NCBI GenBank assembly: GCA_003242895.1
Contig: QKMY01000057.1
Span: 1-64,000, forward strand
Origin: Candidatus Margulisiibacteriota bacterium
GTDB lineage: Bacteria; Margulisbacteria; Riflemargulisbacteria; GWF2-39-127
DNA length: 64,000 nucleotides
Direction of reading: 5' to 3'
Position numbers and translations under genes: made by a program. A model generated the notes under the pieces. It made no database searches. It was not told the DNA's origin and was given only the letters and a program-made list of their open reading frames with translations. Numbering within the stretch: position 1 is the first letter of the stretch; every line of letters starts with the position of its first letter. Shown one piece after another: positions 1 through 64,000 of this stretch.

Positions 1-301
1 AAAACCAAACAAAAAAACAGTGCAAAAAATTAATCCCGGTATTTTTGAAATATCTCAAGCAATTAAACGAATCAGCAATAGATAGGTTGGTTACATTAGG
101 TAACACGTTAAATTCATGGGAAGAAGAGGTCGTGAGAATGTGGCGGTTTAGCAAGTCCAATGGCATTACAGAAGGATTTCATACTAAAATGGAAATGCTA
201 TCAAGAAGGGCTTACGGTTTTAGAAACTTTGAAAATTACAGATTGTGGGTTAAAATACTATGTCGTTAATATCTGGATTCCCCCATCTTCGGAGTAGAGC
301 C
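1..301 (+). mobile_element. Right end of an ISL3-type insertion sequence (partial)
   Basis: The window opens inside a transposase frame that matches the C-terminal end of ISL3-family transposases. About 32 bases after its stop lies GC-richer sequence ending in AGAGCC near 301, which looks like the right terminal inverted repeat of this family (the other end would read GGCTCT inward). The left end lies outside the window, so the repeat cannot be confirmed. The element stops about 22 bases from the 3' end of a tRNA-Thr gene. The family call is firm from the protein; the exact border is inferred. Confidence 0.6.
3..269 (+). CDS. ISL3 family transposase, C-terminal part (5' end outside window)
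   Basis: The frame is open to the left edge and ends at a TAA at 267-269, giving 88 residues. The last 60 residues carry the hallmark end of ISL3 transposases: FSKSNGITEGFHTKMEMLSR, followed by an RRAYGFRNFENYRLWVK-type tail. ISL3 transposases are DDE enzymes of about 400 residues, so roughly four fifths of the gene is missing here because of the window border. The glutamate in NGITEGFH corresponds to the last acidic residue of the DDE triad in this family (family knowledge). Whether the full copy is intact cannot be judged. It is transcribed towards the convergent tRNA gene. Confidence 0.85.
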   Translation, partial: NQTKKQCKKLIPVFLKYLKQLNESAIDRLVTLGNTLNSWEEEVVRMWRFSKSNGITEGFHTKMEMLSRRAYGFRNFENYRLWVKILCR

Positions 302-323
302 GGGTTTCCAACATCTGTGTTAC

Positions 324-399
324 TGGAGCTCCCGGGCGGAATTGAACCGCCGACCCCATCCTTACCATGGATGTGCTCTACCTACTGAGCTACAGGAGC
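324..399 (-). tRNA. tRNA-Thr (anticodon GGT)
   Basis: On the minus strand the 76 bases fold into a full cloverleaf. The acceptor GCTCCTG pairs with CGGGAGC, the D-arm contains GCTCAGTAGGTAGAGC, and the anticodon stem CATCC/GGATG encloses loop ATGGTAA with anticodon GGT. The T-arm is GGCGG-TTCAATT-CCGCC. The 3' CCA is encoded, and the discriminator base is T. It reads ACC/ACT threonine codons. Confidence 0.96.
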
Positions 400-418
400 G
401 TGACAACATACAAATAAT

Positions 419-447
419 ATATTAAGTAGTTGTCGCTATCTTGTCAA
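419..447 (-). promoter_or_regulatory. Sigma-70 promoter of tRNA-Thr
   Basis: Reading the minus strand, TTGACA (442-447) is followed after exactly 17 bases by TAATAT (419-424). The predicted start is near 412, giving a 5' leader of about 12 bases before the tRNA. Confidence 0.75.
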
Positions 448-707
448 CTACAGAATATCATTCAATCATGCTATTTTACAATAATTTTATTAGATCGCCA
501 ATGTGTTTTTTGTTATCTATAGGCTAATCTCACGGACATTAATCTGTTCAAGCATAATCAATATAAAGAGTTAACAATTTGACAGTTGAAATAATAGAAT
601 ATCCGGGGTATCATCGCGACAATTTCATAGGCCTATTATACTGTATACCTTATTAAAATATTTCCTCTATACCAATTTTAATTCGTAGAAAAACCATCAT
701 AACAACA
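448..707. other. Intergenic, nothing recognised
   Basis: AT-rich sequence between the tRNA promoter and the Pho-like box of the radical SAM gene. Only short frames without ribosome-binding sites are present, and I saw no strong hairpin. Confidence 0.5.
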
Positions 708-745
708 TTAACACAAACTTACTTTGCGACCGTAAAGAGTAATAG
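708..745 (+). promoter_or_regulatory. Candidate Pho box (two 11-bp-spaced half sites)
   Basis: TTAACA at 708 and TTACTT at 719 are exactly 11 bp apart, and the first 11-mer, TTAACACAAAC, is identical to the first 11-mer in front of pstSCAB at 26057. A possible -10 (TAATAG) lies at 740-745. The match is weaker than at phoB or pst because only two half sites exist and the second is degenerate. If functional, it would put the radical SAM gene under PhoB control. Confidence 0.45.
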
Positions 746-797
746 ATCAAAACCAGAATATGATGCGTTAAGTTATAAGACGAGGGGGAATAAAAAA

Positions 798-1817
798 ATG
801 ATCGACAGTAAGATAGACAGAAAAAACTTCAAGAATATTGAGTTGAATTATAATGGTGAATGCCGGTTAGAGAGCCTGGAAGTAGGAATTACTTCAAAAT
901 GCAATTTCCGTTGCGATTATTGTTGTGCTTACAAAGAAGAAGAGAATGTCATTCTTCCTGCGCAGACAATAATCAACATCATTAAGGATCTTCCTGACCT
1001 GAAAAGGGTAAAATTATCCGGCGGAGAAGTCCTGATCAAATTTGAAGAATGCCTTAAAGTGATCAAATTTTGTGCGGCTCATGGCATCCATATCCAGGTT
1101 AACTCAAATGGAAGCCTCCTGGATGAAGAAAAAATAAAAACCCTTCAGAATGCAGGACTTAATACCCTTCACTTCTCATTTAATTTCGTTAATGCAAAAA
1201 AATTTTCTAATTTTTACAAAGTAAAAGAAGAAGTGTTCTATAAAATCATCGATAATGTAAAAATGGCAGCCCAGAGTCCTCCCATGGACGTTATTGCTGA
1301 GACAATAATTTTCGGCGACACAGAAGATAACCTTATTGAAATACACAATCTTATCTACAATATGGGTGTTAGAAAGCAAGAAATGCAATGCGGAATACCC
1401 ACCTCTGAATGGACCTCCAAGTCCATAACCCCTCCTGAAAAACTGGCACATGCCATTGACAGTCTCATAATAAATAAAAAACCGGAAATGCAACTGTACT
1501 TTAGTTGCTGGGGAACGCATATCAATAGTGATAGTGCTTTCTATCCCTTAATAAGCAATCATTTTGACAAAGAAGGGGTCTATTTCTGTAAATGTATCGA
1601 CGGGAAAAGACAACTGCACCTCCATACCAATGGCGATATTTTAATTTGTGAATTAGGATATCCGGTGGTAATAGGAAATATTTTCTTAAATCCCTCCGCT
1701 CTAAAAACTATCTACGCTGATATTCCAAAAAAATTAACGGATTTCATCAAATCTCATAATTGCATAAAAGCGAATAAAGCTCGAATAGCAATTAATAAAG
1801 AAATTGCGGTAGCCTAG
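798..1817 (+). CDS. Radical SAM protein with SPASM-like C-terminus
   Basis: A 339-residue protein with the radical SAM cluster motif CNFRCDYCC (CxxxCxxC) near residues 35-43. This binds a [4Fe-4S] cluster that cleaves S-adenosylmethionine. A glycine-rich KLSGGEVL segment follows, typical of the SAM-binding strand. The C-terminal third has CKC and, after HTNGDILICELG, a VIGNIF ending like the auxiliary-cluster (SPASM/twitch) region of MoaA/PqqE-type enzymes, but with fewer cysteines than a full SPASM domain. The ATG at 798 follows the purine-rich GAGGGGGAA. It stands alone, with no recognisable peptide substrate or partner, so its reaction is unknown. A Pho-like box precedes it. Confidence 0.85.
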   Translation: MIDSKIDRKNFKNIELNYNGECRLESLEVGITSKCNFRCDYCCAYKEEENVILPAQTIINIIKDLPDLKRVKLSGGEVLIKFEECLKVIKFCAAHGIHIQVNSNGSLLDEEKIKTLQNAGLNTLHFSFNFVNAKKFSNFYKVKEEVFYKIIDNVKMAAQSPPMDVIAETIIFGDTEDNLIEIHNLIYNMGVRKQEMQCGIPTSEWTSKSITPPEKLAHAIDSLIINKKPEMQLYFSCWGTHINSDSAFYPLISNHFDKEGVYFCKCIDGKRQLHLHTNGDILICELGYPVVIGNIFLNPSALKTIYADIPKKLTDFIKSHNCIKANKARIAINKEIAVA

Positions 1818-2220
1818 GGTTTTTCTGTATGGTCGGGTGTGGTTGTCTCTTTGTTTATAAGAACTACCCACCCGCTCCAGCCCTTTTATTGAGTTCATTA
1901 AAAAAAAATAGGAGAAACATTCTCTCAATCGGGAGTTATTCCTGCCGGTGTCACAATCGAGCAATTTTTAAGCCACCGCATTGTAACAATAAAGTAGTGG
2001 AAAGAAATATTAATGCTTACACTAGATAGAGGCAAAAATAAGTGATATGTGTTTAAAAAAAGACAGCATATAGTAACAATTATTGAATTTGCAAAAATAG
2101 TATGCTATATCTAAAATAACCTTGTTTAACCATTGGCTTTTGATCTTAGTTGTCGGATTGCCGACGTTAAAATCGTTTGGTTGATTGAGTAGTTTGATGA
2201 GAAGAGGAGGAATAAGGTCA
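1818..2220. other. Intergenic, no gene recognised
   Basis: About 400 bases between the radical SAM gene and the rubredoxin-like gene. A short plus-strand frame (1829-2029) has no ribosome-binding site and an unlikely composition. A weak promoter-like pair, TTGAAT around 2083 with TATATC 17 bases on, may serve the downstream gene. Confidence 0.4.
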
Positions 2221-2553
2221 ATGAAATGGAAATGTTCTATTTGTGGTTATTTACATAGTGGAGATGATGTACCGGAAGCGTGCCCGAAATGTGGTGCCGC
2301 TAAAGAAAAAATCGGTAAGCTTGAACAGGCCCAATCAGATTTGGTGGAAAGGGCAGGATTCACTAATCAGCTCCATATGGACCTGGTGAATATGCTGGAA
2401 AACGTTGTCGAGTTAGCTGAAGATGGAATTGAAGATAACCTCGATCCAGGCTGTGTATCAATATTTATGAAGGCAAAAGATCAAGCGCTTATATTGAAAC
2501 AATCGATAAAAGCTGAACTTGCAGCCCATGTCTCAAAGGGTAAGTGGGGCTAA
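2221..2553 (+). CDS. Rubredoxin-like domain protein with helical tail
   Basis: A small cytoplasmic protein of 110 residues. Residues 1-35 form a rubredoxin-type iron site (CSICGY and CPKCGA), as found at the end of rubrerythrins. It is followed by a helical region (LHMDLVNMLENVVELAEDGI). The start at 2221 is chosen because AGGAGG (2205-2210) lies 10 bases upstream; an in-frame upstream GTG/TTG-type extension would add an unconvincing basic leader. It probably carries single electrons, perhaps in oxidative-stress defence, but no partner lies nearby. The helical tail could be a four-helix remnant of a rubrerythrin, though no diiron ExxH motif is visible. Confidence 0.8.
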   Translation: MKWKCSICGYLHSGDDVPEACPKCGAAKEKIGKLEQAQSDLVERAGFTNQLHMDLVNMLENVVELAEDGIEDNLDPGCVSIFMKAKDQALILKQSIKAELAAHVSKGKWG

Positions 2554-2564
2554 TTGTTACTTTA

Positions 2565-2592
2565 TTGATTTGAAACACTTATGTGGTATAAT
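2565..2592 (+). promoter_or_regulatory. Promoter of ssrA (extended -10)
   Basis: TTGATT at 2565-2570, a 16-base spacer, then TATAAT at 2587-2592 preceded by TG one base upstream (TGGTATAAT). It lies about 30 bases before the mature tmRNA 5' end, right after the rubredoxin-like gene. Confidence 0.75.
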
Positions 2593-2623
2593 ACTTTAGT
2601 TAAATGTGATATTTGATAATCAA

Positions 2624-2999
2624 GGGGGTGCACAGGTTTCGACGGGAAGTGGCGAAGTAATAGTCGCGAGTCGAGGAGCTGCCCGGCCTCGTAAAAAGGC
2701 AGAAGAAAACAAACGCAAACAACTTTAAAAACGCGTTCACCGCAGCTCCGGCTGCACTTGTTGCTTAATTAAATAGGCAGCGCCGTCAGGTAGAATGTGC
2801 TGGTGGTTCTAACTGACGTCATTTAACCAGATCGTTTTCTGTTGACGTTTGTCCGGCAGAAAGTTAAACATAGACAGACTTTCTTAGTATTATCCTGTCC
2901 ATAGGAGAATAATAAGAGAAATTAAAGTATGGACTACACTCGTAGTGGCTTTTATTGAGGACTTTTCGGACAGCGGTTCGATTCCGCTCACCTCCACCA
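2624..2999 (+). ncRNA. ssrA: tmRNA (transfer-messenger RNA)
   Basis: The 5' end GGGGGTGCACAGGTTTCGAC and the 3' end GGTTCGATTCCGCTCACCTC-CACCA form the tRNA-Ala-like domain; GGGGGTG pairs with CACCTCC. The resume codon GCA at 2715 opens a tag frame ANNFKNAFTAAPAALVA ending in TAA at 2766-2768, with the usual hydrophobic Ala-rich end seen by ClpXP-type proteases. It rescues ribosomes stalled on broken mRNAs. The one-piece form is seen, not the split form. Total length is about 376 bases. Confidence 0.97.
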
Positions 3000-3040
3000 A
3001 TGATTACAAATATATCTTTTAAATAGAAAATGAATTCAAG

Positions 3041-3091
3041 AAAAAAACTAAATAAAAACCGCGCATTGCGCGGTTTTTATTTAGTTTTTTT
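3041..3091. terminator. Intrinsic terminator of ssrA, perfect 24-bp hairpin
   Basis: A perfect inverted repeat: left arm 3041-3064 and right arm 3068-3091, loop ATT, GC core CCGCGC/GCGCGG flanked by long A and T tracts. The T tract after the core terminates ssrA. Because the left arm begins with A7, it could also stop transcription arriving on the minus strand. Confidence 0.92.
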
Positions 3092-3348
3092 CTTTTCTAG
3101 TATTAATCAGATGGTAATTGAGAATAACCTTGGGAAGCTATCTTGTATTTTTCTCGGTATTTTCATATCTACATTCCTTTACCAGGTTCTCGATATTAAT
3201 GTTCTCGAAAATACTCCTGTTAATAATATAAGGCGGTGGCTCAAATCCGCCTGAACGGTCAATAGGTTTCACCCACTGGACAGGTATCGCATATATTATC
3301 GAAGTGTAAATCACTTTTTTGGTTGCTGGAATAACAAGGGAAATATAA
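3092..3348. other. Region between ssrA terminator and receiver-domain gene
   Basis: About 257 bases with one weak minus-strand frame (listed separately, 3138-3314). A short hairpin, AGGCGG/CCGCCT, lies near 3230-3251. No RNA gene or promoter was recognised. Confidence 0.4.
3138..3314 (-). CDS. Possible small protein of 58 residues, doubtful
   Basis: Downstream of the receiver-domain gene on the same strand, a frame beginning at GTG (3312-3314) gives 58 residues with a plausible soluble composition, including PVQWVKPIDRSGGFEPPPY. It ends close to the ssrA terminator. There is no convincing ribosome-binding site and the reading frame continues upstream through the neighbouring gene without a better start. 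It may be a gene remnant. No family recognised. Confidence 0.25.
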   Translation of the reverse strand: MIYTSIIYAIPVQWVKPIDRSGGFEPPPYIINRSIFENINIENLVKECRYENTEKNTR

Positions 3349-3708
3349 TTATGGGAGATACAACTCAATGAAACTGATAAGATCTTCTGTATTAACCGGC
3401 TTAACGAGTATTTCATTTGCATGGTTTTCAAGAAAAGTAAGGTTTTCTTTCTCAATAAATGCACTATAAACAAGTACCGGGGTTTCTTTGTATTCCGGAA
3501 GCTTTCTGATTTCTCTGAGTGCGGTGTATCCATCCATTCCTTCCATTTTTAGATCGAGGATGATAAGATCGATTTTCTCTTTATTAATGATATCAAGGCA
3601 TATGAAACCATTTTCCGCTTCATATACTGCATGCCCTTCCTTTTGAAATGCAAAATTTAAGGCTGCTCTGATAAAATTGTCATCGTCCACTATTAGTATG
3701 TTTGACAT
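3349..3708 (-). CDS. Stand-alone response-regulator receiver domain (CheY-like)
   Basis: 119 residues making a single receiver domain and nothing else. Acidic pocket D8/D9/D10 (ILIVDDDN), phosphoacceptor Asp52 (LIILDLKMEGMDG), Ser82 in the switch position (VLVYSAF) and Lys103 (ILVKPVN) are all present. The start at 3708 gives the normal MSNILIVDDD opening; an upstream in-frame ATG would add 12 odd residues. With no output domain it must work through protein contact or phosphotransfer. No histidine kinase is adjacent; orphan kinases elsewhere in the window (9066, 13852) are possible but unproven partners. It lies on the same strand as corA, 173 bases downstream. Confidence 0.88.
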   Translation of the reverse strand: MSNILIVDDDNFIRAALNFAFQKEGHAVYEAENGFICLDIINKEKIDLIILDLKMEGMDGYTALREIRKLPEYKETPVLVYSAFIEKENLTFLENHANEILVKPVNTEDLISFIELYLP

Positions 3709-3881
3709 ATCCTTATTATGTCCAATACTGGCACAAATTGTCAATAAAATGACTCGTTTTTTTTTACAATAAGTGTTGATATAGCAGGAGAAAAAAAGAT
3801 AATAGTTCTAATTTACCAGTGATGTGCTGAACCGGTTAATATTAGCATATATAACATCGAGAAATATGGGGCTAGTATTGA

Positions 3882-4946
3882 TTAAAACCATTTTTTTCTT
3901 CGAAAATAAATGATCATCGATACCACAATAATAGCCATAAAAAAGAGTACAAAGTAATAACCCCATTTCCAATGGAGTTCCGGCATGTTTTCAAAGTTCA
4001 TGCCATAGACGCCGGCAATGAACGTTAGCGGGATGAAGATTGTTGATATAATTGTGAGTACTTTCATAATTTCATTCATTTTATTGCTTATGCTGGAAAG
4101 ATAGATATCAAGCATGTTTGATAGCATATCTCGAAAGGTTTCAATTGTGTCGATGATTTGGAATGAATGATCATATACATCCCTGAGATAGATCTTTGTC
4201 GATTGGCTGATTAAGGGAGATTCCAGTCTTTCAATTGAATTGCAAACTTCCCGGAGTGGCCATACCGACTTGCGCAGGAACATAATCTCTCTTTTTAAGG
4301 AGTATATGGACCTTAAGGTTTTTGCCTCCGGATTGGTTATTAATATCCTCTCAATATTTTCAATTTTGTCTCCCGACTCTTCAAGAACGAGAAAGTAATT
4401 ATCAACAATTGTATCCAGTAAAGAATATACGAGATAATCAGCTCCCTTTTTTCTAATATGACTACCTATTTGTCTGATTCTGTCTTTTATGGGATCAAAG
4501 ATATTACTGGAGCGCTCTTGAAAAGATATGACAAAATTAGAACCGAGAATGATACTGATTTGTTCTGATGATATTTCTTTATCCCGAACATCACAGTAGA
4601 AGGTTTTTAGAACAAGAAAAATATAGTCACCGTAATCTTCTATTTTCGGTCGTTGACCGGTGCTGGCAATATCTTCCAGCGTAAGAGGATGGAGTCCAAA
4701 CTGTTTGCTAATTATTTCTATAATCTCTATTTGGCTGACCCCATCGATATTTATCCAATTGATTGCCGTGTCGTTTTTGTTGCTGAGGATTTTCTCGAAT
4801 TTGTCTGTCTCTAATTCTTGAAGCTGATTTTCATCATATTGTATGAGCGTGATTTTGGTTTTGTCAGTTTTTTTCTCGCCTAAATGAATAGGAGTTCCTG
4901 GCGGGAGTCCAATTTTTTTTGATTTTTTTATGTAAAAACGATGCAT
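3882..4946 (-). CDS. corA: CorA-family Mg2+/Co2+ channel
   Basis: 354 residues, the usual CorA length. A long N-terminal cytoplasmic alpha/beta and helical funnel is followed by two C-terminal membrane helices. The selectivity motif GMN is present (FIAGVYGMNFENMP), and the protein ends in a basic RRKKWF tail. CorA pentamers admit Mg2+ (also Co2+, Ni2+) down the membrane potential. The gene follows mscS by 28 bases on the same strand, so the two are probably co-transcribed. Confidence 0.95.
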   Translation of the reverse strand: MHRFYIKKSKKIGLPPGTPIHLGEKKTDKTKITLIQYDENQLQELETDKFEKILSNKNDTAINWINIDGVSQIEIIEIISKQFGLHPLTLEDIASTGQRPKIEDYGDYIFLVLKTFYCDVRDKEISSEQISIILGSNFVISFQERSSNIFDPIKDRIRQIGSHIRKKGADYLVYSLLDTIVDNYFLVLEESGDKIENIERILITNPEAKTLRSIYSLKREIMFLRKSVWPLREVCNSIERLESPLISQSTKIYLRDVYDHSFQIIDTIETFRDMLSNMLDIYLSSISNKMNEIMKVLTIISTIFIPLTFIAGVYGMNFENMPELHWKWGYYFVLFFMAIIVVSMIIYFRRKKWF

Positions 4947-4974
4947 GGTATTTACCTAAGATACTTCCCGGGCG

Positions 4975-6012
4975 CTAGTCCAAAGTTTTCGTTGCAACTG
5001 TTTTTATAGAGATTGGCATGCTGATATTGTTATCTTTAAAACAGGTGTTTAGCTTTTTTATAAACTCGTGCTTAATGAGATATTGATTGTCTAGTTCTTG
5101 TATTTGCACATTTATCCGTAGATTGATATTTGACTCTGCGAACGAATGATAATAGAGCACAGGCTCATAATCAGGAACGCCGCCAGGGACGTTTTGCATA
5201 ACTTCTTTTGCAATGTCGAGCGTGATTTTTTCTACCAGTGTAAGATTGCTATCGAGGGTGACTCCAATCTCAATAATAACGATCATCTGTTTAATCGGTT
5301 GACAGTAATTGACGATTATTGACGACGCTATTTTTGAATTAGGTGCAATGATCATGTTCTCGGACAATGACTGTATGGTAGTATTTCGCCAGGTAATATC
5401 AGTGACATAGCCTTCTTCTCCGGTATTGAGCTTAATGTAATCTCCAGGTTTTACTTGCCGTGATGCAATAATTTGGATACCGGAAAATAAGTTGGAAAGC
5501 GTGTCTTGCAATGCCAGAGCAACAGCCAAACCACCAACCCCTAACGCAGTGAGGATTGGCGTAACTGAAATGCCGAGAAACTGTAAAATTATTAGCGTTC
5601 CCAGAATATAAATAATCAGTTTTATGAGGTTCATGAACAATGAAATGGAAGGGAACATGCCTTTCATTTTTGTGGTGTATAAGGTAAGAAATCCTTCAAC
5701 GACTCTCGCGATAACAACTATCACGGAGAACATAAAGATAACGAGTAGTAATTTGCTGATCGTGCCTGCTACTGTTGTTTTAAGCGGGAGGAACAGTATG
5801 GAACCGTACAATCCTAACAAAAGGCTCCAAAGAACAATAAGCCTGCGGAATGAACTAAGCGTAATCGTTAGCGCTTCCCAGTTATGAAGGCTTGCTTTGT
5901 GATGAGCCTTGCTCATAATGGATTCGATAATTAAGCCGGTGATAAGGCCTGCAAGTATAAAGATAATAGGCATGACAAGTTCGGTAACGTTTTGTAAGTT
6001 AAATAATAGCAT
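4975..6012 (-). CDS. MscS-family mechanosensitive channel
   Basis: About 345 residues: three N-terminal membrane segments, then the pore helix and beta domain of small-conductance mechanosensitive channels. The diagnostic stretch LGVGGLAVALALQDTLSNLF (TM3 and hinge) is followed by RQVKPGDYIKL, and later by the VTDITWRNTTIQ strand. The start is placed at 6012: an in-frame ATG at 6024 overlaps the AAAGGATG ribosome-binding sequence, whereas 6012 sits about 10 bases from it. The channel releases solutes on hypo-osmotic shock. It is first in a putative mscS-corA transcription unit. Confidence 0.92.
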   Translation of the reverse strand: MLLFNLQNVTELVMPIIFILAGLITGLIIESIMSKAHHKASLHNWEALTITLSSFRRLIVLWSLLLGLYGSILFLPLKTTVAGTISKLLLVIFMFSVIVVIARVVEGFLTLYTTKMKGMFPSISLFMNLIKLIIYILGTLIILQFLGISVTPILTALGVGGLAVALALQDTLSNLFSGIQIIASRQVKPGDYIKLNTGEEGYVTDITWRNTTIQSLSENMIIAPNSKIASSIIVNYCQPIKQMIVIIEIGVTLDSNLTLVEKITLDIAKEVMQNVPGGVPDYEPVLYYHSFAESNINLRINVQIQELDNQYLIKHEFIKKLNTCFKDNNISMPISIKTVATKTLD

Positions 6013-6414
6013 TGTTATTAACATCCTTTTACCAGTATTTACAAGACTTCAGTAATTGTTCCAGAGCTTTTGGGTATGCTAGAATGAGAAGTATTGGTTA
6101 TTATATCTTGTACTGTACTTGATTCACAATATTTCCAGCAGAACCATAGTACATTTTAAACCTATTACCAAAAAAACACCATAAGCTTCTTGCTATTAGG
6201 CTCGCTGAGGCTAATCCTTTTCGCAATAGGCGTTGTTTTCGGGCTATCTGGTTTCTGCTGGCTATTCCTGAAACTAGCCGGTTCCGTGAAAAAGAAACGA
6301 AAGAGTTCACTGTTTTTAGGATTTTTTAAGCCGCTTAAAGATACTAATAGGAAAGGTTTTTTGGAGCAAAAAATGGAATAATCTGAAAAGAATTGCCTGG
6401 GCTAAAAATAATAA
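6013..6414. other. Intergenic, no convincing gene
   Basis: About 400 bases between pit and mscS. A plus-strand frame starting with TTG at 6190 could encode a hydrophobic-then-basic 63-residue peptide, but no ribosome-binding site precedes it and the opposite strand has an equally open frame. A small stem-loop with ATTAG/CTAAT outer arms lies near 6196-6216. Confidence 0.4.
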
Positions 6415-7413
6415 TTAGCTAACAAGCAGTGAGGTTGCAAAATAGGTGATTGCTGCAAAGAAGGCAGCTGCTGGTATAGTTATTATCCATGCCCAAAGAA
6501 TTTTTCGAGCTGTAATCCAACGGACACTTCTTGCATGCTGAACGCTGCCTACACCCATAATAGATCCGGCCATTACATGGGTTGTACTCACGGGTATTCC
6601 GAAGTGAGCGGTTACCATTAGCACGAATGCAGATGCAGTACCAGAGCAAAAACCTTCCATCTCTCGAATTTTAGTAATGCTGGTGCCCATGGTCTTAACG
6701 ATACTCCAGCCTCCGAAGAAGGTACCTAAAGAAATTGCCACATAACAGCTTAAAACTACCCAGTTATCAATTTTGAACGTAGCATTATAATGAGCGGCAA
6801 ACAGTGCAAGTGCAATAATTCCCATGGTTTTTTGCGCATCATTTGTCCCATGTCCGATACTGGAGAATACTGCTGCAACAAGTTGTAGCTTTTTGAATAT
6901 TCCTTTTGATTTATATGGAGTTGATTTCCTGAATAGCCATATAATAAATGTTGTAAATATCATAGCGCCCAGCATACCTAACATAGGAGCTATGAATATA
7001 AAAAGAAAAATCTTTAGGACTCCGCTCGCTACGACTACCTTGGTACCAACAGCTGCGACTCCGGCACCAATAAGTCCTCCGATAAGAGCATGACTGCTCG
7101 ATGTTGGGATACCAAAGATCCAGGTAATAATATTCCAGATAATAGCTCCGACAATTGTCGCTAAAATAAGAGGGAGTGTGACGAATTCGATGTTAACCAC
7201 ACCGTTTCCTATCATTTTTGCAACAGCTGTTCCAAAGGCAAAATATCCGACGAAATTAGCACAGCCTGCAAGTATCACGGCTTGCAAAGGAGTTAGCGTC
7301 CTCGTGACAACTATAGTGGCGATTGCATTCGCCGCATCATGAAATCCATTAACGAAATCGAACATTAAGGCAACTATTATTACAATAATAACGAGAGTAA
7401 GTGTACTAATCAT
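6415..7413 (-). CDS. pit: PiT-family inorganic phosphate transporter
   Basis: 332 residues with about ten membrane helices. Both inverted PiT signatures are intact: GFHDAANAIAT near the N-terminus and SSIGHGTNDAQKTMG in the second half. PiT proteins carry metal-phosphate with H+ or Na+ at low affinity when phosphate is plentiful. The gene is 4 bases behind the DUF47 gene, the classic accessory pair. The two are read from a consensus sigma-70 promoter rather than a Pho box, which fits a constitutive low-affinity system alongside the inducible Pst systems in this window. Confidence 0.95.
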   Translation of the reverse strand: MISTLTLVIIVIIVALMFDFVNGFHDAANAIATIVVTRTLTPLQAVILAGCANFVGYFAFGTAVAKMIGNGVVNIEFVTLPLILATIVGAIIWNIITWIFGIPTSSSHALIGGLIGAGVAAVGTKVVVASGVLKIFLFIFIAPMLGMLGAMIFTTFIIWLFRKSTPYKSKGIFKKLQLVAAVFSSIGHGTNDAQKTMGIIALALFAAHYNATFKIDNWVVLSCYVAISLGTFFGGWSIVKTMGTSITKIREMEGFCSGTASAFVLMVTAHFGIPVSTTHVMAGSIMGVGSVQHARSVRWITARKILWAWIITIPAAAFFAAITYFATSLLVS

Positions 7414-7417
7414 TGAC

Positions 7418-8062
7418 CTAACCCAACTTTACTTTGATTCCGCGAACTAGTTTTCCTACATAATCAACAGAATCAACAACCGATTCGAGATGCTCATATA
7501 CTTCTTTAAACCTTATAACATCGATCGGATCATATTTTAGACTGAATAGTTCTGCTACACAAACATGAAATAGCTCATCAGCTTCATTCTCCAGCGTATG
7601 CATGCTTGCAACGGTCTGATCAATGTCATTTTTTGCTTCTAGCTGCAGCATCACGGTTTTCATGTGTTGCCCGATATTTACTATAACTTCTGAGAATTTG
7701 ACGACGTTAGCTGGGACTTTAAGTATTTTATAGATTTCTATTTTTCTGGATATACTGTTAAGAATATCCATTGCTCTATCTATGTTAATTGCTAAAGTAT
7801 GGATGTCTTCCCTGTCTAACGGGGTTATAAATGTATCATTAAGTTCGTCAATTATACGCATTTCTATGATGTCTCCACGATGTTCACACTCTTTTATCGC
7901 GGCTAATTTATTTTTGATTTCTTCCGGAGACAATGTGTCAATATGGCTTACTAATTCCCTAAATATCTCAGAACCTTCAATAAAACAATCTATCTGCTGT
8001 AGCATGTATTTAAAGAATTTAGTCTCTCTCGGTAGTAATAAATCAAAAATATTAAACCCCAT
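7418..8062 (-). CDS. DUF47 (PhoU-like) Pit accessory protein
   Basis: 214 residues, all-helical, of the DUF47/TIGR00153 type distantly related to PhoU. Typical segments are KFFKYMLQQIDCFIEGSEIF, CEHRGDIIEMRIIDELN (E/D-rich helix face), HTLENEADELFH and YEHLESVVDSVDYVGKLV, with acidic residues thought to bind metal as in PhoU. The ATG at 8062 follows GAAGGACTTAAGC. It is the first gene of an operon with pit and presumably modulates that transporter; the mechanism is not established for the family. Confidence 0.92.
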   Translation of the reverse strand: MGFNIFDLLLPRETKFFKYMLQQIDCFIEGSEIFRELVSHIDTLSPEEIKNKLAAIKECEHRGDIIEMRIIDELNDTFITPLDREDIHTLAINIDRAMDILNSISRKIEIYKILKVPANVVKFSEVIVNIGQHMKTVMLQLEAKNDIDQTVASMHTLENEADELFHVCVAELFSLKYDPIDVIRFKEVYEHLESVVDSVDYVGKLVRGIKVKLG

Positions 8063-8181
8063 GCTTAAGTCCTTCTTTCCATTATAATAAAGTTGACACT
8101 TTTATTTGGCATGAATATCTATAAAAATTGCAAGTTGTATCCATTAATTGTCTGCTCAATATATGTTTTGCCGATACGAAA

Positions 8182-8210
8182 ATTATATGTTACCAAGGGA
8201 TTATTGTCAA
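8182..8210 (-). promoter_or_regulatory. Consensus sigma-70 promoter of the DUF47-pit operon
   Basis: On the minus strand TTGACA (8205-8210), a 17-base spacer, then TATAAT (8182-8187): a perfect consensus promoter. The predicted leader to the start codon at 8062 is roughly 115 bases. Confidence 0.8.
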
Positions 8211-8247
8211 TTTAATTAAACAGAAAGATATTATAAAAATCCAAAAA

Positions 8248-8277
8248 TTAACTAAAAATTAACAGACATTTTATAAT
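8248..8277 (+). promoter_or_regulatory. Pho box plus -10 of phoB-phoR
   Basis: TTAACT at 8248 and TTAACA at 8259 are spaced 11 bp apart, directly followed by TATAAT at 8272-8277. The repeat replaces a -35 element, as at Bacillus-type PhoP-activated promoters. This predicts autoactivation of phoB-phoR under phosphate limitation. The transcript leader would be about 95 bases. A second possible promoter (TTGACA at 8093, TATCTA at 8116) lies upstream and could give basal expression. Confidence 0.65.
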
Positions 8278-8379
8278 AGCTTAAGATTTTGTTCATATAA
8301 TAAAGGTGAATTAACAGATGGTTTTATTTTATAAGAAAACAGTATATAGTTTTGATTAAGAAGGGTAGTTATAATTATC

Positions 8380-9069
8380 ATGACAAAACGTATAGCAATC
8401 ATTGATGATGAACCGGATATTTTAGAGTTAGTATCGCTTCATCTTAAAAAAGCCGGTTTTCGGACCAATGAATTTCAAGATGCTAATGGATTTTTTTTGC
8501 ATTATAAAACAAACCAACCCCCGGACCTCCTTATCCTGGATCTTATGTTGCCGGATGCTGATGGCTTTGAGATATGCAAGGTCATAAGGGATGACGAAAA
8601 ACTTTCTTCTCTCTCAGTTATTATGCTGACTGCACGAGGTGATGAGATCGATAAGGTAGTCGGACTGGAAGTTGGTGCGGATGATTATGTGACAAAACCT
8701 TTTTCTCCCAAAGAGTTGGTAGCCCGTGTGAAAGCAGTCCTTCGCAGACACGCGAAGCAGGATAGCCAGGAATCAAAGAAGATATATATAAAAGATGTCA
8801 TGATTATAGATTTGGAGAAGTTCGAAGTTTCCGTCGAAGGTAATAAGGTTGATTTAACCACTACGGAGTTTAAAATACTGGAACTGCTGTGCTCTAAAAA
8901 AGGCTGGCTGTTTTCAAGAAACAAGATACTTGATCATATATGGGGAAGCGAGAAAGCTGTTCTTGATAGGACAGTTGATGTTCATGTTAAGAATCTCCGT
9001 GAAAAATTAGGAATGGCAGCCGTGTTTATCAAAAATGTTCGAGGGGTAGGATACAAACTGGAAGAATGA
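8380..9069 (+). CDS. phoB: PhoB-type response regulator (OmpR/PhoB family)
   Basis: 229 residues: an N-terminal receiver (acidic DDEPD, phosphoacceptor Asp54 in LLILDLMLPDADG, threonine in MLTARGDE, lysine in YVTKPFSPKEL) and a C-terminal winged-helix DNA-binding domain (LTTTEFKILELL ... RTVDVHVKNLREKLG ... NVRGVGYKLE). The typical PhoB/PhoP output, it binds tandem direct repeats. The gene overlaps phoR by the ATGA at 9066-9069, so the pair is translationally coupled. The nearby pst, pit and phoU genes support a phosphate role. The 11-bp repeats around this window are its likely targets. Confidence 0.93.
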   Translation: MTKRIAIIDDEPDILELVSLHLKKAGFRTNEFQDANGFFLHYKTNQPPDLLILDLMLPDADGFEICKVIRDDEKLSSLSVIMLTARGDEIDKVVGLEVGADDYVTKPFSPKELVARVKAVLRRHAKQDSQESKKIYIKDVMIIDLEKFEVSVEGNKVDLTTTEFKILELLCSKKGWLFSRNKILDHIWGSEKAVLDRTVDVHVKNLREKLGMAAVFIKNVRGVGYKLEE

Positions 9070-10793
9070 AGAAAACTATCTTATACAAAATATTTGGCAG
9101 CTATTGTCTTATTTTGCTGGCTGTATCTTTTTTTATACTTTTTTATTCCTTTGAAGAAATTAAAAGTTCCTACATAAAAACAATCACCACAAATCTTGTA
9201 AATATTGGGCAAACATTGACGCCTGAGTTAACCTTATTAATGTCTCAACACCGCAGCAATCAACAGTTGGAATCTTTTATCAGCATGTTAGCAAAACAGA
9301 TAAATGTGCGACTTACGGTTATCGATCCTCAAGGTGTAGTTCTTGCTGATTCTGAAACCTCCTCTGTACTTATGGAAAATCACTCGAATAGACCGGAAAT
9401 AGCAGAAGCGAAGTTGAAAGGGATTGGTACGTTTTTTAGGACGAGCACAACTGTTAAGCAAAATATGCTGTATGTGGCATTGCCGCTTAATGCTGGATCT
9501 CCCTCGTTAGGTTATTTACGATTGAGTTTGTTTGTTCAAGATATAGACAGAATAATCATGAAATTGACAAGTAATCTGGTAAAGGGCGGTATTGTTATTG
9601 TTGTGATTTCCCTCATTGTTGCCTTGATTATTTCGAAGCGATTCTTAAAGCCGATTAAGGAGTTGAGTGCTGCTACCTATCGAGTAGCTTCGGGAGATTT
9701 TTCGACCAGGATATTTTTTAAAAATAAAGATGAATACGAAGAACTTGCTACTAATTTTAATTACATGACAGAGCAATTGCAGATGCTTTTTTCTGAGCTT
9801 TCATTGCAAAAAGAAGAGCTTAACAGCATTATTTCTTCAATCCAGGAAGGACTTATTGTTCTGGATAAAAAAGGGAATATTGTGCTGGCAAATAATAGTT
9901 TCAAACGGTTTGTAAACAATCTCTATGTGGAAGGAAAGCATTATTCCGAAGTCTTACGGCAGGCAGTGTTCAACAATCTGATAAGAAAGGTAAAAGAGCA
10001 GAAGAAAAGCCTGATCGAGGAACTGGACCTGGGAGATAAGTCTTTCATCTGTAGTATAACTTATCCAAGTCATAGGGAAGATATGATTGCTGTTTTTCAT
10101 GATATTACGGGTATGCGAAATATTGAGAAAATGAAAAAAGATTTTATCATAAACGTTTCTCATGAGCTGAGAACTCCGCTTACTTCCATAAAAGGATATA
10201 TAGAAACATTGGAAGAATCCATCGACAACGGGAATCTTTTGTACGTCGAAATAATTAAGAAAAACACTGATAGATTGATTGCCATCGTTCAGGACCTTCT
10301 TACCTTGTCATCCCTTGAAGCGAAAGAAACTACCCTGGTAATGGAAAGAGTAGATATAAAACAGAAAATCGAAAATCTTCTCCCGATTTTTGAGCCGAAG
10401 CTTAAGGAAAAAGATCTTTCTCTTACCGTGTCTCTGGAAGATATGCTGCTAATCAACGCCGATCCGTTTAAGCTGGAACAAGTTTTTATTAATCTCGTCG
10501 ACAATGCCATCAAATACACCGAGAGCGGGGGTATTATGATTACCCTCCGCAAGCAAATGGAACAAGCGGTTGTCGAGATACAGGATACGGGACTTGGCAT
10601 CCCAGCGGAACACTTGGCCCGTATATTCGAGAGGTTCTACGTCGTCGATAAATCCCGTTCCAGAAAAGTCGGCGGGACGGGCTTGGGCCTCTCGATCGTC
10701 AAGCATATTGTCCTGTCTCATAACGGCAATCTTGAGGTCCGGAGTACACAAGGACAAGGTACTACGTTTTCCATATATTTTCCAATTTTTTAG
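9066..10793 (+). CDS. phoR: PhoR-type sensor histidine kinase
   Basis: 575 residues: a membrane helix near 8-28, an extracytoplasmic sensor region of about 130 residues, a second helix (IVIVVISLIVALII) near 175-192, a HAMP linker, a PAS domain, then HisKA with phospho-accepting His366 (NVSHELRTPLTSIKGYIETL) and a HATPase_c domain (N box NLVDNAIKYTESGG, G1 DTGLGIP, G2 GGTGLGLSIV). The long periplasmic domain resembles Gram-positive PhoR, unlike E. coli PhoR, which has almost none. It starts inside the phoB stop. PhoU and the Pst transporter encoded at 26-30 kb presumably gate it, as in other bacteria. Confidence 0.93.
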   Translation: MKKTILYKIFGSYCLILLAVSFFILFYSFEEIKSSYIKTITTNLVNIGQTLTPELTLLMSQHRSNQQLESFISMLAKQINVRLTVIDPQGVVLADSETSSVLMENHSNRPEIAEAKLKGIGTFFRTSTTVKQNMLYVALPLNAGSPSLGYLRLSLFVQDIDRIIMKLTSNLVKGGIVIVVISLIVALIISKRFLKPIKELSAATYRVASGDFSTRIFFKNKDEYEELATNFNYMTEQLQMLFSELSLQKEELNSIISSIQEGLIVLDKKGNIVLANNSFKRFVNNLYVEGKHYSEVLRQAVFNNLIRKVKEQKKSLIEELDLGDKSFICSITYPSHREDMIAVFHDITGMRNIEKMKKDFIINVSHELRTPLTSIKGYIETLEESIDNGNLLYVEIIKKNTDRLIAIVQDLLTLSSLEAKETTLVMERVDIKQKIENLLPIFEPKLKEKDLSLTVSLEDMLLINADPFKLEQVFINLVDNAIKYTESGGIMITLRKQMEQAVVEIQDTGLGIPAEHLARIFERFYVVDKSRSRKVGGTGLGLSIVKHIVLSHNGNLEVRSTQGQGTTFSIYFPIF

Positions 10794-11164
10794 TTTGTTA
10801 GGTCCAGATTCAGTTATTTGATCTACCTAATCCTTATTTCCCAATCTCCGAGGTTGCCATCGTAGTTGCCAATTAATTTATTCGAAGAGACTTTTAGGTG
10901 ATAAAAATTTGATATCGGAATCAAATATATATCAACTTGGTTAAACCAGCAAATAGGTCTCCCTTTAGCCTGCTATTTGATGTAAACCACTCTGTATTTG
11001 TGTTCCCAGCACTTTGTAATGAAATATGAGGATTTCATTACAATGGGTAAAAATGGCTGTCAAGGAAACTATTAGTCGATATTTTATTGTGTGTATAAGG
11101 AAATAACAGAATAATTAATCATAATAAGTATATATTCAAGATAAAGTCTGTTTGATATAACCCC
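10794..11164. other. Intergenic with a perfect 12-bp inverted repeat
   Basis: About 370 bases without a gene. Positions 11014-11025 (TTGTAATGAAAT) and 11032-11043 form a perfect 12-bp inverted repeat around a 6-base loop. No T tract follows, so it is not a standard terminator and may be an operator or an mRNA hairpin. Nothing else was recognised. Confidence 0.5.
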
Positions 11165-11193
11165 TTGACTATAAAATTTGGCTCAGGTATCAT
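11165..11193 (+). promoter_or_regulatory. Sigma-70 promoter of the PEGA-like gene
   Basis: TTGACT at 11165-11170, a 17-base spacer, TATCAT at 11188-11193. The predicted transcript starts about 20 bases before the ATG. Confidence 0.65.
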
Positions 11194-11222
11194 GATAAAA
11201 AAATACATAATAAGGAGATATG

Positions 11223-11618
11223 ATGAAAAAGTTTATAATATTAGTAATAATGCTTTCTTGTATGAGTTCGACTGTATTTGGATTTGCAACGATAACAGCA
11301 CCTCAAGGTGGTGATTCTATACAGTTTGATACTAACGTAAATGATGTAGATGTATATGTGAATGGAGTAATGGTAGGGAAAAAGGGCAACAACAGTTTTG
11401 TTTATAAAGCGGCAAGAGACGGTGTAGGAAAAGTAGTTACTTTTAAAAAGGAAGGATATAAAGACGCACAGGTGATATTAACGACGTCTTTTAATATGAT
11501 GTTTTGGGGTAACTTTTTAGTTGGAGGGTCACTCGGTTCTTCGACTGATAGTATTTTTACTAAGAACAATATGCAATACTCACCAAGTCAGTATTATATT
11601 CAGCTAGATAAACAATAG
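11223..11618 (+). CDS. Secreted PEGA-like small protein
   Basis: 131 residues with an N-terminal signal peptide (hydrophobic ILVIMLSCMSSTVFGFA). The mature part contains a PEGA-like segment (VDVYVNGVMVGKK ... VVTFKKEGYKDAQV) of the kind found in cell-envelope-bound proteins. Its end, FWGNFLVGGSLGSSTDSIF ... YSPSQYYIQL, is a conserved tail of envelope proteins with this fold. Two in-frame ATGs stand side by side (11220, 11223); the second has better spacing from AAGGAG. The role is unknown. It may be co-expressed with the next two genes. Confidence 0.7.
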   Translation: MKKFIILVIMLSCMSSTVFGFATITAPQGGDSIQFDTNVNDVDVYVNGVMVGKKGNNSFVYKAARDGVGKVVTFKKEGYKDAQVILTTSFNMMFWGNFLVGGSLGSSTDSIFTKNNMQYSPSQYYIQLDKQ

Positions 11619-11633
11619 GAATAGGTTAACGAA

Positions 11634-11971
11634 ATGGGTATGAAGCAATTGTTTTTTTTTTAATAATATTTTTGCTTCTACCCATCTTTTCATACGCACA
11701 CACGAAATTACCCGAAGATACTTCCAATAAAATAATATCGTTTACTTTATTTAATTATGACAACCTGATCGCTGATTGTTATGAGAAGGATAGTCCTTAT
11801 ATTAGTCAGCTAGCTAGCCTTCTAAGTGAAGCAACTGGTGTAACCGAGTCAACATACTATCGATTATTAAATAGCAAGGAGCAAAGTAGTGAGCCTGTTC
11901 CTGTTAAGTATATGTTATTACTTAATAGAAAAATGGCAGAAGCTAGCAACTATTATTTTGTTGATGAATAA
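11634..11971 (+). CDS. Small secreted protein with a frameshift in its signal peptide
   Basis: The ATG at 11634 begins MGMKQLFFF and then meets TAA inside a run of ten T (11652-11661). If the run had one more T, the frame would continue as LIIFLLLPIFSYAHTKLPED, a textbook signal peptide leading into the open frame that ends at 11971. The only start in the downstream frame alone is a TTG at 11672 with no ribosome-binding site. The mature part is about 90 residues with no recognised domain. The gene overlaps the DUF4105 start by 8 bases, so the two are coupled. The break may be a sequencing or assembly error, a phase-variable tract or polymerase slippage. Confidence 0.55.
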
Positions 11972-13664
11972 AATCTATTTATTTTTATTATTCTTACTCT
12001 ACCTAATAAGTCCACCCTTACTATTTGCAGAAGATCATTACACTAGTCGAGAATGGCTTAACCTGCTTTATTACGAACAGAGCGGTTCAGGATATAAGAG
12101 CTTAGCTGAAGAAGATGGTTTCTTTATCACAAAACAGGGGAAAACTAATCCGAAGGACGAATATGAAGCTTCCTTAAAACTTGTTTTAGCACAAGACCTG
12201 ACGTTTAAGACGAAATTCCCGTTAAGATATAAATATATTGTAAAACAGCATAACTTACAATACGCTCCTGCAGTACAAGTACCAGCCAATATAAATAAAG
12301 TATTAATAGCGTACCCAAACCGCTACATGAATAATCCGGCATCAATGTTCGGACATCTTTTTTTAGTGCTTGAAACAAATAAAGGAATATTGGATAGCGA
12401 TATACTTCATTACATTGCTGATACTGCCGCGGATAGAAGTATTGGTTATATGATTAAAGGACTTAGTGGTCAGTATAAAGGTTGGTTTTTACGAGAACCC
12501 TATTATAAAAAAATTAAAGGATATAATTATGTTGAAGATAGGGATATTATTTATTATGATTTAAAGCTATCTAAAGAGCAAACAGAAAACTTACAACTCC
12601 ATTATATCGAATTGCAGAATAGCTTTTTTTATTACTATTTTCTTGATAAGAACTGTGCTTTTTTTATAGGAAAATTATTAAATATAGTTCTTGATAGTGA
12701 TATTGCAACAAAGAGATCCTACATTATCCCTTCTCAGATTATTAATGACTTATTCGATGTTAATCTATTAGAAAACGAGAGACTAAGAGTTGCTAATACC
12801 AAAGTATTTAATCGCTTGTTTACCGGATTAAATGATGAGCAAAAAAGAGGATTGATCACACTATTTCATGAGAAAAAGGAAAGTATTCAAGCTGACCCTG
12901 ACGTGTTAAAAGCATTTATAATTATCTCGGAATATATGATTAGCAATCATTCTGATCTAGCTGATAATATAAGATCTAATAGGATAACTGCTTACAAAAA
13001 ACTAAAAGATTTAGAGACTTCAAATATCCGACAAACTGATGTAAAAAAAGAAAGTGTTAATAGAATTCAGTCTGAATCTATCGGTTTATCTCGTGTATTT
13101 AATAATTATTATGAGATTTCATTTAATCCGATATATTTCTCGGAATATGACCACTTCAATATCCTTGAGGTTATAAGCGTCAAAGGTTTAGGAACCAAAA
13201 TAAACCTGTACCCCAATGGTCATCCTCTCTATCAGTTAGACCTTGTGGATTTAAATAATATTATTCAATCCAATGATGTTCTTAACTCCTTTTCTTGGAA
13301 AATCAAGAGTTCAATCTTTTATAAGGACTCGATTTTAACAAATCAGGAGGTATACTATGGGTTTTCCTGGAACGTAATGAATCGAGGACTCCTCTATAGC
13401 TTAGTCGGGCTTAATTACACTAACTTTGATGACATCTCAGAGATTAACCTCGATAGCTTAAAACTCTTACCTACAATACAGATAGGATTAAATCACAACT
13501 TAACTGATAACCTAAAAATTATTGTATCCTATGAAAATAAATTTCAAAAAGACTATATAACGACAGGATTCATTTACAAGTACAACAATCTCTTAAATAA
13601 ATTAATTTTGATTAATAATAAAGATCACTCGACCGTTAAACTATCATTTGAGTATCTCTTGTAA
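11964..13664 (+). CDS. DUF4105 (Lnb N-terminal-like) envelope protein
   Basis: 566 residues from the ATG at 11964, which directly opens a signal peptide (MNKIYLFLLFLLYLISPPLL, cleaved near AED). The region to about residue 290 matches DUF4105: LNLLYYE, IAYPNRYMNNPASMFGHLFL, the periplasmic HYIADTAADRSIGYMIKGL stretch and DKNCAFF, with conserved His and Cys that look catalytic. The C-terminal 170 residues alternate polar and hydrophobic residues, like outer-membrane or barrel strands in relatives. DUF4105 is related to a cysteine-peptidase/acyltransferase-like fold; the substrate is unknown. It is coupled to the small secreted protein upstream. Confidence 0.8.
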   Translation: MNKIYLFLLFLLYLISPPLLFAEDHYTSREWLNLLYYEQSGSGYKSLAEEDGFFITKQGKTNPKDEYEASLKLVLAQDLTFKTKFPLRYKYIVKQHNLQYAPAVQVPANINKVLIAYPNRYMNNPASMFGHLFLVLETNKGILDSDILHYIADTAADRSIGYMIKGLSGQYKGWFLREPYYKKIKGYNYVEDRDIIYYDLKLSKEQTENLQLHYIELQNSFFYYYFLDKNCAFFIGKLLNIVLDSDIATKRSYIIPSQIINDLFDVNLLENERLRVANTKVFNRLFTGLNDEQKRGLITLFHEKKESIQADPDVLKAFIIISEYMISNHSDLADNIRSNRITAYKKLKDLETSNIRQTDVKKESVNRIQSESIGLSRVFNNYYEISFNPIYFSEYDHFNILEVISVKGLGTKINLYPNGHPLYQLDLVDLNNIIQSNDVLNSFSWKIKSSIFYKDSILTNQEVYYGFSWNVMNRGLLYSLVGLNYTNFDDISEINLDSLKLLPTIQIGLNHNLTDNLKIIVSYENKFQKDYITTGFIYKYNNLLNKLILINNKDHSTVKLSFEYLL

Positions 13665-13851
13665 AAACAGGTGATTACCTGGTGATAGTTTGGTACTGCC
13701 CCTTATGCGGCGACACCCCACAACACCGAACAAATTGGAGGTTTCATTAATAGCTTACCAATTCCACTACAAAATGATATGATATAATCGAATATAATTT
13801 TACTGATAAACAAGCTATTTATTAGATATAATCTCTCCATAGGAGGATAGT

Positions 13852-15648
13852 ATGGAGGAAGGCAAAAAGGCAGTCAGCAAGTTACCGACTATACACCAGC
13901 AGCTAATCAGAGTGGTAGTCATTACCTTCATCCCACTCATTGTGCTAGTCCTTGTTCTGCTTCTTACCTGGTATAATAACCTTAGATTTTCCTTACTGGA
14001 ACACAATCTCGCCCTTGCAAAATTGGGGGCTAATGTTAGTAAAACATGGCTAGACGGGCAAATACGCATACTGGAGGCAATCACTGCTACAAGGATGTTA
14101 CAACAGGTGCCACTGGAACAAATCCCGAAAAAATATTTACTAGGCCATCTTAGAAAACAACCTGATTGGGTAAATATTATCCTAGTTGAAAAGAACGGTA
14201 GATATGTAAATTCTTTATACAACAATAAACAATTACTCGGCAAACAATTTCCAGTTCCCTTAAAAAGCTTAAAACAGCCGTATGTTTCAAACATCACCCA
14301 CTGCGCTCAATTAAATCGGACTATTATTACTATATCCTCTCCAATCATTATAAACAACGAGTTTTCAGGTGCGATCTCAGTGTGTCTCACGCCTGAAAGC
14401 TTCCTTAAAATGCTAAATGAGAATTTTCACAACGAAAATGCGGATATCGGGATCTGGGACCGGAACAAAAGGCTAATTGTGCAAACCGGCATAACATCTA
14501 CTGGTGCCAGTCAGCGAAATATAAAGCCCGAGTATTTGTCATCTGGAAGAAAAAAGACTGCTATCGTTTATAGCCCGGTCACACATCAACTCGCTCTTAT
14601 CGGAGTTGCGCCACTTAAAAATTATAACTGGTCTGTAACCGTTTCTATACCTTTTTTTTCGGCGATGGCACCATTGTTTTTGATTGTTAGCCTGACAACG
14701 ATCATTGTTTTTCTTGTCACGGGACTCAGTCTCTTCTGGTCAATAAGAACTGCATCCGAAATATCTTCACAAATATCATTATTGGCCAAACGGGCAAAAA
14801 AAATAGGAGAAGGCTATTACGACTTATCTCCAACCCCGACATCAACAAGCGAACTCAAATCGCTCTCTTATTCTCTCTGTGCCATGGCGAATAACCTTGG
14901 GATTTCTCATGAAAAGCTGGAAAAGCTGGTCAAAGAAAGAACCTCTGAGCTGGAAAGATCAAATCGCGAACTTGAAGCATTTAGCTACACTGTGTCTCAC
15001 GACCTGCGTGCACCACTTCGGAGTATGGATGGTTTTAGCAGTATTCTTGTAGAGGAGTATGCTGATAAACTTGATGTTCAAGCATTATCATATATCTCGC
15101 GTATACATAAAGCATCTCTGAGAATGGCTCAGCTTATCGACGATTTACTAAGACTAGCACATATAACCAGCGAAACATTAAATCATGAAGAAGTAAACCT
15201 TAGCAAGCTCGCAAAAAATATTTCCAGGGAACTTAAAATAAAATATCCTGAAAGTCAAGTTGAGGTAGAAATAGAAGACTCAATAATAGTTCATGGAGAT
15301 CAGCGTTTGCTGAATATCGCATTGGAAAATATACTCGATAATGCGTGGAAATATTCACAGCAAAAACCGTATGCCCGGGTAATATTTGGCTCAGTCTTTA
15401 TAAACAATGAATCAGTTTATTATGTAAGTGACAATGGAGTCGGGTTCAATATGGAATACGTCAAGAATATTTTCAAGCCCTTCCACAGGTTGCATTCTGT
15501 TAATGAGTATTCTGGTACCGGCATTGGGCTGGCGACTGTCCAGCGGATAATTGACAGGCATAATGGACGTATCTGGGCAGAAAGCACAGAAGGAGAAGGG
15601 GCAACGTTTTATTTTACTATTCCCAAACCCGGAAGTTCCGGTGAGTGA
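13852..15648 (+). CDS. Orphan sensor histidine kinase with periplasmic Cache-like domain
   Basis: 598 residues. A membrane helix near 22-45, an extracytoplasmic region of about 220 residues resembling a double Cache sensor (WVNIILVEKNGRYVNSLYNN, ISSPIIINNEFSGAISVCL), and a second helix near 268-292. A HAMP-like linker and coiled coil follow, then HisKA with His383 (YTVSHDLRAPLRSMDGFSSI) and HATPase_c (ENILDNAWKYS, DNGVGF, GTGIGLATV). The SHDLRAPLR form is typical of phytochrome-like kinases. A strong AGGAGG-type site precedes the ATG. No response regulator is adjacent. The ligand is unknown; Cache domains usually bind small metabolites. Confidence 0.88.
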   Translation: MEEGKKAVSKLPTIHQQLIRVVVITFIPLIVLVLVLLLTWYNNLRFSLLEHNLALAKLGANVSKTWLDGQIRILEAITATRMLQQVPLEQIPKKYLLGHLRKQPDWVNIILVEKNGRYVNSLYNNKQLLGKQFPVPLKSLKQPYVSNITHCAQLNRTIITISSPIIINNEFSGAISVCLTPESFLKMLNENFHNENADIGIWDRNKRLIVQTGITSTGASQRNIKPEYLSSGRKKTAIVYSPVTHQLALIGVAPLKNYNWSVTVSIPFFSAMAPLFLIVSLTTIIVFLVTGLSLFWSIRTASEISSQISLLAKRAKKIGEGYYDLSPTPTSTSELKSLSYSLCAMANNLGISHEKLEKLVKERTSELERSNRELEAFSYTVSHDLRAPLRSMDGFSSILVEEYADKLDVQALSYISRIHKASLRMAQLIDDLLRLAHITSETLNHEEVNLSKLAKNISRELKIKYPESQVEVEIEDSIIVHGDQRLLNIALENILDNAWKYSQQKPYARVIFGSVFINNESVYYVSDNGVGFNMEYVKNIFKPFHRLHSVNEYSGTGIGLATVQRIIDRHNGRIWAESTEGEGATFYFTIPKPGSSGE

Positions 15649-15847
15649 ATCATTTTTGTTAAGCTATTCAACCAACAGGAATATCCTTTCCACAACAGCA
15701 TTACCTTCGGCTTCAGTTATCAATTATTTTTTACCTTGTGACTGCGAAATAATTCTTGAGTCAGCATGTGCATAATTCAATTGTCCATTGAGTTTTGATA
15801 AAATTAGAAATATGGTATATTAGCATTGGTAAGTGAGGGTAAATAAT

Positions 15848-16939
15848 ATGGATAAGACTAATTTATATGATATTGGGTATTCCGATGAATACAAGGAAGA
15901 AGCCAGAAAATACGAAGAAAATCTTTGTCCTGGGAGGGTTTCGGCCCAGCACAAAAAAATGTATAAGGTAATAACCGAAGAGGGAGAACTACACGCTGAG
16001 ATCTCAGGTAAATTAGGCTTTTCGGCTGCTAGTTTAGAAGATTATCCCGCAGTGGGCGATTGGGTGTTGCTTGACAGGATAAGCGACGTTAACGGTAACG
16101 CAATAATCCGTCATATTCTTTCAAGAAAAAATTGTTTTAAACGAAAAGCAGCGGGAACAGGGAATGAATTGCAGATAATTGCCGCTAATATCGATACTAT
16201 TTTTATCTGCATGTCACTTAATAACGATTATAACCTGCGCCGAGTTGAGCGCTACCTGTCTATTGCATGGGACAGCATGGCTTTGCCGGTGATCATCCTT
16301 ACCAAAGCAGACCTATGTACTGATCTCAGCGAAAAGTTAATAGAATTGGAAACTGTGGCTATGGGTATAGATGTAATTGTCACTTCCAGCATAAACGGAG
16401 ACGGTTACACTGACACGCAAAAATTTATAAAAAAAAGAAATACTGTGGCGTTCATCGGTTCCTCAGGTGTTGGAAAATCTACTCTGATTAACAAACTCAT
16501 TGGCGAAGACATATTAGCCACGAAAGAAATACGGGAAGATGATGGAAAAGGCAGACATACAACAACTCACAGACAGCTTATTGTATTGCCGGAAGGTGGA
16601 GTTGTTATTGATAATCCCGGAATGAGAGAGATACAGATTGCTGCCTCAGATCTATCGATGACTTTTTCAGATATTGAAGAATTGGAAGAACAATGTCATT
16701 TTGATAACTGCAAACATGAGGCAGAACCGATGTGCGCAGTTAGAGACGCAATAACAAATGGCACATTATCCATCGAACGATTAACAAATTATAAAAAACT
16801 ACAGCGTGAAATATTATTTGAAGAGCGCAAAAAAAAGATGACTTCAGGTCAATTAGAAAAACTAAAAATGATTGACATGATGGGTTCTCTGGGTGCCTAT
16901 AAGCAAGCCAGAAAACATAACAAAAAAATAAAACGATAA
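15848..16939 (+). CDS. rsgA: Ribosome small-subunit-dependent GTPase A
   Basis: 363 residues with the circularly permuted GTPase order of RsgA/YjeQ: an N-terminal OB-fold, then G4 (TKAD in IILTKADLC), G1 (GSSGVGKSTLINKLIG), G3 (DNPGMRE) and a C-terminal zinc knuckle (EEQCHFDNCKHEAEPMCAV, C-x4-C-x-H-x5-C). It checks the decoding centre late in 30S maturation. The ATG at 15848 is chosen for its GAGGG spacing over an upstream in-frame GTG at 15833. It has a lysine-rich C-terminus, normal for the family. A TATATT-type -10 lies just upstream. It is likely a single-gene unit. Confidence 0.95.
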   Translation: MDKTNLYDIGYSDEYKEEARKYEENLCPGRVSAQHKKMYKVITEEGELHAEISGKLGFSAASLEDYPAVGDWVLLDRISDVNGNAIIRHILSRKNCFKRKAAGTGNELQIIAANIDTIFICMSLNNDYNLRRVERYLSIAWDSMALPVIILTKADLCTDLSEKLIELETVAMGIDVIVTSSINGDGYTDTQKFIKKRNTVAFIGSSGVGKSTLINKLIGEDILATKEIREDDGKGRHTTTHRQLIVLPEGGVVIDNPGMREIQIAASDLSMTFSDIEELEEQCHFDNCKHEAEPMCAVRDAITNGTLSIERLTNYKKLQREILFEERKKKMTSGQLEKLKMIDMMGSLGAYKQARKHNKKIKR

Positions 16940-16947
16940 GCTACGAG

Positions 16948-16971
16948 AATCTGGTTTTTCCAGTTTTTTTT
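16948..16971 (+). terminator. Weak intrinsic terminator of rsgA
   Basis: AATCTGG (16948-16954), loop TTTTT, CCAGTTT (16960-16966) with one mismatch, continuing as eight T. The stem is short but correctly placed 8 bases after the rsgA stop. Confidence 0.5.
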
Positions 16972-17082
16972 GTTCACATTTTGCAGAAGATGGATAAGAA
17001 ATCCCTTCAGATTAAAATCACAAAATAACTAATAATCAACATCTATGACCCACTAAACAAAGTGCAGTTTAACATCCCATGT

Positions 17083-17123
17083 TAAAAAAAAGATAAGACC
17101 TCCGGCAACAAAGTTACCGGAGG
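17083..17123 (-). terminator. Intrinsic terminator of the porin-pstS operon
   Basis: On the minus strand, CCTCCGGTAAC, loop TTT, GTTGCCGGAGG (17099-17123, one mismatch), then a T-rich tract (17083-17098). It sits 37 bases after the pstS stop codon. Confidence 0.85.
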
Positions 17124-17159
17124 CAATCTAGGAGAATCGGTCAACGTAAGGTTCTTACG

Positions 17160-18194
17160 TTATAGAACTTTTTTTCCTGCATATTTGATGCTTGAGATAA
17201 TTTCTTCTACTTTCTTTACCGCTCCCGCTGATAGTGGAGAATAATCGAGTGGTTTTGCGTACTGCTGACCTTCGTGGGTCATCCAGGTTAACAGGCCAAC
17301 AAGATTCTGTGCCTCTTCCATGCTCTTTCCTTTATAGTTCTGGTCCTGATAAACCAGTAGCCAGGTAAACCCCGCAATTGGGTATCCATTTTTCGCGGAG
17401 GTATTTGTTATAGAAACTCTTGTATCTGCAGGTATACTACCTTCTGCAGCAGCACTTACTGACTCAATAGAGGGCTCTACAAAAACACCTGAAGAATTCT
17501 TGATTGCCGGTATTGGCATTTTGTTCTGTAGTGCATAGGAATATTCAACATAACCAAAGCTTCCTTGCGTCTGCTTTACAAGCCCTGCAACACCGGAATT
17601 ACCTTTACCTCCAAGTCCGCATGGCCAACCTACTGCCTTGCCTGCGCCGACTTCTGTTTTCCACTCTTTGCTTACTTTTGTTAGATAATCAGTGAAGATG
17701 GATGTTGTGCCGCTGCCGTCTGATCGATGAACTACTACTAGTGGAAAGGACGGTAGCTGGACTCCCGGATTAACCTTAGCGATCCTTTTGTCATTCCAAT
17801 TTTTTATGTTTCCAAGAAAAATATCCGCGATAAGTTCCGGAGTGAACTTGAGCTCTGGGTTTCCAGGCAAATTGTAAACAAGTGTAACACCACCAAGACA
17901 AGTCGGTATATGCAGGGTCTTAGCAGGCATGTCCAACATTTCCATATCTGTCAGATACGCATCTGAAGCTCCGAAATCTACAGTCATGCTGGTAAGCTGT
18001 CTGATGCCGCCACCTGAACCGATCGACTGGTAGTTGACCTTAATTCCTTTTTCTTTGTTGTATACATCAAACATCTTTGCGTACAGAGGATAAGGGAACG
18101 TCGCTCCAGCACCCAGAAGCTCATTATTTCCTGCCGCAAAGCTTGCGCTTGCCATCATTACTACGCCTAACAATCCAATTATTATTTTTTTCAT
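17160..18194 (-). CDS. pstS: Phosphate-binding protein PstS (copy 1, porin-linked)
   Basis: 344 residues with a signal peptide (LLGVVMMASASFAAG). Hallmarks of PstS are GAGATFPYPLY, SIGSGGGIRQL, VHRSDGSGTTSIFTDYL, PCGLGGKGNSGVAGLV and PIAGFTWLL, which supply the phosphate-binding serines, arginine and aspartate. It binds periplasmic phosphate with high affinity for the Pst ABC transporter. It lies 39 bases behind the porin gene in the same orientation and shares its Pho-box promoter. No pstCAB follows; the only transporter genes are with the closely similar second copy at 26.3 kb, which it presumably also feeds. Confidence 0.95.
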   Translation of the reverse strand: MKKIIIGLLGVVMMASASFAAGNNELLGAGATFPYPLYAKMFDVYNKEKGIKVNYQSIGSGGGIRQLTSMTVDFGASDAYLTDMEMLDMPAKTLHIPTCLGGVTLVYNLPGNPELKFTPELIADIFLGNIKNWNDKRIAKVNPGVQLPSFPLVVVHRSDGSGTTSIFTDYLTKVSKEWKTEVGAGKAVGWPCGLGGKGNSGVAGLVKQTQGSFGYVEYSYALQNKMPIPAIKNSSGVFVEPSIESVSAAAEGSIPADTRVSITNTSAKNGYPIAGFTWLLVYQDQNYKGKSMEEAQNLVGLLTWMTHEGQQYAKPLDYSPLSAGAVKKVEEIISSIKYAGKKVL

Positions 18195-18233
18195 TTTGTT
18201 CTCCTTTTAATTATCAACAACTTTTCTATGATA

Positions 18234-19220
18234 TTAGAACTTAACCTGAGCGCCAATATATGAGCTACCTACAACATCGCCACTCTTTGGTGTAGCGCTA
18301 ACAACTTCTGCAAACAGAGTAGATACGCTATTTATATCAAGTTTACCGCCAATTGCTAATCTTGACTGAGTCCCTCCAGCAAGACCACCTTGCTCAGCCT
18401 TCGTTGTATTTACCCACTGTGTTTTTGTGTCATTGTTCATGGCCATGATATAATCGGCATACACGCCAAGTCCGCTAACACCTGTTACGCCAGCAAGACT
18501 GTATTCTCCAAATAATCCAAGGAAAGATTCCTTTTTGTAAGTAGTATTATTAACACCGGCTTTTCCTTTGTAGTCGAAAATCCTGGCAGCTTTATCACTC
18601 AGGTCCACGTAATATTGACCGGATAATTTAGCATCGCCTATCTTATATGAAGCCTCAAACTCGGTTGCCAGACCGGAAACATCATCGCCGGCTGTATTCT
18701 TCTGCCCTGCATATTTCACAATGCCACCTAGTGTAAGGTTATCGATTTTTGTATCAACTTTCGCGGCATATACTTTTTTCTGGTTGCCATCAACTAATGC
18801 TGTCATGTTAACCAAGCTGATATTATAGTTATCGAACTTCGTGTAATATGCGACACCGTTATCCTTGGTCCTTGTTAAAGCCTGAAAAACCGGTGACTGA
18901 TAGATACCTCCGCTAAAACCTGCTGTTCCGTCAGTGACAGTACCAATTCTTAATTTGCTATCAAACATGGCGATATCAGCATAAACATAATCTATAGCCA
19001 TAGCGCTTTCCAGTTTATTCTCAACTACGAATGCAGTTTGATCGTTTGCTTTCAGTTTGAAATTAATCCGGCCTTTGCCGTAAGTATATTTTTGTGCAAC
19101 ATTTTTACCCCCTGTTGCCAAAAGGTCTGTATAAGTGCCTTTTACTGATAATTCTCCGGCAAACGCGCTGCTCGCAGCTACTAATCCTATTAGTGTTGTT
19201 GCTAAAACTCTTACTTTCAT
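18234..19220 (-). CDS. Outer-membrane porin-like beta-barrel, Pho-box controlled
   Basis: 328 residues: a signal peptide (MKVRVLATTLIGLVAASSAFA) and then alternating amphipathic strands with a terminal phenylalanine (SSYIGAQVKF), the usual insertion signal of outer-membrane barrels. No close porin family can be named by eye. Position supports a phosphate or anion channel: it is the first gene of an operon with pstS, behind an array of 11-bp TTAACA repeats, which parallels phosphate porins such as PhoE/OprP in other bacteria (analogy, not homology). TAGGAGG lies just upstream of the ATG. Lysine residues are frequent, as expected for anion flow. Confidence 0.78.
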   Translation of the reverse strand: MKVRVLATTLIGLVAASSAFAGELSVKGTYTDLLATGGKNVAQKYTYGKGRINFKLKANDQTAFVVENKLESAMAIDYVYADIAMFDSKLRIGTVTDGTAGFSGGIYQSPVFQALTRTKDNGVAYYTKFDNYNISLVNMTALVDGNQKKVYAAKVDTKIDNLTLGGIVKYAGQKNTAGDDVSGLATEFEASYKIGDAKLSGQYYVDLSDKAARIFDYKGKAGVNNTTYKKESFLGLFGEYSLAGVTGVSGLGVYADYIMAMNNDTKTQWVNTTKAEQGGLAGGTQSRLAIGGKLDINSVSTLFAEVVSATPKSGDVVGSSYIGAQVKF

Positions 19221-19366
19221 TTAAATTTTCCTCCTAAATTTTTATTTCAATAAAATCTAATAAACTTGTTAACTCTAATCCTATATGTATATATCAATAC
19301 GCTGTGTTATTACCCCCTCCTCTCAAAGTTATTCTTTAAATCGAATGCTTACCCTTATTGAACCAA

Positions 19367-19410
19367 TTTTGTGTTAAGTACAAAAAAGAGTGAGGTTAAT
19401 TTTCAGTTAA
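19367..19410 (-). promoter_or_regulatory. Pho-box array of the porin-pstS operon
   Basis: On the minus strand, half sites TTAACT (19405-19410), TTAACC (19394-19399) and TTAACA (19372-19377) lie on one 11-bp register, with a degenerate third position between the last two. The pstSCAB array at 26057 has the same plan (sites 1, 2 and 4 good, site 3 poor). The leader to the ATG is about 130-140 bases. Because the repeats are close to palindromic in their core, they could also act on the divergent gene at 19565. Confidence 0.7.
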
Positions 19411-19422
19411 TTTTTTATCTTG

Positions 19423-19449
19423 GTAGGGGCACAGCGCCTGTGCCCGTAC
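19423..19449. repeat. GC-rich palindromic repeat unit
   Basis: GTAGGGGCACAG and CTGTGCCCGTAC form a 12-bp inverted repeat with one mismatch around the loop CGC. It is strikingly GC-rich against its surroundings and resembles the GTAGGGGCAC-type dispersed palindromes of many environmental genomes. Only one copy was seen here. It may form a hairpin in the leader of the 931-residue gene. Confidence 0.55.
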
Positions 19450-19564
19450 ATTTAATTAATAATCCGGCAGCCTTTGTTCCTTAACCGAAAATCAACACTG
19501 TTTTTATTCAGCATTAAGACTTGGCAAGTACACTGAAAGGAGAAAGACAGTAAAAGGAGTACAA

Positions 19565-22360
19565 ATGGCAGGAATTATTCTTTCTAGAAAAATGGTAGCT
19601 GGTGATGAGCGGATATGCCGCGACCCCGGGATTCGGGGTGGGACCAGTTTGTTTTGCGATCCCAAGATCATCCGCCAAGCGGAAGAGATCAGGAAGGACC
19701 CAGGCGGAAAGCTTATTGACTCTGACCCGAATGGATTCATCAGAGAAGTATTACCACTTAATGTAATAGGAGCGTGGAATTACAAAAAAATAATACAAGG
19801 TGTCGGCTCCTCCCAACCTGAAGAGATATTGGAATCATTAAAGATATTATTAAGCCAGCTAAAAAATAATAATTATAAAATGCCACTTAATACTTCAAGA
19901 GTTCTGATAGCCCTGATAAAAGAAACGATCAGATATCAGAATGACCCGAAAAAATTGCTCGAATATATAGATTTATTCAAAAAGGCATATACCGGGAAAC
20001 CTAACGTGATCAGAGCCCTGCTGAAAAAGCTTAACCTGATCGAACTGCCTGAGAACGTAGCGCTCCAGGATATAGGCTTTGCCTGGGATGACCGGGTCTA
20101 TGACAGCTGCAATACCGGGAGGAAATCTACAGTTCAATTAATACTTGATGCTTTTATTAAGGGCCTATCTTCTATCACAATATCCCACACGAACGATCTG
20201 AATATGGACGGGATTAACCCGGGACTTGAAGCGAGTAAGATATTGGGTATCAAAGTCAATTTCTGTCTGGAGTTCAGTGAAGGGAAAACGAACGACAGGA
20301 CCAATTACCTGCTGTATTTCCCTAATTGTAATACTATTGAAGATTATAAGGATACGCTTAATTCCCCTGAACTAAAGGGATTCCTTGAAGTATTGAATAA
20401 GCATTCAGCCGCAAAAAATGATCAGGTAAGCAGACATCTGGAAAGATTCAATAAATATTACCTGCCACTTTTTAATGAAGGCTTTGAATACAGGACTGAA
20501 CTATGTATGCTTCCTCTCAGTTTTATCGATATGGCAGCAATCAACCTGCAAGGCGGAACCTATTCCCGAGTGCATGCCGGTATCCTTCTCGAAAAAAGAT
20601 TCAAGGCTATATCCGTCCATAGGATAGCTTATCTTCAAAACCTTCTCCGGTCAGAAAAAGAAATGCGGAAAAAACACCAGGCAACCACACAAGAGGTTAA
20701 GGGAATTGAAGAATTATTAATGAAAACAAAAAATGCGTTGAAAGAATTCAACGTATATGACCAGACAGACAGATATTTCAGCAAAAAAAATGAATATGAT
20801 TATGATACTGAGATACCGGATTTCAAACAGCACTTGCAAGCACTAAAAGAATCCGGCTGTCACATTGTCATGGCCCAGCCTCTCACACTCGGACTTAAAA
20901 AAACTATGGATAATATAATAGATAATTTTCCTCTTATTCAAGGCATAGAAATATATAATACCAGGTTGTATTTTAATAATTATGTTAATACTAAAGACCT
21001 TAATGAACTTGTTGTTATTATTAACGATATAAATACAGGCAAGTATAGCGAGCTCAAGAAAAAACTATTACAAATCTATCGTAGTTCACTTGACTCGGCC
21101 AGGATAGACCAATTTATTAATAGCCTAAAAACTCCCCAATATTATATCACCTCTACATTCGGATCTGACACTAATGGTTATAACCCCGCGAATATTCCGG
21201 GAATGGGCTTCTACCTGAGACAGCCGCAATCTGCTGATGGAGCTAATGAAGATAGAGTATTACATAGAATCCCATTGAACATGAACAAACAGCAAAGCTA
21301 CCCATCCGCGAATTATCAATTTGCCGGGAATCTGCCCTTTAATGTCGAATATGACAATAATACCAGCAAATCAGTTCAGCCAAAAGGCGCATATAAATGC
21401 GCAGGCGCGGCTGGGATCCAGAACCAGATATATACGCTTGGCAGCGTTTCTGAAGCTAATACAGAAGCAAACCCTTTAGTTAACAAACTGCCGTTAAAAA
21501 CATTACTTCTGCACCCGCACCCAATAATGAGGCTGGCTGCTGTCGTCGGCGCAGGGCTGGCGATAGCCACAGCTTTTTATAGCTATAGCGTAGGCGAGTA
21601 TACTGCCCTATGGTTTGGAATAACTTTTGCCAGGAATTTTTTAGCAGATATGATAGGTAGTAAGGGAATTAACCCAAGGAACTGGCAAATCAGAAATTTT
21701 GATTTAAAAAACGCTAGTAATGACCTGTTCTTTACCGGGCTATCCATTCCCATATTAAAACTTGTTGATTATGGTCTGAGTAATTTACTCGGGCCAAATC
21801 CAACCATGTTTGTAGAGTCTGCCAAATTCATCGGGTTATGTCTGGTCAATGGCGCATATATATTCTCACACAACCTGCTTCGAGGATTCCATCTGCAAAC
21901 TTCCAGGTTCAACTTTTTCAGGTCCCTGCTTAGCGCAATCCCTGCTTCTATCGGGTACCAGATATGGGGTCCGGTAGTGCCGGTAGTTGTCCAGAACAAA
22001 ATGTGGAGCGATTCTGTTGCCGGAGTAATAGAAGGCAGCATGAAATATCTCAAGTTCTGGAAAAATCGTAATCATGAATTCGAAAACCTGTTGGAAAAAT
22101 TCTTTACAGAAACAGACATCAATAAGAAAAAAATTGCTCTTCTGGACATTATGTACATATGGTACAAAGCGCCGCTTGGAGCTGCAGCATTAAAAAAAGT
22201 AATCAGAAAAGTTGATTTTGAAAAGAGCAATGAGCTTGTTAAGTTCATGTTGCAAAATAATATTTTTACAGTCTTTGATGACCCGGACCTGAACCCTAAA
22301 TACCAGAAGATTAAAGAAATTTTAAAGAGCAAGTATTCGGATTTCAAGAAACACTTATGA
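19565..22360 (+). CDS. 931-residue protein: degenerate PHP-like domain fused to a membrane domain
   Basis: Start at 19565 after AAAAGGAGTACAA. No signal peptide. Residues about 165-240 resemble the opening of a PHP (polymerase and histidinol phosphatase) domain: DIGFAWDDRV where active members have DxHxH, then KSTVQLILDAFIKGLSSITI, SHTND, and GIKVNFCLEFSE. About residue 433, HIVMAQPL followed by IQGIEIYNTRL matches the later PHP strand, with AHP changed to AQP. The metal-binding histidines are therefore mostly lost and the domain is probably not catalytic. Residues about 650-825 hold several hydrophobic helices (LAAVVGAGLAIATAFYSYSV, SIPILKLVDYGL, NFFRSLLSAIPASIGY). Overlapping stop codons mark convergence with the next gene. 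The PHP relation is an inference; the function is unknown. Confidence 0.6.
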   Translation: MAGIILSRKMVAGDERICRDPGIRGGTSLFCDPKIIRQAEEIRKDPGGKLIDSDPNGFIREVLPLNVIGAWNYKKIIQGVGSSQPEEILESLKILLSQLKNNNYKMPLNTSRVLIALIKETIRYQNDPKKLLEYIDLFKKAYTGKPNVIRALLKKLNLIELPENVALQDIGFAWDDRVYDSCNTGRKSTVQLILDAFIKGLSSITISHTNDLNMDGINPGLEASKILGIKVNFCLEFSEGKTNDRTNYLLYFPNCNTIEDYKDTLNSPELKGFLEVLNKHSAAKNDQVSRHLERFNKYYLPLFNEGFEYRTELCMLPLSFIDMAAINLQGGTYSRVHAGILLEKRFKAISVHRIAYLQNLLRSEKEMRKKHQATTQEVKGIEELLMKTKNALKEFNVYDQTDRYFSKKNEYDYDTEIPDFKQHLQALKESGCHIVMAQPLTLGLKKTMDNIIDNFPLIQGIEIYNTRLYFNNYVNTKDLNELVVIINDINTGKYSELKKKLLQIYRSSLDSARIDQFINSLKTPQYYITSTFGSDTNGYNPANIPGMGFYLRQPQSADGANEDRVLHRIPLNMNKQQSYPSANYQFAGNLPFNVEYDNNTSKSVQPKGAYKCAGAAGIQNQIYTLGSVSEANTEANPLVNKLPLKTLLLHPHPIMRLAAVVGAGLAIATAFYSYSVGEYTALWFGITFARNFLADMIGSKGINPRNWQIRNFDLKNASNDLFFTGLSIPILKLVDYGLSNLLGPNPTMFVESAKFIGLCLVNGAYIFSHNLLRGFHLQTSRFNFFRSLLSAIPASIGYQIWGPVVPVVVQNKMWSDSVAGVIEGSMKYLKFWKNRNHEFENLLEKFFTETDINKKKIALLDIMYIWYKAPLGAAALKKVIRKVDFEKSNELVKFMLQNNIFTVFDDPDLNPKYQKIKEILKSKYSDFKKHL

Positions 22361-22795
22361 AAAATAAAGTAATCCTAACATTTCATCCAGTATAGTATCC
22401 GGACATTTGGTTAAGGCTGCATCGATAATTATTTGTGACGACATTTTGTTAGGATATAGCTTAAGATATACTTCTATAATCAATTCCGGGGCGCATTTTT
22501 CTATGGCTAACAAAATCATTTCTTCAGTCCTATTAGGAGGAAGTATCAGGTCGAATATTTCCGGGACCTCATCCGGCCAGCATACCTTAAGCATATATTC
22601 GGATACTTCAATCCCTCTATTATGCTCAAGCAACGCTGCAAAAAAAATTGGCGCTAACCCTTTTCCATAGGTCTTCTGCGAAACAGGAGCAGCTTTATGC
22701 CTTATCTTTTCTTTCACTTCATTCAATACGTTCAGCCATTCGAGCTTGAATTGCCCTAACATATTAATGTTATCTACATTGCTAACATTCAACAT
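22355..22795 (-). CDS. Hypothetical helical protein, 146 residues
   Basis: The ATG at 22795 is chosen because AAGGAG lies 8 bases upstream; the frame extends 7 codons further without a better site. The product is soluble and mostly helical. Its second half reads like imperfect helical repeats (LLAIEKCAPELIIEVYLKLY, IDAALTKCPDTILDEMLGLL). No family recognised. It ends tail-to-tail with the 931-residue gene, overlapping 6 bases. Confidence 0.65.
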   Translation of the reverse strand: MLNVSNVDNINMLGQFKLEWLNVLNEVKEKIRHKAAPVSQKTYGKGLAPIFFAALLEHNRGIEVSEYMLKVCWPDEVPEIFDLILPPNRTEEMILLAIEKCAPELIIEVYLKLYPNKMSSQIIIDAALTKCPDTILDEMLGLLYFS

Positions 22796-23051
22796 CTGTT
22801 TTTCTCCTTGTAACAATTTTTCTATTTAGAATTATAGAGCGGAATTATTAATTAATGATGAAAAATCTGTTAAAAGTTGATCAATTATTGTGTATTTCGT
22901 TAAAATTTCTATTCGATTATCATTTTGTTCCATCCCAGTTACGGAATTTGAAAAAAAATTATCCAAGGTTAACACAAAACTAATAAAAAAAATATTTAAA
23001 CTTTATTATTTGCAAGTATTCTTAGATATAAAAAAAAATGGAGGAAAGAAT

Positions 23052-24602
23052 ATGGCAGTTAAGAATGTTAATATAAGCGGTACAATAGATTATGCAGATT
23101 CCAAAGCAACCCTTTATATGAACGGGACAGTCTGGGAAATTGCTAAAGAGGTGCTGGAATCTAATAATATACCTGTAACAATTGGAAATATTAAATATCT
23201 GTCGTTGTGGTTGGCGAATATAAATGGTATTTACGATTTTACGAAATTACAAATTAATCAAGATCTAAAGCTGCCGACTCGAGCTGAGCTAAAGGGAGTG
23301 AATGGACTTTTTGATAATGATGGTAACCTTAATAAAAAATACGTGCTAATTCTAACTAAAATCGAGGAAAGTATCGGAAATTTTGTAAACGGAAAAAGAA
23401 TTCTACCGATAAAAGGTTTTGAATTCGTTAACAAGCAAAATGGAATCGTTGATTTTAGTAAGGTAGAAGCAAAGACACTCTACGATGTTCTGAATACCTT
23501 GAATGCAAATGGGAAAAATGTCTATGACAATTTGAAAACTCCAGTGTCCGACACAACAGGGAACAATAATAAATATGATAGTGATGCCCAAGATAAATCG
23601 GTAACAATGTCTTCTGCGGACCAAGTCGAAACAGGTAAAAAACCTGCAGATGAATTAAATAATGGCAAATTTGAGATAATCGGTAATAGTAACCTAAGTG
23701 AATACAGAGCAATTCTGGGTAAAGATGGAAATGATTGGCTGGTTTCAAAGAAAGTTCTTGAAGACAACTCAATACAAGCTATTGGACAAAATATAATATA
23801 CTTATCTTTGTGGATAGCCAACGTAAATGGCATTTATGATTTCACCAAGTTAAAAGCCGGACAAGAATTGATATTGCCGTCCAAAAGTGAACTGCAAGGC
23901 GATCACGGTCTTTTCGATAATAAAGGTAAAGTAAACAAAAAATATGAGGAACTGCTTAATACTATCGATGAATACGTTGGAGATTTTGAAGGTGGCACCA
24001 GGAAAGCTCCAGATAAAGTATTTGATATTATGGAAAAGCAAAATGGAATTATTTCTGAATGCAGTTTTCAAGGCAAAACCTTATCGGAAATTATAACGGA
24101 AGCTGAAAAAAAAACTGAATGGCAGGAGGATACTTCTGTAGTTCCTGAAGATACAAGCACTGTAGATACCTACGATTATGCTCCAGCTCCCTCTTCGAAA
24201 AAAACGATTGATCAGCCGGTCACTCCTGACGCTTTCATAAAAAAAGGCGAAATCAATGATCAAGAGTCGGCGGAGATACGGGATATTTTGCAAAAACAAG
24301 GATATCTGGATTCCAAATATAAGATCAATGATGCATTTAATGCGGATGAAAAACTAGATAACATATCTCTGGGACCTAAGTATGATAAGGTTAAGAACAA
24401 TGTTTCGAGTGTTTTAGTAAATAATTATCAACCGAATGGATGGGGCGATAAATTAGTGCGATGGTCTAAGAACACATGGAAGTGGCTATGGGGAAATAAA
24501 CCAAGTAAGCCGGCTCCGACTTTAACGCTGCCGCTGTCAAACCAGAATGACAATAATGCATCTCCCTCAGCTCCGGCTAAGGCGGACATCGAAAGCCATT
24601 AA
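23052..24602 (+). CDS. Protein with two LysM-like tandem repeats
   Basis: 516 residues from the ATG at 23052 (GGAGGAAAGAAT upstream); the frame is open further up but lacks a site. Two copies of a region of about 130 residues (roughly 17-150 and 216-350) share WxxxKxVLExNxI, YLSLWxANxNGIYDFTKL, LxLPxxxELxGxxGLFDNxGxxNKKY and KQNGI. The core WEIAKEVLESN ... IYDFTKLQINQDLKLPT resembles LysM (W-x-IAxx ... N ... I-x-GQxLxIP), a glycan-binding fold. No signal peptide is visible, which is odd for a LysM protein. The C-terminus is acidic, then Pro/Ser/Ala-rich. A lone TTAACACAAAA element stands at 22969, so Pho control is possible but weakly supported. Confidence 0.65.
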   Translation: MAVKNVNISGTIDYADSKATLYMNGTVWEIAKEVLESNNIPVTIGNIKYLSLWLANINGIYDFTKLQINQDLKLPTRAELKGVNGLFDNDGNLNKKYVLILTKIEESIGNFVNGKRILPIKGFEFVNKQNGIVDFSKVEAKTLYDVLNTLNANGKNVYDNLKTPVSDTTGNNNKYDSDAQDKSVTMSSADQVETGKKPADELNNGKFEIIGNSNLSEYRAILGKDGNDWLVSKKVLEDNSIQAIGQNIIYLSLWIANVNGIYDFTKLKAGQELILPSKSELQGDHGLFDNKGKVNKKYEELLNTIDEYVGDFEGGTRKAPDKVFDIMEKQNGIISECSFQGKTLSEIITEAEKKTEWQEDTSVVPEDTSTVDTYDYAPAPSSKKTIDQPVTPDAFIKKGEINDQESAEIRDILQKQGYLDSKYKINDAFNADEKLDNISLGPKYDKVKNNVSSVLVNNYQPNGWGDKLVRWSKNTWKWLWGNKPSKPAPTLTLPLSNQNDNNASPSAPAKADIESH

Positions 24603-24625
24603 TCTGTCAGTTAAATAAAAAAAGC

Positions 24626-24666
24626 TAAATACCTGCCTCAGCTTTATACAATGAATCAGGTATTTA
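24626..24666 (+). other. Hairpin downstream of the LysM-like gene
   Basis: TAAATACCTG (24626-24635) and CAGGTATTTA (24657-24666) form a perfect 10-bp inverted repeat with a 21-base loop shortly after the stop. There is no T tract, so it could stabilise the 3' end or act as a weak terminator. Confidence 0.45.
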
Positions 24667-24752
24667 TTGATAAGTATAGATTTATCTGAGCAAATCGTAA
24701 ATCTTTTATCCAAAAAAACACAGAAATTTGAGAAAAATTATCTGGGTGAATC

Positions 24753-24792
24753 TTAACAGAAACTTAATTTTGATCAATAAGCGCTCTTAACG
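24753..24792 (+). promoter_or_regulatory. Candidate Pho box upstream of a 26-aa ORF
   Basis: TTAACA at 24753 and TTAATT at 24764 are 11 bp apart. A third element, TTAACG at 24787, is one base off the 11-bp register. A TATAAA lies at 24831. Similar in design to the pst arrays but less regular. The only plausible gene downstream on this strand is the small ORF at 24847. Confidence 0.45.
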
Positions 24793-24846
24793 AAAATAGT
24801 TTATTGTTAATTAGAGGAATGAGAATAAGGTATAAATAAGAAGGAG

Positions 24847-24927
24847 GTGGTTGATATTATTATTTTTCTTTTAACAGTAATAACGATAAGAGTTGTAGCG
24901 GATTATTACGAACAGCTCAGTTGCTGA
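24847..24927 (+). CDS. Possible 26-residue hydrophobic peptide
   Basis: A GTG at 24847 merges with a strong AAGGAGG and opens VVDIIIFLLTVITIRVVADY followed by YEQLSC and a stop. One membrane-spanning helix with a polar tail is typical of tiny membrane proteins (regulatory peptides or type I toxins). The ribosome-binding site is too close to the GTG for normal spacing, so an unusual start (for example ATT further in) would be required, which lowers confidence. It lies after a Pho-like repeat. Confidence 0.3.
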   Translation: MVDIIIFLLTVITIRVVADYYEQLSC

Positions 24928-25041
24928 TTATCAAAGATTTTTTTCCTGAATTCAAAAGAAATGCCCCCTCTACAATCCCATATTTCAATATTCAGTCTCA
25001 TCGATCAAGAACAGATCTGATCAGTTTTTGAATCGATTTTA
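24928..25041. other. Short intergenic tail
   Basis: Between the possible small ORF and the convergent membrane-protein gene. No terminator with a clear T tract was seen on either strand. Confidence 0.35.
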
Positions 25042-25908
25042 TTATTGGTTTGCAGGTTTTGGCAGAAGAGGTAGCTGAGCATGATCTTCTGGTAACAAGA
25101 CTTTTATATTTGTTGTAGGGACTTCATTATGGTCTTTCATCAGTTTATAGATTTGGAATTTTGACCAGAACATTAGAGCCCCGCCTATTCCCGAGGCAAC
25201 AAACCATAGCGGGTACTTTAACCCAGAACTGTTTCCAATGTTTGTCAGTGCATGAAATACCAAAAATGATCCGGCGCCATAAATGAGTTCTCCTGAACCA
25301 TATTCTATAGCGTTTACTGTATTTTTCATGTTCAGCTGATATTGTTTTGTTTGCTTTGACCCTATAGAAAACTTGAGGCTAGACCAGAGTCCATCCGCAT
25401 AAATCTGGTTAAATTTATCAAGAAACTTATAGGTTCCCATGGCTAATAAGCAAGAGAGGATAGACCCTGTTCTAAATGAATACAATCCTCCGGCGATTAA
25501 GGTCGCTGACATTCCAAGGTCGATCAATCCTGACCATATGAGCTTTTTACAATAGTTCATTTGGTGCTGGGCATCAGCTGTTCCCATTCTTGTTCGCATT
25601 TCAGCATTATCTCGGTTATTGGCGGCAATCGTACTGGTTATTGCTAGAGATACAGATTCTAGCAGTACTAATCCGATGAAGGCGTTCATGGTATACGATT
25701 GATTTTCTTTCCCAATCCAATCTAGCATCGCAAGATAGGACCCGGTGATTATGGAATCTCCAAAATCTATTTTTAATTTTTTTAATAATCCTTTTCTATA
25801 AAAGAGATCTTGTGTCATCTCTTTATAAACACTAACTTTTTTTGCAAAAGAGAACGGATACAATTCTTTAGGCGTTGCTATTGTTTTATAATAAATAATA
25901 ACTACCAT
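25042..25908 (-). CDS. Hypothetical multi-spanning membrane protein
   Basis: 288 residues with about five or six hydrophobic segments (AFIGLVLLESVSLAITSTIAA, LIWSGLIDLGMSATLIAGGL, GSILSCLLAMGTYKF, LIYGAGSFLVFHALTNIG, YPLWFVASGIGGALMF). The N-terminal 55 residues are cytosolic-looking and the C-terminus is Pro-rich. GAGGGGGAG precedes the ATG. No family recognised. It is divergent from the pstSCAB operon and shares its 350-base intergenic region. Confidence 0.65.
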   Translation of the reverse strand: MVVIIYYKTIATPKELYPFSFAKKVSVYKEMTQDLFYRKGLLKKLKIDFGDSIITGSYLAMLDWIGKENQSYTMNAFIGLVLLESVSLAITSTIAANNRDNAEMRTRMGTADAQHQMNYCKKLIWSGLIDLGMSATLIAGGLYSFRTGSILSCLLAMGTYKFLDKFNQIYADGLWSSLKFSIGSKQTKQYQLNMKNTVNAIEYGSGELIYGAGSFLVFHALTNIGNSSGLKYPLWFVASGIGGALMFWSKFQIYKLMKDHNEVPTTNIKVLLPEDHAQLPLLPKPANQ

Positions 25909-26056
25909 ACTCCCCCTCTTCCAATCAGGTTTACTTTGTTTATCGTGTAAATATTATTATTGTTGCAGAATTTTCTTACTCCATTTTTTACTCCATCGTG
26001 AGGTATCGGTGATGATAACTTCCATAAATTTTATTATCTGCTTTTTAGGAAAAATA
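25909..26056. other. Intergenic upstream of the pst array
   Basis: AT-rich region between the divergent membrane-protein gene and the Pho array. No further element was recognised apart from a possible promoter of the minus-strand gene. Confidence 0.35.
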
Positions 26057-26110
26057 TTAACACAAACTTAACAATTAATTTATTTTTGCTTAACGGGAAA
26101 AAAATATTAT
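26057..26110 (+). promoter_or_regulatory. Pho-box array and -10 of pstSCAB-phoU
   Basis: Half sites begin at 26057 (TTAACA), 26068 (TTAACA), 26079 (TTTATT, degenerate) and 26090 (TTAACG), exactly 11 bp apart. A -10-like TATTAT follows at 26105-26110. This is the most regular array in the window and fits tandem PhoB/PhoP dimers on one DNA face. The leader to the pstS start is about 150 bases. Confidence 0.78.
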
Positions 26111-26262
26111 TAATAAATAAGCGACTAAAAAAGTAGGCTTTATTGAAAATTTACATTAATAAAATAATGTGCGATATATAGCTCGACAGACATTGCTTAT
26201 AACAATTTCTGCTGTTTATGATTCATTTGAATATATGCCGAATAAAAGAAAAGGAGACAATG

Positions 26263-27300
26263 ATGGGTATAAAGAAGCTTCTGGTTATGGTAGGTGTGTT
26301 TTTCTCCCTCGCAAGTTTTGGTTACGGCGCAACGAATGAGCTGCTTGGTGCGGGTGCGACGTTTCCGTATCCATTATACTCGAAAATGTTCGATATATAC
26401 TCTTCTTCAAAAGGAATTAAGGTTAATTATCAATCAATAGGGTCCGGCGGCGGAATTAGACAGCTCAAGAACAAGACTGTCGATTTTGGCGGTTCCGATG
26501 CTTTTCTCTCAGATGCCGAATTGAAAGACATGCCGGGAAAAGTTCTGCATGTGCCTACCTGTTTAGGCGGAGTTGCTTTGACCTATGAACTTCCCGGTAA
26601 ACCTGAACTCAAATTTACTCCGGTAATTATCGAAGGAATATTTTTAGGAAAGATTAATAAATGGAATGATCCGCTTATACAAAAAGTGAATCCGGGCATA
26701 AAGCTGCCTAATATTGCTATTGCTGTTGTGCATCGCTCGGACGGAAGCGGGACTACTGCAATTTTTACTGATTATTTAGGGAAAGTTAGTAGCGCATGGA
26801 AAACCAAGGTTGGTGTAGGTAAGTCCGTTAACTGGCCGATAGGACTCGGAGGAAAAGGTAACGCAGGCGTAGCCGGACTTATTAGACAGGTTCCTGGCAG
26901 CATTGGCTATGTTGAATACTCCTATGCATTTCAGAATAAGTTGCCGATAGGTAAAGTGCAGAACTCCAGCGGCAGTTTCATTGCACCGTCGATTGAGAGC
27001 GTAAGTGTAGCAGCCGATACCAAGATGCCTGACGATACGAGAATATCCATTACTAACACTGCAGCTAAGAATGGCTATCCTATTGCCGGATTCACCTGGA
27101 TACTGGTATACGCAGAACAGAATTATGAGGGCAGATCAGCTGCGAAAGCGCAAGAAACCTCGAAACTACTCTGGTGGATGATCCACGAAGGACAGCAGTA
27201 TACGAAGCCCCTCGATTATTCTCCGCTATCCAAGTCAGCGCTATTGAAGGCAGAAAATGTGCTTAAAACAATGACCTATAACGGGAAGAAGTTGTTATAA
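26263..27300 (+). CDS. pstS: Phosphate-binding protein PstS (copy 2, pst operon)
   Basis: 345 residues with a signal peptide (KKLLVMVGVFFSLASFGYGA). It shares nearly every binding motif with the copy at 17.2 kb (GAGATFPYPLYSKMFD, SIGSGGGIRQL, VHRSDGSGTTAIFTDYL, IGLGGKGNAGVAGLI, PIAGFTWIL). Two adjacent ATGs (26260, 26263) follow AAGGAG; the second has better spacing. As first gene of the pst operon it delivers phosphate to PstCAB. The two copies look like a duplication followed by modest divergence. Confidence 0.96.
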   Translation: MGIKKLLVMVGVFFSLASFGYGATNELLGAGATFPYPLYSKMFDIYSSSKGIKVNYQSIGSGGGIRQLKNKTVDFGGSDAFLSDAELKDMPGKVLHVPTCLGGVALTYELPGKPELKFTPVIIEGIFLGKINKWNDPLIQKVNPGIKLPNIAIAVVHRSDGSGTTAIFTDYLGKVSSAWKTKVGVGKSVNWPIGLGGKGNAGVAGLIRQVPGSIGYVEYSYAFQNKLPIGKVQNSSGSFIAPSIESVSVAADTKMPDDTRISITNTAAKNGYPIAGFTWILVYAEQNYEGRSAAKAQETSKLLWWMIHEGQQYTKPLDYSPLSKSALLKAENVLKTMTYNGKKLL

Positions 27301-27382
27301 ATTAGCATTGTTAGTCCCCTTTATGGGATTCAGGGGCCATAATAGACAAATTGCTTATAATTATGATACTAAGGAAAACGAT

Positions 27383-28321
27383 ATGGCTAACGGTCAGTTG
27401 CTAGAAGGAAAATCAATAATGGAAAAAGCTAAGGTAAATAAAAACATAACGGGTAATCCTGATGGTGTGTTCCGAGGAATACTTTACATCGCGGCAATAT
27501 TTATGGTTGTTTTGCTATTAGCTATTTTCGTTACGCTTCTGGTCCAGTCGATGCCTTCGATCAGGAAGCTGGGACTGTCATTTTTTTATAACCAGATCTG
27601 GGACCCGGTATCTGGCGAATTTGGAGCGTTGCCATTTTTCGTAGGAACTCTTCTTACCTCCTTTTTAGCCCTTTTAATTTCTGTCCCGTTTTCACTTTCA
27701 ATATCGATTTTTCTTGGAGAATACTATAAAGAAGGATTTGTTTCGGGTCTACTTAGGAGCGCGATTGAGCTATTAGCAGGAATCCCGTCGGTAATCTACG
27801 GGTTTTGGGGGTTATTTGTACTGGTTCCGGTAGTTCGCGCATTGGAAATAAAGCTCGGTGTCTTACCCTATGGCGTTGGAATATTTACTGCGGCCTTGAT
27901 TTTGGCGATAATGATTGTCCCTTACTCTTCAGCATTAGCCCGTGAGGTTATTAATCTCGTTCCGACTGATCTGAAAGAAGCGGCATTGTCTCTGGGGGCA
28001 ACCAAATTCGAAGTTATTCGATATGTTGTTATTCCATATGCCCGTTCAGGTATTTTGGCGGGGCTGTTATTGTCACTGGGAAGGGCTCTCGGCGAGACGA
28101 TGGCTGTTACCATGGTAATCGGGAATGCTAATTATCTCCCTACTTCCATCTTTGCCTCTGCCAATACAATGGCGAGTGCAATCGCGAATGAATTCGCAGA
28201 AGCGGCAGACAACTTATATTTGGCAAGTCTGGTAGAAATGGCGCTCCTGCTCTTTATTGTAACGATGATAATTAACATTATTGGGAAATATATTATTAAG
28301 AAGTTTAGTGTCGAGGTATAG
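27383..28321 (+). CDS. pstC: Phosphate ABC transporter permease PstC
   Basis: About 312 residues with six membrane helices. Diagnostic PstC segments are ISVPFSLSISIFLGEYY, ELLAGIPSVIYGFWGLFVLV, the EAA-like loop LKEAALSLGATKFEVIRYVVIPYARSGI and LGRALGETMAVTMVIGN. The ATG at 27383 follows AAGGAAAACGAT; another at 27419 also has AAGGA upstream and would remove a 12-residue leader. It pairs with PstA to form the channel. Confidence 0.95.
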   Translation: MANGQLLEGKSIMEKAKVNKNITGNPDGVFRGILYIAAIFMVVLLLAIFVTLLVQSMPSIRKLGLSFFYNQIWDPVSGEFGALPFFVGTLLTSFLALLISVPFSLSISIFLGEYYKEGFVSGLLRSAIELLAGIPSVIYGFWGLFVLVPVVRALEIKLGVLPYGVGIFTAALILAIMIVPYSSALAREVINLVPTDLKEAALSLGATKFEVIRYVVIPYARSGILAGLLLSLGRALGETMAVTMVIGNANYLPTSIFASANTMASAIANEFAEAADNLYLASLVEMALLLFIVTMIINIIGKYIIKKFSVEV

Positions 28322-28322
28322 T

Positions 28323-29171
28323 ATGATGAAAAATGGCGTAAATAGTCGATTAGTAAAAGACAAGATATTTTTATCAATTGTAATATTTTTCTCTTTTTTG
28401 TCAATTTTGCCTTTGCTGTTTATCCTTTTTTACATTGTTAAAAATGGATTCGGGGTCCTGAGCCTGGATTTCATTACTCAGTTGCCTAAGCCCGTCGGTG
28501 AGACCGGGGGCGGTATCTCGAATGCTATTATCGGAACATTTATTCTTATCGGTATAGCGAGCATTCTATCAATGCCTTTAGGTATCGGGATCGGTATTTA
28601 TCTGGCTGAGAATAAGTCCGGGAAACTTCCCTATATAGTGAGATTATGTGCTGAGGTATTGCAGGGCATCCCCTCTATCGTTATTGGAATTATTGCCTGG
28701 ATATGGATTGTCGTACAAATAGGTTCATTTTCGGCCTTGTCGGGAGGTATCGCACTTGGAATGCTAATGTTGCCGATTATTGTTCGATCTACAGAAGAGA
28801 CTCTTAAGCTGATTCCCACATCATTGAAAGAAGCTTCGTTAGCGTTGGGGGTCCCCTATTACAGGACCATCCTTAAAGTCGTTTTGCCAACTGGAATAAG
28901 CGGCATAGTAACAGGGATTCTTCTTAGTATTTCACGAGTTGCCGGAGAGACGGCACCGCTATTATTTACTGCTTTTGGAAGCCCGTATATGAATACGAAT
29001 ATTATGAAACCGGTTAACTCATTACCGGCGCTCATATTTAATTATGCGACAAGTCCCTACGAGGATTGGCTTAGTGCCGCCTGGGGAGCTTCGCTTGTAT
29101 TAGTTTTATTAGTATTAATACTAAATTTTATTGCAAAAGTGGTGACAAAAAAATGGAAAGTCCAGTTTTAA
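28323..29171 (+). CDS. pstA: Phosphate ABC transporter permease PstA
   Basis: 282 residues and six membrane helices. Family motifs are GGISNAIIGTFILI, EVLQGIPSIVIGIIAW, LKEASLALGVPYYRTILKVVLPTGISGI and SRVAGETAPLLFTAFG. The ATG lies one base after the pstC stop. Its 3' end overlaps pstB by 19 bases, so translation of the operon is tightly coupled. Confidence 0.95.
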   Translation: MMKNGVNSRLVKDKIFLSIVIFFSFLSILPLLFILFYIVKNGFGVLSLDFITQLPKPVGETGGGISNAIIGTFILIGIASILSMPLGIGIGIYLAENKSGKLPYIVRLCAEVLQGIPSIVIGIIAWIWIVVQIGSFSALSGGIALGMLMLPIIVRSTEETLKLIPTSLKEASLALGVPYYRTILKVVLPTGISGIVTGILLSISRVAGETAPLLFTAFGSPYMNTNIMKPVNSLPALIFNYATSPYEDWLSAAWGASLVLVLLVLILNFIAKVVTKKWKVQF

Positions 29172-29911
29172 CGATCAAAAATTTTTGTGCAGGATTTGGC
29201 GACCATCAAATATTGAAAGATATTAATATGTCGTTTCCTACCAATATGGTTACGGCAATCATGGGACCTTCCGGTTGCGGAAAAACGACACTTATCCGAT
29301 GCATTAACCGGATGCACGAACTAACGCCGAACACGACCAGTTCCGGGCATATATTGTTGCATGATGAAGACCTCTACGAACTTAACCCTATCAATGTAAG
29401 GAGAAAGATCGGGATGGTATTTCAGCGTCCCAATCCTTTTCCTACCATGAGTATTTATGACAATGTCATCGCCGGCTATAAATTGAACGGTATAAAAATA
29501 AATAAGATCGATAAAGATAGGATCGTTGAAGAATCGCTTAAGAAAGCTGCCCTTTGGGAGGAAGTAAAAGATTTCCTTCACAAAAAAGGAACATTTTTGT
29601 CAGGTGGTCAGCAACAGCGATTATGCATTGCACGAGCGCTTGCCATGAACCCTGACGTGCTGCTTCTTGACGAGCCGACATCGGCATTAGACCCGAAAGC
29701 AACTGCGCATATCGAAGAATTGATCTCAGAGCTCAATACTATGGTAACGATTATTCTTGTTACTCACAATATTGCCCAGGCTGCGAGAATATCCGACTAT
29801 ACAGCCTTTTTGTTTTTAGGGGAGCTCGTAGAATTCGGTACAACCCAGAAGTTATTTACTGTGCCTGAAGACAAGAGAACAGAAGAATATTTGTCAGGGA
29901 AGTTTGGCTAG
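29153..29911 (+). CDS. pstB: Phosphate ABC transporter ATPase PstB
   Basis: 252 residues, standard for PstB. Walker A GPSGCGKTT, the Q-loop region MVFQRPNPFPTMSIYDN (PstB-specific), signature LSGGQQQR, Walker B VLLLDEPTSALDPKA and the H-loop VTHNIAQAARISD are all present, as is the PstB end LSGKFG. It energises PstCA and, with PhoU, contributes to phosphate signalling to PhoR. It starts within the end of pstA. Confidence 0.97.
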   Translation: MESPVLTIKNFCAGFGDHQILKDINMSFPTNMVTAIMGPSGCGKTTLIRCINRMHELTPNTTSSGHILLHDEDLYELNPINVRRKIGMVFQRPNPFPTMSIYDNVIAGYKLNGIKINKIDKDRIVEESLKKAALWEEVKDFLHKKGTFLSGGQQQRLCIARALAMNPDVLLLDEPTSALDPKATAHIEELISELNTMVTIILVTHNIAQAARISDYTAFLFLGELVEFGTTQKLFTVPEDKRTEEYLSGKFG

Positions 29912-29925
29912 TAAATAGATTTTTA

Positions 29926-29934
29926 TGTTATAAT
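29926..29934 (+). promoter_or_regulatory. Possible internal promoter before phoU (extended -10)
   Basis: TGTTATAAT matches the extended -10 consensus TGnTATAAT, in the 63-base gap between pstB and phoU. No good -35 is visible. It could keep phoU expressed when the pst promoter is off. Confidence 0.45.
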
Positions 29935-29974
29935 ATATTACTATTTATTTGGTAATCGGCTATAGGAGGAAGTA

Positions 29975-30631
29975 ATGTTAAACGATAGGATCACATCATT
30001 AAAAAAAGAACTCATTGAATATGCCACTCTGGTAGAATCAATGATCGAAAAAGGAATTAAAGGCCTGGTTAATAAGGACAAAGATGTTTTAACGGAAATA
30101 ATAGAAGAAAATGAGACTAAGGCCAATAATTTTGAGCTGGAGTTAGACGAAATATGTACTACCTTGATTGCTCAATATGAACCGCGAGCAAGGGATTTGA
30201 GAACTATTCTTATGGTCTTAAAGATGAACAACGATCTTGAACGTATGGCCGATCATGCGGTCAATATAGCTGAAAGCGCGTTATATCTCATTGAGAGACC
30301 GGTCATTAAGCCTTATATGGATATCCCAAGGATGGGAGAGATCACGACAACCATGCTGCGTAACAGTATCGATTCCTTTATTAATGAAAATGCGGAATTG
30401 GCACGACAGGTGTGCGAAACGGACATCGACGTTGATAACCTTCGCAGCCAGATTATGAGGGAACTTATTACCTATATGACCTCGGATAACACTACCATCG
30501 AGCGTGCTCTGCATTTATTGCGGATTTCCAGCAATTTGGAGCGTATTGCCGATCTTTCAACCAATATTTGTGAAGATATCGTTTTCATGGTAAAGGGTAA
30601 GATAATTAAGCATCACAAAGACGAGATTTAG
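29975..30631 (+). CDS. phoU: Phosphate signalling protein PhoU
   Basis: 218 residues, two PhoU three-helix repeats. The metal-binding E/DxxxD-type helices are present in each half: ILMVLKMNNDLERMADHAVNIA and HLLRISSNLERIADLSTNICED. PhoU restrains the Pst transporter and PhoR when phosphate is plentiful. It is the last gene of the pst operon, after a strong TAGGAGG-type site. No terminator was seen before the sfsA remnant that follows on the other strand. Confidence 0.95.
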   Translation: MLNDRITSLKKELIEYATLVESMIEKGIKGLVNKDKDVLTEIIEENETKANNFELELDEICTTLIAQYEPRARDLRTILMVLKMNNDLERMADHAVNIAESALYLIERPVIKPYMDIPRMGEITTTMLRNSIDSFINENAELARQVCETDIDVDNLRSQIMRELITYMTSDNTTIERALHLLRISSNLERIADLSTNICEDIVFMVKGKIIKHHKDEI

Positions 30632-30661
30632 CGAGGATGGCTACTTTGGGTTTCCTTAAAT

Positions 30662-30995
30662 TCACAGTTCAAAAGTTATTTTTTTGATGAGCTGGATGTT
30701 CTCTGGGGTAACGTTAGCTAGATATGGTAATATCTCAAACACTTCAAGATAAGCCCTTTTTTAATGCCATCTCGTAATTTACATTGATAGACTCTGCTGG
30801 CTTAAAGATCGTTCCGTCGTTTCTCTGTATAAGGTAGACCATAACCTCCCTATGTCCACGTCGTCTCATGTTTACTAGTTCGTGAATATGTTTCAAGCCT
30901 CTTGTTGTTACTGTATCCGGGAATTTATAGAATCCGTTACTTTCCACCAACGTGACATTTATTTTATCAAATAACTTAGTTGAAAATATTCTCAA
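30662..30995 (-). pseudogene. sfsA: sfsA pseudogene: C-terminal part, frameshifted
   Basis: The minus strand encodes VTLVESNGFYKFPDTVTTRG, then HIHELVNMRRRGHREVMVYL and IQRNDGTIFKPAESINVNYE, matching the second half of SfsA (sugar fermentation stimulation protein, a nucleic-acid-binding/nuclease-like family). The frame breaks at a run of six A (30757-30762 on the plus strand as T). Reading one base shorter continues as RAYLEVFEILPYLANVTPEN then IQLIKKITFEL and a TGA at 30662-30664, the normal SfsA ending. The first 120 or so residues are absent: the next gene's leader begins there. It is a remnant by truncation plus a 1-base indel. Confidence 0.8.
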
Positions 30996-31045
30996 TCTAT
31001 CGCAAAATGCTTCATAGGAAATTATAATAATTTAGGAGGAATTAA

Positions 31046-32122
31046 ATGCGTAAATACTCAATGCCCGATTGGTTTTTTTTCATCCTGCTTGTTATTTTAA
31101 CACTAGCTTTCTATCGAGTGATCTCTCCCTTTATCATTGATGTTCTCATCGGATCGATACTCGCTAATCAGTTCTGGGGAGTTTTCAAATGGCTTCAGAA
31201 AAAATTCAAGAACAATAAAAGTGCTGCTTCTGTTATGACTGTGGCCATAACGTTCCTGGTGATTGTCGTTCCTCTTTTTGTTGTTGGCTATATAGTTTCT
31301 ACTGAAGCAATTCACGCGTTTTCTACGGTTAAAGAAAGATTGCCAGAAATTCAGCAATCCCTATCTTCCGAAGGGCTGAGGCAGCGAACACAACAAATTC
31401 CAGTACTTAGACAAGGGGTTGACTTAATGTATAAGTATAACCTCCAACAAAAGGTATCAGAGGGGATTCCTCAGCTTGCTAATTATATGCTGGGCTTTTT
31501 ACAAAGTACACTTTCTAATATATATTATGTCGTTTTTCATTTTTTTATTATATTATTATTGCTTTACTTTTTGTTTGTTGACGGGGAAGCTTTGTTAATA
31601 AAAATTAGAAACATTAGTCCTCTTAATGATGAAGATGAAGATGAGCTGTTGCAAGAGACTGTTAGGGTAACAGATGGGACGATAAAAGGTGCATTTATTA
31701 TAAGTTTGATTGAAGCTGTTATTGGGAGCATCGTTTTTTTTGTTTTTGGCATACCTTCAGTTGCGTTCTGGGGTGTGGTTATGTTTGTTGCTGCTATCAT
31801 CCCAGCAGGTGGCTCTGGCCTCGTCTATGTGCCGGTTGGGATTTTTCAGATTATTATTGGTCATTATATATCAGGAATAGGTCTTATTATCCTATCTCTA
31901 GTTATTCCCAATTTTATACAGAATATTGTCAAACCAAAATTGCTTGGAAATAGAATCGGGCTTAACCCGGCACTGATTTTATTAACCACTATTGGCGGGC
32001 TTATATGGTTTGGATTAATAGGCTTCTTAATCGGGCCGCTTATTGGATCTTTATTCATCGCCGTATGGAATCAATTCGGACGAAGATATAAAGATGAGTC
32101 AGAGAAAAATAATAATGGATAA
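31046..32122 (+). CDS. AI-2E family transporter (PerM/TqsA-like)
   Basis: 358 residues with about eight membrane helices in the typical pattern: N-terminal pair, a variable 100-residue extracytoplasmic stretch (TVKERLPEIQQSLSSEGLRQ), then the conserved core PLNDEDEDELLQETVRVTDG, IPAGGSGLVYVPVGIFQIII and IGFLIGPLIGSLFIAVW. Family members export autoinducer-2 or act in Na+/H+ exchange; the substrate here cannot be told. TTAGGAGG precedes the ATG. A short Smr gene follows 41 bases later. Confidence 0.88.
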   Translation: MRKYSMPDWFFFILLVILTLAFYRVISPFIIDVLIGSILANQFWGVFKWLQKKFKNNKSAASVMTVAITFLVIVVPLFVVGYIVSTEAIHAFSTVKERLPEIQQSLSSEGLRQRTQQIPVLRQGVDLMYKYNLQQKVSEGIPQLANYMLGFLQSTLSNIYYVVFHFFIILLLLYFLFVDGEALLIKIRNISPLNDEDEDELLQETVRVTDGTIKGAFIISLIEAVIGSIVFFVFGIPSVAFWGVVMFVAAIIPAGGSGLVYVPVGIFQIIIGHYISGIGLIILSLVIPNFIQNIVKPKLLGNRIGLNPALILLTTIGGLIWFGLIGFLIGPLIGSLFIAVWNQFGRRYKDESEKNNNG

Positions 32123-32163
32123 AGATATGCAGTTTTTTATACGGAAAGGGCTTTGTATATTCT

Positions 32164-32418
32164 ATGGCAAAATTGAAATTAGACCTTCATGATATCTATA
32201 ACAAAGGCTCCATGATTGATGCGGAATTGAACCGCATTATCGATGAAGCTATAGAAAAAAAGATAAGCCTCATTGAAATTATCCCTGGAAAAGGAAGCGG
32301 ACAACTAAAGAAATCAGTATTGAGGTTTCTCAATCTCCCCCATATCAAAAGGCTCTATCACCGGATCGACAAAGACAGCAAAAATTTCGGCAGAATATTT
32401 GTTCATTTCAAGCATTGA
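32164..32418 (+). CDS. Minimal Smr-domain protein
   Basis: 84 residues, essentially just an Smr domain: the LDLH motif at the start (KLKLDLHDI) and the IIPGKGSGQLKKSVLRFL loop (GxGxGxLK). Stand-alone Smr domains have nicking endonuclease or RNA-cleaving activity in some bacteria; larger MutS2 and SmrA proteins carry it as a C-terminal module. The HxH variant of the active motif is reduced to one His here. A likely transcription partner of the AI-2E-type gene upstream. Confidence 0.85.
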   Translation: MAKLKLDLHDIYNKGSMIDAELNRIIDEAIEKKISLIEIIPGKGSGQLKKSVLRFLNLPHIKRLYHRIDKDSKNFGRIFVHFKH

Positions 32419-32724
32419 TTTTACTAACTTAGATTATTTCAGGGTAACAGATATGGAAACCGGCAAATCACCTGCTACACAGGTCGTTCAAATAATAGTA
32501 GCGAATATTAAAAAATAATATATAATGGCATCGATTAAGAACCTCATTTATGTGGCAATTATGATGTAATTATCGGAAGAGAGTTTTTCCGTGGATAAAG
32601 TTAAAGTTTTTCTTTTGGTTTAAACAATGGATGCTATCAGGCGGGTATTAAATCAAACCATAGAGAGAATTATATATCAGTAGTAATTATTTCAATCATT
32701 TTTGTAACCGAAGGGGGTGGGAGT
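32419..32724. other. Intergenic, no gene recognised
   Basis: About 306 bases. A 21-codon frame from an ATG at 32452 and a short stretch reading CGNYDVIIGREFFRG near 32555-32592 look vaguely coding but lack starts or ribosome-binding sites, so they may be decayed sequence. The next gene has its own GAAGGGGGTGG site. Confidence 0.35.
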
Positions 32725-33558
32725 ATGAGTAAATGGCTAAGCTATTCCTATATACTGGTTTTTCTTTGCTTTGTTTGCACTGGTGCATGGACGGAAGAAC
32801 GGGATATCGTAAAGTTTGGGAAAGATGTTGTCGTTAAAGAGGGTACTACACTTAACAACGTTGTGGTTATTGGCGGGCACATTACGCTGAATGGTTCAGT
32901 AAAAGAAAGTGCAGTCGCAGTTGGCGGATCAATTGCGCTGGGGCCAAAGGCGGTAATAGGGAAAGACATTGTTTCAGTCGGCGGTATCATTGAAAGAGCT
33001 TCTGGTTCAAAGATAGTTGGGAAGATTGTAGAAGTGGATGTACCGGGGATGGCTTCGAATCACAAAAATTGGTATGGTTGGCTTTGGGGGTTAGGCATAT
33101 TTTCGCTTGTTACTTTTATCGGGTTTATCGCCTTGGCTTTAATGATAATTGCACTTTTTTCCCGTCAAATTAGCGAAATATCCTTGCTTGTCGAGTCCAG
33201 TCCCAGGGAATCCTTCTTGTACGGGGTTTTGGGGATTATTTTAATAATGCCGCTTACGTTAATGTTAATTATATCTATTATCGGCATTTTTCTGGTCCCC
33301 TTAGAGTTGTTGTTAATCGTAGCTGTTTTTGTCACTGGGTATATAGCCGTTGCTGCGCTCATCGGAAAGAAGGTTCTCGTAACATTTAATATGAAAAGTC
33401 GGGCAATTATCTGGGAAGCGTTGTTGGGACTCATAATTCTCTGGCTCGTTGGATTAGTTCCTGTGTTCGGTTGGTTTGTTAAGGCTCTGGCCTGGATTTT
33501 TGGTTTTGGTGGGATTATAGAATTATTTTTACGCAGGAGAAAACGCAACCCAGCCTGA
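32725..33558 (+). CDS. Membrane protein with extracytoplasmic bactofilin-like repeat domain
   Basis: 277 residues. A signal peptide (YSYILVFLCFVCTGAWT), then about 75 residues of short beta-helical repeats: DVVVKEGTTLNNVVVIGGHI, TLNGSVKESAVAVGGSIALG and KAVIGKDIVSVGGII. These resemble polymer-forming (bactofilin-type) proteins. Four C-terminal membrane helices (about 115-265) and a basic tail RRRKRNPA follow. Proteins of this layout are common in diderm phyla and often annotated as polymer-forming cytoskeletal protein, though here the repeat domain must be outside the cytoplasm. Function unknown. Confidence 0.75.
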   Translation: MSKWLSYSYILVFLCFVCTGAWTEERDIVKFGKDVVVKEGTTLNNVVVIGGHITLNGSVKESAVAVGGSIALGPKAVIGKDIVSVGGIIERASGSKIVGKIVEVDVPGMASNHKNWYGWLWGLGIFSLVTFIGFIALALMIIALFSRQISEISLLVESSPRESFLYGVLGIILIMPLTLMLIISIIGIFLVPLELLLIVAVFVTGYIAVAALIGKKVLVTFNMKSRAIIWEALLGLIILWLVGLVPVFGWFVKALAWIFGFGGIIELFLRRRKRNPA

Positions 33559-33652
33559 ACGAGATTGCAGGTGCCTTCGTCAATCAGGGTTACTGATTTT
33601 TATTGCTTAGCATGTGAAGTCGCTTAGATTGATTTTAATGAGGAATTTTTTT

Positions 33653-34447
33653 ATGAAGACCGAGCGAGAGTTCAGCACGTTTTATTACGAAAGTTTGAAT
33701 AAAGAGATCCTGGTATTCGAGAGAATGCGAAGTGCTCTTGTTCGCAATATAGTTTTTCTTCTTGTAATTCTAATGGGCTTGCTGGGTGTATCTTTCTGGC
33801 TTGTTTTGAATGCCAAATTGTTTCTTGTAGCCGCTTTTTTCCCGTTTTTGATGAGTATAATCGCGATACCATTTTTATACTCAATTATTTCGAGTGCAAA
33901 TTATGCGTCCGGATATAAAGATAAAATGATGAGCCGCATAAGTAGCTTCGTAGACGAAAACCTCACCTATAGAATAAATAGATCGATAGACATCAAAACT
34001 TTTCGACAGTGGGGACTTTTCTCGAAGCATGTTGCCTGTTTGAAAGGTCTCGGATTGGTTAACGGAACTATTAACGATTGTCAGTTAGAGTTCTCGGAAA
34101 TTTATACGCCGAATAAATCTGGCCCGATGGATGGCGAAGACCGCGCGGCAGTGTGTCTCTCGCTATTCAAGGGTGGCTTTTTTTCGATAGACTGTGCCCG
34201 AGTGTTCGAAAGCGAAATATCCATGGGTATTAGGGAACGAGTTTCCGACTATGCGGCAGCATCCAAGAAAAAAATAAATATTTCTTTCAGCGGGTCAAAA
34301 ATGTATATCGCAATTTCTTATAATAGAGAACTTTTTGCGGCAAGAGTTTTCCATCGGTTATCAGATTTTGATCAAGCCTTGGAATATTTCAATGATACCT
34401 CTTTTATTGTCAATATAATTAAATATGTAAAAAAAGTAGCAGATTAA
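33653..34447 (+). CDS. DUF3137-like membrane protein
   Basis: 264 residues from the ATG at 33653 (GAGGAATT upstream); an upstream ATG-less extension is unlikely. A charged N-terminal helix, two adjacent membrane helices (about 35-85), then a 170-residue cytosolic domain with the DUF3137-type elements LVNGTINDCQLEFSEIYT, FKGGFFSID and KINISFSGSKMYIAI. The family is uncharacterised. Its last bases overlap an open fragment (34440-34646). Confidence 0.7.
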   Translation: MKTEREFSTFYYESLNKEILVFERMRSALVRNIVFLLVILMGLLGVSFWLVLNAKLFLVAAFFPFLMSIIAIPFLYSIISSANYASGYKDKMMSRISSFVDENLTYRINRSIDIKTFRQWGLFSKHVACLKGLGLVNGTINDCQLEFSEIYTPNKSGPMDGEDRAAVCLSLFKGGFFSIDCARVFESEISMGIRERVSDYAAASKKKINISFSGSKMYIAISYNRELFAARVFHRLSDFDQALEYFNDTSFIVNIIKYVKKVAD

Positions 34448-34646
34448 AATTAAACTGCTTCCCGGCGAAGGTTCGACAAAGGCTGTATATTTTGAACAAG
34501 CTCGACTAGTTTTAGGGTGTAAAAAATTATATTTTCAAGATATAGATCCGAATAATTTCGTAAGTCCCCTTATTAATAAAGAATATCCGAATAAAGATTA
34601 TCATCGAATGTATATTGACGAAATCGTGAAATGTCTTACGAAGTAA
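34440..34646 (+). pseudogene. Open reading fragment without a start codon
   Basis: Just after the DUF3137-like gene, a frame with no stop runs for 68 codons: IKLLPGEGSTKAVYFEQARL, then VLGCKKLYFQDIDPNNFVSP and so on to a TAA at 34644-34646. Composition is protein-like, but there is no ATG/GTG/TTG at its beginning and no ribosome-binding site; a stop lies just before it. It is probably a relic of a deleted gene. No family recognised. Confidence 0.4.
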
Positions 34647-34702
34647 GCTATTAGACAATTCAGGATCAAGTATATGGTAAGTCCCGTTATTGGCTAATAC
34701 AC

Positions 34703-34999
34703 CTATCTGGTAAGGAGGATAAGTAGTGCTATCCACGGCATAAGCGGAAGTATTGTGCTGAGCCCTAGCACAATTGCCAAAAGGTCTTTTATATTAAGCT
34801 TGATGGCATAATGAATAGTAATGATAATCAGTGCCAGTTTTGAAAGGATCGTTATGAATATCGCAAGGCTGCTGGTCATTGCTAAATTGCCGGTATAGGC
34901 AGCAGCGTTAATAAGGAAGAACGGGATTATCAGCATCAAAAACCAGAGTACGTAATTCTTTTTATAATGAAATTTCGATCGTTTGGACCTGATAGTCAT
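34703..34999 (-). CDS. Small hypothetical membrane protein
   Basis: 98 residues: a basic N-terminus (RSKRSKFHYKKNY) and then three hydrophobic helices (VLWFLMLIIPFFLINAAAY, SLAIFITILSKLALIIITIHY, LLAIVLGLSTILPLMPWIAL). The ATG at 34999 has AAGGGGGG upstream. Positive-inside topology places the N-terminus in the cytoplasm. No family recognised. It lies in the same orientation as the PAP2 gene, 66 bases downstream of it. Confidence 0.65.
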   Translation of the reverse strand: MTIRSKRSKFHYKKNYVLWFLMLIIPFFLINAAAYTGNLAMTSSLAIFITILSKLALIIITIHYAIKLNIKDLLAIVLGLSTILPLMPWIALLILLTR

Positions 35000-35065
35000 T
35001 ATTGTTCCCCCCTTTCATGTAGAGGTTATAATAACCATATCTTTGGAAATGTCAAAAAGAAAATA

Positions 35066-35701
35066 TTATGAGAATAATCGTGATTCCGTCTTTATAAAGA
35101 AGACATATCCGATATAATATCCGATAGCAATCCCAGCTAAAACATCGCTCAGATAATGCTGCCCAACATATATTCGGCTAATTGAATGGATAATAAATGG
35201 GGTTAAAGCAAAGAACATGTCATACTTCCATAATTTCCATAAAAACGGAACCATAACAAAATATATTCCCGCAACGCTTGGAAAAGAACTTCCCCAATGG
35301 AGCCAGCCTAGAAATGTTATGTTGAGGCTTTCGTATGGGCGTGGACGCATAAAAATAGCTTTACATATAACAATTATTAATAAAGCTAAAGACATGCATA
35401 GCCAAATGGTAGCTATCAAATTAAGACCATTTTTATACCTGTAAAGGAAGATAGAAATTAATCCCATTGTCATAATAGTAGTAACGAGGCTTGAAAAACC
35501 TATCATAAAGTCACTGGCTTTTATGACTCTTTTCAGCATAAAGAACTTGGATACGCTTACATCTAAAAATAAGTATGAAAAGATAGCCAAAAGAGCAAGT
35601 ACCAGTATTATTTTTATATGATTATCCCTGTGCGCTAGCTTGGCATCATATAACTCGTGGATTTTTAAGTAGCCCTTATATATCAGTGTTTTTAATTTCA
35701 T
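35066..35701 (-). CDS. PAP2-superfamily membrane phosphatase, motif 2 altered
   Basis: 211 residues, six membrane helices. Motif 1 (KAIFMRPRPY, from KxxxxxxRP) and motif 3 (SRIYVGQHYLSDVLAG, from SRxxxxxHxxxD) are intact, so the nucleophilic histidine is present. Motif 2, normally PSGH, reads SSFPSVAGIYF: its histidine, the general acid in the family mechanism, is missing. Members dephosphorylate lipid phosphates such as undecaprenyl or phosphatidylglycerol phosphate; activity here is uncertain. Confidence 0.8.
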   Translation of the reverse strand: MKLKTLIYKGYLKIHELYDAKLAHRDNHIKIILVLALLAIFSYLFLDVSVSKFFMLKRVIKASDFMIGFSSLVTTIMTMGLISIFLYRYKNGLNLIATIWLCMSLALLIIVICKAIFMRPRPYESLNITFLGWLHWGSSFPSVAGIYFVMVPFLWKLWKYDMFFALTPFIIHSISRIYVGQHYLSDVLAGIAIGYYIGYVFFIKTESRLFS

Positions 35702-35790
35702 AAAAACTTTCTTTATCGCTGCTTAGTAATTCTATATAATAATCTCAATGTATTCAAGTGGATATAATTTTTGTTATGTGATTATATACA

Positions 35791-35825
35791 ACAAAACCCT
35801 GCTTAAAAATAAGCGGGGTTTTGTT
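35791..35825 (-). terminator. Terminator of the arsR-type gene
   Basis: On the minus strand ACAAAACCCCGCTTA, loop, TAAGCAGGGTTTTGT: a 15-bp stem with one G-T pair ending in a T-rich run, 20 bases past the arsR-type stop. Confidence 0.85.
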
Positions 35826-35844
35826 TGGTATAAGTTACATGTTT

Positions 35845-36126
35845 CTAAAGTGAAAGTATGTGCTCAATAAGCTCTTTAGTTTTTTCGTCTTTTATATAAT
35901 AGAATATTTCGACTCCATTTCTTCTCGAGTCTAAAATTCCACTCGTTTTTAATAGTGAAAGGTGCTGTGATACTGCCGATTGAGGTATCTTTAGCAATTT
36001 TTGAATCGTGGATACATTGAACCCATCTTTCGCCGGAATCAAATCTTCTAAAATTTGCAAACGCGCCGGGTGGCTCATTGCTTTAATTGTATTAGCGATT
36101 TTAAAAGTTTTCTTTTTTACAACCAT
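35845..36126 (-). CDS. ArsR/SmtB-family transcriptional repressor
   Basis: 93 residues forming a winged-helix: KAMSHPARLQILEDL (helix 1-2), a recognition helix in IPQSAVSQHLSLLKTSGIL, and the beta wing SRRNGVEIFYYI. No ELCVC or other cysteine metal site is seen, so a metal ligand is doubtful. The ATG at 36126 sits 10 bases from AAGGAG; a TTG two codons earlier is less likely. A perfect palindrome upstream (36187-36215) is probably its own operator. No obvious regulated structural gene is adjacent on the same strand; the divergent unit at 36.6 kb is possible. Confidence 0.88.
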   Translation of the reverse strand: MVVKKKTFKIANTIKAMSHPARLQILEDLIPAKDGFNVSTIQKLLKIPQSAVSQHLSLLKTSGILDSRRNGVEIFYYIKDEKTKELIEHILSL

Positions 36127-36161
36127 ACCCAAACATCTCCTTTTATAAAATATTTTATTAT

Positions 36162-36170
36162 ATTATAACA
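36162..36170 (-). promoter_or_regulatory. Extended -10 of the arsR-type gene
   Basis: The minus strand reads TGTTATAAT (TGnTATAAT). The -35 position falls at about the edge of the palindrome 36187-36215, so repressor binding would block polymerase. Confidence 0.55.
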
Positions 36171-36186
36171 CATTTAAACAAATCTA

Positions 36187-36215
36187 TATAATTTAAATAG
36201 ATTATTTAAATTATA
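36187..36215. promoter_or_regulatory. Perfect palindromic operator, likely of the ArsR-type repressor
   Basis: TATAATTTAAAT (36187-36198), spacer AGATT, and ATTTAAATTATA (36204-36215): a perfect 12-bp inverted repeat. Its size, AT-richness and position over the -35 region fit ArsR-family operators. A second, shorter repeat (AATCTAT/ATAGATT) overlaps it. Confidence 0.65.
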
Positions 36216-36552
36216 ACCTTCTTTTTCTTCTGATTTTTTAGCATAAATCCCATGTGCCTTCTAATCAAATAACATATTTAGTTTCTTATATAAAAATTTT
36301 TATCAACTTATAATTTTTAATATTAACGGAAAATAATAAATAAATTAATCAGTATTATTCCTGATTTTTAACTTCGTAAAGCCTGATATTGAGGGATATA
36401 TTTGATGAAGTAATATGTTAAATCTCTTTTCATAGTTAATATAATACAAGTTAAAGAAAAATTCTAGTAGCTTAGTTTTGCATCGTGGTGCGAAATGTGT
36501 AGAGGCCTTGGAAAGATAATTCGCAGGTTGGGGGGGCGGGATATTATGCGCT
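36216..36552. other. Intergenic between the operator and the next promoter
   Basis: About 340 very AT-rich bases with a short G-rich stretch (GGGGGGGCGGG) near 36530. No gene, RNA or further hairpin recognised. Confidence 0.4.
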
Positions 36553-36580
36553 TTGCCTGACAAATCCTGTGTGGTATTAT
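36553..36580 (+). promoter_or_regulatory. Promoter of the small-protein/SemiSWEET unit
   Basis: TTGCCT (36553-36558), a 16-base spacer, then TATTAT (36575-36580) preceded by TG one base upstream. Transcription would start near 36587, which supports the ATG at 36654 as the real start of the first gene. Confidence 0.6.
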
Positions 36581-36653
36581 AGGCGTGTACCAAAAAGAAT
36601 TGCTCTTTTATTTAAGGTTAGCATCATTATTAGAAGGTAAACAGAAGAAATAT

Positions 36654-36875
36654 ATGAGAATTCGTATTAATGAATTTACACTAGAAGCAATTTCAGAGGC
36701 ATTGGAAGATTATGGCTTTGAGGGCGAGTGCATATATAATGAAGGAGATGCTGAGGGCGTTTTCAAAGTAAAAGGCGGTAGTTATCGTTTCAAGTGTATT
36801 TTTGAGAATAACGAGATCGAGCTGACTGAGCTGGTTATTGATATTGAGGGATTTATTGGTGGGACATTGAATTAA
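36654..36875 (+). CDS. Hypothetical small acidic protein, 73 residues
   Basis: Begins MRIRINEFTLEAISEALEDY and ends in EGFIGGTLN. Small, acidic, soluble, with alternating strands suggesting a compact alpha/beta fold. The start is decided by the promoter at 36553; the ribosome-binding site (AGAAGAAATAT) is weak. Its stop is 3 bases before the SemiSWEET gene, so the two are one unit. No family recognised. Confidence 0.6.
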   Translation: MRIRINEFTLEAISEALEDYGFEGECIYNEGDAEGVFKVKGGSYRFKCIFENNEIELTELVIDIEGFIGGTLN

Positions 36876-36878
36876 AAT

Positions 36879-37160
36879 ATGGATATTGAAATTTTTTACA
36901 AAATTATTGGAGTAATGGCTGCAGTACTCACCTCAAGCGGGTTGATTCCTCAAGCAATAAAAGGGCTTAAGACTAAGAGCCTTGAAGATGTTTCGACTGG
37001 AATGCTTATTATCCTGGTATGCGGAACATTTCTCTGGTTTGTCTATGGGTTGCATAAAGGTGATTTCATTATAATTGGGGCGAATATCGTTACCTGTAGT
37101 TTTGCCTTAATCATCTTATTGCTTAAATATGTTTATAATTCAAAAAAGAATACCATTTAA
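36879..37160 (+). CDS. SemiSWEET sugar transporter (PQ-loop)
   Basis: 93 residues, three membrane helices: one SWEET half unit that works as a dimer. The PQ motif is present in SSGLIPQAIKGLKTKS, and the rest follows the family pattern: EDVSTGMLIILVCGTFLWFV, YGLHKGDFIIIGANIVT. SemiSWEETs pass mono- or disaccharides down their gradient across the inner membrane. Co-transcribed with the small acidic protein. Confidence 0.92.
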   Translation: MDIEIFYKIIGVMAAVLTSSGLIPQAIKGLKTKSLEDVSTGMLIILVCGTFLWFVYGLHKGDFIIIGANIVTCSFALIILLLKYVYNSKKNTI

Positions 37161-37355
37161 CTAATATGATACTTTATTATTATAGCTAGTGTTGAGACAA
37201 GCTAATTGCAATTTAAATGATCGATAAAGTGCTTGAATGTTTTTTCTGTTCTAACTATAAATAAAATATCAAAAACCTACTGGCTGTATCGAGATCAAAC
37301 ATCTGGATAATAACTGACAGTATATAATGCGATTCCGTTAATGCAAAGGGGCATT

Positions 37356-37961
37356 ATGAAAAATAAGAAAACAGTTATCAGTATCTGTATTATCGTTCTC
37401 TTTATAGGTTCCATAATATTGTTTAATTCTTTCATCGGAAAAGGTCAGTCTTCCCGGCCACTTAATATTCTGCTAAATAACATTAATAATAATCCCAACG
37501 ATTATAGGTCCTTTAAAAATATTGGAAATATTTATTTTAGCGAAGGAAATCTGGATGAGGCCTTGCGTTATTACAGCTTGGCGTTAGGGATCAATCCGGG
37601 ATTTAGTGATGTCTATAATAATATAGGACTAGTCTATTTGAAAAAAAAAGAATATGACCGGGCAATAGAGTATATCGGGAAAGCTGTGGATTTAACTCCA
37701 CAGGGAAGCGATTCCTATAATAATATGGCCATGATATATGTGGCCAAGAAGGATTTTCCTAAAGCATTGGAATTTTTTAATAAAAGTATAGAAATAGATA
37801 GTAATAATTTTATTGCGTTAAAAAATATGGGTATCCTATACAAAGATATGGGCGAATCTTCAAAAGCAGTAAGTGTATGGGAAAAGGCATTACAAATAAA
37901 CAATGATCATGAGGTTGTTGAAAATTTAAGATCATTAAAAGAAAAAAGCAGCACTAATTGA
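37356..37961 (+). CDS. Membrane-anchored TPR protein
   Basis: 201 residues from the ATG at 37356 (AAGGGGCATT upstream). An N-terminal membrane anchor (VISICIIVLFIGSIILF) is followed by about four tetratricopeptide repeats, e.g. FKNIGNIYFSEGNLDEALRY, DVYNNIGLVYLKKKEYDRAI and NMGILYKDMGESSKAVSVWE. TPRs scaffold protein complexes; no partner is indicated. Confidence 0.88.
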   Translation: MKNKKTVISICIIVLFIGSIILFNSFIGKGQSSRPLNILLNNINNNPNDYRSFKNIGNIYFSEGNLDEALRYYSLALGINPGFSDVYNNIGLVYLKKKEYDRAIEYIGKAVDLTPQGSDSYNNMAMIYVAKKDFPKALEFFNKSIEIDSNNFIALKNMGILYKDMGESSKAVSVWEKALQINNDHEVVENLRSLKEKSSTN

Positions 37962-38027
37962 TTCTGTTGTAATCAAAAGGGCTTTATGTTAGGATAAACA
38001 ATGTTTAGAACTTAAAGGGTTTAAGGC

Positions 38028-38297
38028 ATGCCTGAAATATCACGAGACTTTAGATCTGTTACTCCTATTCAAAACTATAACCCTAAGCCTATGGGAGGGG
38101 CAGAATATAGTAATATTGTAATGCGTTGTGAAGATTGTCCTGCTGCTGAAGTATGTAAGAAAATAGGTAATTTTCGGGCTTCATGTGATCCAAAAGGTGG
38201 AAAGCGTTTGTCACAACAGGAATTTGCGGAGAAATGTGCTGCAGGAACAAACATTCTTCTCTGGCGTTTACTTGAAGTGCTTTCGAGAGAAAGGTAA
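38028..38297 (+). CDS. Hypothetical Cys-rich small protein upstream of glmS
   Basis: 89 residues. Four or five cysteines stand as CEDCPAAEVC ... SCDPKGG ... EKCAAG, perhaps a metal site. No signal peptide. AAAGGG is 10 bases before the ATG. It ends 6 bases before glmS, so the pair is co-transcribed. No family recognised. Confidence 0.6.
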   Translation: MPEISRDFRSVTPIQNYNPKPMGGAEYSNIVMRCEDCPAAEVCKKIGNFRASCDPKGGKRLSQQEFAEKCAAGTNILLWRLLEVLSRER

Positions 38298-38303
38298 AAA
38301 GCT

Positions 38304-40133
38304 ATGTGTGGAATATTTGGGTATCTAGGCAGTAAAGACTGCGTGGACATGATAATAGATGGTCTTAAGAAATTGGAATATCGTGGATATGATTCCTCTG
38401 GAATTACGACTTTGCACGAAGGTAAGCTGAATGTTACAAAATGCGTTGGAAAAATTGTAGAACTTGAGAAAGTAATCTCAACCAGTACTATGCAGGGATG
38501 TATCGGGCTAGGACATACCCGATGGGCAACACACGGGGAAACAACTCATGATAATAGTCATCCGCATACGGATTGTTCGGGAGAAATTGTTCTCGTACAT
38601 AATGGCATTATCGAGAATTATAGCCTCTTAAAATCCAAACTTATTGCTAAAGGGCACATATTTCGATCCGATACGGATACAGAAGTTCTTGCCCATCTCA
38701 TTGAAGAAAGTTTCCAGGGAAATTTAGAGGAAGCTGTACTTGAATCGTTAAAGCAAGTTGAAGGGACATACGCCATTGGTGTTATCGCAAAGAAAGACCC
38801 CAATAAAATTGTAGTGGCAAAAAATGCTTCACCACTTATTATTGGCTGTGGAAAAAATGAATATTTCATTACTTCGGATATTTCCGCAATACTTAAGTAC
38901 AATCGTGATGTGATCTATTTAGAGGATAAGGAGATCGCAATTATTTCTCCCGAAGGTATCGTTGTTAAAGATATTAAAGGAAAGACTCTGGTGAAAGAAA
39001 TTGTAACTGTTATGATGGATGCTTCGACTGCAGAAAAAGAAGGCTATCCTCATTTTATGGCCAAAGAAATCCATGAACAGCCTCGGGCAGTAATGGAGAC
39101 CTTTGCCGGAAGAAGTTTTATGAGGGAGGGAATGATTAACCTCTCGGGAATTAATCTTGAGAAAAAAGAATTAACCAAATTTAATCGGGTGGTAATAACA
39201 GCCTGTGGTACTTCACTGCATGCAGGATTAGTCGGGGAGTTTATGATCGAGAAGTTTGCGCATATTCCCGTAGAAGTAGAATACGCTGCTGAGTTCAGAT
39301 ATAGGAACCCGATCATTGATAATAAGACGTTGGTTATTGCCATAAGCCAGTCCGGAGAAACTGCAGATACTATTGCTGCAATAAAAGAGGCGAAACTTAA
39401 AGGAGCGAAAGTCCTTTCAGTTTGCAATGTAATGAACAGTACGGTGGCAAGAGAATCTGACGGTGTTATTTATACCAGAGCAGGTCTTGAGATAGGCGTT
39501 GCTTCCACGAAAGCATTTACTACTCAGATCGTGTTGCTTTATTTATTATCTATTTTTCTTGGTGAAATACGCTATATACTATCAAAAGATGAAGTGAAGT
39601 CTTTACTTAAAGAATTAGACCTGTTGCCTAGAAAAATTGAAAAAGTATTTAAAAACGAACACAAAATAATGAAAATTTGCAAGAAATTTTATACTACCAG
39701 GAATTTTCTCTATCTTGGGAGAGGTATCGGATTTCCAGTTGCGCTGGAAGGTGCTTTAAAATTAAAAGAGATATCGTATATTCATGCTGAAGGGTATTCG
39801 GCAGCAGAAATGAAACATGGCCCGATTGCTTTGATTGATGAATATATGCCTGTTGTTGTAATAGCGTTAAAAGGACGCAGCTACGAGAAGATTATGGGGA
39901 ATATCGAGGAGGTTAAAGCAAGGCGTGGTGTTGTTATTGCTATTGCCACAGAAGGGGATAAACATATTGCTGAAAAGGTAAATGAAGTTGTTTATATTCC
40001 TGACACAATAGAGGAACTCTCTTCAATATTGTCCGTTATTCCTTTGCAAATATTAGCATATCACATTGCTGTAATGCGAGGGTGCAATGTCGATCAGCCA
40101 AGAAATTTAGCCAAAAGTGTTACTGTGGAATAA
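38304..40133 (+). CDS. glmS: Glutamine--fructose-6-phosphate aminotransferase
   Basis: 609 residues, normal length. The N-terminal class II amidotransferase has catalytic Cys2 (MCGIFGYLG), GHTRWATHGE and NGIIENY. Two SIS domains follow: TACGTSLHAGLVGEF, ISQSGETADTIAAI, SNVxN-type VCNVMNSTVARE; then GRGIGFPVALEGALKLKEIS, YAAEMKHGPIALID-like HAEGYSAAEMKHGPIALID, and the terminal KSVTVE. It makes glucosamine-6-phosphate for peptidoglycan, LPS and amino-sugar polymers. No glmS ribozyme was seen in the short upstream gap. Confidence 0.97.
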   Translation: MCGIFGYLGSKDCVDMIIDGLKKLEYRGYDSSGITTLHEGKLNVTKCVGKIVELEKVISTSTMQGCIGLGHTRWATHGETTHDNSHPHTDCSGEIVLVHNGIIENYSLLKSKLIAKGHIFRSDTDTEVLAHLIEESFQGNLEEAVLESLKQVEGTYAIGVIAKKDPNKIVVAKNASPLIIGCGKNEYFITSDISAILKYNRDVIYLEDKEIAIISPEGIVVKDIKGKTLVKEIVTVMMDASTAEKEGYPHFMAKEIHEQPRAVMETFAGRSFMREGMINLSGINLEKKELTKFNRVVITACGTSLHAGLVGEFMIEKFAHIPVEVEYAAEFRYRNPIIDNKTLVIAISQSGETADTIAAIKEAKLKGAKVLSVCNVMNSTVARESDGVIYTRAGLEIGVASTKAFTTQIVLLYLLSIFLGEIRYILSKDEVKSLLKELDLLPRKIEKVFKNEHKIMKICKKFYTTRNFLYLGRGIGFPVALEGALKLKEISYIHAEGYSAAEMKHGPIALIDEYMPVVVIALKGRSYEKIMGNIEEVKARRGVVIAIATEGDKHIAEKVNEVVYIPDTIEELSSILSVIPLQILAYHIAVMRGCNVDQPRNLAKSVTVE

Positions 40134-40202
40134 GCCTTGCCAAAAGTTTTCAAGCTTGGATGGATCTGGGCATGATATAATTGGCTTAGGGGAGAAAATT
40201 TA

Positions 40203-40232
40203 TTGACACTATAGTTTCTTTGATGATATATT
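40203..40232 (+). promoter_or_regulatory. Sigma-70 promoter of the sugar ABC transporter operon
   Basis: TTGACA (40203-40208), an 18-base spacer, TATATT (40227-40232). The leader to the ATG is about 85 bases and ends in the strong AAGGAAGGGG site. Confidence 0.7.
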
Positions 40233-40322
40233 TTATGTGATTAGTATAAATATCTTAAATTTATCCTAGAAATTTTTAATTTTCATGTTAATTGTAAGAG
40301 TCTTAAGGAAGGGGTATATTCA

Positions 40323-41588
40323 ATGGAACTTTTTTTTAAAAAATTAGTAGGAATGGCACTTGTTTTATCTATAGCGATTATCTGTGCAGTCTCAGTGACT
40401 GCTGCCCAAGTTACTGAAGTTAATATGTGGATTATGCCAAACAGTAACAAATCTCAGGCAGACCTTGAAGAAGTCTTAGCAAAATTCCATAGAGAACATA
40501 AAGACATAAAAGTAAGATTAACTATCCTTGACTGGGGTGCTGCATGGCCGAAAATTACCACAGCTGCTACTAGTGGAGATGTTCCGGATATCGTTCAGCT
40601 TGGTACAACGTGGGTGAGTTCAATATCAGCAATGGGAGCGTTAGAAGATTTTTCAGCTAGAGTTAACGAGATTGGCGGATCCTCAGCATTTCTTCCGTCC
40701 TCATGGAAAACTGCTAGTGTAGAGGGCTCTGACAAAATTACAGCAATCCCATGGTTTGTAGACGCTCGTGCTATGTTCTATAGAACGGATGTTTTCAAAA
40801 AACTTAAAATTAAACCTTCGGACATCGATACATGGGAAGGATTAGAATTGGCGTTACAAAAGATTAAAGATGCTAATCTTGTTATTGATGGTGTTAAGGT
40901 AAATCCTCTTGGCTTTACTGGAAAAAACGACTGGAATGTAATTCATAATCTGGCTCCATGGATATGGGGTGCAGGAGGAGAATTCTTAACAAAAGATAAT
41001 AAAGCTTCTGCAATTGATTCTGATGAAGTAGTAAATGGACTTAGCTATTATTTGGGATTAGTTAGGAAAGGCTTTGTTCCTCTCGATTGCTTAGAGCAGA
41101 ATACTGCACAAGTGAGTACCGGTTTCGATAATGGTCAATATGCTATAGTATTTGATGGCCCTTATAAAATAAAGTCGTTGACCACACCTTCTCAACGAGG
41201 TGGCGCCCTTGATACAATAGCGGCAAAAAGGTTTGGGATTTTGCCCTACCCAAAGGGACCTGAAGGACAATATACTTTTATAGGCGGAAATGATTTGGGA
41301 ATTTTTAAGGCGAGCAAAAAGAAAGATGCTGCGTGGGAAGTAGTAAAATATTTATCTTCACCTGAAGCACAACTCCATTATGCTAAGTTGACGGGGTACT
41401 TGCCGGCAACTAAAAAAGCACTTGCTGATCCTTACTTTACTAAGGATATTAATCGTAAGGTTTATGTTGAAGTAGTAAAGAATGGGAAGACTTATCCTAC
41501 GATACCAGCATGGGGATTACTTGAAAATGTGCTGATAAGAAGATTCGGAGTAATGTGGGATCATTTGTTGGGTTCAATAAGAAAATAA
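40323..41588 (+). CDS. Extracellular sugar-binding protein (ABC solute-binding family 1)
   Basis: 421 residues with a signal peptide (MALVLSIAIICAVSVTAAQV). MalE/UgpB-type landmarks: VNMWIMPNSNKSQADLEEVL, GDVPDIVQLGTTWVSSISAM, AIPWFVDARAMFYRTDVFKK, and the late ALTGYLPATKKAL-type segment (AKLTGYLPATKKALADPYF). It captures an oligosaccharide in the periplasm for the two permeases downstream. Many tryptophans along the cleft fit a carbohydrate ligand. The exact sugar is not inferable. Confidence 0.9.
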   Translation: MELFFKKLVGMALVLSIAIICAVSVTAAQVTEVNMWIMPNSNKSQADLEEVLAKFHREHKDIKVRLTILDWGAAWPKITTAATSGDVPDIVQLGTTWVSSISAMGALEDFSARVNEIGGSSAFLPSSWKTASVEGSDKITAIPWFVDARAMFYRTDVFKKLKIKPSDIDTWEGLELALQKIKDANLVIDGVKVNPLGFTGKNDWNVIHNLAPWIWGAGGEFLTKDNKASAIDSDEVVNGLSYYLGLVRKGFVPLDCLEQNTAQVSTGFDNGQYAIVFDGPYKIKSLTTPSQRGGALDTIAAKRFGILPYPKGPEGQYTFIGGNDLGIFKASKKKDAAWEVVKYLSSPEAQLHYAKLTGYLPATKKALADPYFTKDINRKVYVEVVKNGKTYPTIPAWGLLENVLIRRFGVMWDHLLGSIRK

Positions 41589-41644
41589 TAATATTGCTGA
41601 TAATCATCATCATATAATTTCGTTCGAGTAAAAGGGAGTTAAGT

Positions 41645-41815
41645 ATGAAAATATTTATTAAATATACTTTAGTAGCTATGATATTCTCGCTTTTATTAAC
41701 CGGGTGTGCCCAGAAAAAAGAATCAGTGCCAAAAACTTATGGCAAAGTTGAATTGAAAACTGAAATGGGACTTGCGGCAAAAGAAGTAAATTCAGTGTTA
41801 GGCGAGTGTAAATAA
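41645..41815 (+). CDS. 56-residue lipoprotein inside the ABC transporter operon
   Basis: An ATG at 41645 after GGGAGTTAAGT opens MKIFIKYTLVAMIFSLLLTG followed at once by the lipobox cysteine (LLTGCAQ), so mature peptide is about 35 residues, rich in Lys, Glu and Val. The stop TAA touches the ATG of the MalF-like gene (41816), implying coupling. Too short for most gene finders. The role could be to tether or gate the binding protein (inference). No family recognised. Confidence 0.75.
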   Translation: MKIFIKYTLVAMIFSLLLTGCAQKKESVPKTYGKVELKTEMGLAAKEVNSVLGECK

Positions 41816-42931
41816 ATGAGTGCACAAAGCCTAGTAATTAAAATTAAAAAAAATAAATTTGCCTACTATTTTATAGCCCCTGCATTAATAGGTATGGTAC
41901 TCCTTAACTTTATTCCCTTTATGCAGGGTTTTTATATGTCTTTTCTCAAGCTTAATCTTCATACGATGGACCGATATTTAAGTGCTCCGTTTGTTAATTG
42001 GGGAAACTATTATGACGTTCTTTTTAACCCTAATAGTCCAGTCAGAATAGGGTTAGGGCAAGCGGTTAGGAATACTCTTTATTATTCGGTTTTTGTAACA
42101 ATCGGTCAGCTTGGCATGGGACTTATTGTTGCTTTGATGCTGAACCGTGATTTCAGAGGGCGGTCCGTAATAAGAACGCTATTTCTCTTCCCATGGATAG
42201 TTCCAACCTTCGTTACTGGATTACTCTGGGGTTTTATGTGGCAACAAGACATTGGAATAATTAATTATCTTCTTTATGATATTCCGCTTGTAAAAGCGTT
42301 GTTTTTTAATGTCTTTCATATACATGACATAATAAACATTATAAATGCGATAATAACGTTATTGATAAACGTTTTATTATTTCCTATTAGTTACACCCTC
42401 GGTTTGGTAGGGGTTGAGTTCAAATATGCTGTAGAGAATATATTCCCCTTGCTTCCTGCTTTTACTTCTGAAATAAAGCCTGCATGGTTGACCGGTCCAA
42501 ATACTTTTTGGGCAATTGTAGTTCCGACTATATGGAGATTCTGGCCATTATCGATGTTAATGCTTTTAGCCGGACTGCAGAATATTCCTGATTCTCTTTA
42601 TGAAGCTGCCAGTATCGATGGTGCCTCATCATGGAAGAAGTTTTGGCATATAACTGTACCGATGCTAAAATCCGTATGGGCTATACTCCTTATGTTTGGT
42701 ATTATTTATAATGTTTATTCATTTAATATTGTAATTATGATGTTTGGTAATGGCGCTGGATTCCCGGGTGAGTGGGGGGATCTAATGATGACGAATATTT
42801 TTAGAAACTCTTTTCAGCAGTGGAACTTTGGTAATGGCGCAGCGATATCTATAATGTTTATGGCTTTTATGAGTATCGTTATTTATTATTGGCACAAATT
42901 CTATATTTCTTCCGAAGAGATTTATAGATAG
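41816..42931 (+). CDS. Sugar ABC transporter permease, MalF-like
   Basis: 371 residues with six core membrane helices. The N-terminus FAYYFIAPALIGMVLLNFIP and the EAA loop SLYEAASIDGASSWKKFWHI-TVPML are typical of the MalF/UgpA group. Between the third and fourth helices is an expanded loop (about residues 150-235, including HDIINIINAIITLLINVLL and LVGVEFKYAVENIFPLLPAF) absent from compact UgpA-like proteins. It forms the channel with the permease at 42971. Confidence 0.9.
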   Translation: MSAQSLVIKIKKNKFAYYFIAPALIGMVLLNFIPFMQGFYMSFLKLNLHTMDRYLSAPFVNWGNYYDVLFNPNSPVRIGLGQAVRNTLYYSVFVTIGQLGMGLIVALMLNRDFRGRSVIRTLFLFPWIVPTFVTGLLWGFMWQQDIGIINYLLYDIPLVKALFFNVFHIHDIINIINAIITLLINVLLFPISYTLGLVGVEFKYAVENIFPLLPAFTSEIKPAWLTGPNTFWAIVVPTIWRFWPLSMLMLLAGLQNIPDSLYEAASIDGASSWKKFWHITVPMLKSVWAILLMFGIIYNVYSFNIVIMMFGNGAGFPGEWGDLMMTNIFRNSFQQWNFGNGAAISIMFMAFMSIVIYYWHKFYISSEEIYR

Positions 42932-42970
42932 AAGCAAGTTTACTATTTATCTAAAATAAAGAGGTTCTAA

Positions 42971-44884
42971 ATGATTAACTCAGTTTCTTTAAAGAAAATA
43001 GTGTCACATTACACCATTAATACTATAATGGTTATCTTCCTTGTCGTGAACCTATTTCCGATATTTTGGATGATCTATAATTCCTTTAAAGGTAACACCG
43101 AGATCATGTCAGGCAATGTAGGTCTAAAAAAATCTGAGAACACGATAATTTACTTAAATAAAATCAATGGCAATTTATTTGTTGGAAGTTCTGACGGAGC
43201 TATTACGAAGATAAATGATAAGTCGAAAAAAATAGATTATTATTCCTTAAAATCATTGGCAACAAATTTTTGGGCTGATAAAGATTCTATATGGGTTGTT
43301 TCTTCTGATAAAGGACTTGTACAGTTATCGAATGAGAACCTAGGTGTTATAAAAAGAATCACGCTCCCCAATAAAGCATTACCGACGGTAGAGATGCTAA
43401 GAAATAAACCTTTTACAAAAGTTGTGGACGTAGCTCATATCGGACAGATAACGATTACCGGATCAGATCAGAAACTATGGATGGCAGCTGAAGGTGGAGA
43501 TATCCGAACTGTAATGGAGTACGATAGAGATAGCGGTGCCTTCTCGTTCATTGACATCCCGGATCATTTTAAATTTGACCAAATTAAGTCTCTGCAATAC
43601 GATAAACATAATAATTTATTATGGATTGGCACGGATGGAGTATTTATCAGGCACGATCTTAAAGATAAAGGTTTTACTTTTCTTACAGTTAACCTTGATT
43701 ACATGCCTCCGGGTTCTCAAGGAATACGAATACTTTCTCCTAAAGAGGTATTGCTTCAAACAGCAACAGGTCTATACCTCATTGATTCGAAGTCCACTAC
43801 TATTATTAAGAAATATTTCAAGGAAGATGATATTACCTCGGATCAGGAAATTAATTCATTAGATATATTTAAAGATAATTTTTATGTAGGAACTAATTCA
43901 GGATTAATAATTGTTAATAAAGTGAGCGGATTAAAAGAAAATAAGGAAGCACTTTTTTCAAGGATAATTAATGGACAGATACTTGATAAAAATGAAATGG
44001 AAGCAAGTGAGCTAAGGTCAACTTATACTGATGGGGCCTCCGTAATAATAGGTGCTAGTTCTGGAAGGGTAAGTGTTTATGATGCGGCAGTTAAAACCGT
44101 CATAGAAAAGGTACAATCCAGAGAAGGGCATGTGTTAATGTTCTCTAGCGGATGGAGAAATTATGTTGATATGTGGCCTAATGTAGACTTCTGGAAATAT
44201 TTAAAGAATTCAGTTGTAATTTGTGGATTTACGATGATTATTGCTATGATTTTGGCGACAATGACTGCTTATGCACTTGTTAGATTTAAATTTCCCGGAG
44301 TGAAGCTGTTTAGCAACTCGATTCTTGTAACTCAAATGATACCTGCAATACTTTATTTGATTCCAATGTATATGCTTTTTAATATTATCAAAGATACTAC
44401 TGCTGGGATGGAGTTTTTTAAAGCTCTTTTTGGCCCGGGTTTTAATGGAATTATGATAAAGGGCTCGTACCTCGGGTTAATATTTATTTATTCCGCATGG
44501 TTTTTACCTTTTAGTATTTGGATACTAAGGGGGTTTTTTGCAGCAATTCCGGTAGAACTTGAAGAGGCAGCAACAATCGACGGGTGCTCAAATATCGGAG
44601 TTTTCCTTCGAATTACTTTGCCATTGGCAATACCTGGAATAATTGCTACTGGTATTTTTATATTAATACAGGCTTGGGATGAGCTGATGTTTGCATGGAT
44701 GTTAACGAGTGACGCAACTCAGACGCTTCCGGTCGGCATAAGGTTGTTTGTTGGGAATTTCCAGAATCGTTTTGATCTGATGATGGCAGCTGCGACAGTG
44801 GCTACAATACCTGTACTTATACTGTTTTTTGTTTTGCAGAAGCATATCGTCAGAGGGCTTACCGCTGGAGCTGTTAAAGGGTAA
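42971..44884 (+). CDS. MalG-like sugar permease with a beta-propeller-like insertion
   Basis: 637 residues instead of about 280. Residues 15-42 are the first MalG helix (NTIMVIFLVVNLFPIFWMIY, then NSFKGN). Residues about 45-405 are a soluble insertion, and from WKYLKNSVVICGFTMIIAMI the remaining five helices and the EAA loop (ELEEAATIDGCSNIGVFLRI, near 531-550) follow normally. The insertion has repeated four-stranded-blade patterns (NLFVGSSDGAITKINDKSKK, SIWVVSSDKGLVQLSNENLG, LWMAAEGGDIRTVMEYDR, LLWIGTDGVFIRHD, FYVGTNSGLIIVNKVSG, VIIGASSGRVSVYD), like regulator-type propellers. By topology it lies outside the cytoplasm, in the first loop of MalG. An open frame and coherent ends argue against a chimeric artefact. 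Confidence 0.85.
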   Translation: MINSVSLKKIVSHYTINTIMVIFLVVNLFPIFWMIYNSFKGNTEIMSGNVGLKKSENTIIYLNKINGNLFVGSSDGAITKINDKSKKIDYYSLKSLATNFWADKDSIWVVSSDKGLVQLSNENLGVIKRITLPNKALPTVEMLRNKPFTKVVDVAHIGQITITGSDQKLWMAAEGGDIRTVMEYDRDSGAFSFIDIPDHFKFDQIKSLQYDKHNNLLWIGTDGVFIRHDLKDKGFTFLTVNLDYMPPGSQGIRILSPKEVLLQTATGLYLIDSKSTTIIKKYFKEDDITSDQEINSLDIFKDNFYVGTNSGLIIVNKVSGLKENKEALFSRIINGQILDKNEMEASELRSTYTDGASVIIGASSGRVSVYDAAVKTVIEKVQSREGHVLMFSSGWRNYVDMWPNVDFWKYLKNSVVICGFTMIIAMILATMTAYALVRFKFPGVKLFSNSILVTQMIPAILYLIPMYMLFNIIKDTTAGMEFFKALFGPGFNGIMIKGSYLGLIFIYSAWFLPFSIWILRGFFAAIPVELEEAATIDGCSNIGVFLRITLPLAIPGIIATGIFILIQAWDELMFAWMLTSDATQTLPVGIRLFVGNFQNRFDLMMAAATVATIPVLILFFVLQKHIVRGLTAGAVKG

Positions 44885-44980
44885 TAGTTAAGCTTGGATT
44901 TTTTTTCATCTTTGATATTTTGTAATACAAGCTTAGTGGGATTGGAAAATACTCTATAGGTTTTGAAGGATAAACATTGA

Positions 44981-47900
44981 ATGAAAAAATTAAGTATAAT
45001 TAATGGTAGTATATTAATTATTCTTATTATTATAGCAACAAGTACGTACTTTGTTATTTCCAAAAAAAAACAAGAACAATTTTACGCCTTAATGCAATAT
45101 AAAAAAGTTGCCCAAAAAGTCGTCCACGATAGCTGGAATCACTACAAAAATAACGAGAACTTTAAAGGAGATTGGTGGGCTGGCAGATTCGTGCACCCAA
45201 AGATGATCCTGGACAATGGTTGTCCTCTTGCATTTCCTGATGGTTCCGATGTCGATATGGATGGACTCTCGGATATTGATTGGGGCAATCCAACCAAACC
45301 TTATGAGTATACGGTTGTTTCCGAAGGAGCTTCGTATGTCATGCTCAGAGCTGTTTGGATGAGAGATAAACAAACTTTTGATAAAGTCTGGAAGTGGACT
45401 CATGATAATCTACAGAGGGCGAATGTTAAATACATTTATTATTGGAAAGATGTAAATAATCCCGAGAATGCTTGGAAGACTCCTGAGGAATTGAATCTTG
45501 ACCGAGATAACTTGTTTTCTTGGAGATGGTTACCTACTATAGCCACTCGGGATGGGAAATCCCAGGATGGAGTTATTTATTATAAATGGCAGCCGCCTAC
45601 TAAAGAACATAATCCGAATGATCCATGGCGAGATGGTTGGGATAATGCGACTGATGCTGATGCGGATATTGCATTAGCGCTAGTGTTTGCTGACAGTTTG
45701 TGGGGAAGTGCCGAGAAGGATTCTTATAATAATTACTCTGAACATGCGCGGGGAATTTTGAATGATTTATGGGATAAATGTACCGTTATAGGTGGAGGAG
45801 TCCGTTATATAGATGGAGGAAATAATGTAAAAAGTTTGGAGCCTGGTTATCTTTCTCCTTTCAGCTATAGAATATTTGATGATTTCGATCCAAAACATGA
45901 TTGGATGCAGCTTGTAGATTCTTCCTATAGAATATTTAGAGATTCCCCTCGATTCCCTATGAATCCTATTGCGGATAAATTAGGAAAAATGCATCTGAAT
46001 GATCCAAGAACAAAAAAACCTGCCCCAAATCTGATACCGGATTGGATAAATGTTGAGCAGGATGGTAGTCTTGCTGATGGTTCTCCACGAAATGAACCGG
46101 AATTTGGGACTGATAGCTTCAGAGCTTTATGGCGAATATCAGTAGATTATTTATGGAATAAGCCTGATCAGGCAAAAGAAGTGCTCTTCGCCTCAGGCCA
46201 GTCCAGCCCGATAAAATTCTTTAAATGGAGAATGAAGAATCCTCCCAAAGATATACCAGATCAAAAATATGATCTGAACGGTAAATTGAGTTCAGTCTTC
46301 TGGCATAACGGTGATGTGCCCTGGTTTGAACCTAATTATGAGCCTCCTGCCGATATACCGAATCGTAAGGATCGAAGCAATTGTTTCAGAGCCAATTGCG
46401 CTAATTATGGGGTATATCTGTCATATTTATATGCGGCTGAAGAGTTCGATTTTGCCAAGCAATTTTTGATGCCGCTAATCAATGAAGAACAAGATGGGTT
46501 TTCGAAGAGGCAATATATTATACCGGAAGACCAGCTTAAACAGGAGACTCCTGAACATCTTGCAATGAATACTCCTCTCGAAAAACGGGATTCAACTCAT
46601 GACAACGGAATTCCTTACTCAAATGAACGGGGCGATGGCTGGTGGATAAAGAGCCAGTGGGGTGGATATTGGACTCAATGGGACCATAGTGACTGGAATA
46701 GCCAGAATGAGTACTTTAATAACATGTGGACATGGTTTGGTTTAGCTACCTATGCAGGTGTTGTTCAGAATCTCTATAAAGATCAGCAAAGAGAACCGAA
46801 AACCATTCAATCCATAAAAGTATATGAGGATGAAGCTTTAACAAAAGAACAAAAAGGACCTATTAATAGCGAATTTGTTTATGTGGTTGTTAAGGGCAAA
46901 GATGCGAATCGACGGCACCAAGACTATGTCAAGGTCAAAATATCAGCTAATGATCCGATTAAAGAGAATTATCCAATTACTCTTAAACTTACCGAAACTG
47001 CGAGAAATACCGGAGTTTTTGTTGCTAAACTAAGAGTTGGGATGGAGAGTAACAAAGCACTTGACCAGATTGGCGCTTCTCGTGGAAGCGATATTGATAT
47101 TATTGTTGAAGGTAGCAAAAAGCACCAAATAAAAAGAACCGTCGGTGATTTATATATCTCTATGACACTGGAAGATTATTCTAATGGATCAATAGATGAT
47201 GCTAATCCGACATCGTGGTGGACAGATTCTTATTTTCCAAGTTGTCCGAGCGATATATCTAATGAATCTAAAAAGTTTGGATATTATATTTGGGTTGATG
47301 CCTCTGACACGTGGCATATTGTCATGAAAACAACAACTAACAATATGCATACGTTTCAAGGTCAGATTTATTCCGATGGAGATTTCACCGATGTTAAAAA
47401 TATTAATCTTGAAAAAGGGGATAGTGTTATAGGTCAGGGCAAGTCCATATCATTTTCTTGTATTGATAAAAGTGGAATGGATAGTTTCAGCTTTAAATGT
47501 AAAGGAAGCTACATAAAATTAGATGTAAAATTGGATGGATTATATGAGCCTAAGAGTGTATTTGTAGGCGCCCCCTTAAGCGCAGCATATGGTATGCCGT
47601 TTGTTTTAAAAACGAAAGGTGAGACCGGGACCTATTTACTTACCCCGACAAAGGAAAAGCTCGGATCAAGTAAATATAGCATGAAAGTTGAGAAGAAATA
47701 CTCAGGAAAAGACTATCCATATTTTGGAATGGTGCTTTTTGATAAAGAAGCTAAAGACTGGTCTGGCAAGGATGAGTTTTCCATTTCTCTTTATTTAAAA
47801 GAAGATGTAGGCAATATCAGAGTTGACATCCAGGATTCAGCAGGAAATATCGCAATTTTAAATGGTTATAATCCTTGGGACCCAAATAAGGGCGAAGGCT

Positions 47901-50900
47901 GGTATGTTTGGCGTTCAAATACACTCAAAGGTACAGAAGTTAACCGAGATAATGTTGAACCAAGGGCAATAAAAGATAGAAAGTTTTGGAAGGGATGGAG
48001 TTTCGATCAGAATAAGACGGTAGAGGTGTCGAATAAGCTTAATTTACATGATATTGTTAATGTGCAAGTTTGTGTTGGACCTGCAGAAAACAAAGATTGT
48101 ACTCTTTACATTGATAAGGTTTACCTGGAAACAAGTAATTATTATAAAGGAAAAAGTGATCCGAAAAATATTAAATATTTAGCGCTTTATAAGGATAAAG
48201 AGTTTCATATTCCTTTTTCTAAAGGTGAGACAATTAAACAAAATAGAGTTTATGTTGAATTAATAGGCAGAGATGGTAGTCCCTATACGGCAGACACTAT
48301 ATTAGTGAAAATTGATTCTTCGGATAAACATCCGAGATCAAGAGGCATTAAAATTCCCCTTGAAGAGACATCGGCTAATTCCGGTGTTTATCGGGGAGAA
48401 TTAAAAATAGGGATACAGAGTTCAGAGAAACTGGGCCTCGTGGGCGCAAGTAGAGGGAGTATAATCCAGTTATATTCTCGCATAAATAAGTTCAAAAATA
48501 TTAAGTATGAAATCGGTGATTTCCAGATAGAGACAGTGGTAGAGGATTTTGAGACGACACTTAGTAAACAGGCACCTGCAAGTTGGTGGACTGATGATCT
48601 CGATCCGTTACGAGGAGAACCGGAGTACGCTGCTGGGAGAAAACTAGGATATTTCTTATGGAAGACAAAAGATGATATTTGGCATCTTCGCTGGTCAGGA
48701 GATCTCCGTTCTCATTTGTTTTACGGAAAAATTACTGCAAATAATAATATAAAAATACTACAGAGAATTAATTTTGAAAAAGGTGATAGTGCGGAAACGA
48801 AAAAAAATATAATTATAATTAATGGAAATGAGGCAATCGGTGATGATGGCATAGATTTTATTGCTACTGGGGATGAAGTATGGTTTGATCTAAGTATAGA
48901 TAATATTTACTATGGCAATAAATTCCAAATAGGAAAATTCGAGTATAAAAAAGCTTATTCAATACCATTTATGTTGAAAAATACAGATATTACCTCGACC
49001 TATGCATTATTGACGACAGATACGAATAAATACGACGGCGAAAACTCCCTTTTTATTAGTAAAAAGTACAATAAAAAAGATTATCCATATATTGGAAAAT
49101 GGGGACTGGATGGCGAAAAAGCGAATTTCAGTCTTCAGGATAGTTTGAAATTTATGGTTTATCTCCCTAAGGATATCGGCAATATACGGGTAGATATAGA
49201 GGATACTTCCGGTAATTCTGCTATTGTGAATGAATATAATCCTTGGGACGAAAGTAAAGGTCGGGGATGGTATGAATGGGATTCTAATTTCTCATATGGA
49301 ATAGGGGTGTCAGAGAAAAAAATTCAGCCTTTACCAATTAAAGACAGAACTTGGTTTAGAGGCTGGCACCTGGTTAAACAGGAAAATATTGACGTTTCAA
49401 AGAAAATTAATCTGGCACATATTATCAATTTGTTGCTTTCAATTGGCGGTGGAGATAAAAAAGATGTTCATTTGAATATTGATAACATTAAATTGTATCG
49501 TGCTAATTATCATTTAGGTTCTGCTAAACCAAAGAAGATAACGGCTATTAATCTTTATTCCGATCAGAATTATCTAAAAGAAAAAATTATTGAAAATCAA
49601 AAAGTTAATAAGAAGAACATTTATGTTGAATTATGTGGGGTTGATGGTAACCCCTTTGAGCGTGATCGTTTTTATATTGATATTTTGACAGGGGACAAAT
49701 ATAAGAACTGTATTCCGATTAAGTTGCGGGTATATGAGACTAAAGCTGATAGCGGTATATATCGTGGAAAATTTACAATTGACCTGTCGAGCAGTGAGGC
49801 TCAGGAGACAATAGGTGCTGCCAGCGGTAAAAAGATCACAGTCGTTAGCCCATTGGGGGATAGGTCATTTTCTTTTATTGTTGGTGATATGCAGAATAGT
49901 TATATTATTGATGATTTTGAAGACGGCAGTATTTCTGATAAAAATCCTGTTACCTGGTGGATTGACACTATAGATCCTGTAGCCAAGAAGGTTCTTATCG
50001 ATCCTGTCTACGACAAAGGTGTTTACATCTACAGGGATATTGATGATGTCTGGCATGTTATCTGGAATCCGGAGGATAAAGATGAACAAATTTCAGGATA
50101 CATCGGGTTTGATAATAAATTAAAACTATTGGACAAAAAGGATTTTAAAAAAGGAATAACAATTGATAAAGATAAGAAGCAGCTGTTGTTCGATATGAAA
50201 GCTAAAAATAATTTAGTAAAGCAGTTGTCATTTAAGATGGATGGCAACAATTTAACCCTTTATTTCAAATCATCGGGAGTCGAAGCAAAAGATAAGGTAT
50301 TTATTGGGCAAGACAAGAAATCACCATTTATGTTACCAATAAAAATTAGTAATTTACCTGTTATCAATAATTATGATTTGTCAGTTTTAACTGATAAAGT
50401 TAAAGATACAGCATGTTCTCTTCAAATTAAAAAGAATTATACTGGAAATTCTTATCCGTATTTTGGTTGTTGGGGACTTGCTGGAGATGTATCGGATTTT
50501 AGCGACAAAGATAGTTTATCGTTTTGGGTCTATTTATTTGCTGATCCTGGCAATATACGGGTTGATATACAGGATGCTAATGGAATAACTGCAGTTCTGA
50601 ATGGGTACAATCCTTATGATTATCAAAAAGGACCGGGGTGGTATCTATGGACATCAGGCTTTACAGGAGGCTTTGATGTTGACGAAGGGAAAGCTCAACC
50701 TTTGCCGATTAAAGATCGTAAATGGTGGCAAGGCTGGGATCTGGAACTTCAGAAATATGTTGATGTGTCAGACAAGCTTGATTTAAGGAAGATCAAGAAC
50801 GTTCAGTTTGCAATAGGCGGTGGAGATAAGAGAAGCGTAACTATAGTCATAGATAATCTTAGAATTGATAAAGCAAATGTTCATTTTGGAAATACACCAC

Positions 50901-52738
50901 CGGCGAACATTAATGCGATTACATTTTATAAAACGAAATCGTACACAGATCCCTATTCACGAAATGACGAAATGAAACAGAATCATGTTTTTTTCAAGAT
51001 ATTCGGTGGAGATGGCGATCCACTCTCTCTTGATAAGTATAAGATTTCTGTATTCTCCGATGATCCAAGGGCTGATGCATATCCGATCGACATTATGGTT
51101 CAGGAAACCGGGACTAATACGGGCGTGTATACCGGTAAGTTTAACTTAGGTCTTAAATCAGATAACAAGACAGATACCCTTGGAATTGAAAAAGGCAGGT
51201 TAGTAAAAATTGCTTATGGGAATGGTAAGGTTGAGTCTATAAAAGTAGGGGAGATTGTTCAGCAATATCTAATTGATGATTTCAGTGATGGGAAGGTAAG
51301 TGATAAGAATCCTGTTACGTGGTGGGTAGATTCGGTTAACCCTGTTTCTGATAAGCCAATAGTTAATTCTAATTCTAAACCTGGTTACTATATCTGGAAA
51401 GAAAAAAATATCTGGCATGTGAGATGGCTTGGCAGTAAAAAAGGTGATAAATTTGAAGGCACAATATCAACAAAAGGGACTATAAAAAATCTATCAAAGG
51501 TTAAGTTGGACTTTTTTGACAAAATCAGGTCCGATGGAAAAACTATAACAATTCTTTCAAAAAACAAGTCTAAAGTTGTTGGTATAGATTTCTTTGCCGA
51601 TAGTGACTATGTGGAATTTGATATAAGGCAGAATGATGAATACCAAGGTAGAAATATCTGGATTGGAGCTAACGGATCCTTAGCCTATTCAGTTCCATTT
51701 CGTATTGATAATAATAAAATCTCTAGTACCTACAGGTTGTCAGTGGAAAAATCGACCAGAAAATCTGAAGGATCGATGATGAAAGTTGATAAAAGATATA
51801 GCAATAAAGATTATCCTTATTTCGGTTGCTGGGGCCTTCGTGGGGATGTCGGTAATTGGACCGATATCAATGAATTTTACATGTGGTTGTATTTACCTGG
51901 CGATGTGGGTAGTATAAAAGTTGAATTAGAAGATAATAAGGGACAAAAGGGAATCCTTAACGGATATAGCCCTTACGATCCTAAAAAAGGACCTGGATGG
52001 TATAAGTGGACTTCCAATTTTTTCGATAGCCCAGAAGTAAAAGATGAAAATATACATCCTTTGCCTATAAAGAACCGAAAATGGTGGAAATCCTGGAGTG
52101 ATAACGAACAGGCTTTTATCGATAATACTGAAAATTTTGATTTGTCTAACATTAAGAATGTGGAGTTTGTTGTTGGTGGCGGCGAGACTAGGAACGTGGT
52201 CCTGTATGTGGATAGTATAGTTCTAGAGAAGACGAATTATCGATTAGGTGATGCTTATCCAAGCATAATTAAAACGATTACTATATATAAAGATAAAAGC
52301 TATCTATATAAGTATAAAAAGAATGAGGCTATATCAAAAAAAGATGTTTTTATTGAACTGGTTGGACAAGACGGGAACAAAGATGCTGTAGATATAATTG
52401 ATGTTGTAATTAACATTACGCATAAGGGGAAAGAGATTTCTAGGTATCTTCATCTGCTTGAATCATCTGCTGACTCAGGAATATATAGAGGTAAAATGAG
52501 AGTTTCGACAGGTCCTCAATTAGAAACTGATGAGTGGCTTGTGAATAAAGGTGATGTTTTAACTATTAAGACCTTAGGCAGTGACTTAAAAACATCTAGC
52601 ATAAAGATAGGTAATATAAATAAGGGAAGCAGTAAGTTTAATGTATTAAAAATGTTAAGTTTTATCGGCGTAATGATGATAATCATTGTTTATTATAAAG
52701 TAAGACCGAGTAGAAATGTACGAGATATCAAATTATAG
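44981..52738 (+). CDS. Giant GH8-family glycoside hydrolase with four-and-a-half tandem repeats
   Basis: 2585 residues. N-terminal membrane segment (SIINGSILIILIIIATSTYF), then a GH8 (alpha/alpha)6 catalytic domain to about residue 600. Catalytic-site landmarks are the general acid Glu115 in VVSEGASYVMLRAVW, and the GH8 signature NATDADADIALALVFADSLW with Asp225/Asp227. GH8 enzymes cut beta-1,4 glycans (cellulose, chitosan, xylan, lichenan). Then come alternating modules: A (Ig-like, about 120 residues, ending in ETxxxSGVYRGxL) and B (about 335 residues, opening DFxDGxxxDxNPxTWW). A second membrane segment (MLSFIGVMMIIIVYY) and a basic tail close the protein. Both ends appear membrane-embedded. 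GAAGGATAAACATTGA precedes the ATG. Confidence 0.85.
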   Translation: MKKLSIINGSILIILIIIATSTYFVISKKKQEQFYALMQYKKVAQKVVHDSWNHYKNNENFKGDWWAGRFVHPKMILDNGCPLAFPDGSDVDMDGLSDIDWGNPTKPYEYTVVSEGASYVMLRAVWMRDKQTFDKVWKWTHDNLQRANVKYIYYWKDVNNPENAWKTPEELNLDRDNLFSWRWLPTIATRDGKSQDGVIYYKWQPPTKEHNPNDPWRDGWDNATDADADIALALVFADSLWGSAEKDSYNNYSEHARGILNDLWDKCTVIGGGVRYIDGGNNVKSLEPGYLSPFSYRIFDDFDPKHDWMQLVDSSYRIFRDSPRFPMNPIADKLGKMHLNDPRTKKPAPNLIPDWINVEQDGSLADGSPRNEPEFGTDSFRALWRISVDYLWNKPDQAKEVLFASGQSSPIKFFKWRMKNPPKDIPDQKYDLNGKLSSVFWHNGDVPWFEPNYEPPADIPNRKDRSNCFRANCANYGVYLSYLYAAEEFDFAKQFLMPLINEEQDGFSKRQYIIPEDQLKQETPEHLAMNTPLEKRDSTHDNGIPYSNERGDGWWIKSQWGGYWTQWDHSDWNSQNEYFNNMWTWFGLATYAGVVQNLYKDQQREPKTIQSIKVYEDEALTKEQKGPINSEFVYVVVKGKDANRRHQDYVKVKISANDPIKENYPITLKLTETARNTGVFVAKLRVGMESNKALDQIGASRGSDIDIIVEGSKKHQIKRTVGDLYISMTLEDYSNGSIDDANPTSWWTDSYFPSCPSDISNESKKFGYYIWVDASDTWHIVMKTTTNNMHTFQGQIYSDGDFTDVKNINLEKGDSVIGQGKSISFSCIDKSGMDSFSFKCKGSYIKLDVKLDGLYEPKSVFVGAPLSAAYGMPFVLKTKGETGTYLLTPTKEKLGSSKYSMKVEKKYSGKDYPYFGMVLFDKEAKDWSGKDEFSISLYLKEDVGNIRVDIQDSAGNIAILNGYNPWDPNKGEGWYVWRSNTLKGTEVNRDNVEPRAIKDRKFWKGWSFDQNKTVEVSNKLNLHDIVNVQVCVGPAENKDCTLYIDKVYLETSNYYKGKSDPKNIKYLALYKDKEFHIPFSKGETIKQNRVYVELIGRDGSPYTADTILVKIDSSDKHPRSRGIKIPLEETSANSGVYRGELKIGIQSSEKLGLVGASRGSIIQLYSRINKFKNIKYEIGDFQIETVVEDFETTLSKQAPASWWTDDLDPLRGEPEYAAGRKLGYFLWKTKDDIWHLRWSGDLRSHLFYGKITANNNIKILQRINFEKGDSAETKKNIIIINGNEAIGDDGIDFIATGDEVWFDLSIDNIYYGNKFQIGKFEYKKAYSIPFMLKNTDITSTYALLTTDTNKYDGENSLFISKKYNKKDYPYIGKWGLDGEKANFSLQDSLKFMVYLPKDIGNIRVDIEDTSGNSAIVNEYNPWDESKGRGWYEWDSNFSYGIGVSEKKIQPLPIKDRTWFRGWHLVKQENIDVSKKINLAHIINLLLSIGGGDKKDVHLNIDNIKLYRANYHLGSAKPKKITAINLYSDQNYLKEKIIENQKVNKKNIYVELCGVDGNPFERDRFYIDILTGDKYKNCIPIKLRVYETKADSGIYRGKFTIDLSSSEAQETIGAASGKKITVVSPLGDRSFSFIVGDMQNSYIIDDFEDGSISDKNPVTWWIDTIDPVAKKVLIDPVYDKGVYIYRDIDDVWHVIWNPEDKDEQISGYIGFDNKLKLLDKKDFKKGITIDKDKKQLLFDMKAKNNLVKQLSFKMDGNNLTLYFKSSGVEAKDKVFIGQDKKSPFMLPIKISNLPVINNYDLSVLTDKVKDTACSLQIKKNYTGNSYPYFGCWGLAGDVSDFSDKDSLSFWVYLFADPGNIRVDIQDANGITAVLNGYNPYDYQKGPGWYLWTSGFTGGFDVDEGKAQPLPIKDRKWWQGWDLELQKYVDVSDKLDLRKIKNVQFAIGGGDKRSVTIVIDNLRIDKANVHFGNTPPANINAITFYKTKSYTDPYSRNDEMKQNHVFFKIFGGDGDPLSLDKYKISVFSDDPRADAYPIDIMVQETGTNTGVYTGKFNLGLKSDNKTDTLGIEKGRLVKIAYGNGKVESIKVGEIVQQYLIDDFSDGKVSDKNPVTWWVDSVNPVSDKPIVNSNSKPGYYIWKEKNIWHVRWLGSKKGDKFEGTISTKGTIKNLSKVKLDFFDKIRSDGKTITILSKNKSKVVGIDFFADSDYVEFDIRQNDEYQGRNIWIGANGSLAYSVPFRIDNNKISSTYRLSVEKSTRKSEGSMMKVDKRYSNKDYPYFGCWGLRGDVGNWTDINEFYMWLYLPGDVGSIKVELEDNKGQKGILNGYSPYDPKKGPGWYKWTSNFFDSPEVKDENIHPLPIKNRKWWKSWSDNEQAFIDNTENFDLSNIKNVEFVVGGGETRNVVLYVDSIVLEKTNYRLGDAYPSIIKTITIYKDKSYLYKYKKNEAISKKDVFIELVGQDGNKDAVDIIDVVINITHKGKEISRYLHLLESSADSGIYRGKMRVSTGPQLETDEWLVNKGDVLTIKTLGSDLKTSSIKIGNINKGSSKFNVLKMLSFIGVMMIIIVYYKVRPSRNVRDIKL
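46800..52620 (+). repeat. Intragenic tandem repeat, unit about 1370 bp
   Basis: B modules begin near 47160, 48530, 49900 and 51265, a period of about 1365-1370 bases (about 456 residues). A modules begin near 46800, 48160, 49525, 50905 and 52250. The protein copies are clearly related but divergent, so the array is old. Conserved B-module motifs: KxYPYFGxWGLxGDxxxF, DxGNIRVDIxD, NGYNPxDxxKGxGWYxW and PLPIKDRxWWxGW; conserved A-module motif: IYVELxGxDGxPxxxD. The best guess for B is a carbohydrate-binding jelly-roll pair. Confidence 0.85.
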
Positions 52739-53579
52739 AAACTGGGAAAATTCCTATACCCTTTACAATGATACTTTAAAGATTGTTGTTGTTCCTCAAA
52801 TTGGAGGAAGAGTTTATTCCATTGCATACAATGGAAAAGAATTCTGTAGACAAAACAAATTAAGCGAAGGAAAAATTGCTTCTCCAGACGATAACTCATG
52901 GTTGAACTGGGGTGGGGATTTCGATTGGGTGGGACCTCAAGAATCATGGAATATGGCGGGATGGCCTCCTCCTTTTGAGTTAGATAGCGGAGCTTGGAAT
53001 GTCTTATCATATAGCGAACAATCGATATCTTTGCAAAGTAAACCTTGCAGTCTAGGGGTAAGAATTAAAAAAAAGATTTCTTTAAGCGGTTCGAGGGTAA
53101 CTGTTAAGCGGGAATTAGAGAATACTTCTGATCGACCAGTAATATATGGTTTGTGGAATATTACTCAAGTGTCGACAGAAGGATTGATAATTATCCCGTT
53201 AAGGGATCCTAAATATAGCACTATTAAAGTATTCGAATCCCAGGCATTTGACCAGTGGGAAGATTTATTAAAAAATAAGATAATTGAAACAGATTACTCT
53301 TCCGATACGATAAATATTAGGATCAATGAAAAAAAAGGCAGTTTTAAGATCGGTGTTGTTTCCGATGTAGGACGTATAGATTACACTTTTAATGATTTTG
53401 TTATGAGTAAGATAATTAGTCCGTCTCATGGTGTACAATATCCGCATGGTTGTAATATCGAAATTTATCGAGATGAGAAGTCGGGCTATACCGAGTTAGA
53501 GCAGTTGTGGGAATCTAAAGAGCTCGCTCCTGGGGATATTTGTTATAGTGAACAGGAAATATCTTTTGAAAATAAATAG
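52716..53579 (+). CDS. Galactose-mutarotase-fold (DUF4380-like) protein
   Basis: 287 residues, cytoplasmic by lack of a signal peptide. The opening YTLYNDTLKIVVVPQIGGRV-YSIAYNGKE is the start of the mutarotase-like supersandwich, as in aldose 1-epimerases and DUF4380 proteins. Later NWGGDFDWVGPQESW, VTVKRELENTSDRPVIYGLW and HGCNIEIYRD follow the family layout. The acid/base histidines of true mutarotases cannot be assigned. It starts 23 bases inside the end of the giant gene, so it is translated with it, and may bind or epimerise released sugars. Confidence 0.75.
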   Translation: MYEISNYRNWENSYTLYNDTLKIVVVPQIGGRVYSIAYNGKEFCRQNKLSEGKIASPDDNSWLNWGGDFDWVGPQESWNMAGWPPPFELDSGAWNVLSYSEQSISLQSKPCSLGVRIKKKISLSGSRVTVKRELENTSDRPVIYGLWNITQVSTEGLIIIPLRDPKYSTIKVFESQAFDQWEDLLKNKIIETDYSSDTINIRINEKKGSFKIGVVSDVGRIDYTFNDFVMSKIISPSHGVQYPHGCNIEIYRDEKSGYTELEQLWESKELAPGDICYSEQEISFENK

Positions 53580-53680
53580 ATTAAGATATACTTATATTTT
53601 AAGGTAAAGTGTGTTATATTTCTTTGTAATAAAATAAATATTATAAAATTCGTATTAAAAAGTGCTTTTTTAATTTTTAT

Positions 53681-54346
53681 ATGATAAAATCAAACAAAAA
53701 TATCTTAAATATAACAAATTATTTTGGAATCTTTTTCTGTTTGCTGAGTGTTTTGACTGCAGTTCCTCTTGGAGCCATTACAAAAGAATATATTGTTGAT
53801 AATTTTGAGGATAGTGCGATAACAACTAGTTTAAAATGGGAATTTCATGGTGCTATTAAGAGTAAAATAGGTGACTCGCTTAAAACCATGGAAGATAGTC
53901 TTGGAATTAAAAGGAAAATTGGAAGTAATTTTTTAAATATTAGTGGAAAGACAAATAATTGGTATGTTGGAGGAGCAAGAACGAAGCTGAAAAAGGTCAT
54001 AGACCCCTATACTCACTTTAGCATCATGATTCAGGGTCGAGGAAGTAATAGAAGTAAGGTAACGGTTGAGCTGTCGGAAGTAGTCCTTCAGGATGTTATT
54101 AGAGAAATGAGAGAAAAACCAGACGTTTATTCTTATTCTATATATGTAAGCTGGACTGGTTGGAAGAAAGTAATCATTCCTCTCAGAAAGTTTACAAATA
54201 AAAAGAAAGTTGTTGGCAATAGGGCATTCGATTCAAAAAAAACAAGTCCAAAATGGTTGAAACTAGAGTTTTTGAATGACCAGAAAGAGGGTCCAATTAC
54301 TCTTGATATTGATAATGTTAAATTTGTTACTTTAGAAAAAATATAG
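53681..54346 (+). CDS. Secreted protein with CBM-like fold, kin to the giant's repeats
   Basis: 221 residues with an N-terminal hydrophobic segment (YFGIFFCLLSVLTAVPLGAI) that looks like a signal peptide. The mature part starts EYIVDNFEDSAITTSLKWEF, mirroring the DFEDG...WW opening of the B modules in the 2585-residue protein, and ends in GPITLDIDNVKFVTL, like their IDNIxL strand. This resembles galactose-binding-like carbohydrate modules (CBM11/CIA30 type). No Shine-Dalgarno site is visible before the ATG at 53681. It heads the run of subunit genes. Confidence 0.6.
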   Translation: MIKSNKNILNITNYFGIFFCLLSVLTAVPLGAITKEYIVDNFEDSAITTSLKWEFHGAIKSKIGDSLKTMEDSLGIKRKIGSNFLNISGKTNNWYVGGARTKLKKVIDPYTHFSIMIQGRGSNRSKVTVELSEVVLQDVIREMREKPDVYSYSIYVSWTGWKKVIIPLRKFTNKKKVVGNRAFDSKKTSPKWLKLEFLNDQKEGPITLDIDNVKFVTLEKI

Positions 54347-54363
54347 GAGCTATCAGGTAATTT

Positions 54364-54978
54364 ATGGGTTTCAATAAGATTATAGGTTATGTATTGTTAT
54401 TATCTTTTATGGTTTCTTCATTGTGCTATGCAGCAGAAAGTACAATTGATTTTTCTTTTCATATTCCTTTTTCAGCGGCTTTAGATGTGGACAAATTTGA
54501 TGTCGATTTTGGCGCTATGGACATGTATGATGAAATATGGGCTCCAGTTGGCGATTCTAACAGTTTCAAAGTTTATGCAAGAAATAATTCCGGCTCCAAC
54601 TGGCAATTCAGCATGCATCTCATCGATGACCTTCATCGTGAAGAAGGGGTAAGTTCTCCTCAAGATATTATCAAGGCCGGAGATGTTTTCTGGACACTAG
54701 TGTATGCCGGATATTATGATAGTGAGGCAAAAACCCAGGTGGGTGCGAAAAACGAACTCACTCGGATACCCGGAATGGTCCCAACAATACTTCAGAAAAG
54801 TGCATTTCAAACGAGTAGCCTAAGTAATAGTGCACTCGTTTTTAATAATAATGTTCCTGATCGCCAGGATAAGTCGTATAATTACCAATTTGTTTTTAAA
54901 TTTATTATGAAACCTCCCTTTAATACTAATTCTGGAGATTATAGAGGTACTATTGTTTTTACAATGATGACACAATAA
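54364..54978 (+). CDS. Secreted pilin-like subunit 1 of a chaperone-usher-like system
   Basis: 204 residues. Signal peptide (YVLLLSFMVSSLCYAAE), then a beta-sandwich-like domain with DKFDVDFGAMDMYDE, SNSFKVYARNNSGSNWQFSM and a final strand NTNSGDYRGTIVFTMMTQ. The [S/T]G-x-Y-x-G-x-x-x-F-T-M ending recurs in the next two genes and recalls the last strand of pilins and spore-coat-U/WxL-type domains. The closeness of the following gene (starting 30 bases later) implies one mRNA. Subunit role is inferred from context. Confidence 0.6.
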   Translation: MGFNKIIGYVLLLSFMVSSLCYAAESTIDFSFHIPFSAALDVDKFDVDFGAMDMYDEIWAPVGDSNSFKVYARNNSGSNWQFSMHLIDDLHREEGVSSPQDIIKAGDVFWTLVYAGYYDSEAKTQVGAKNELTRIPGMVPTILQKSAFQTSSLSNSALVFNNNVPDRQDKSYNYQFVFKFIMKPPFNTNSGDYRGTIVFTMMTQ

Positions 54979-55008
54979 ATGTATTTGGTTGTAACGAAAG
55001 GAGATACA

Positions 55009-55542
55009 ATGAAAAAGTTAATTATCGCAATGTTTGTATTAATGTTTGCAGGGATATGTTATTCAGAGATTACTAATGATATCGATGTCCATGTGAGGGT
55101 TAACTCAAAGTTCGAATTAACTGTCGATAGAACATTTATCGATTTCGAGACAATGGAACCGGGTGAAATTAAGCAGGGAGTTCCTGATTCTGGGATTAGA
55201 ATCAGCGCTAAATCGAATAGTGGTAGTCCATGGTTTTTAACAATTAATAATGTGAGAGAGCTTAGCAACGGAGCTGATATTATTCCTAACGAGAATTTCT
55301 TTTGGTATGGCTGGAAGGGAAAGGGTTCTACAGGAACATTTTATGGCGAAAAATCTCAAGTATTTACAGTTACGCCTACACTTATGTATAGCCCGTCATC
55401 TCAGGAATTTAACAATCTTCGACTCGTCGGTGATAATAAGATTGAAGGTACCGATGTGTTTGTTAAGTTTGGCTTAAAAGTTCCGTTCAAACAAAATAGC
55501 GGGGAGTATCATACTCTGGTTAGATTTACTATGACAGAGTAA
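55009..55542 (+). CDS. Secreted pilin-like subunit 2
   Basis: 177 residues from the ATG at 55009 (GAAAGGAGATACA upstream; an earlier ATG at 54979 abuts the previous stop but lacks a site). Signal peptide LIIAMFVLMFAGICYSE. Domain features match subunit 1: FELTVDRTFIDFETMEPGEI, SGIRISAKSNSGSPWFLTIN, and the terminal KQNSGEYHTLVRFTMTE. These are the pieces of an incomplete Ig-like fold (FG-like start, polar middle, beta-hairpin end). Confidence 0.62.
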   Translation: MKKLIIAMFVLMFAGICYSEITNDIDVHVRVNSKFELTVDRTFIDFETMEPGEIKQGVPDSGIRISAKSNSGSPWFLTINNVRELSNGADIIPNENFFWYGWKGKGSTGTFYGEKSQVFTVTPTLMYSPSSQEFNNLRLVGDNKIEGTDVFVKFGLKVPFKQNSGEYHTLVRFTMTE

Positions 55543-55603
55543 TTGTCAGGTGCACTTTCCTTAATAAGAATAATTAGGACGTTTATCAAATAGAGGGTCA
55601 GAA

Positions 55604-56170
55604 ATGAAAAAGAACATTTTATTACTATTACTTCTACTGTTATTTTTAGCAACTGGACACCTGGTATACGCTGAGAAGACGCTGATTGCAGAAATAAAAT
55701 CGAATAATTTAGATTTTATTGACCCGGGAAAAGCCGGCTGGGATTATATTGACGGGAAATATTTGCAGGTAGAAATTACCTGTTCGATGAATGAAGTTCC
55801 TTGGAATCTCATGGTTAATCTCGATAATCTTAATAGTGGCTCTAATACATTTGAAGCTCAGAAGAATATTAAGCTTAAAGTTTTTTATATAGGGCATTCG
55901 AAAAAGGCGGAGATTCTTGATCCGCTGCTTTCAACCTGGGAAGATCATACAACAGACTACTTGAAGCCAGAATTTTCAGGGTATGATCCTGGTGCAAGTT
56001 TTGTAGATTATAATGGAACTGCTATGCAGATTTGCGGAAATAATGCTTTTCCTGCCGGAATGTCGAACGTTTTGGTTAGAGTCGTTCTTGGTGTTACGGT
56101 CCAGGTTCCGGAAGGTGGGCGTAATATTACCGGAGACTATCTGGGCAGGTTGAGGTTCACACTGAATTGA
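55604..56170 (+). CDS. Secreted pilin-like subunit 3
   Basis: 188 residues. A long hydrophobic signal peptide (NILLLLLLLLFLATGHLVYA), then EIKSNNLDFIDPGKAGWDYI, QVEITCSMNEVPWNLMVNLD and the terminal RNITGDYLGRLRFTLN. It has the same plan as the two upstream genes but a divergent middle with two cysteines (TCSMN, ICGNN) that may form a disulphide. GAGGGTCAGAA precedes the ATG. Confidence 0.6.
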   Translation: MKKNILLLLLLLLFLATGHLVYAEKTLIAEIKSNNLDFIDPGKAGWDYIDGKYLQVEITCSMNEVPWNLMVNLDNLNSGSNTFEAQKNIKLKVFYIGHSKKAEILDPLLSTWEDHTTDYLKPEFSGYDPGASFVDYNGTAMQICGNNAFPAGMSNVLVRVVLGVTVQVPEGGRNITGDYLGRLRFTLN

Positions 56171-56232
56171 TAAAACTAATAATTATGGATCGTAAGATAT
56201 ATATGAGATCATCCTTGAAGGGATATTTGTAA

Positions 56233-57426
56233 ATGAGAAAATTACTGTCACTCATTGTGATTATAATATTAGCACAAAACGTAGCTGGAGCTTTTTCTTT
56301 TAATATTGATAAACCAGGTACTTATCTGTCTTCAAAATCAGGTAAAGTTATCAATGGAACTGTTGTCGTTGCGAATACCGGCAAAGATACTCTCTACTTT
56401 AAGTCCTATATAGCTGACTGGAAAATTTTACCGGATGGTTCAAAAGCTTTTTATCCTGCTGGAAGTACTGGACTATCGAGCGCCCCTTGGCTCAGTATTT
56501 ATCCAAAAGAATTTGCTGTCGAGCCTTTAGGAAAAGAGAAAATAAGCTATATTATGACTGTACCGAAAAATGCTGTTGGTGGTCACTATAGCGTAATCTT
56601 TTTCGAGACATATGATAAAAATAATACGAAAAATAATATCTTATTTTCTGGTAGAATCGGGAGCATTATTTATCATCAGGTAGAGGGTACTGAAAAAATT
56701 GATGCAAACTTGACAGATGTATTTGTAGATTACAAAAATGGTAAGCGTACAGTTTCTTATATGTTTGAGAATATGGGAAATATTTTTCTTCTTGTCAAAC
56801 CGTCGCTTGCAATTCTTAATGATCGAGGTCAAGTCGCATTTCGAGAATCTATGGACAAATTTGGTGTATTGCCGGGACAAAAAATAGTGCGGACCTACAA
56901 AGTATCACAGAAGCTTCCGGACGGAGACTATACTGCATTAATAACAACAGAATATGGCAAAGAAGATTTTAAAGTTGTAGAAAAAGAATTCCGCAGTATT
57001 AATCAGGGTGGCAACGCTTTGAACCTACTAAATAAGTCGGATGCCGCTATAACAATTAATTACAATAAATCCACATCCAGCGAGACGGTTTCACGGCGTG
57101 AGAATCTTGGACTTGCCCAAAAAATTTCTATTGAGAAATTTAATCCGGTCGTCAATAAAAATAAAATTAAACTATTTGTATTACTCAAAAATCCTATTGA
57201 GGAAGCTATAAGTGCAAATGCATTGATCACTGTTTCTGATGCCTTTAGGAATAAGAAATTAATGGTATCGCTGGGAAGAAATTTCCAAATAGCGAATAAA
57301 GGAAAAAAAATAATGAATAAAATAATTGGCCATTCACTTGCCGCTGGCACATATACTGTTACCTTAGATGTTATGAATGGAATCGATACTCTTGCTAAAG
57401 ATGAAAAAACGATAGTAATCAGGTAG
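56233..57426 (+). CDS. PapD-like periplasmic chaperone with extra C-terminal domain
   Basis: 397 residues. Signal peptide (LLSLIVIIILAQNVAGAF). Residues about 20-125 look like the first Ig domain of PapD-type chaperones (GTVVVANTGKDTLYFKSYIA, APWLSIYPKEFAVEPLGKEK, YSVIFFETYD), and 125-235 like the second domain. About 135 further residues form a third beta domain (NPVVNKNKIKLFVLLKNPIE, FRNKKLMVSLGRNFQI), a size close to the DUF916/WxL-interacting group instead of the 230-residue classical chaperones. The gene ends 4 bases before the usher-like gene. Confidence 0.65.
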   Translation: MRKLLSLIVIIILAQNVAGAFSFNIDKPGTYLSSKSGKVINGTVVVANTGKDTLYFKSYIADWKILPDGSKAFYPAGSTGLSSAPWLSIYPKEFAVEPLGKEKISYIMTVPKNAVGGHYSVIFFETYDKNNTKNNILFSGRIGSIIYHQVEGTEKIDANLTDVFVDYKNGKRTVSYMFENMGNIFLLVKPSLAILNDRGQVAFRESMDKFGVLPGQKIVRTYKVSQKLPDGDYTALITTEYGKEDFKVVEKEFRSINQGGNALNLLNKSDAAITINYNKSTSSETVSRRENLGLAQKISIEKFNPVVNKNKIKLFVLLKNPIEEAISANALITVSDAFRNKKLMVSLGRNFQIANKGKKIMNKIIGHSLAAGTYTVTLDVMNGIDTLAKDEKTIVIR

Positions 57427-57430
57427 GAAT

Positions 57431-59746
57431 ATGAAACGACTATTATTAGCTATAATATTGTTACTCGTCAATTCAGCTTGGGCGTTTTGCTTAGATGCAA
57501 TAACTATAAATAAAGATAAAATATATGTAATCGCCGATGTCTCCAAGTATCTTATTCAGGATGAATCTATTGTTTCGGCTACATATAATGATAATAAAAA
57601 GAGCGTTAGTATTTATGGCAGTCGTCTTGGCAGTACTATACTCCATGTGTGGAGCAGTGAGAAAAGAAGATCATATAAAGTCATTGTGAAAAGACCCGAA
57701 ATCGTAAGACGCGGATCTACTGGAAAAGGAGATTTGCAACCAGGTTTTAAGTTTGGAATATCTGCTGGAAGGAAAATAGGCGAGTCAGAATCAAAGATAA
57801 CGGCAAATAGGTATGAGTATATTTCTGATTATTATGTGCTGGATGGCTATGGAAATACAAATTATGGGTTTATGCAAAGCCAAATAGGCTATAAAGTAAA
57901 TAAAGAAGCTGCTGGAATTGCTCGCAGTGTCAGTAGCGTCAAGCTTTCTTTTCAAAAGGAGTCGACGAAGTTTACTTTTGGTGATCAAACGTTACGTTAC
58001 TCCGAGTTCGTTTTGCCCTTTCAGGCTATTCAGGGAATTACATATGCGACTAAGTATGGCATTTCTAACGTCAATATTTCTTACGGAGCTAACCGATATG
58101 GGTGGTGGGGAAAAGACAATTACCGTGATGAAAGACCAACCCAATATTTTCTTGGATTAAATGTACTTACTCCATTCGATCGAGATTTCTCCATCGGGTT
58201 TGCAACTGTAATGAAATCCGAGAAAAATCTGCCTAGGTCATTAGTCCTTGGCCTCTACGGAAACTATCGGCTTAATAAAAACATAGATACTCTTGGTGAA
58301 TTAGCTGTGAATGGCCGCAGACTTGCTGGCAAGATAGGTCTTAACTATGAAAATAGCGGGTTTTTTATTAACTCCGCTTATCGAAATGCCTCTCAAGGAT
58401 ATAAAGCTGTGAATGATTTCATTTCCTATAATGGGATCAGAGGTTTATATCTAAATTCGGGATACAAATACAATGATTACTTAACTTTTTCCAGCAGTGT
58501 CGACCAATATGTTGATACTCAATATGATAGAAACTACAATAACCAGGATATCAACACGACTACTTACTTCAATTATAATAACTGGGGTTTTACCCATAGC
58601 TTATGGAGGCAGAATCGTGGTAACTTTTTGGGTTCCGGGATTGGGCAGGGACAGAATTATGAACTTTCTTATTTAGCTCCGGTTCAAAAAACAAGAGTTT
58701 ATATTAAATATACTCCCTCTTCTTTTGAGGAGAATGTTAGTAGTAACCAGGATTATAGTATGAGTTCTTCTATTGCTGGATTTCAGTATGGCCTATTTGC
58801 CGGAGCGAGTGTTGTTGTTGAAAAGCAGTGGAATAGCCGTTCAGGTAATAGAGATAACTTTTCACCTCAAAGTTTGAGGGCCTATTTATCGATGCCGCAA
58901 TTAAGGCTCGCTACAACTCCATTCTACTTAGATGTCTATGCTCGGTATCAAGACGATTATGATACTTCTTTTAGAGTTGTGCAGAACTATAGTCTGTTGC
59001 GAAGTCGTATAGAATGGAGAAACGCTGCTGATCAGCGGATTTATTTGGAAGGTAATATCAAGAATGTTAATGGAGACAAGGATTTAAGTATTGACCGAAG
59101 AGTAACTGAGTATACTTTTGGTATGACAATGTTCTTGGATAGCGGAGTACATCTTTCTACCGGCTATGGAAAGATTAAGGGATCAGTTTTTATTGACAAT
59201 GATGGTGACGGTGTAATGTCCGCTAGCGAAACTGGGTTTGAAGGTATAAAGGTCCGTTTAAGTGATGGTAATGTTGCGGTTACTGATGTAAATGGGGCTT
59301 TTAGTTTCAATAATGTTAACGGGGCAAATGTGGATATTTACATCGAGCCGGAAGTCTTGCGAAGTGAGTATATTTTTACAACATTAGACCGTCGAACTGT
59401 ATATTTTAATTCAAATCAGGATCAATCTATATCTTTTGGGCTTTCATCTAAATCACTTGTTCAGGGAATAGTATTTTTAGACCAGAATAATAACAACATT
59501 TATGATCCGGGAGAACCACTTATTTCTGGAGTAAGAGTTCAGGTTAAAGGTGTCGATGCCTGCAAATCAGATGAAAATGGTGCGTTTATAATCAATTCAG
59601 TTCCTTCCGGGAAACAGGTTTTTACCGTTGATATGTTTACGGTGCCTGAAGATTATTCGGTATATGGCTCTCTTAGTCGCGAAATCAACGTTAATCCAGG
59701 GGAAAAGGTGCAGATATATCTTCCTTTAAGGGTATACAAGTATTAA
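57431..59746 (+). CDS. Usher-like outer-membrane protein with CpaC-type N-domain
   Basis: 771 residues with a signal peptide (LLLAIILLLVNSAWAF). Residues about 25-90 (ITINKDKIYVIADVSKYLIQ, KKSVSIYGSRLGSTILHVWS) match the pilus-assembly secretin N-terminal domain of CpaC/RcpA. Residues about 105-575 are an aromatic-rich beta-barrel (NVNISYGANRYGWWGKDNYR, YLSYLAPVQKTRVYIKYTPS-like strands). The C-terminus carries two carboxypeptidase-regulatory/SdrD-B-like domains (GSVFIDNDGDGVMSASETGF, QGIVFLDQNNNNIYDPGEPL), which occur at usher ends. It is clearly not a classical FimD. The assignment as assembly pore is inferred from the chaperone and subunits next to it. Confidence 0.68.
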   Translation: MKRLLLAIILLLVNSAWAFCLDAITINKDKIYVIADVSKYLIQDESIVSATYNDNKKSVSIYGSRLGSTILHVWSSEKRRSYKVIVKRPEIVRRGSTGKGDLQPGFKFGISAGRKIGESESKITANRYEYISDYYVLDGYGNTNYGFMQSQIGYKVNKEAAGIARSVSSVKLSFQKESTKFTFGDQTLRYSEFVLPFQAIQGITYATKYGISNVNISYGANRYGWWGKDNYRDERPTQYFLGLNVLTPFDRDFSIGFATVMKSEKNLPRSLVLGLYGNYRLNKNIDTLGELAVNGRRLAGKIGLNYENSGFFINSAYRNASQGYKAVNDFISYNGIRGLYLNSGYKYNDYLTFSSSVDQYVDTQYDRNYNNQDINTTTYFNYNNWGFTHSLWRQNRGNFLGSGIGQGQNYELSYLAPVQKTRVYIKYTPSSFEENVSSNQDYSMSSSIAGFQYGLFAGASVVVEKQWNSRSGNRDNFSPQSLRAYLSMPQLRLATTPFYLDVYARYQDDYDTSFRVVQNYSLLRSRIEWRNAADQRIYLEGNIKNVNGDKDLSIDRRVTEYTFGMTMFLDSGVHLSTGYGKIKGSVFIDNDGDGVMSASETGFEGIKVRLSDGNVAVTDVNGAFSFNNVNGANVDIYIEPEVLRSEYIFTTLDRRTVYFNSNQDQSISFGLSSKSLVQGIVFLDQNNNNIYDPGEPLISGVRVQVKGVDACKSDENGAFIINSVPSGKQVFTVDMFTVPEDYSVYGSLSREINVNPGEKVQIYLPLRVYKY

Positions 59747-59900
59747 TGGTTTTGTTTTGAAATACGCTTCTATATATGTTCTGAACTTGCTATCATTATT
59801 CATGTTTTATCTAAATATTATCCAGAAATGTCTTATAATTAATAATTAATTCTGATAAATTATCATGTAAATCTATTAATTAACGTGAAGGGAAACAGGA

Positions 59901-62900
59901 ATGAAAAAAAGAAACGCTGCCATTTTAATTGTTGCTGCCGGTATTATTATAACATCGATATTTTTCATCATAAAATCAGATATTTTTAAAGTAACAGGAA
60001 TTTCTGTACAGGCTAAAAAACAAGCCAAAATAGATACTCTTGAAATAACGAATTTTCTGAAAAATCCTGATTTTTCAGCTGACATCGATAATAATGGGAT
60101 TCCCGATAATTGGGGTGAGAAGCCTTATAACTCAAAAACCATTAAAGACAAAAAAACCGGAAAGTATTATTTGCATATTAAAAATGACGAGCCGGGATCT
60201 GCTATCGGTTCTCAAAAGATTGCAATTGATGGAAGGCAAATCTCCCTATTGAGTGTAGCTGGTTATGTGAGAGCGTCTTCTGTTACTCGGGGGAATCAGC
60301 CTTGGGAAACCGGAAAAATCCAGGTGCTATTTTTTGATAAGAATAGTAAACAGATTGGCGATTGGCCTGAAGTTGGGTCTTATACCGGAAGTTTTGACTG
60401 GAAACAGGTTAAGAAAGTATTTCAGGTACCAAGGGCCACTCGTATTGTTCAGCTCAATATCGGACTTTGGAATTGCAGTGGTGAAATTGATTTTTCCCAT
60501 TTTAAAGTAGTTCCGAATAAGCCGCTCCCCCGGGATCAGTATAATTTTGTTATAAATGGAGATTTTGAGATCTGGCAGGGATGGGTTTATGGTGGTAGCG
60601 CAGACTGGGGAATACAGTATCCTGGTTATAATGGTGATGGCCTGCTTTTTATTAATAATGAGTCTAATATGTGGTCCTTTGCCACACAGTCTATCAAGAT
60701 AGATTCTACAAAGATTAAAAATATCAAGATTTCTGCCTGGATGAAAATTAAAAAAATTGTTCAGGGCGAACAGCCTTGGGAAAAAGCTAGAATTAATGTG
60801 GAATTCAAAAATGAACAAGGTGTTCGTCTTGGTGGCTGGCCAATTGTGCACGAAGCAGCCGGAAATTTTGACTGGAAGAAAGTTGAACAGGCATTTGAAG
60901 TGCCTGAAGGTACGACGAAAGTCGAACTTTTTGTAGGACTGCTTAACTGCAAAGGCGAAGCCTGGTTCGATGACATTGTTATGAATGCTTTTGGTAAAAA
61001 TGGTGAAAAGATAGTAGGAGAAGATTTTGTTAAAACGAATACCAAGAATTGGTTTACTTTTGCTCCTCAGGAAATTAAGCCGGGAAGTGTATTGGATTTA
61101 TCTCCTAATCTTCAGGCTCCAGCTGGGAAAAACGGGTTTGTTAAAGTCAAAAATGACCATTTTTATTTTGAGAATGGCGAGAGAGCCAGATTTTATGGCA
61201 CGAACGTTTTTGGTCCCCAGCTCTTTCTCTCGAAAAATGAAGCGAGTGTGTTAGCTGATCGGATTGCGCGTTTAGGATTCAACATTGTCCGTATTCACCA
61301 TTTAGATGCTGCCTGGTCTGATCCGAATATTTTTGACAAAACGTATAATGATACCCAGCATTTCTCTAAGGAAAATCTTGATAAGGTCGATTTTTTTATT
61401 TCCGAGCTGGAGAAGCGCGGGGTCTATATTTATCTCGACCTGTTGGTACATCGGGGCTTTAAAGAAGGAGATAAGGTCAATGATCACGATAAAATAGATA
61501 ATGGTGCAAAAGTGACTGGCTTATACGATGGCAGACTTATAGCACTGCAAAAAAAATATGCAAAAGATTTGTTGTTACATGTAAACCCGTATACGCAAAA
61601 GCAATACCTAAAAGATCCGGCAATTGCGATGGTTGGTATCGTGAATGAGAATTCACTGTTTTACGTTGCGCAGCAACCATGGCTGCCTGAATCAAGTACG
61701 AATAAGTTGAACGCTCTGTGGCAGAAATGGCTTAAAAAGAAGTATAAAACTCATGATGATCTTGATATTGAATGGTCTGACAGCCATGGAGCTCCATTGC
61801 TTGAATCCGATGAAAAGCTGAATAAAGGGACTGTGCGTCGAGGTAAAACGATGCTTGCGAAATACCGTCCAACAGAAGCAAAAAATGATCTGAGAGAAAA
61901 GGATACCCTGCAGTTCTATTATGAACTGGAGAAAAAATATTTTGCTGAGATGTTTAAATATCTTCGCTCAATTGGATTAAAGTCACCTGTTGCGGGTTCT
62001 AATCATTGGGAGAATATTGAATTCGACATCAAGGCAAATGCAGGACTTGATTTTATCGACAGGCATCGCTATTGGAACCACCCTCAATTTGGGTACGGTA
62101 CAGGTGTTGTGTTTGATAACCTATCAATGATTAAATATCCCGAAAAATCTATTCCTGCGATTCTTGCAGCACAAAAAGTGAAAGGCAAGCCTTTTGTGGT
62201 ATCTGAGTGGAACACTGCCTGGCCGGGTGATTATTATTTTGAAGGACCAGCGATTATGGCTTCGTATGCGAAGTTGCAGGATTGGGATGCGCTCCTACAG
62301 TTTAGTTTTAACAGCCCACGATATCCGGAAGTTTTTTCCGATAATTTTGACGTCGCTTCGTTTCCCAATGTTGTTTCTCAACTCCAAGTTGCGGGAGAAG
62401 CTTTTTACAGTACAGGTATTACGCCGGCAAAAGTTACTGTATGCGAGTATGTTAGCGATGATGCATTAAAAGACTTAATAAAAGAAGATCGCGGTGTTTT
62501 TGATAAACCGGAGTTATCGCTTGTGACCGCTGTTTCGAAATCTTTTGATAAAGCCCCTAATAATTATGATCCGAGCTTAAACCTTGTGAATACGTATATA
62601 GGAAAAAAAGGGAGTGTGCTCAAGAGCACTACAGGGCAGATGGAGTGGAATAGTAAGAAAGGCATAATCACATTAAATAGCCAGAAAATAATAGGAGCAA
62701 TAGGGTATCTTAAAAGCATACCTATTGAAATTGCTAACATAAACTTTACCGTAGATACGGACTTCGCTTCGTTGTTTTTTGTTTCGAAAGATGGTAAACC
62801 GCTAGCAGAGTCAAAAAAAATTCTGGTTGTAGCTACAGCTCGAGCAGAAAATACAGGTATGATCTATAATACAGTAAAGACACAGATCATCGATATTGGT

Positions 62901-63092
62901 GATGCTCCAATATTACTGGAAGGCGTAAAAGCAAGTATCAACATAAAAAATAGTTCGGCCGGAATTCATGTTTATTCGGTAGGGTTTGACGGTAAAACAA
63001 AACAGGAGATAACAACAAAGAATAAGAATAGCGCAATCAATTTCGAGTTATTACCGAGCAATCAGACATTATATTATTTAATAACTAGGTAA
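59901..63092 (+). CDS. GH5-like (clan GH-A) glycoside hydrolase with two N-terminal CBMs
   Basis: 1063 residues. An N-terminal membrane anchor (AAILIVAAGIIITSIFFIIK), two related carbohydrate-binding modules (about 50-205 starting NPDFSADIDNNGIPDNWG, and 218-365 starting NGDFEIWQGWVYGG; both of CBM4/9 type, each with EQPWE/NQPWET and FDWK signatures), then a TIM barrel from about 413. Catalytic acid Glu583 (GIVNENSL) and nucleophile Glu769 (VVSEWNTAW) stand in the NE ... SEW positions of clan GH-A. A beta-rich C-terminal domain follows. It probably attacks the same polysaccharide as the GH8 giant. It follows the usher-like gene after 155 bases. Confidence 0.82.
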   Translation: MKKRNAAILIVAAGIIITSIFFIIKSDIFKVTGISVQAKKQAKIDTLEITNFLKNPDFSADIDNNGIPDNWGEKPYNSKTIKDKKTGKYYLHIKNDEPGSAIGSQKIAIDGRQISLLSVAGYVRASSVTRGNQPWETGKIQVLFFDKNSKQIGDWPEVGSYTGSFDWKQVKKVFQVPRATRIVQLNIGLWNCSGEIDFSHFKVVPNKPLPRDQYNFVINGDFEIWQGWVYGGSADWGIQYPGYNGDGLLFINNESNMWSFATQSIKIDSTKIKNIKISAWMKIKKIVQGEQPWEKARINVEFKNEQGVRLGGWPIVHEAAGNFDWKKVEQAFEVPEGTTKVELFVGLLNCKGEAWFDDIVMNAFGKNGEKIVGEDFVKTNTKNWFTFAPQEIKPGSVLDLSPNLQAPAGKNGFVKVKNDHFYFENGERARFYGTNVFGPQLFLSKNEASVLADRIARLGFNIVRIHHLDAAWSDPNIFDKTYNDTQHFSKENLDKVDFFISELEKRGVYIYLDLLVHRGFKEGDKVNDHDKIDNGAKVTGLYDGRLIALQKKYAKDLLLHVNPYTQKQYLKDPAIAMVGIVNENSLFYVAQQPWLPESSTNKLNALWQKWLKKKYKTHDDLDIEWSDSHGAPLLESDEKLNKGTVRRGKTMLAKYRPTEAKNDLREKDTLQFYYELEKKYFAEMFKYLRSIGLKSPVAGSNHWENIEFDIKANAGLDFIDRHRYWNHPQFGYGTGVVFDNLSMIKYPEKSIPAILAAQKVKGKPFVVSEWNTAWPGDYYFEGPAIMASYAKLQDWDALLQFSFNSPRYPEVFSDNFDVASFPNVVSQLQVAGEAFYSTGITPAKVTVCEYVSDDALKDLIKEDRGVFDKPELSLVTAVSKSFDKAPNNYDPSLNLVNTYIGKKGSVLKSTTGQMEWNSKKGIITLNSQKIIGAIGYLKSIPIEIANINFTVDTDFASLFFVSKDGKPLAESKKILVVATARAENTGMIYNTVKTQIIDIGDAPILLEGVKASINIKNSSAGIHVYSVGFDGKTKQEITTKNKNSAINFELLPSNQTLYYLITR

Positions 63093-63156
63093 TCGTTACG
63101 CTTATAATAAGTAGTTCTTGGATCTTGCTTTTAGTTTGTAGCTAGAAAAAAAAATA

Positions 63157-63182
63157 GGGCTGTCAGAATAATATGACAGCCC
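63157..63182 (-). terminator. Terminator for the minus-strand gene at the right edge
   Basis: GGGCTGTCA (63157-63165), 8-base loop, TGACAGCCC (63174-63182): a perfect 9-bp stem. On the minus strand it runs into a long T tract (plus-strand A run 63146-63154), so it terminates the gene ending at 63208. On the plus strand no T tract follows. Confidence 0.85.
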
Positions 63183-63207
63183 TTCAGTTATAAATAAGTA
63201 TGAAAGA

Positions 63208-63999
63208 TTAAACCGGTGTTTGCATAGCGCGATATTTTTCTATAATAGGAAGAACAATCTCCATATTTTTTGATGGTTTTTGCGTCGATAACTTAACTGC
63301 ACCTGCTTGCTCAAGTTTTTCAAGCACTAGTCCAACTACGACAGCATATCTCTTCTCTGCTTCTTCTTTTGATATCTTGGTGCCATCGAATATTTCTGCA
63401 TCAAACCCTGCAACTTCAGCGACTTGAACTGCAGTTGGGTCATTTGATGAACCTCGAGTTACAAATGAGCCTAAATGGGTTCCATTCATAGTAAAATTGA
63501 TTTTTCCAAATCTCCATATTTTATCCTGGTCATCCCATTTTTTTTCGAATTCGTCAACTGTTATTCGACCTATGGGCGTCTCAAAGGTGGATTCTGCTTT
63601 AAAAATTTCTTCAGCAATTTTTATGCTCACACTTCTTGCGAGGCCAATAAGTTTTTGCGGTATAGGGCCATCAGCATTGGACTTCCAGCCGGTATCATTT
63701 TCTGGTAAAGCTGCAACAGTGTCTATTACCTTTTGTCCGAATTCCGGTTGAAATCTTGGTGCATCGCGGTGGTATGGAATTTCTTTCTTTTCACTAATAC
63801 CAAAAATGGCACCGGTTTGGATTGAATTTCCGTCGTACAAATGTGCTTTTTTCGCTTCATTTACTGCCATAGCGGCAAATAATAAACCTACTGTGATTGG
63901 ATTTTCGTATTCACCCGTATAGTCTAGCCACGTATGTCCGGATGCTTCAAAATATCCTAAAACGACATATCCTTCATCTCTAAGTTCTCTCGCCTTAGC
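63208..63999 (-). CDS. Unrecognised protein, 5' end outside window
   Basis: The frame is open to the right edge, so the true start lies beyond it; at least 263 residues are visible. The in-frame ATG at 63870 is internal: the upstream codons read naturally (YVVLGYFEASGHTWLDYTGE). No signal peptide or membrane helix is visible in this part. Segments such as KSNADGPIPQKLIGLARSVS and GKINFTMNGTHLGSFVTRGS give no family I can name. It is read towards the ABC/glycosidase block and ends at the terminator 63157. Confidence 0.7.
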   Translation of the reverse strand, partial: AKARELRDEGYVVLGYFEASGHTWLDYTGEYENPITVGLLFAAMAVNEAKKAHLYDGNSIQTGAIFGISEKKEIPYHRDAPRFQPEFGQKVIDTVAALPENDTGWKSNADGPIPQKLIGLARSVSIKIAEEIFKAESTFETPIGRITVDEFEKKWDDQDKIWRFGKINFTMNGTHLGSFVTRGSSNDPTAVQVAEVAGFDAEIFDGTKISKEEAEKRYAVVVGLVLEKLEQAGAVKLSTQKPSKNMEIVLPIIEKYRAMQTPV

Positions 64000-64000
64000 C

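Follow-up and report, generated by a model that had tools for sequence, protein, structure and literature searches.

The described systems closest to the locus analysed here are the alpha chaperone–usher pathway (EcpA–EcpB–EcpC and CfaA–CfaC) and the Gram-positive WxL/WxLIP proteins (DUF916–DUF3324). In the alpha pathway, the genes follow the order pilin, chaperone and usher, and the chaperone has two Ig-like domains with a donor motif in the G1 strand. The donor-strand residues of EcpB have been tested by mutation (PMC4654587). The usher EcpC carries CooC_C and TcfC domains as well as a CarboxypepD_reg-like domain at its C-terminus. In the WxL system, an AlphaFold prediction shows WxLIP inserting a hairpin strand into WxL, which completes the sandwich (PMC10599100). 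A direct comparison of EcpB with WxLIP gives no match, and a link between WxL/WxLIP and the chaperone–usher pilus was not found in the literature searched.

The window, a stretch of 64,000 nucleotides from a Candidatus Margulisiibacteriota bacterium, contains six consecutive plus-strand ORFs (Table 1), in the order given by a preliminary description of this DNA. The stop codon of the chaperone gene is separated from the ATG of the barrel gene by 4 bases, also as described. Glycoside hydrolases neighbour the cluster. Among the readings considered, the six genes most likely form a non-classical chaperone–usher-like pilus system. It appears to be a variant of the chaperone–usher kind that is not FimD-type, and its predicted product is a thin surface fibre. 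This assignment is drawn from sequence, namely gene content, conservation, chaperone homology, the conserved donor register and the difference in N-terminal extensions.

Table 1. Positions of the six genes and their sub-features in the window.
Feature	Position	Strand	Evidence
Secreted CBM-like protein (221 aa), encoded by the first gene	53681–54346	+	CBM_11 23.5 bits (below the 27-bit cut-off); homologue first in most related loci
Pilin-like protein s1 (204 aa), has a signal peptide plus an N-terminal extension	54364–54978	+	Homologous to s2 (E 1.9e-12); extension precedes first strand
Pilin-like protein s2, the probable major subunit	54979–55542 (start likely 55009)	+	Nine related loci carry homologues (38–48% identity)
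Putative N-terminal donor strand in s2, EITNDIDVHVRVNS	55066–55107	+	Alternating hydrophobic residues
Pilin-like protein s3 (188 aa), lacks the N-terminal extension; putative fibre tip	55604–56170	+	Short cleavage-to-landmark stretch; s3-type gene adjoins chaperone
PapD-like/WxLIP-like periplasmic chaperone with third C-terminal domain	56233–57426	+	EcpB E 3.9e-8; WxLIP E 4e-8; fold matches of a relative's model
Chaperone donor-strand motif ILFSGRI, residues 136–142, P3–P0 and Arg141	56638–56658	+	Aligned with EcpB Ala111/113/115/Ile117 and Arg116
Usher-like outer-membrane barrel protein, 771 aa	57431–59746	+	AlphaFold2 model; top 11 PDB fold matches FimD/PapC
CpaC/RcpA-type N-domain, residues 25–86	57503–57688	+	PF13629 (T2SS-T3SS_pil_N) 24.4 bits (above the 23-bit cut-off); 7/14 members match, best E 1.3e-9
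Transmembrane barrel, about 24–26 strands, residues 106–570, no plug seen	57746–59140	+	DSSP on model, mean pLDDT 72.7
Two C-terminal Ig-like domains (SdrD_B/CarboxypepD_reg)	59165–59743	+	PF17210 (SdrD_B, 46.3 bits), PF13715, PF13620; E. coli usher C-terminal match

The chaperone family matches EcpB and WxLIP equally. Its profile aligns with E. coli EcpB over 202 columns, nearly the full length, and the mature part only still gives E 1.6e-7; shuffled EcpB and 150 unrelated ORFs scored no better than 0.01 and 0.0042, respectively. The alignment with WxLIP covers both domains over 216 columns, with reversed and shuffled controls at 0.09 or worse, and WxLIP_PGBD is the commonest Pfam match, found in 12 of the 18 members. 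A fold search with the model of a relative's chaperone returned CfaA, WxLIP, CsuC, FimC and Caf1M, which together with the EcpB match indicates a two-domain PapD-like fold. Compared with the classical and archaic systems (FimC/FimD and CsuC/CsuD), the overall chaperone fold is the same; however, PapD_N (PF00345) is absent from 12 genomes and matches one of the 18 members (E 0.0028), and the FimC family reaches only E 0.007 against the profile. Single-sequence PDB searches gave no useful match. The preliminary description had called the chaperone both PapD-like and WxL/DUF916-like, and both likenesses are borne out. The third domain that it noted is also present, as the protein has 397 residues compared with about 255 in most relatives. 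This domain is absent in most relatives and is not a defining part of the system.

The donor motif occupies the same G1 register as in the alpha pathway. Across the 18 members, the columns aligned to the EcpB donor residues P3, P2, P1 and P0 contain I/V/L/A, F/Y/I/V/L, mostly G/A, and I/L/V/M, giving a motif of alternating hydrophobics, and an arginine or lysine stands beside these columns in all 18. The RIG[TS] motif and, in domain 2, the N-x-GN and LPG motifs are likewise shared with the alpha pathway. However, the carboxylate anchor of EcpB (Arg89, Arg148 and Tyr169) is not conserved; the columns of Arg89 and Tyr169 are S/G/A and variable. A plain member of the alpha (EcpB/CfaA) pathway, transferred into these phyla, would account for the EcpB profile match and for EcpB being the only pilus chaperone that a sequence search of the PDB brought up (E 0.022). 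We regard such a transfer as quite improbable: besides the altered anchor residues, no match was found between the pilins and EcpA, none of 14 barrel members matches CooC_C, the TcfC plug or PF00577, and the gene context looks vertical in part of the phylum.

The three small proteins were first described as sharing a terminal [S/T]GxYxGxxxFT strand. The motif fits s1 and s3 strictly, but s2 has SGEYHTLVRFT in its place. A relaxed form occurs in 29 of 307 ORFs of related loci, and it is not a chance pattern because nearly all of its carriers are pilin-like genes of such clusters. For s2, the start is most likely at 55009 and not 54979, with an AAAGGAG ribosome site at 54997–55003. The upstream pilins have an N-terminal extension of ∼12–15 residues, which is absent from the chaperone-adjacent subunit. 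From the predicted signal cleavage site, located by a simple heuristic, to the landmark, the mean distance is 27 residues in s1/s2-type and 12.7 residues in s3-type proteins. The alternating hydrophobicity of the putative N-terminal donor strand gives shuffle p values of 0.027 for s2 and 0.006 for s1, and is weaker in some relatives. In the phylum, the gene immediately before that of the chaperone is of the s3 type, and since s3 lacks the extension we propose that it sits at the fibre tip. We also examined a pilin–chaperone fusion model, an artificial read-through of two adjacent genes of a relative's locus across the intervening stop codon, in which the partners are not confidently placed (pTM 0.54). 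For the donor-strand-like fibre assembly suggested at the outset, the conserved donor-strand register of the chaperone and the gene neighbourhood argue in favour, but the model does not add a confident interface.

Like WxL proteins, the pilins have a W-x-L turn and end in a Y...[FW]TL strand. The WxL Pfam domain has no match in 17 pilins, and a profile comparison gives a weak match (E 2.2e-4; controls 0.49 or worse). This match, the two-domain WxLIP match of the chaperone, the prevalence of WxLIP_PGBD and the predicted hairpin insertion would all suit a WxL-type surface complex of diderm bacteria. In such a complex, an inserted strand would join small WxL-like proteins to a WxLIP-like partner at the surface or in the periplasm, compactly and with no fibre, and the barrel would be an anchor or porin. 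Four observations make this unlikely. The extension on s1 and s2 and its absence on s3 fit polymerization; the 255-residue chaperones have a signal peptide but lack a WxLIP-like C-terminal membrane helix; the loci include a large barrel downstream of the chaperone; and EcpB, a proven pilus chaperone, is matched equally.

The barrel protein shares its N-domain with the CpaC/RcpA secretins of Tad pili; however, it has no secretin domain and its barrel is modelled as a single chain. The CpaC-type N-domain and the two carboxypeptidase-regulatory-like domains at the other end are both as first described. Against the C-terminal domains of E. coli ushers, the C-terminal region scores E 6e-5 (0.18 for the reversed control); in one family, the barrel proteins are 583 aa long and do not carry the C-terminal domains. 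In the AlphaFold2 model (pTM 0.45), up to 26 strands are followed by the two C-terminal domains, and no plug domain is seen, compared with the 24 strands, plug and C-terminal domains of an usher. When the whole model was searched, fold matches 1–11 were all full-length or near-full-length FimD/PapC (E 1e-17 to 1e-11), compared with 1e-7 for porins. In the same search, isolated usher pores (3e-7) rank alongside porins. By sequence, the barrel region does not match ushers (E 0.12; FadL 0.084), and we claim no homology for it, because barrel-only profiles gave no signal against E. coli ushers, Deinococcota barrels or FadL. The earlier term usher-like is supported for the whole-protein layout, which is shared with the classical and archaic systems; the barrel taken by itself ranks no nearer to ushers than to porins. 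Likewise, the proposed mixture of CpaC N-domain, usher-like barrel and WxL/DUF916-like chaperone holds for the N-domain, the chaperone and the whole-usher fold matches, but finds no sequence similarity to ushers in the barrel region. The usher family PF00577 is absent from 12 genomes including that of the window (the E. coli control was positive) and from 61 Deinococcota-side genomes. The barrel is thus not FimD-type, as stated earlier, but the better comparator, the EcpB/EcpC alpha pathway, also escapes PF00577. An ordinary porin next to unrelated secreted Ig-like proteins would explain the porin-like score of the barrel and the low sequence similarity between barrels. This is very improbable and already disfavoured by synteny: in several classes, and also in a second phylum, the chaperone and barrel genes are neighbours whose reading frames often overlap or touch.

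Of 74 Margulisiibacteriota genomes, 19 carry the chaperone, and the gene order is mostly pilins–chaperone–barrel. The cluster including the CBM-like gene is conserved in several of the phylum's families and classes. The search for this gene order in related genomes, recommended in the preliminary description, thus revealed a conserved neighbourhood. In Deinococcota, 'hypothetical' genes form a related cassette of pilin, chaperone, small protein and barrel. Its barrel has a different N-domain, and an extension may be retained in the small protein encoded after the chaperone. The barrel match between the two phyla rests on the C-terminal domains only. Twenty genomes of other phyla, scanned without a positive control, gave no match.

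If the chaperone–usher-like reading is correct, such fibres would occur in Margulisiibacteriota and in Deinococcota (Deinococcus and genomes resembling Thermus). Current usher and PapD models miss these clusters, and public records label nearly all parts hypothetical. Culturable Deinococcus strains make the mechanism open to experiment. The equal match of one family to both EcpB and WxLIP would also offer a testable origin for donor-strand assembly. Tentatively, the family may link WxL/WxLIP with the chaperone–usher pilus through a common donor-strand chaperone/subunit ancestor; lineages with an outer membrane would have recruited an usher-like barrel, whose N-domain is here of the secretin type. 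We consider this possible rather than probable.

For the chaperone–usher-like system, we infer the following scheme for how the subunits fold, exchange strands and pass through the barrel, and for the fibre and its use. The pilins would reach the periplasm as sandwich folds without the last strand, a gap that the chaperone G1 strand (residues 136–142) would fill, with Arg141 as the best candidate for holding the subunit C-terminus. At the outer membrane, the barrel protein would receive the chaperone–subunit complexes via its N-domain and C-terminal Ig-like domains. Assembly would begin with the extension-free s3, and each incoming subunit (s2 or s1) would use its own N-terminal extension to displace the chaperone strand from the previous one. 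The fibre may serve in adhesion to polysaccharide, given the presence of a CBM-like gene in the cluster and of glycoside hydrolases next to it.

The CBM-like character first noted for the product of the first gene is retained, although its CBM_11 match is sub-threshold, and its predicted role is perhaps surface carbohydrate binding. We considered this protein as a further pilin and rejected it, as its end lacks the terminal strand and resembles a CBM11/CIA30 domain; it looks like a self-contained carbohydrate-binding domain.

There is good indirect support that the cluster works like a non-classical chaperone–usher system, and by the tests made here it belongs to no described usher family. It lies in a 3.35 Mb assembly of the phylum Margulisiibacteriota, and the gene coordinates confirm six consecutive, closely spaced genes on the same strand. 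In Pfam the first product matches only CBM_11, below threshold, the three small proteins s1, s2 and s3 have no match and the chaperone has no firm one; NCBIfam and PHROGs added nothing useful for the cluster proteins. For the barrel protein, Pfam finds the N-domain of CpaC/RcpA type and the two Ig-like domains at the C-terminus already described. A search with the s2 family brings up Marinamargulisbacteria, Margulisbacteria GWF2_35_9 and Candidatus Termititenax as named relatives. Sugar-related neighbours like those flanking the cluster also occur at the related loci L023 and L029, and are absent from most other loci.

Coordinates of the cluster, its flanks and sequences discussed in the text
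Feature	Location	Remark
Flanking secreted protein	window 44981-52738	2585 aa, multi-domain
Cluster	window 53681-59746	plus strand
s1	window 54364-54978	pilin-like
s2	window 54979-55542	pilin-like
s3	window 55604-56170	pilin-like
Chaperone	window 56233-57426	
Barrel protein	window 57431-59746	771 aa
Flanking protein	window 59901-63092	1063 aa, CBM_4_9/GH42-like
Amidase-linked family	L030:4702-7188; L031:5288-7546; L035:897-2285; L038:5410-6798	
Distant variant	L041:2710-15721	a pair of chaperone-like proteins of 489 and 504 aa; GxYHLVITYT at the end of pilin-like proteins; 1332 aa DUF11/SdrD_B protein
Second, divergent pilin–chaperone pair of genome G005	L042:5725-7309	beside the main G005 cluster
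WxLIP-like stretch	CP069367.1 101863-102471	labelled Klebsiella pneumoniae plasmid

Among all PDB sequences, the chaperone family profile matches only WxLIP, a Gram-positive WxL-binding surface protein, of Enterococcus faecium (E 0.007) and EcpB, the alternative-pilus chaperone of E. coli (E 0.022). The E-values for these two proteins are pairwise, rest on a small number of sequences whose fold class is common, and are to be read with caution: the family aligns with EcpB over 202 columns in profile comparison (3.9e-8); mature EcpB matches the chaperone core, with signal peptides and the Deinococcota row left out, at 1.6e-7; controls for the EcpB match give at least 0.01 for shuffled EcpB, at least 0.004 for other E. 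coli chaperones and at least 0.0042 for 150 unrelated ORFs; and the WxLIP alignment matches over 216 columns (4e-8; reversed 0.17, column shuffles at least 0.096), which bears out the WxL/DUF916-like character proposed in the preliminary description. Neither the FimC family (0.25) nor single EcpB (0.4) matches WxLIP. Since the chaperone family matches both EcpB and WxLIP while these do not match each other, it stands between them. A WxLIP profile run over 523 ORFs ranks mostly chaperones at the top, with weak scores. In the literature searched, no paper connects chaperone–usher with WxL systems; both terms co-occur in one paper, a secretome survey. The stretch in CP069367.1 shares 70% identity with its E. 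faecium counterpart; contamination or mislabelling may account for it.

The donor strand of EcpB is lined by Ala111, Ala113, Ala115 and Ile117, and subunit capture is practically lost on changing three of these four residues (PMC4654587). In the profile alignment they correspond to Ile136, Phe138, Gly140 and Ile142 of the window chaperone, where the 18 members hold I/V/L/A, F/Y/I/V/L, mostly G/A, and I/L/V/M, respectively. The family does not conserve Arg89, Arg148 and Tyr169, the anchor residues of EcpB. Position 141 is R or K in all 18 members, and Arg141, the only positive position common to all outside the signal peptide, is from this conservation a candidate anchor. A minor pilin and the chaperone of locus L026 were modelled as one chain, an artificial construct with the intervening stop codon read through. 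Both parts are folded (mean pLDDT 80), and their relative placement is not trustworthy because the pTM is 0.54. This model matches the folds of CfaA, WxLIP, CsuC, FimC and Caf1M, interspersed with some eukaryotic Ig-like proteins. At L030, L036 and L038, the pilin and chaperone genes are in frame, separated by 1-2 TAG stops and a few codons.

Among the subunits, s1 is homologous to s2, and s3-type proteins are homologous to the s1/s2-type (profile E 5e-22). The mean distance from predicted signal cleavage to a common landmark strand is 27 residues in the s1/s2-type and 12.7 in the s3-type; in several members, hydrophobic and polar residues alternate along the extra N-terminal stretch. Tip subunits of chaperone–usher pili lack a donor extension, and s3 is therefore proposed as the tip. 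Between pilins and WxL domains the match is weak (E 2.2e-4; controls at least 0.49), and the ORFs listed by a small WxL profile over the 523 ORFs are mostly pilins, also with weak scores. A hairpin strand of WxLIP is predicted to enter WxL and complete the WxL sandwich (PMC10599100).

The AlphaFold2 model of the barrel protein, built with 14 sequences (mean pLDDT 72.7, pTM 0.45), comprises the N-domain, about 26 strands in residues 106-570 and two C-terminal domains; no plug domain is seen in it. FimD and PapC chains take the first 11 places among its fold matches in the PDB (E 1e-17 to 1e-11), with porins from 1e-7 and isolated usher pores at 3e-7. Because full usher chains rank at the top and pores alone fall near porins, the likeness lies in the whole layout and not in the barrel alone. 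In comparison with E. coli ushers, the C-terminal region matches their C-terminal domains (E 6e-5, against 0.18 for the reversed control); the barrel region has no match. EcpC, a genuine usher, also escapes PF00577, so the absence of this match alone does not exclude an usher; its CarboxypepD_reg-like C-terminal end is common to the window-type barrel protein. An EcpB/WxLIP-like chaperone paired with an usher-like barrel that has a secretin-type N-domain, a combination that had looked undescribed, was not found in the literature searched and is new to us.

Searches with the window chaperone find relatives in 20 of 95 genomes, a profile search does so in 19 of 74 Margulisiibacteriota genomes, and the barrel occurs in 17 of 95. 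Gene calls around the matches uphold the order CBM-like protein, one to three pilins, chaperone and barrel in most complete loci, across different families and classes. One group of families has the cluster in a conserved block adjoining putative DNA ligase and UDP-glucose dehydrogenase genes (names read from sequence), a placement that fits vertical descent. The third chaperone domain is confined to the window and one other family, most other chaperones having about 255 residues. One family has an N-acetylmuramoyl-L-alanine amidase gene (Amidase_3 and AMIN) directly 3′ of the barrel gene, which suggests wall opening coupled to assembly; its barrels are without C-terminal domains.

The window chaperone also matches a GC-rich genome outside Margulisiibacteriota, probably of Deinococcota. 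No usher model PF00577 match occurs in 61 relatives of that genome, and the chaperone is present in 35 of these 61, often in two or three copies. Their cassette encodes a pilin, the chaperone, a small protein and a barrel of 950-1110 aa that contains SdrD_B/CarboxypepD_reg domains. The same cassette lies on named Deinococcus plasmids, where all genes are annotated as hypothetical except one barrel, labelled by its carboxypeptidase-like domain.
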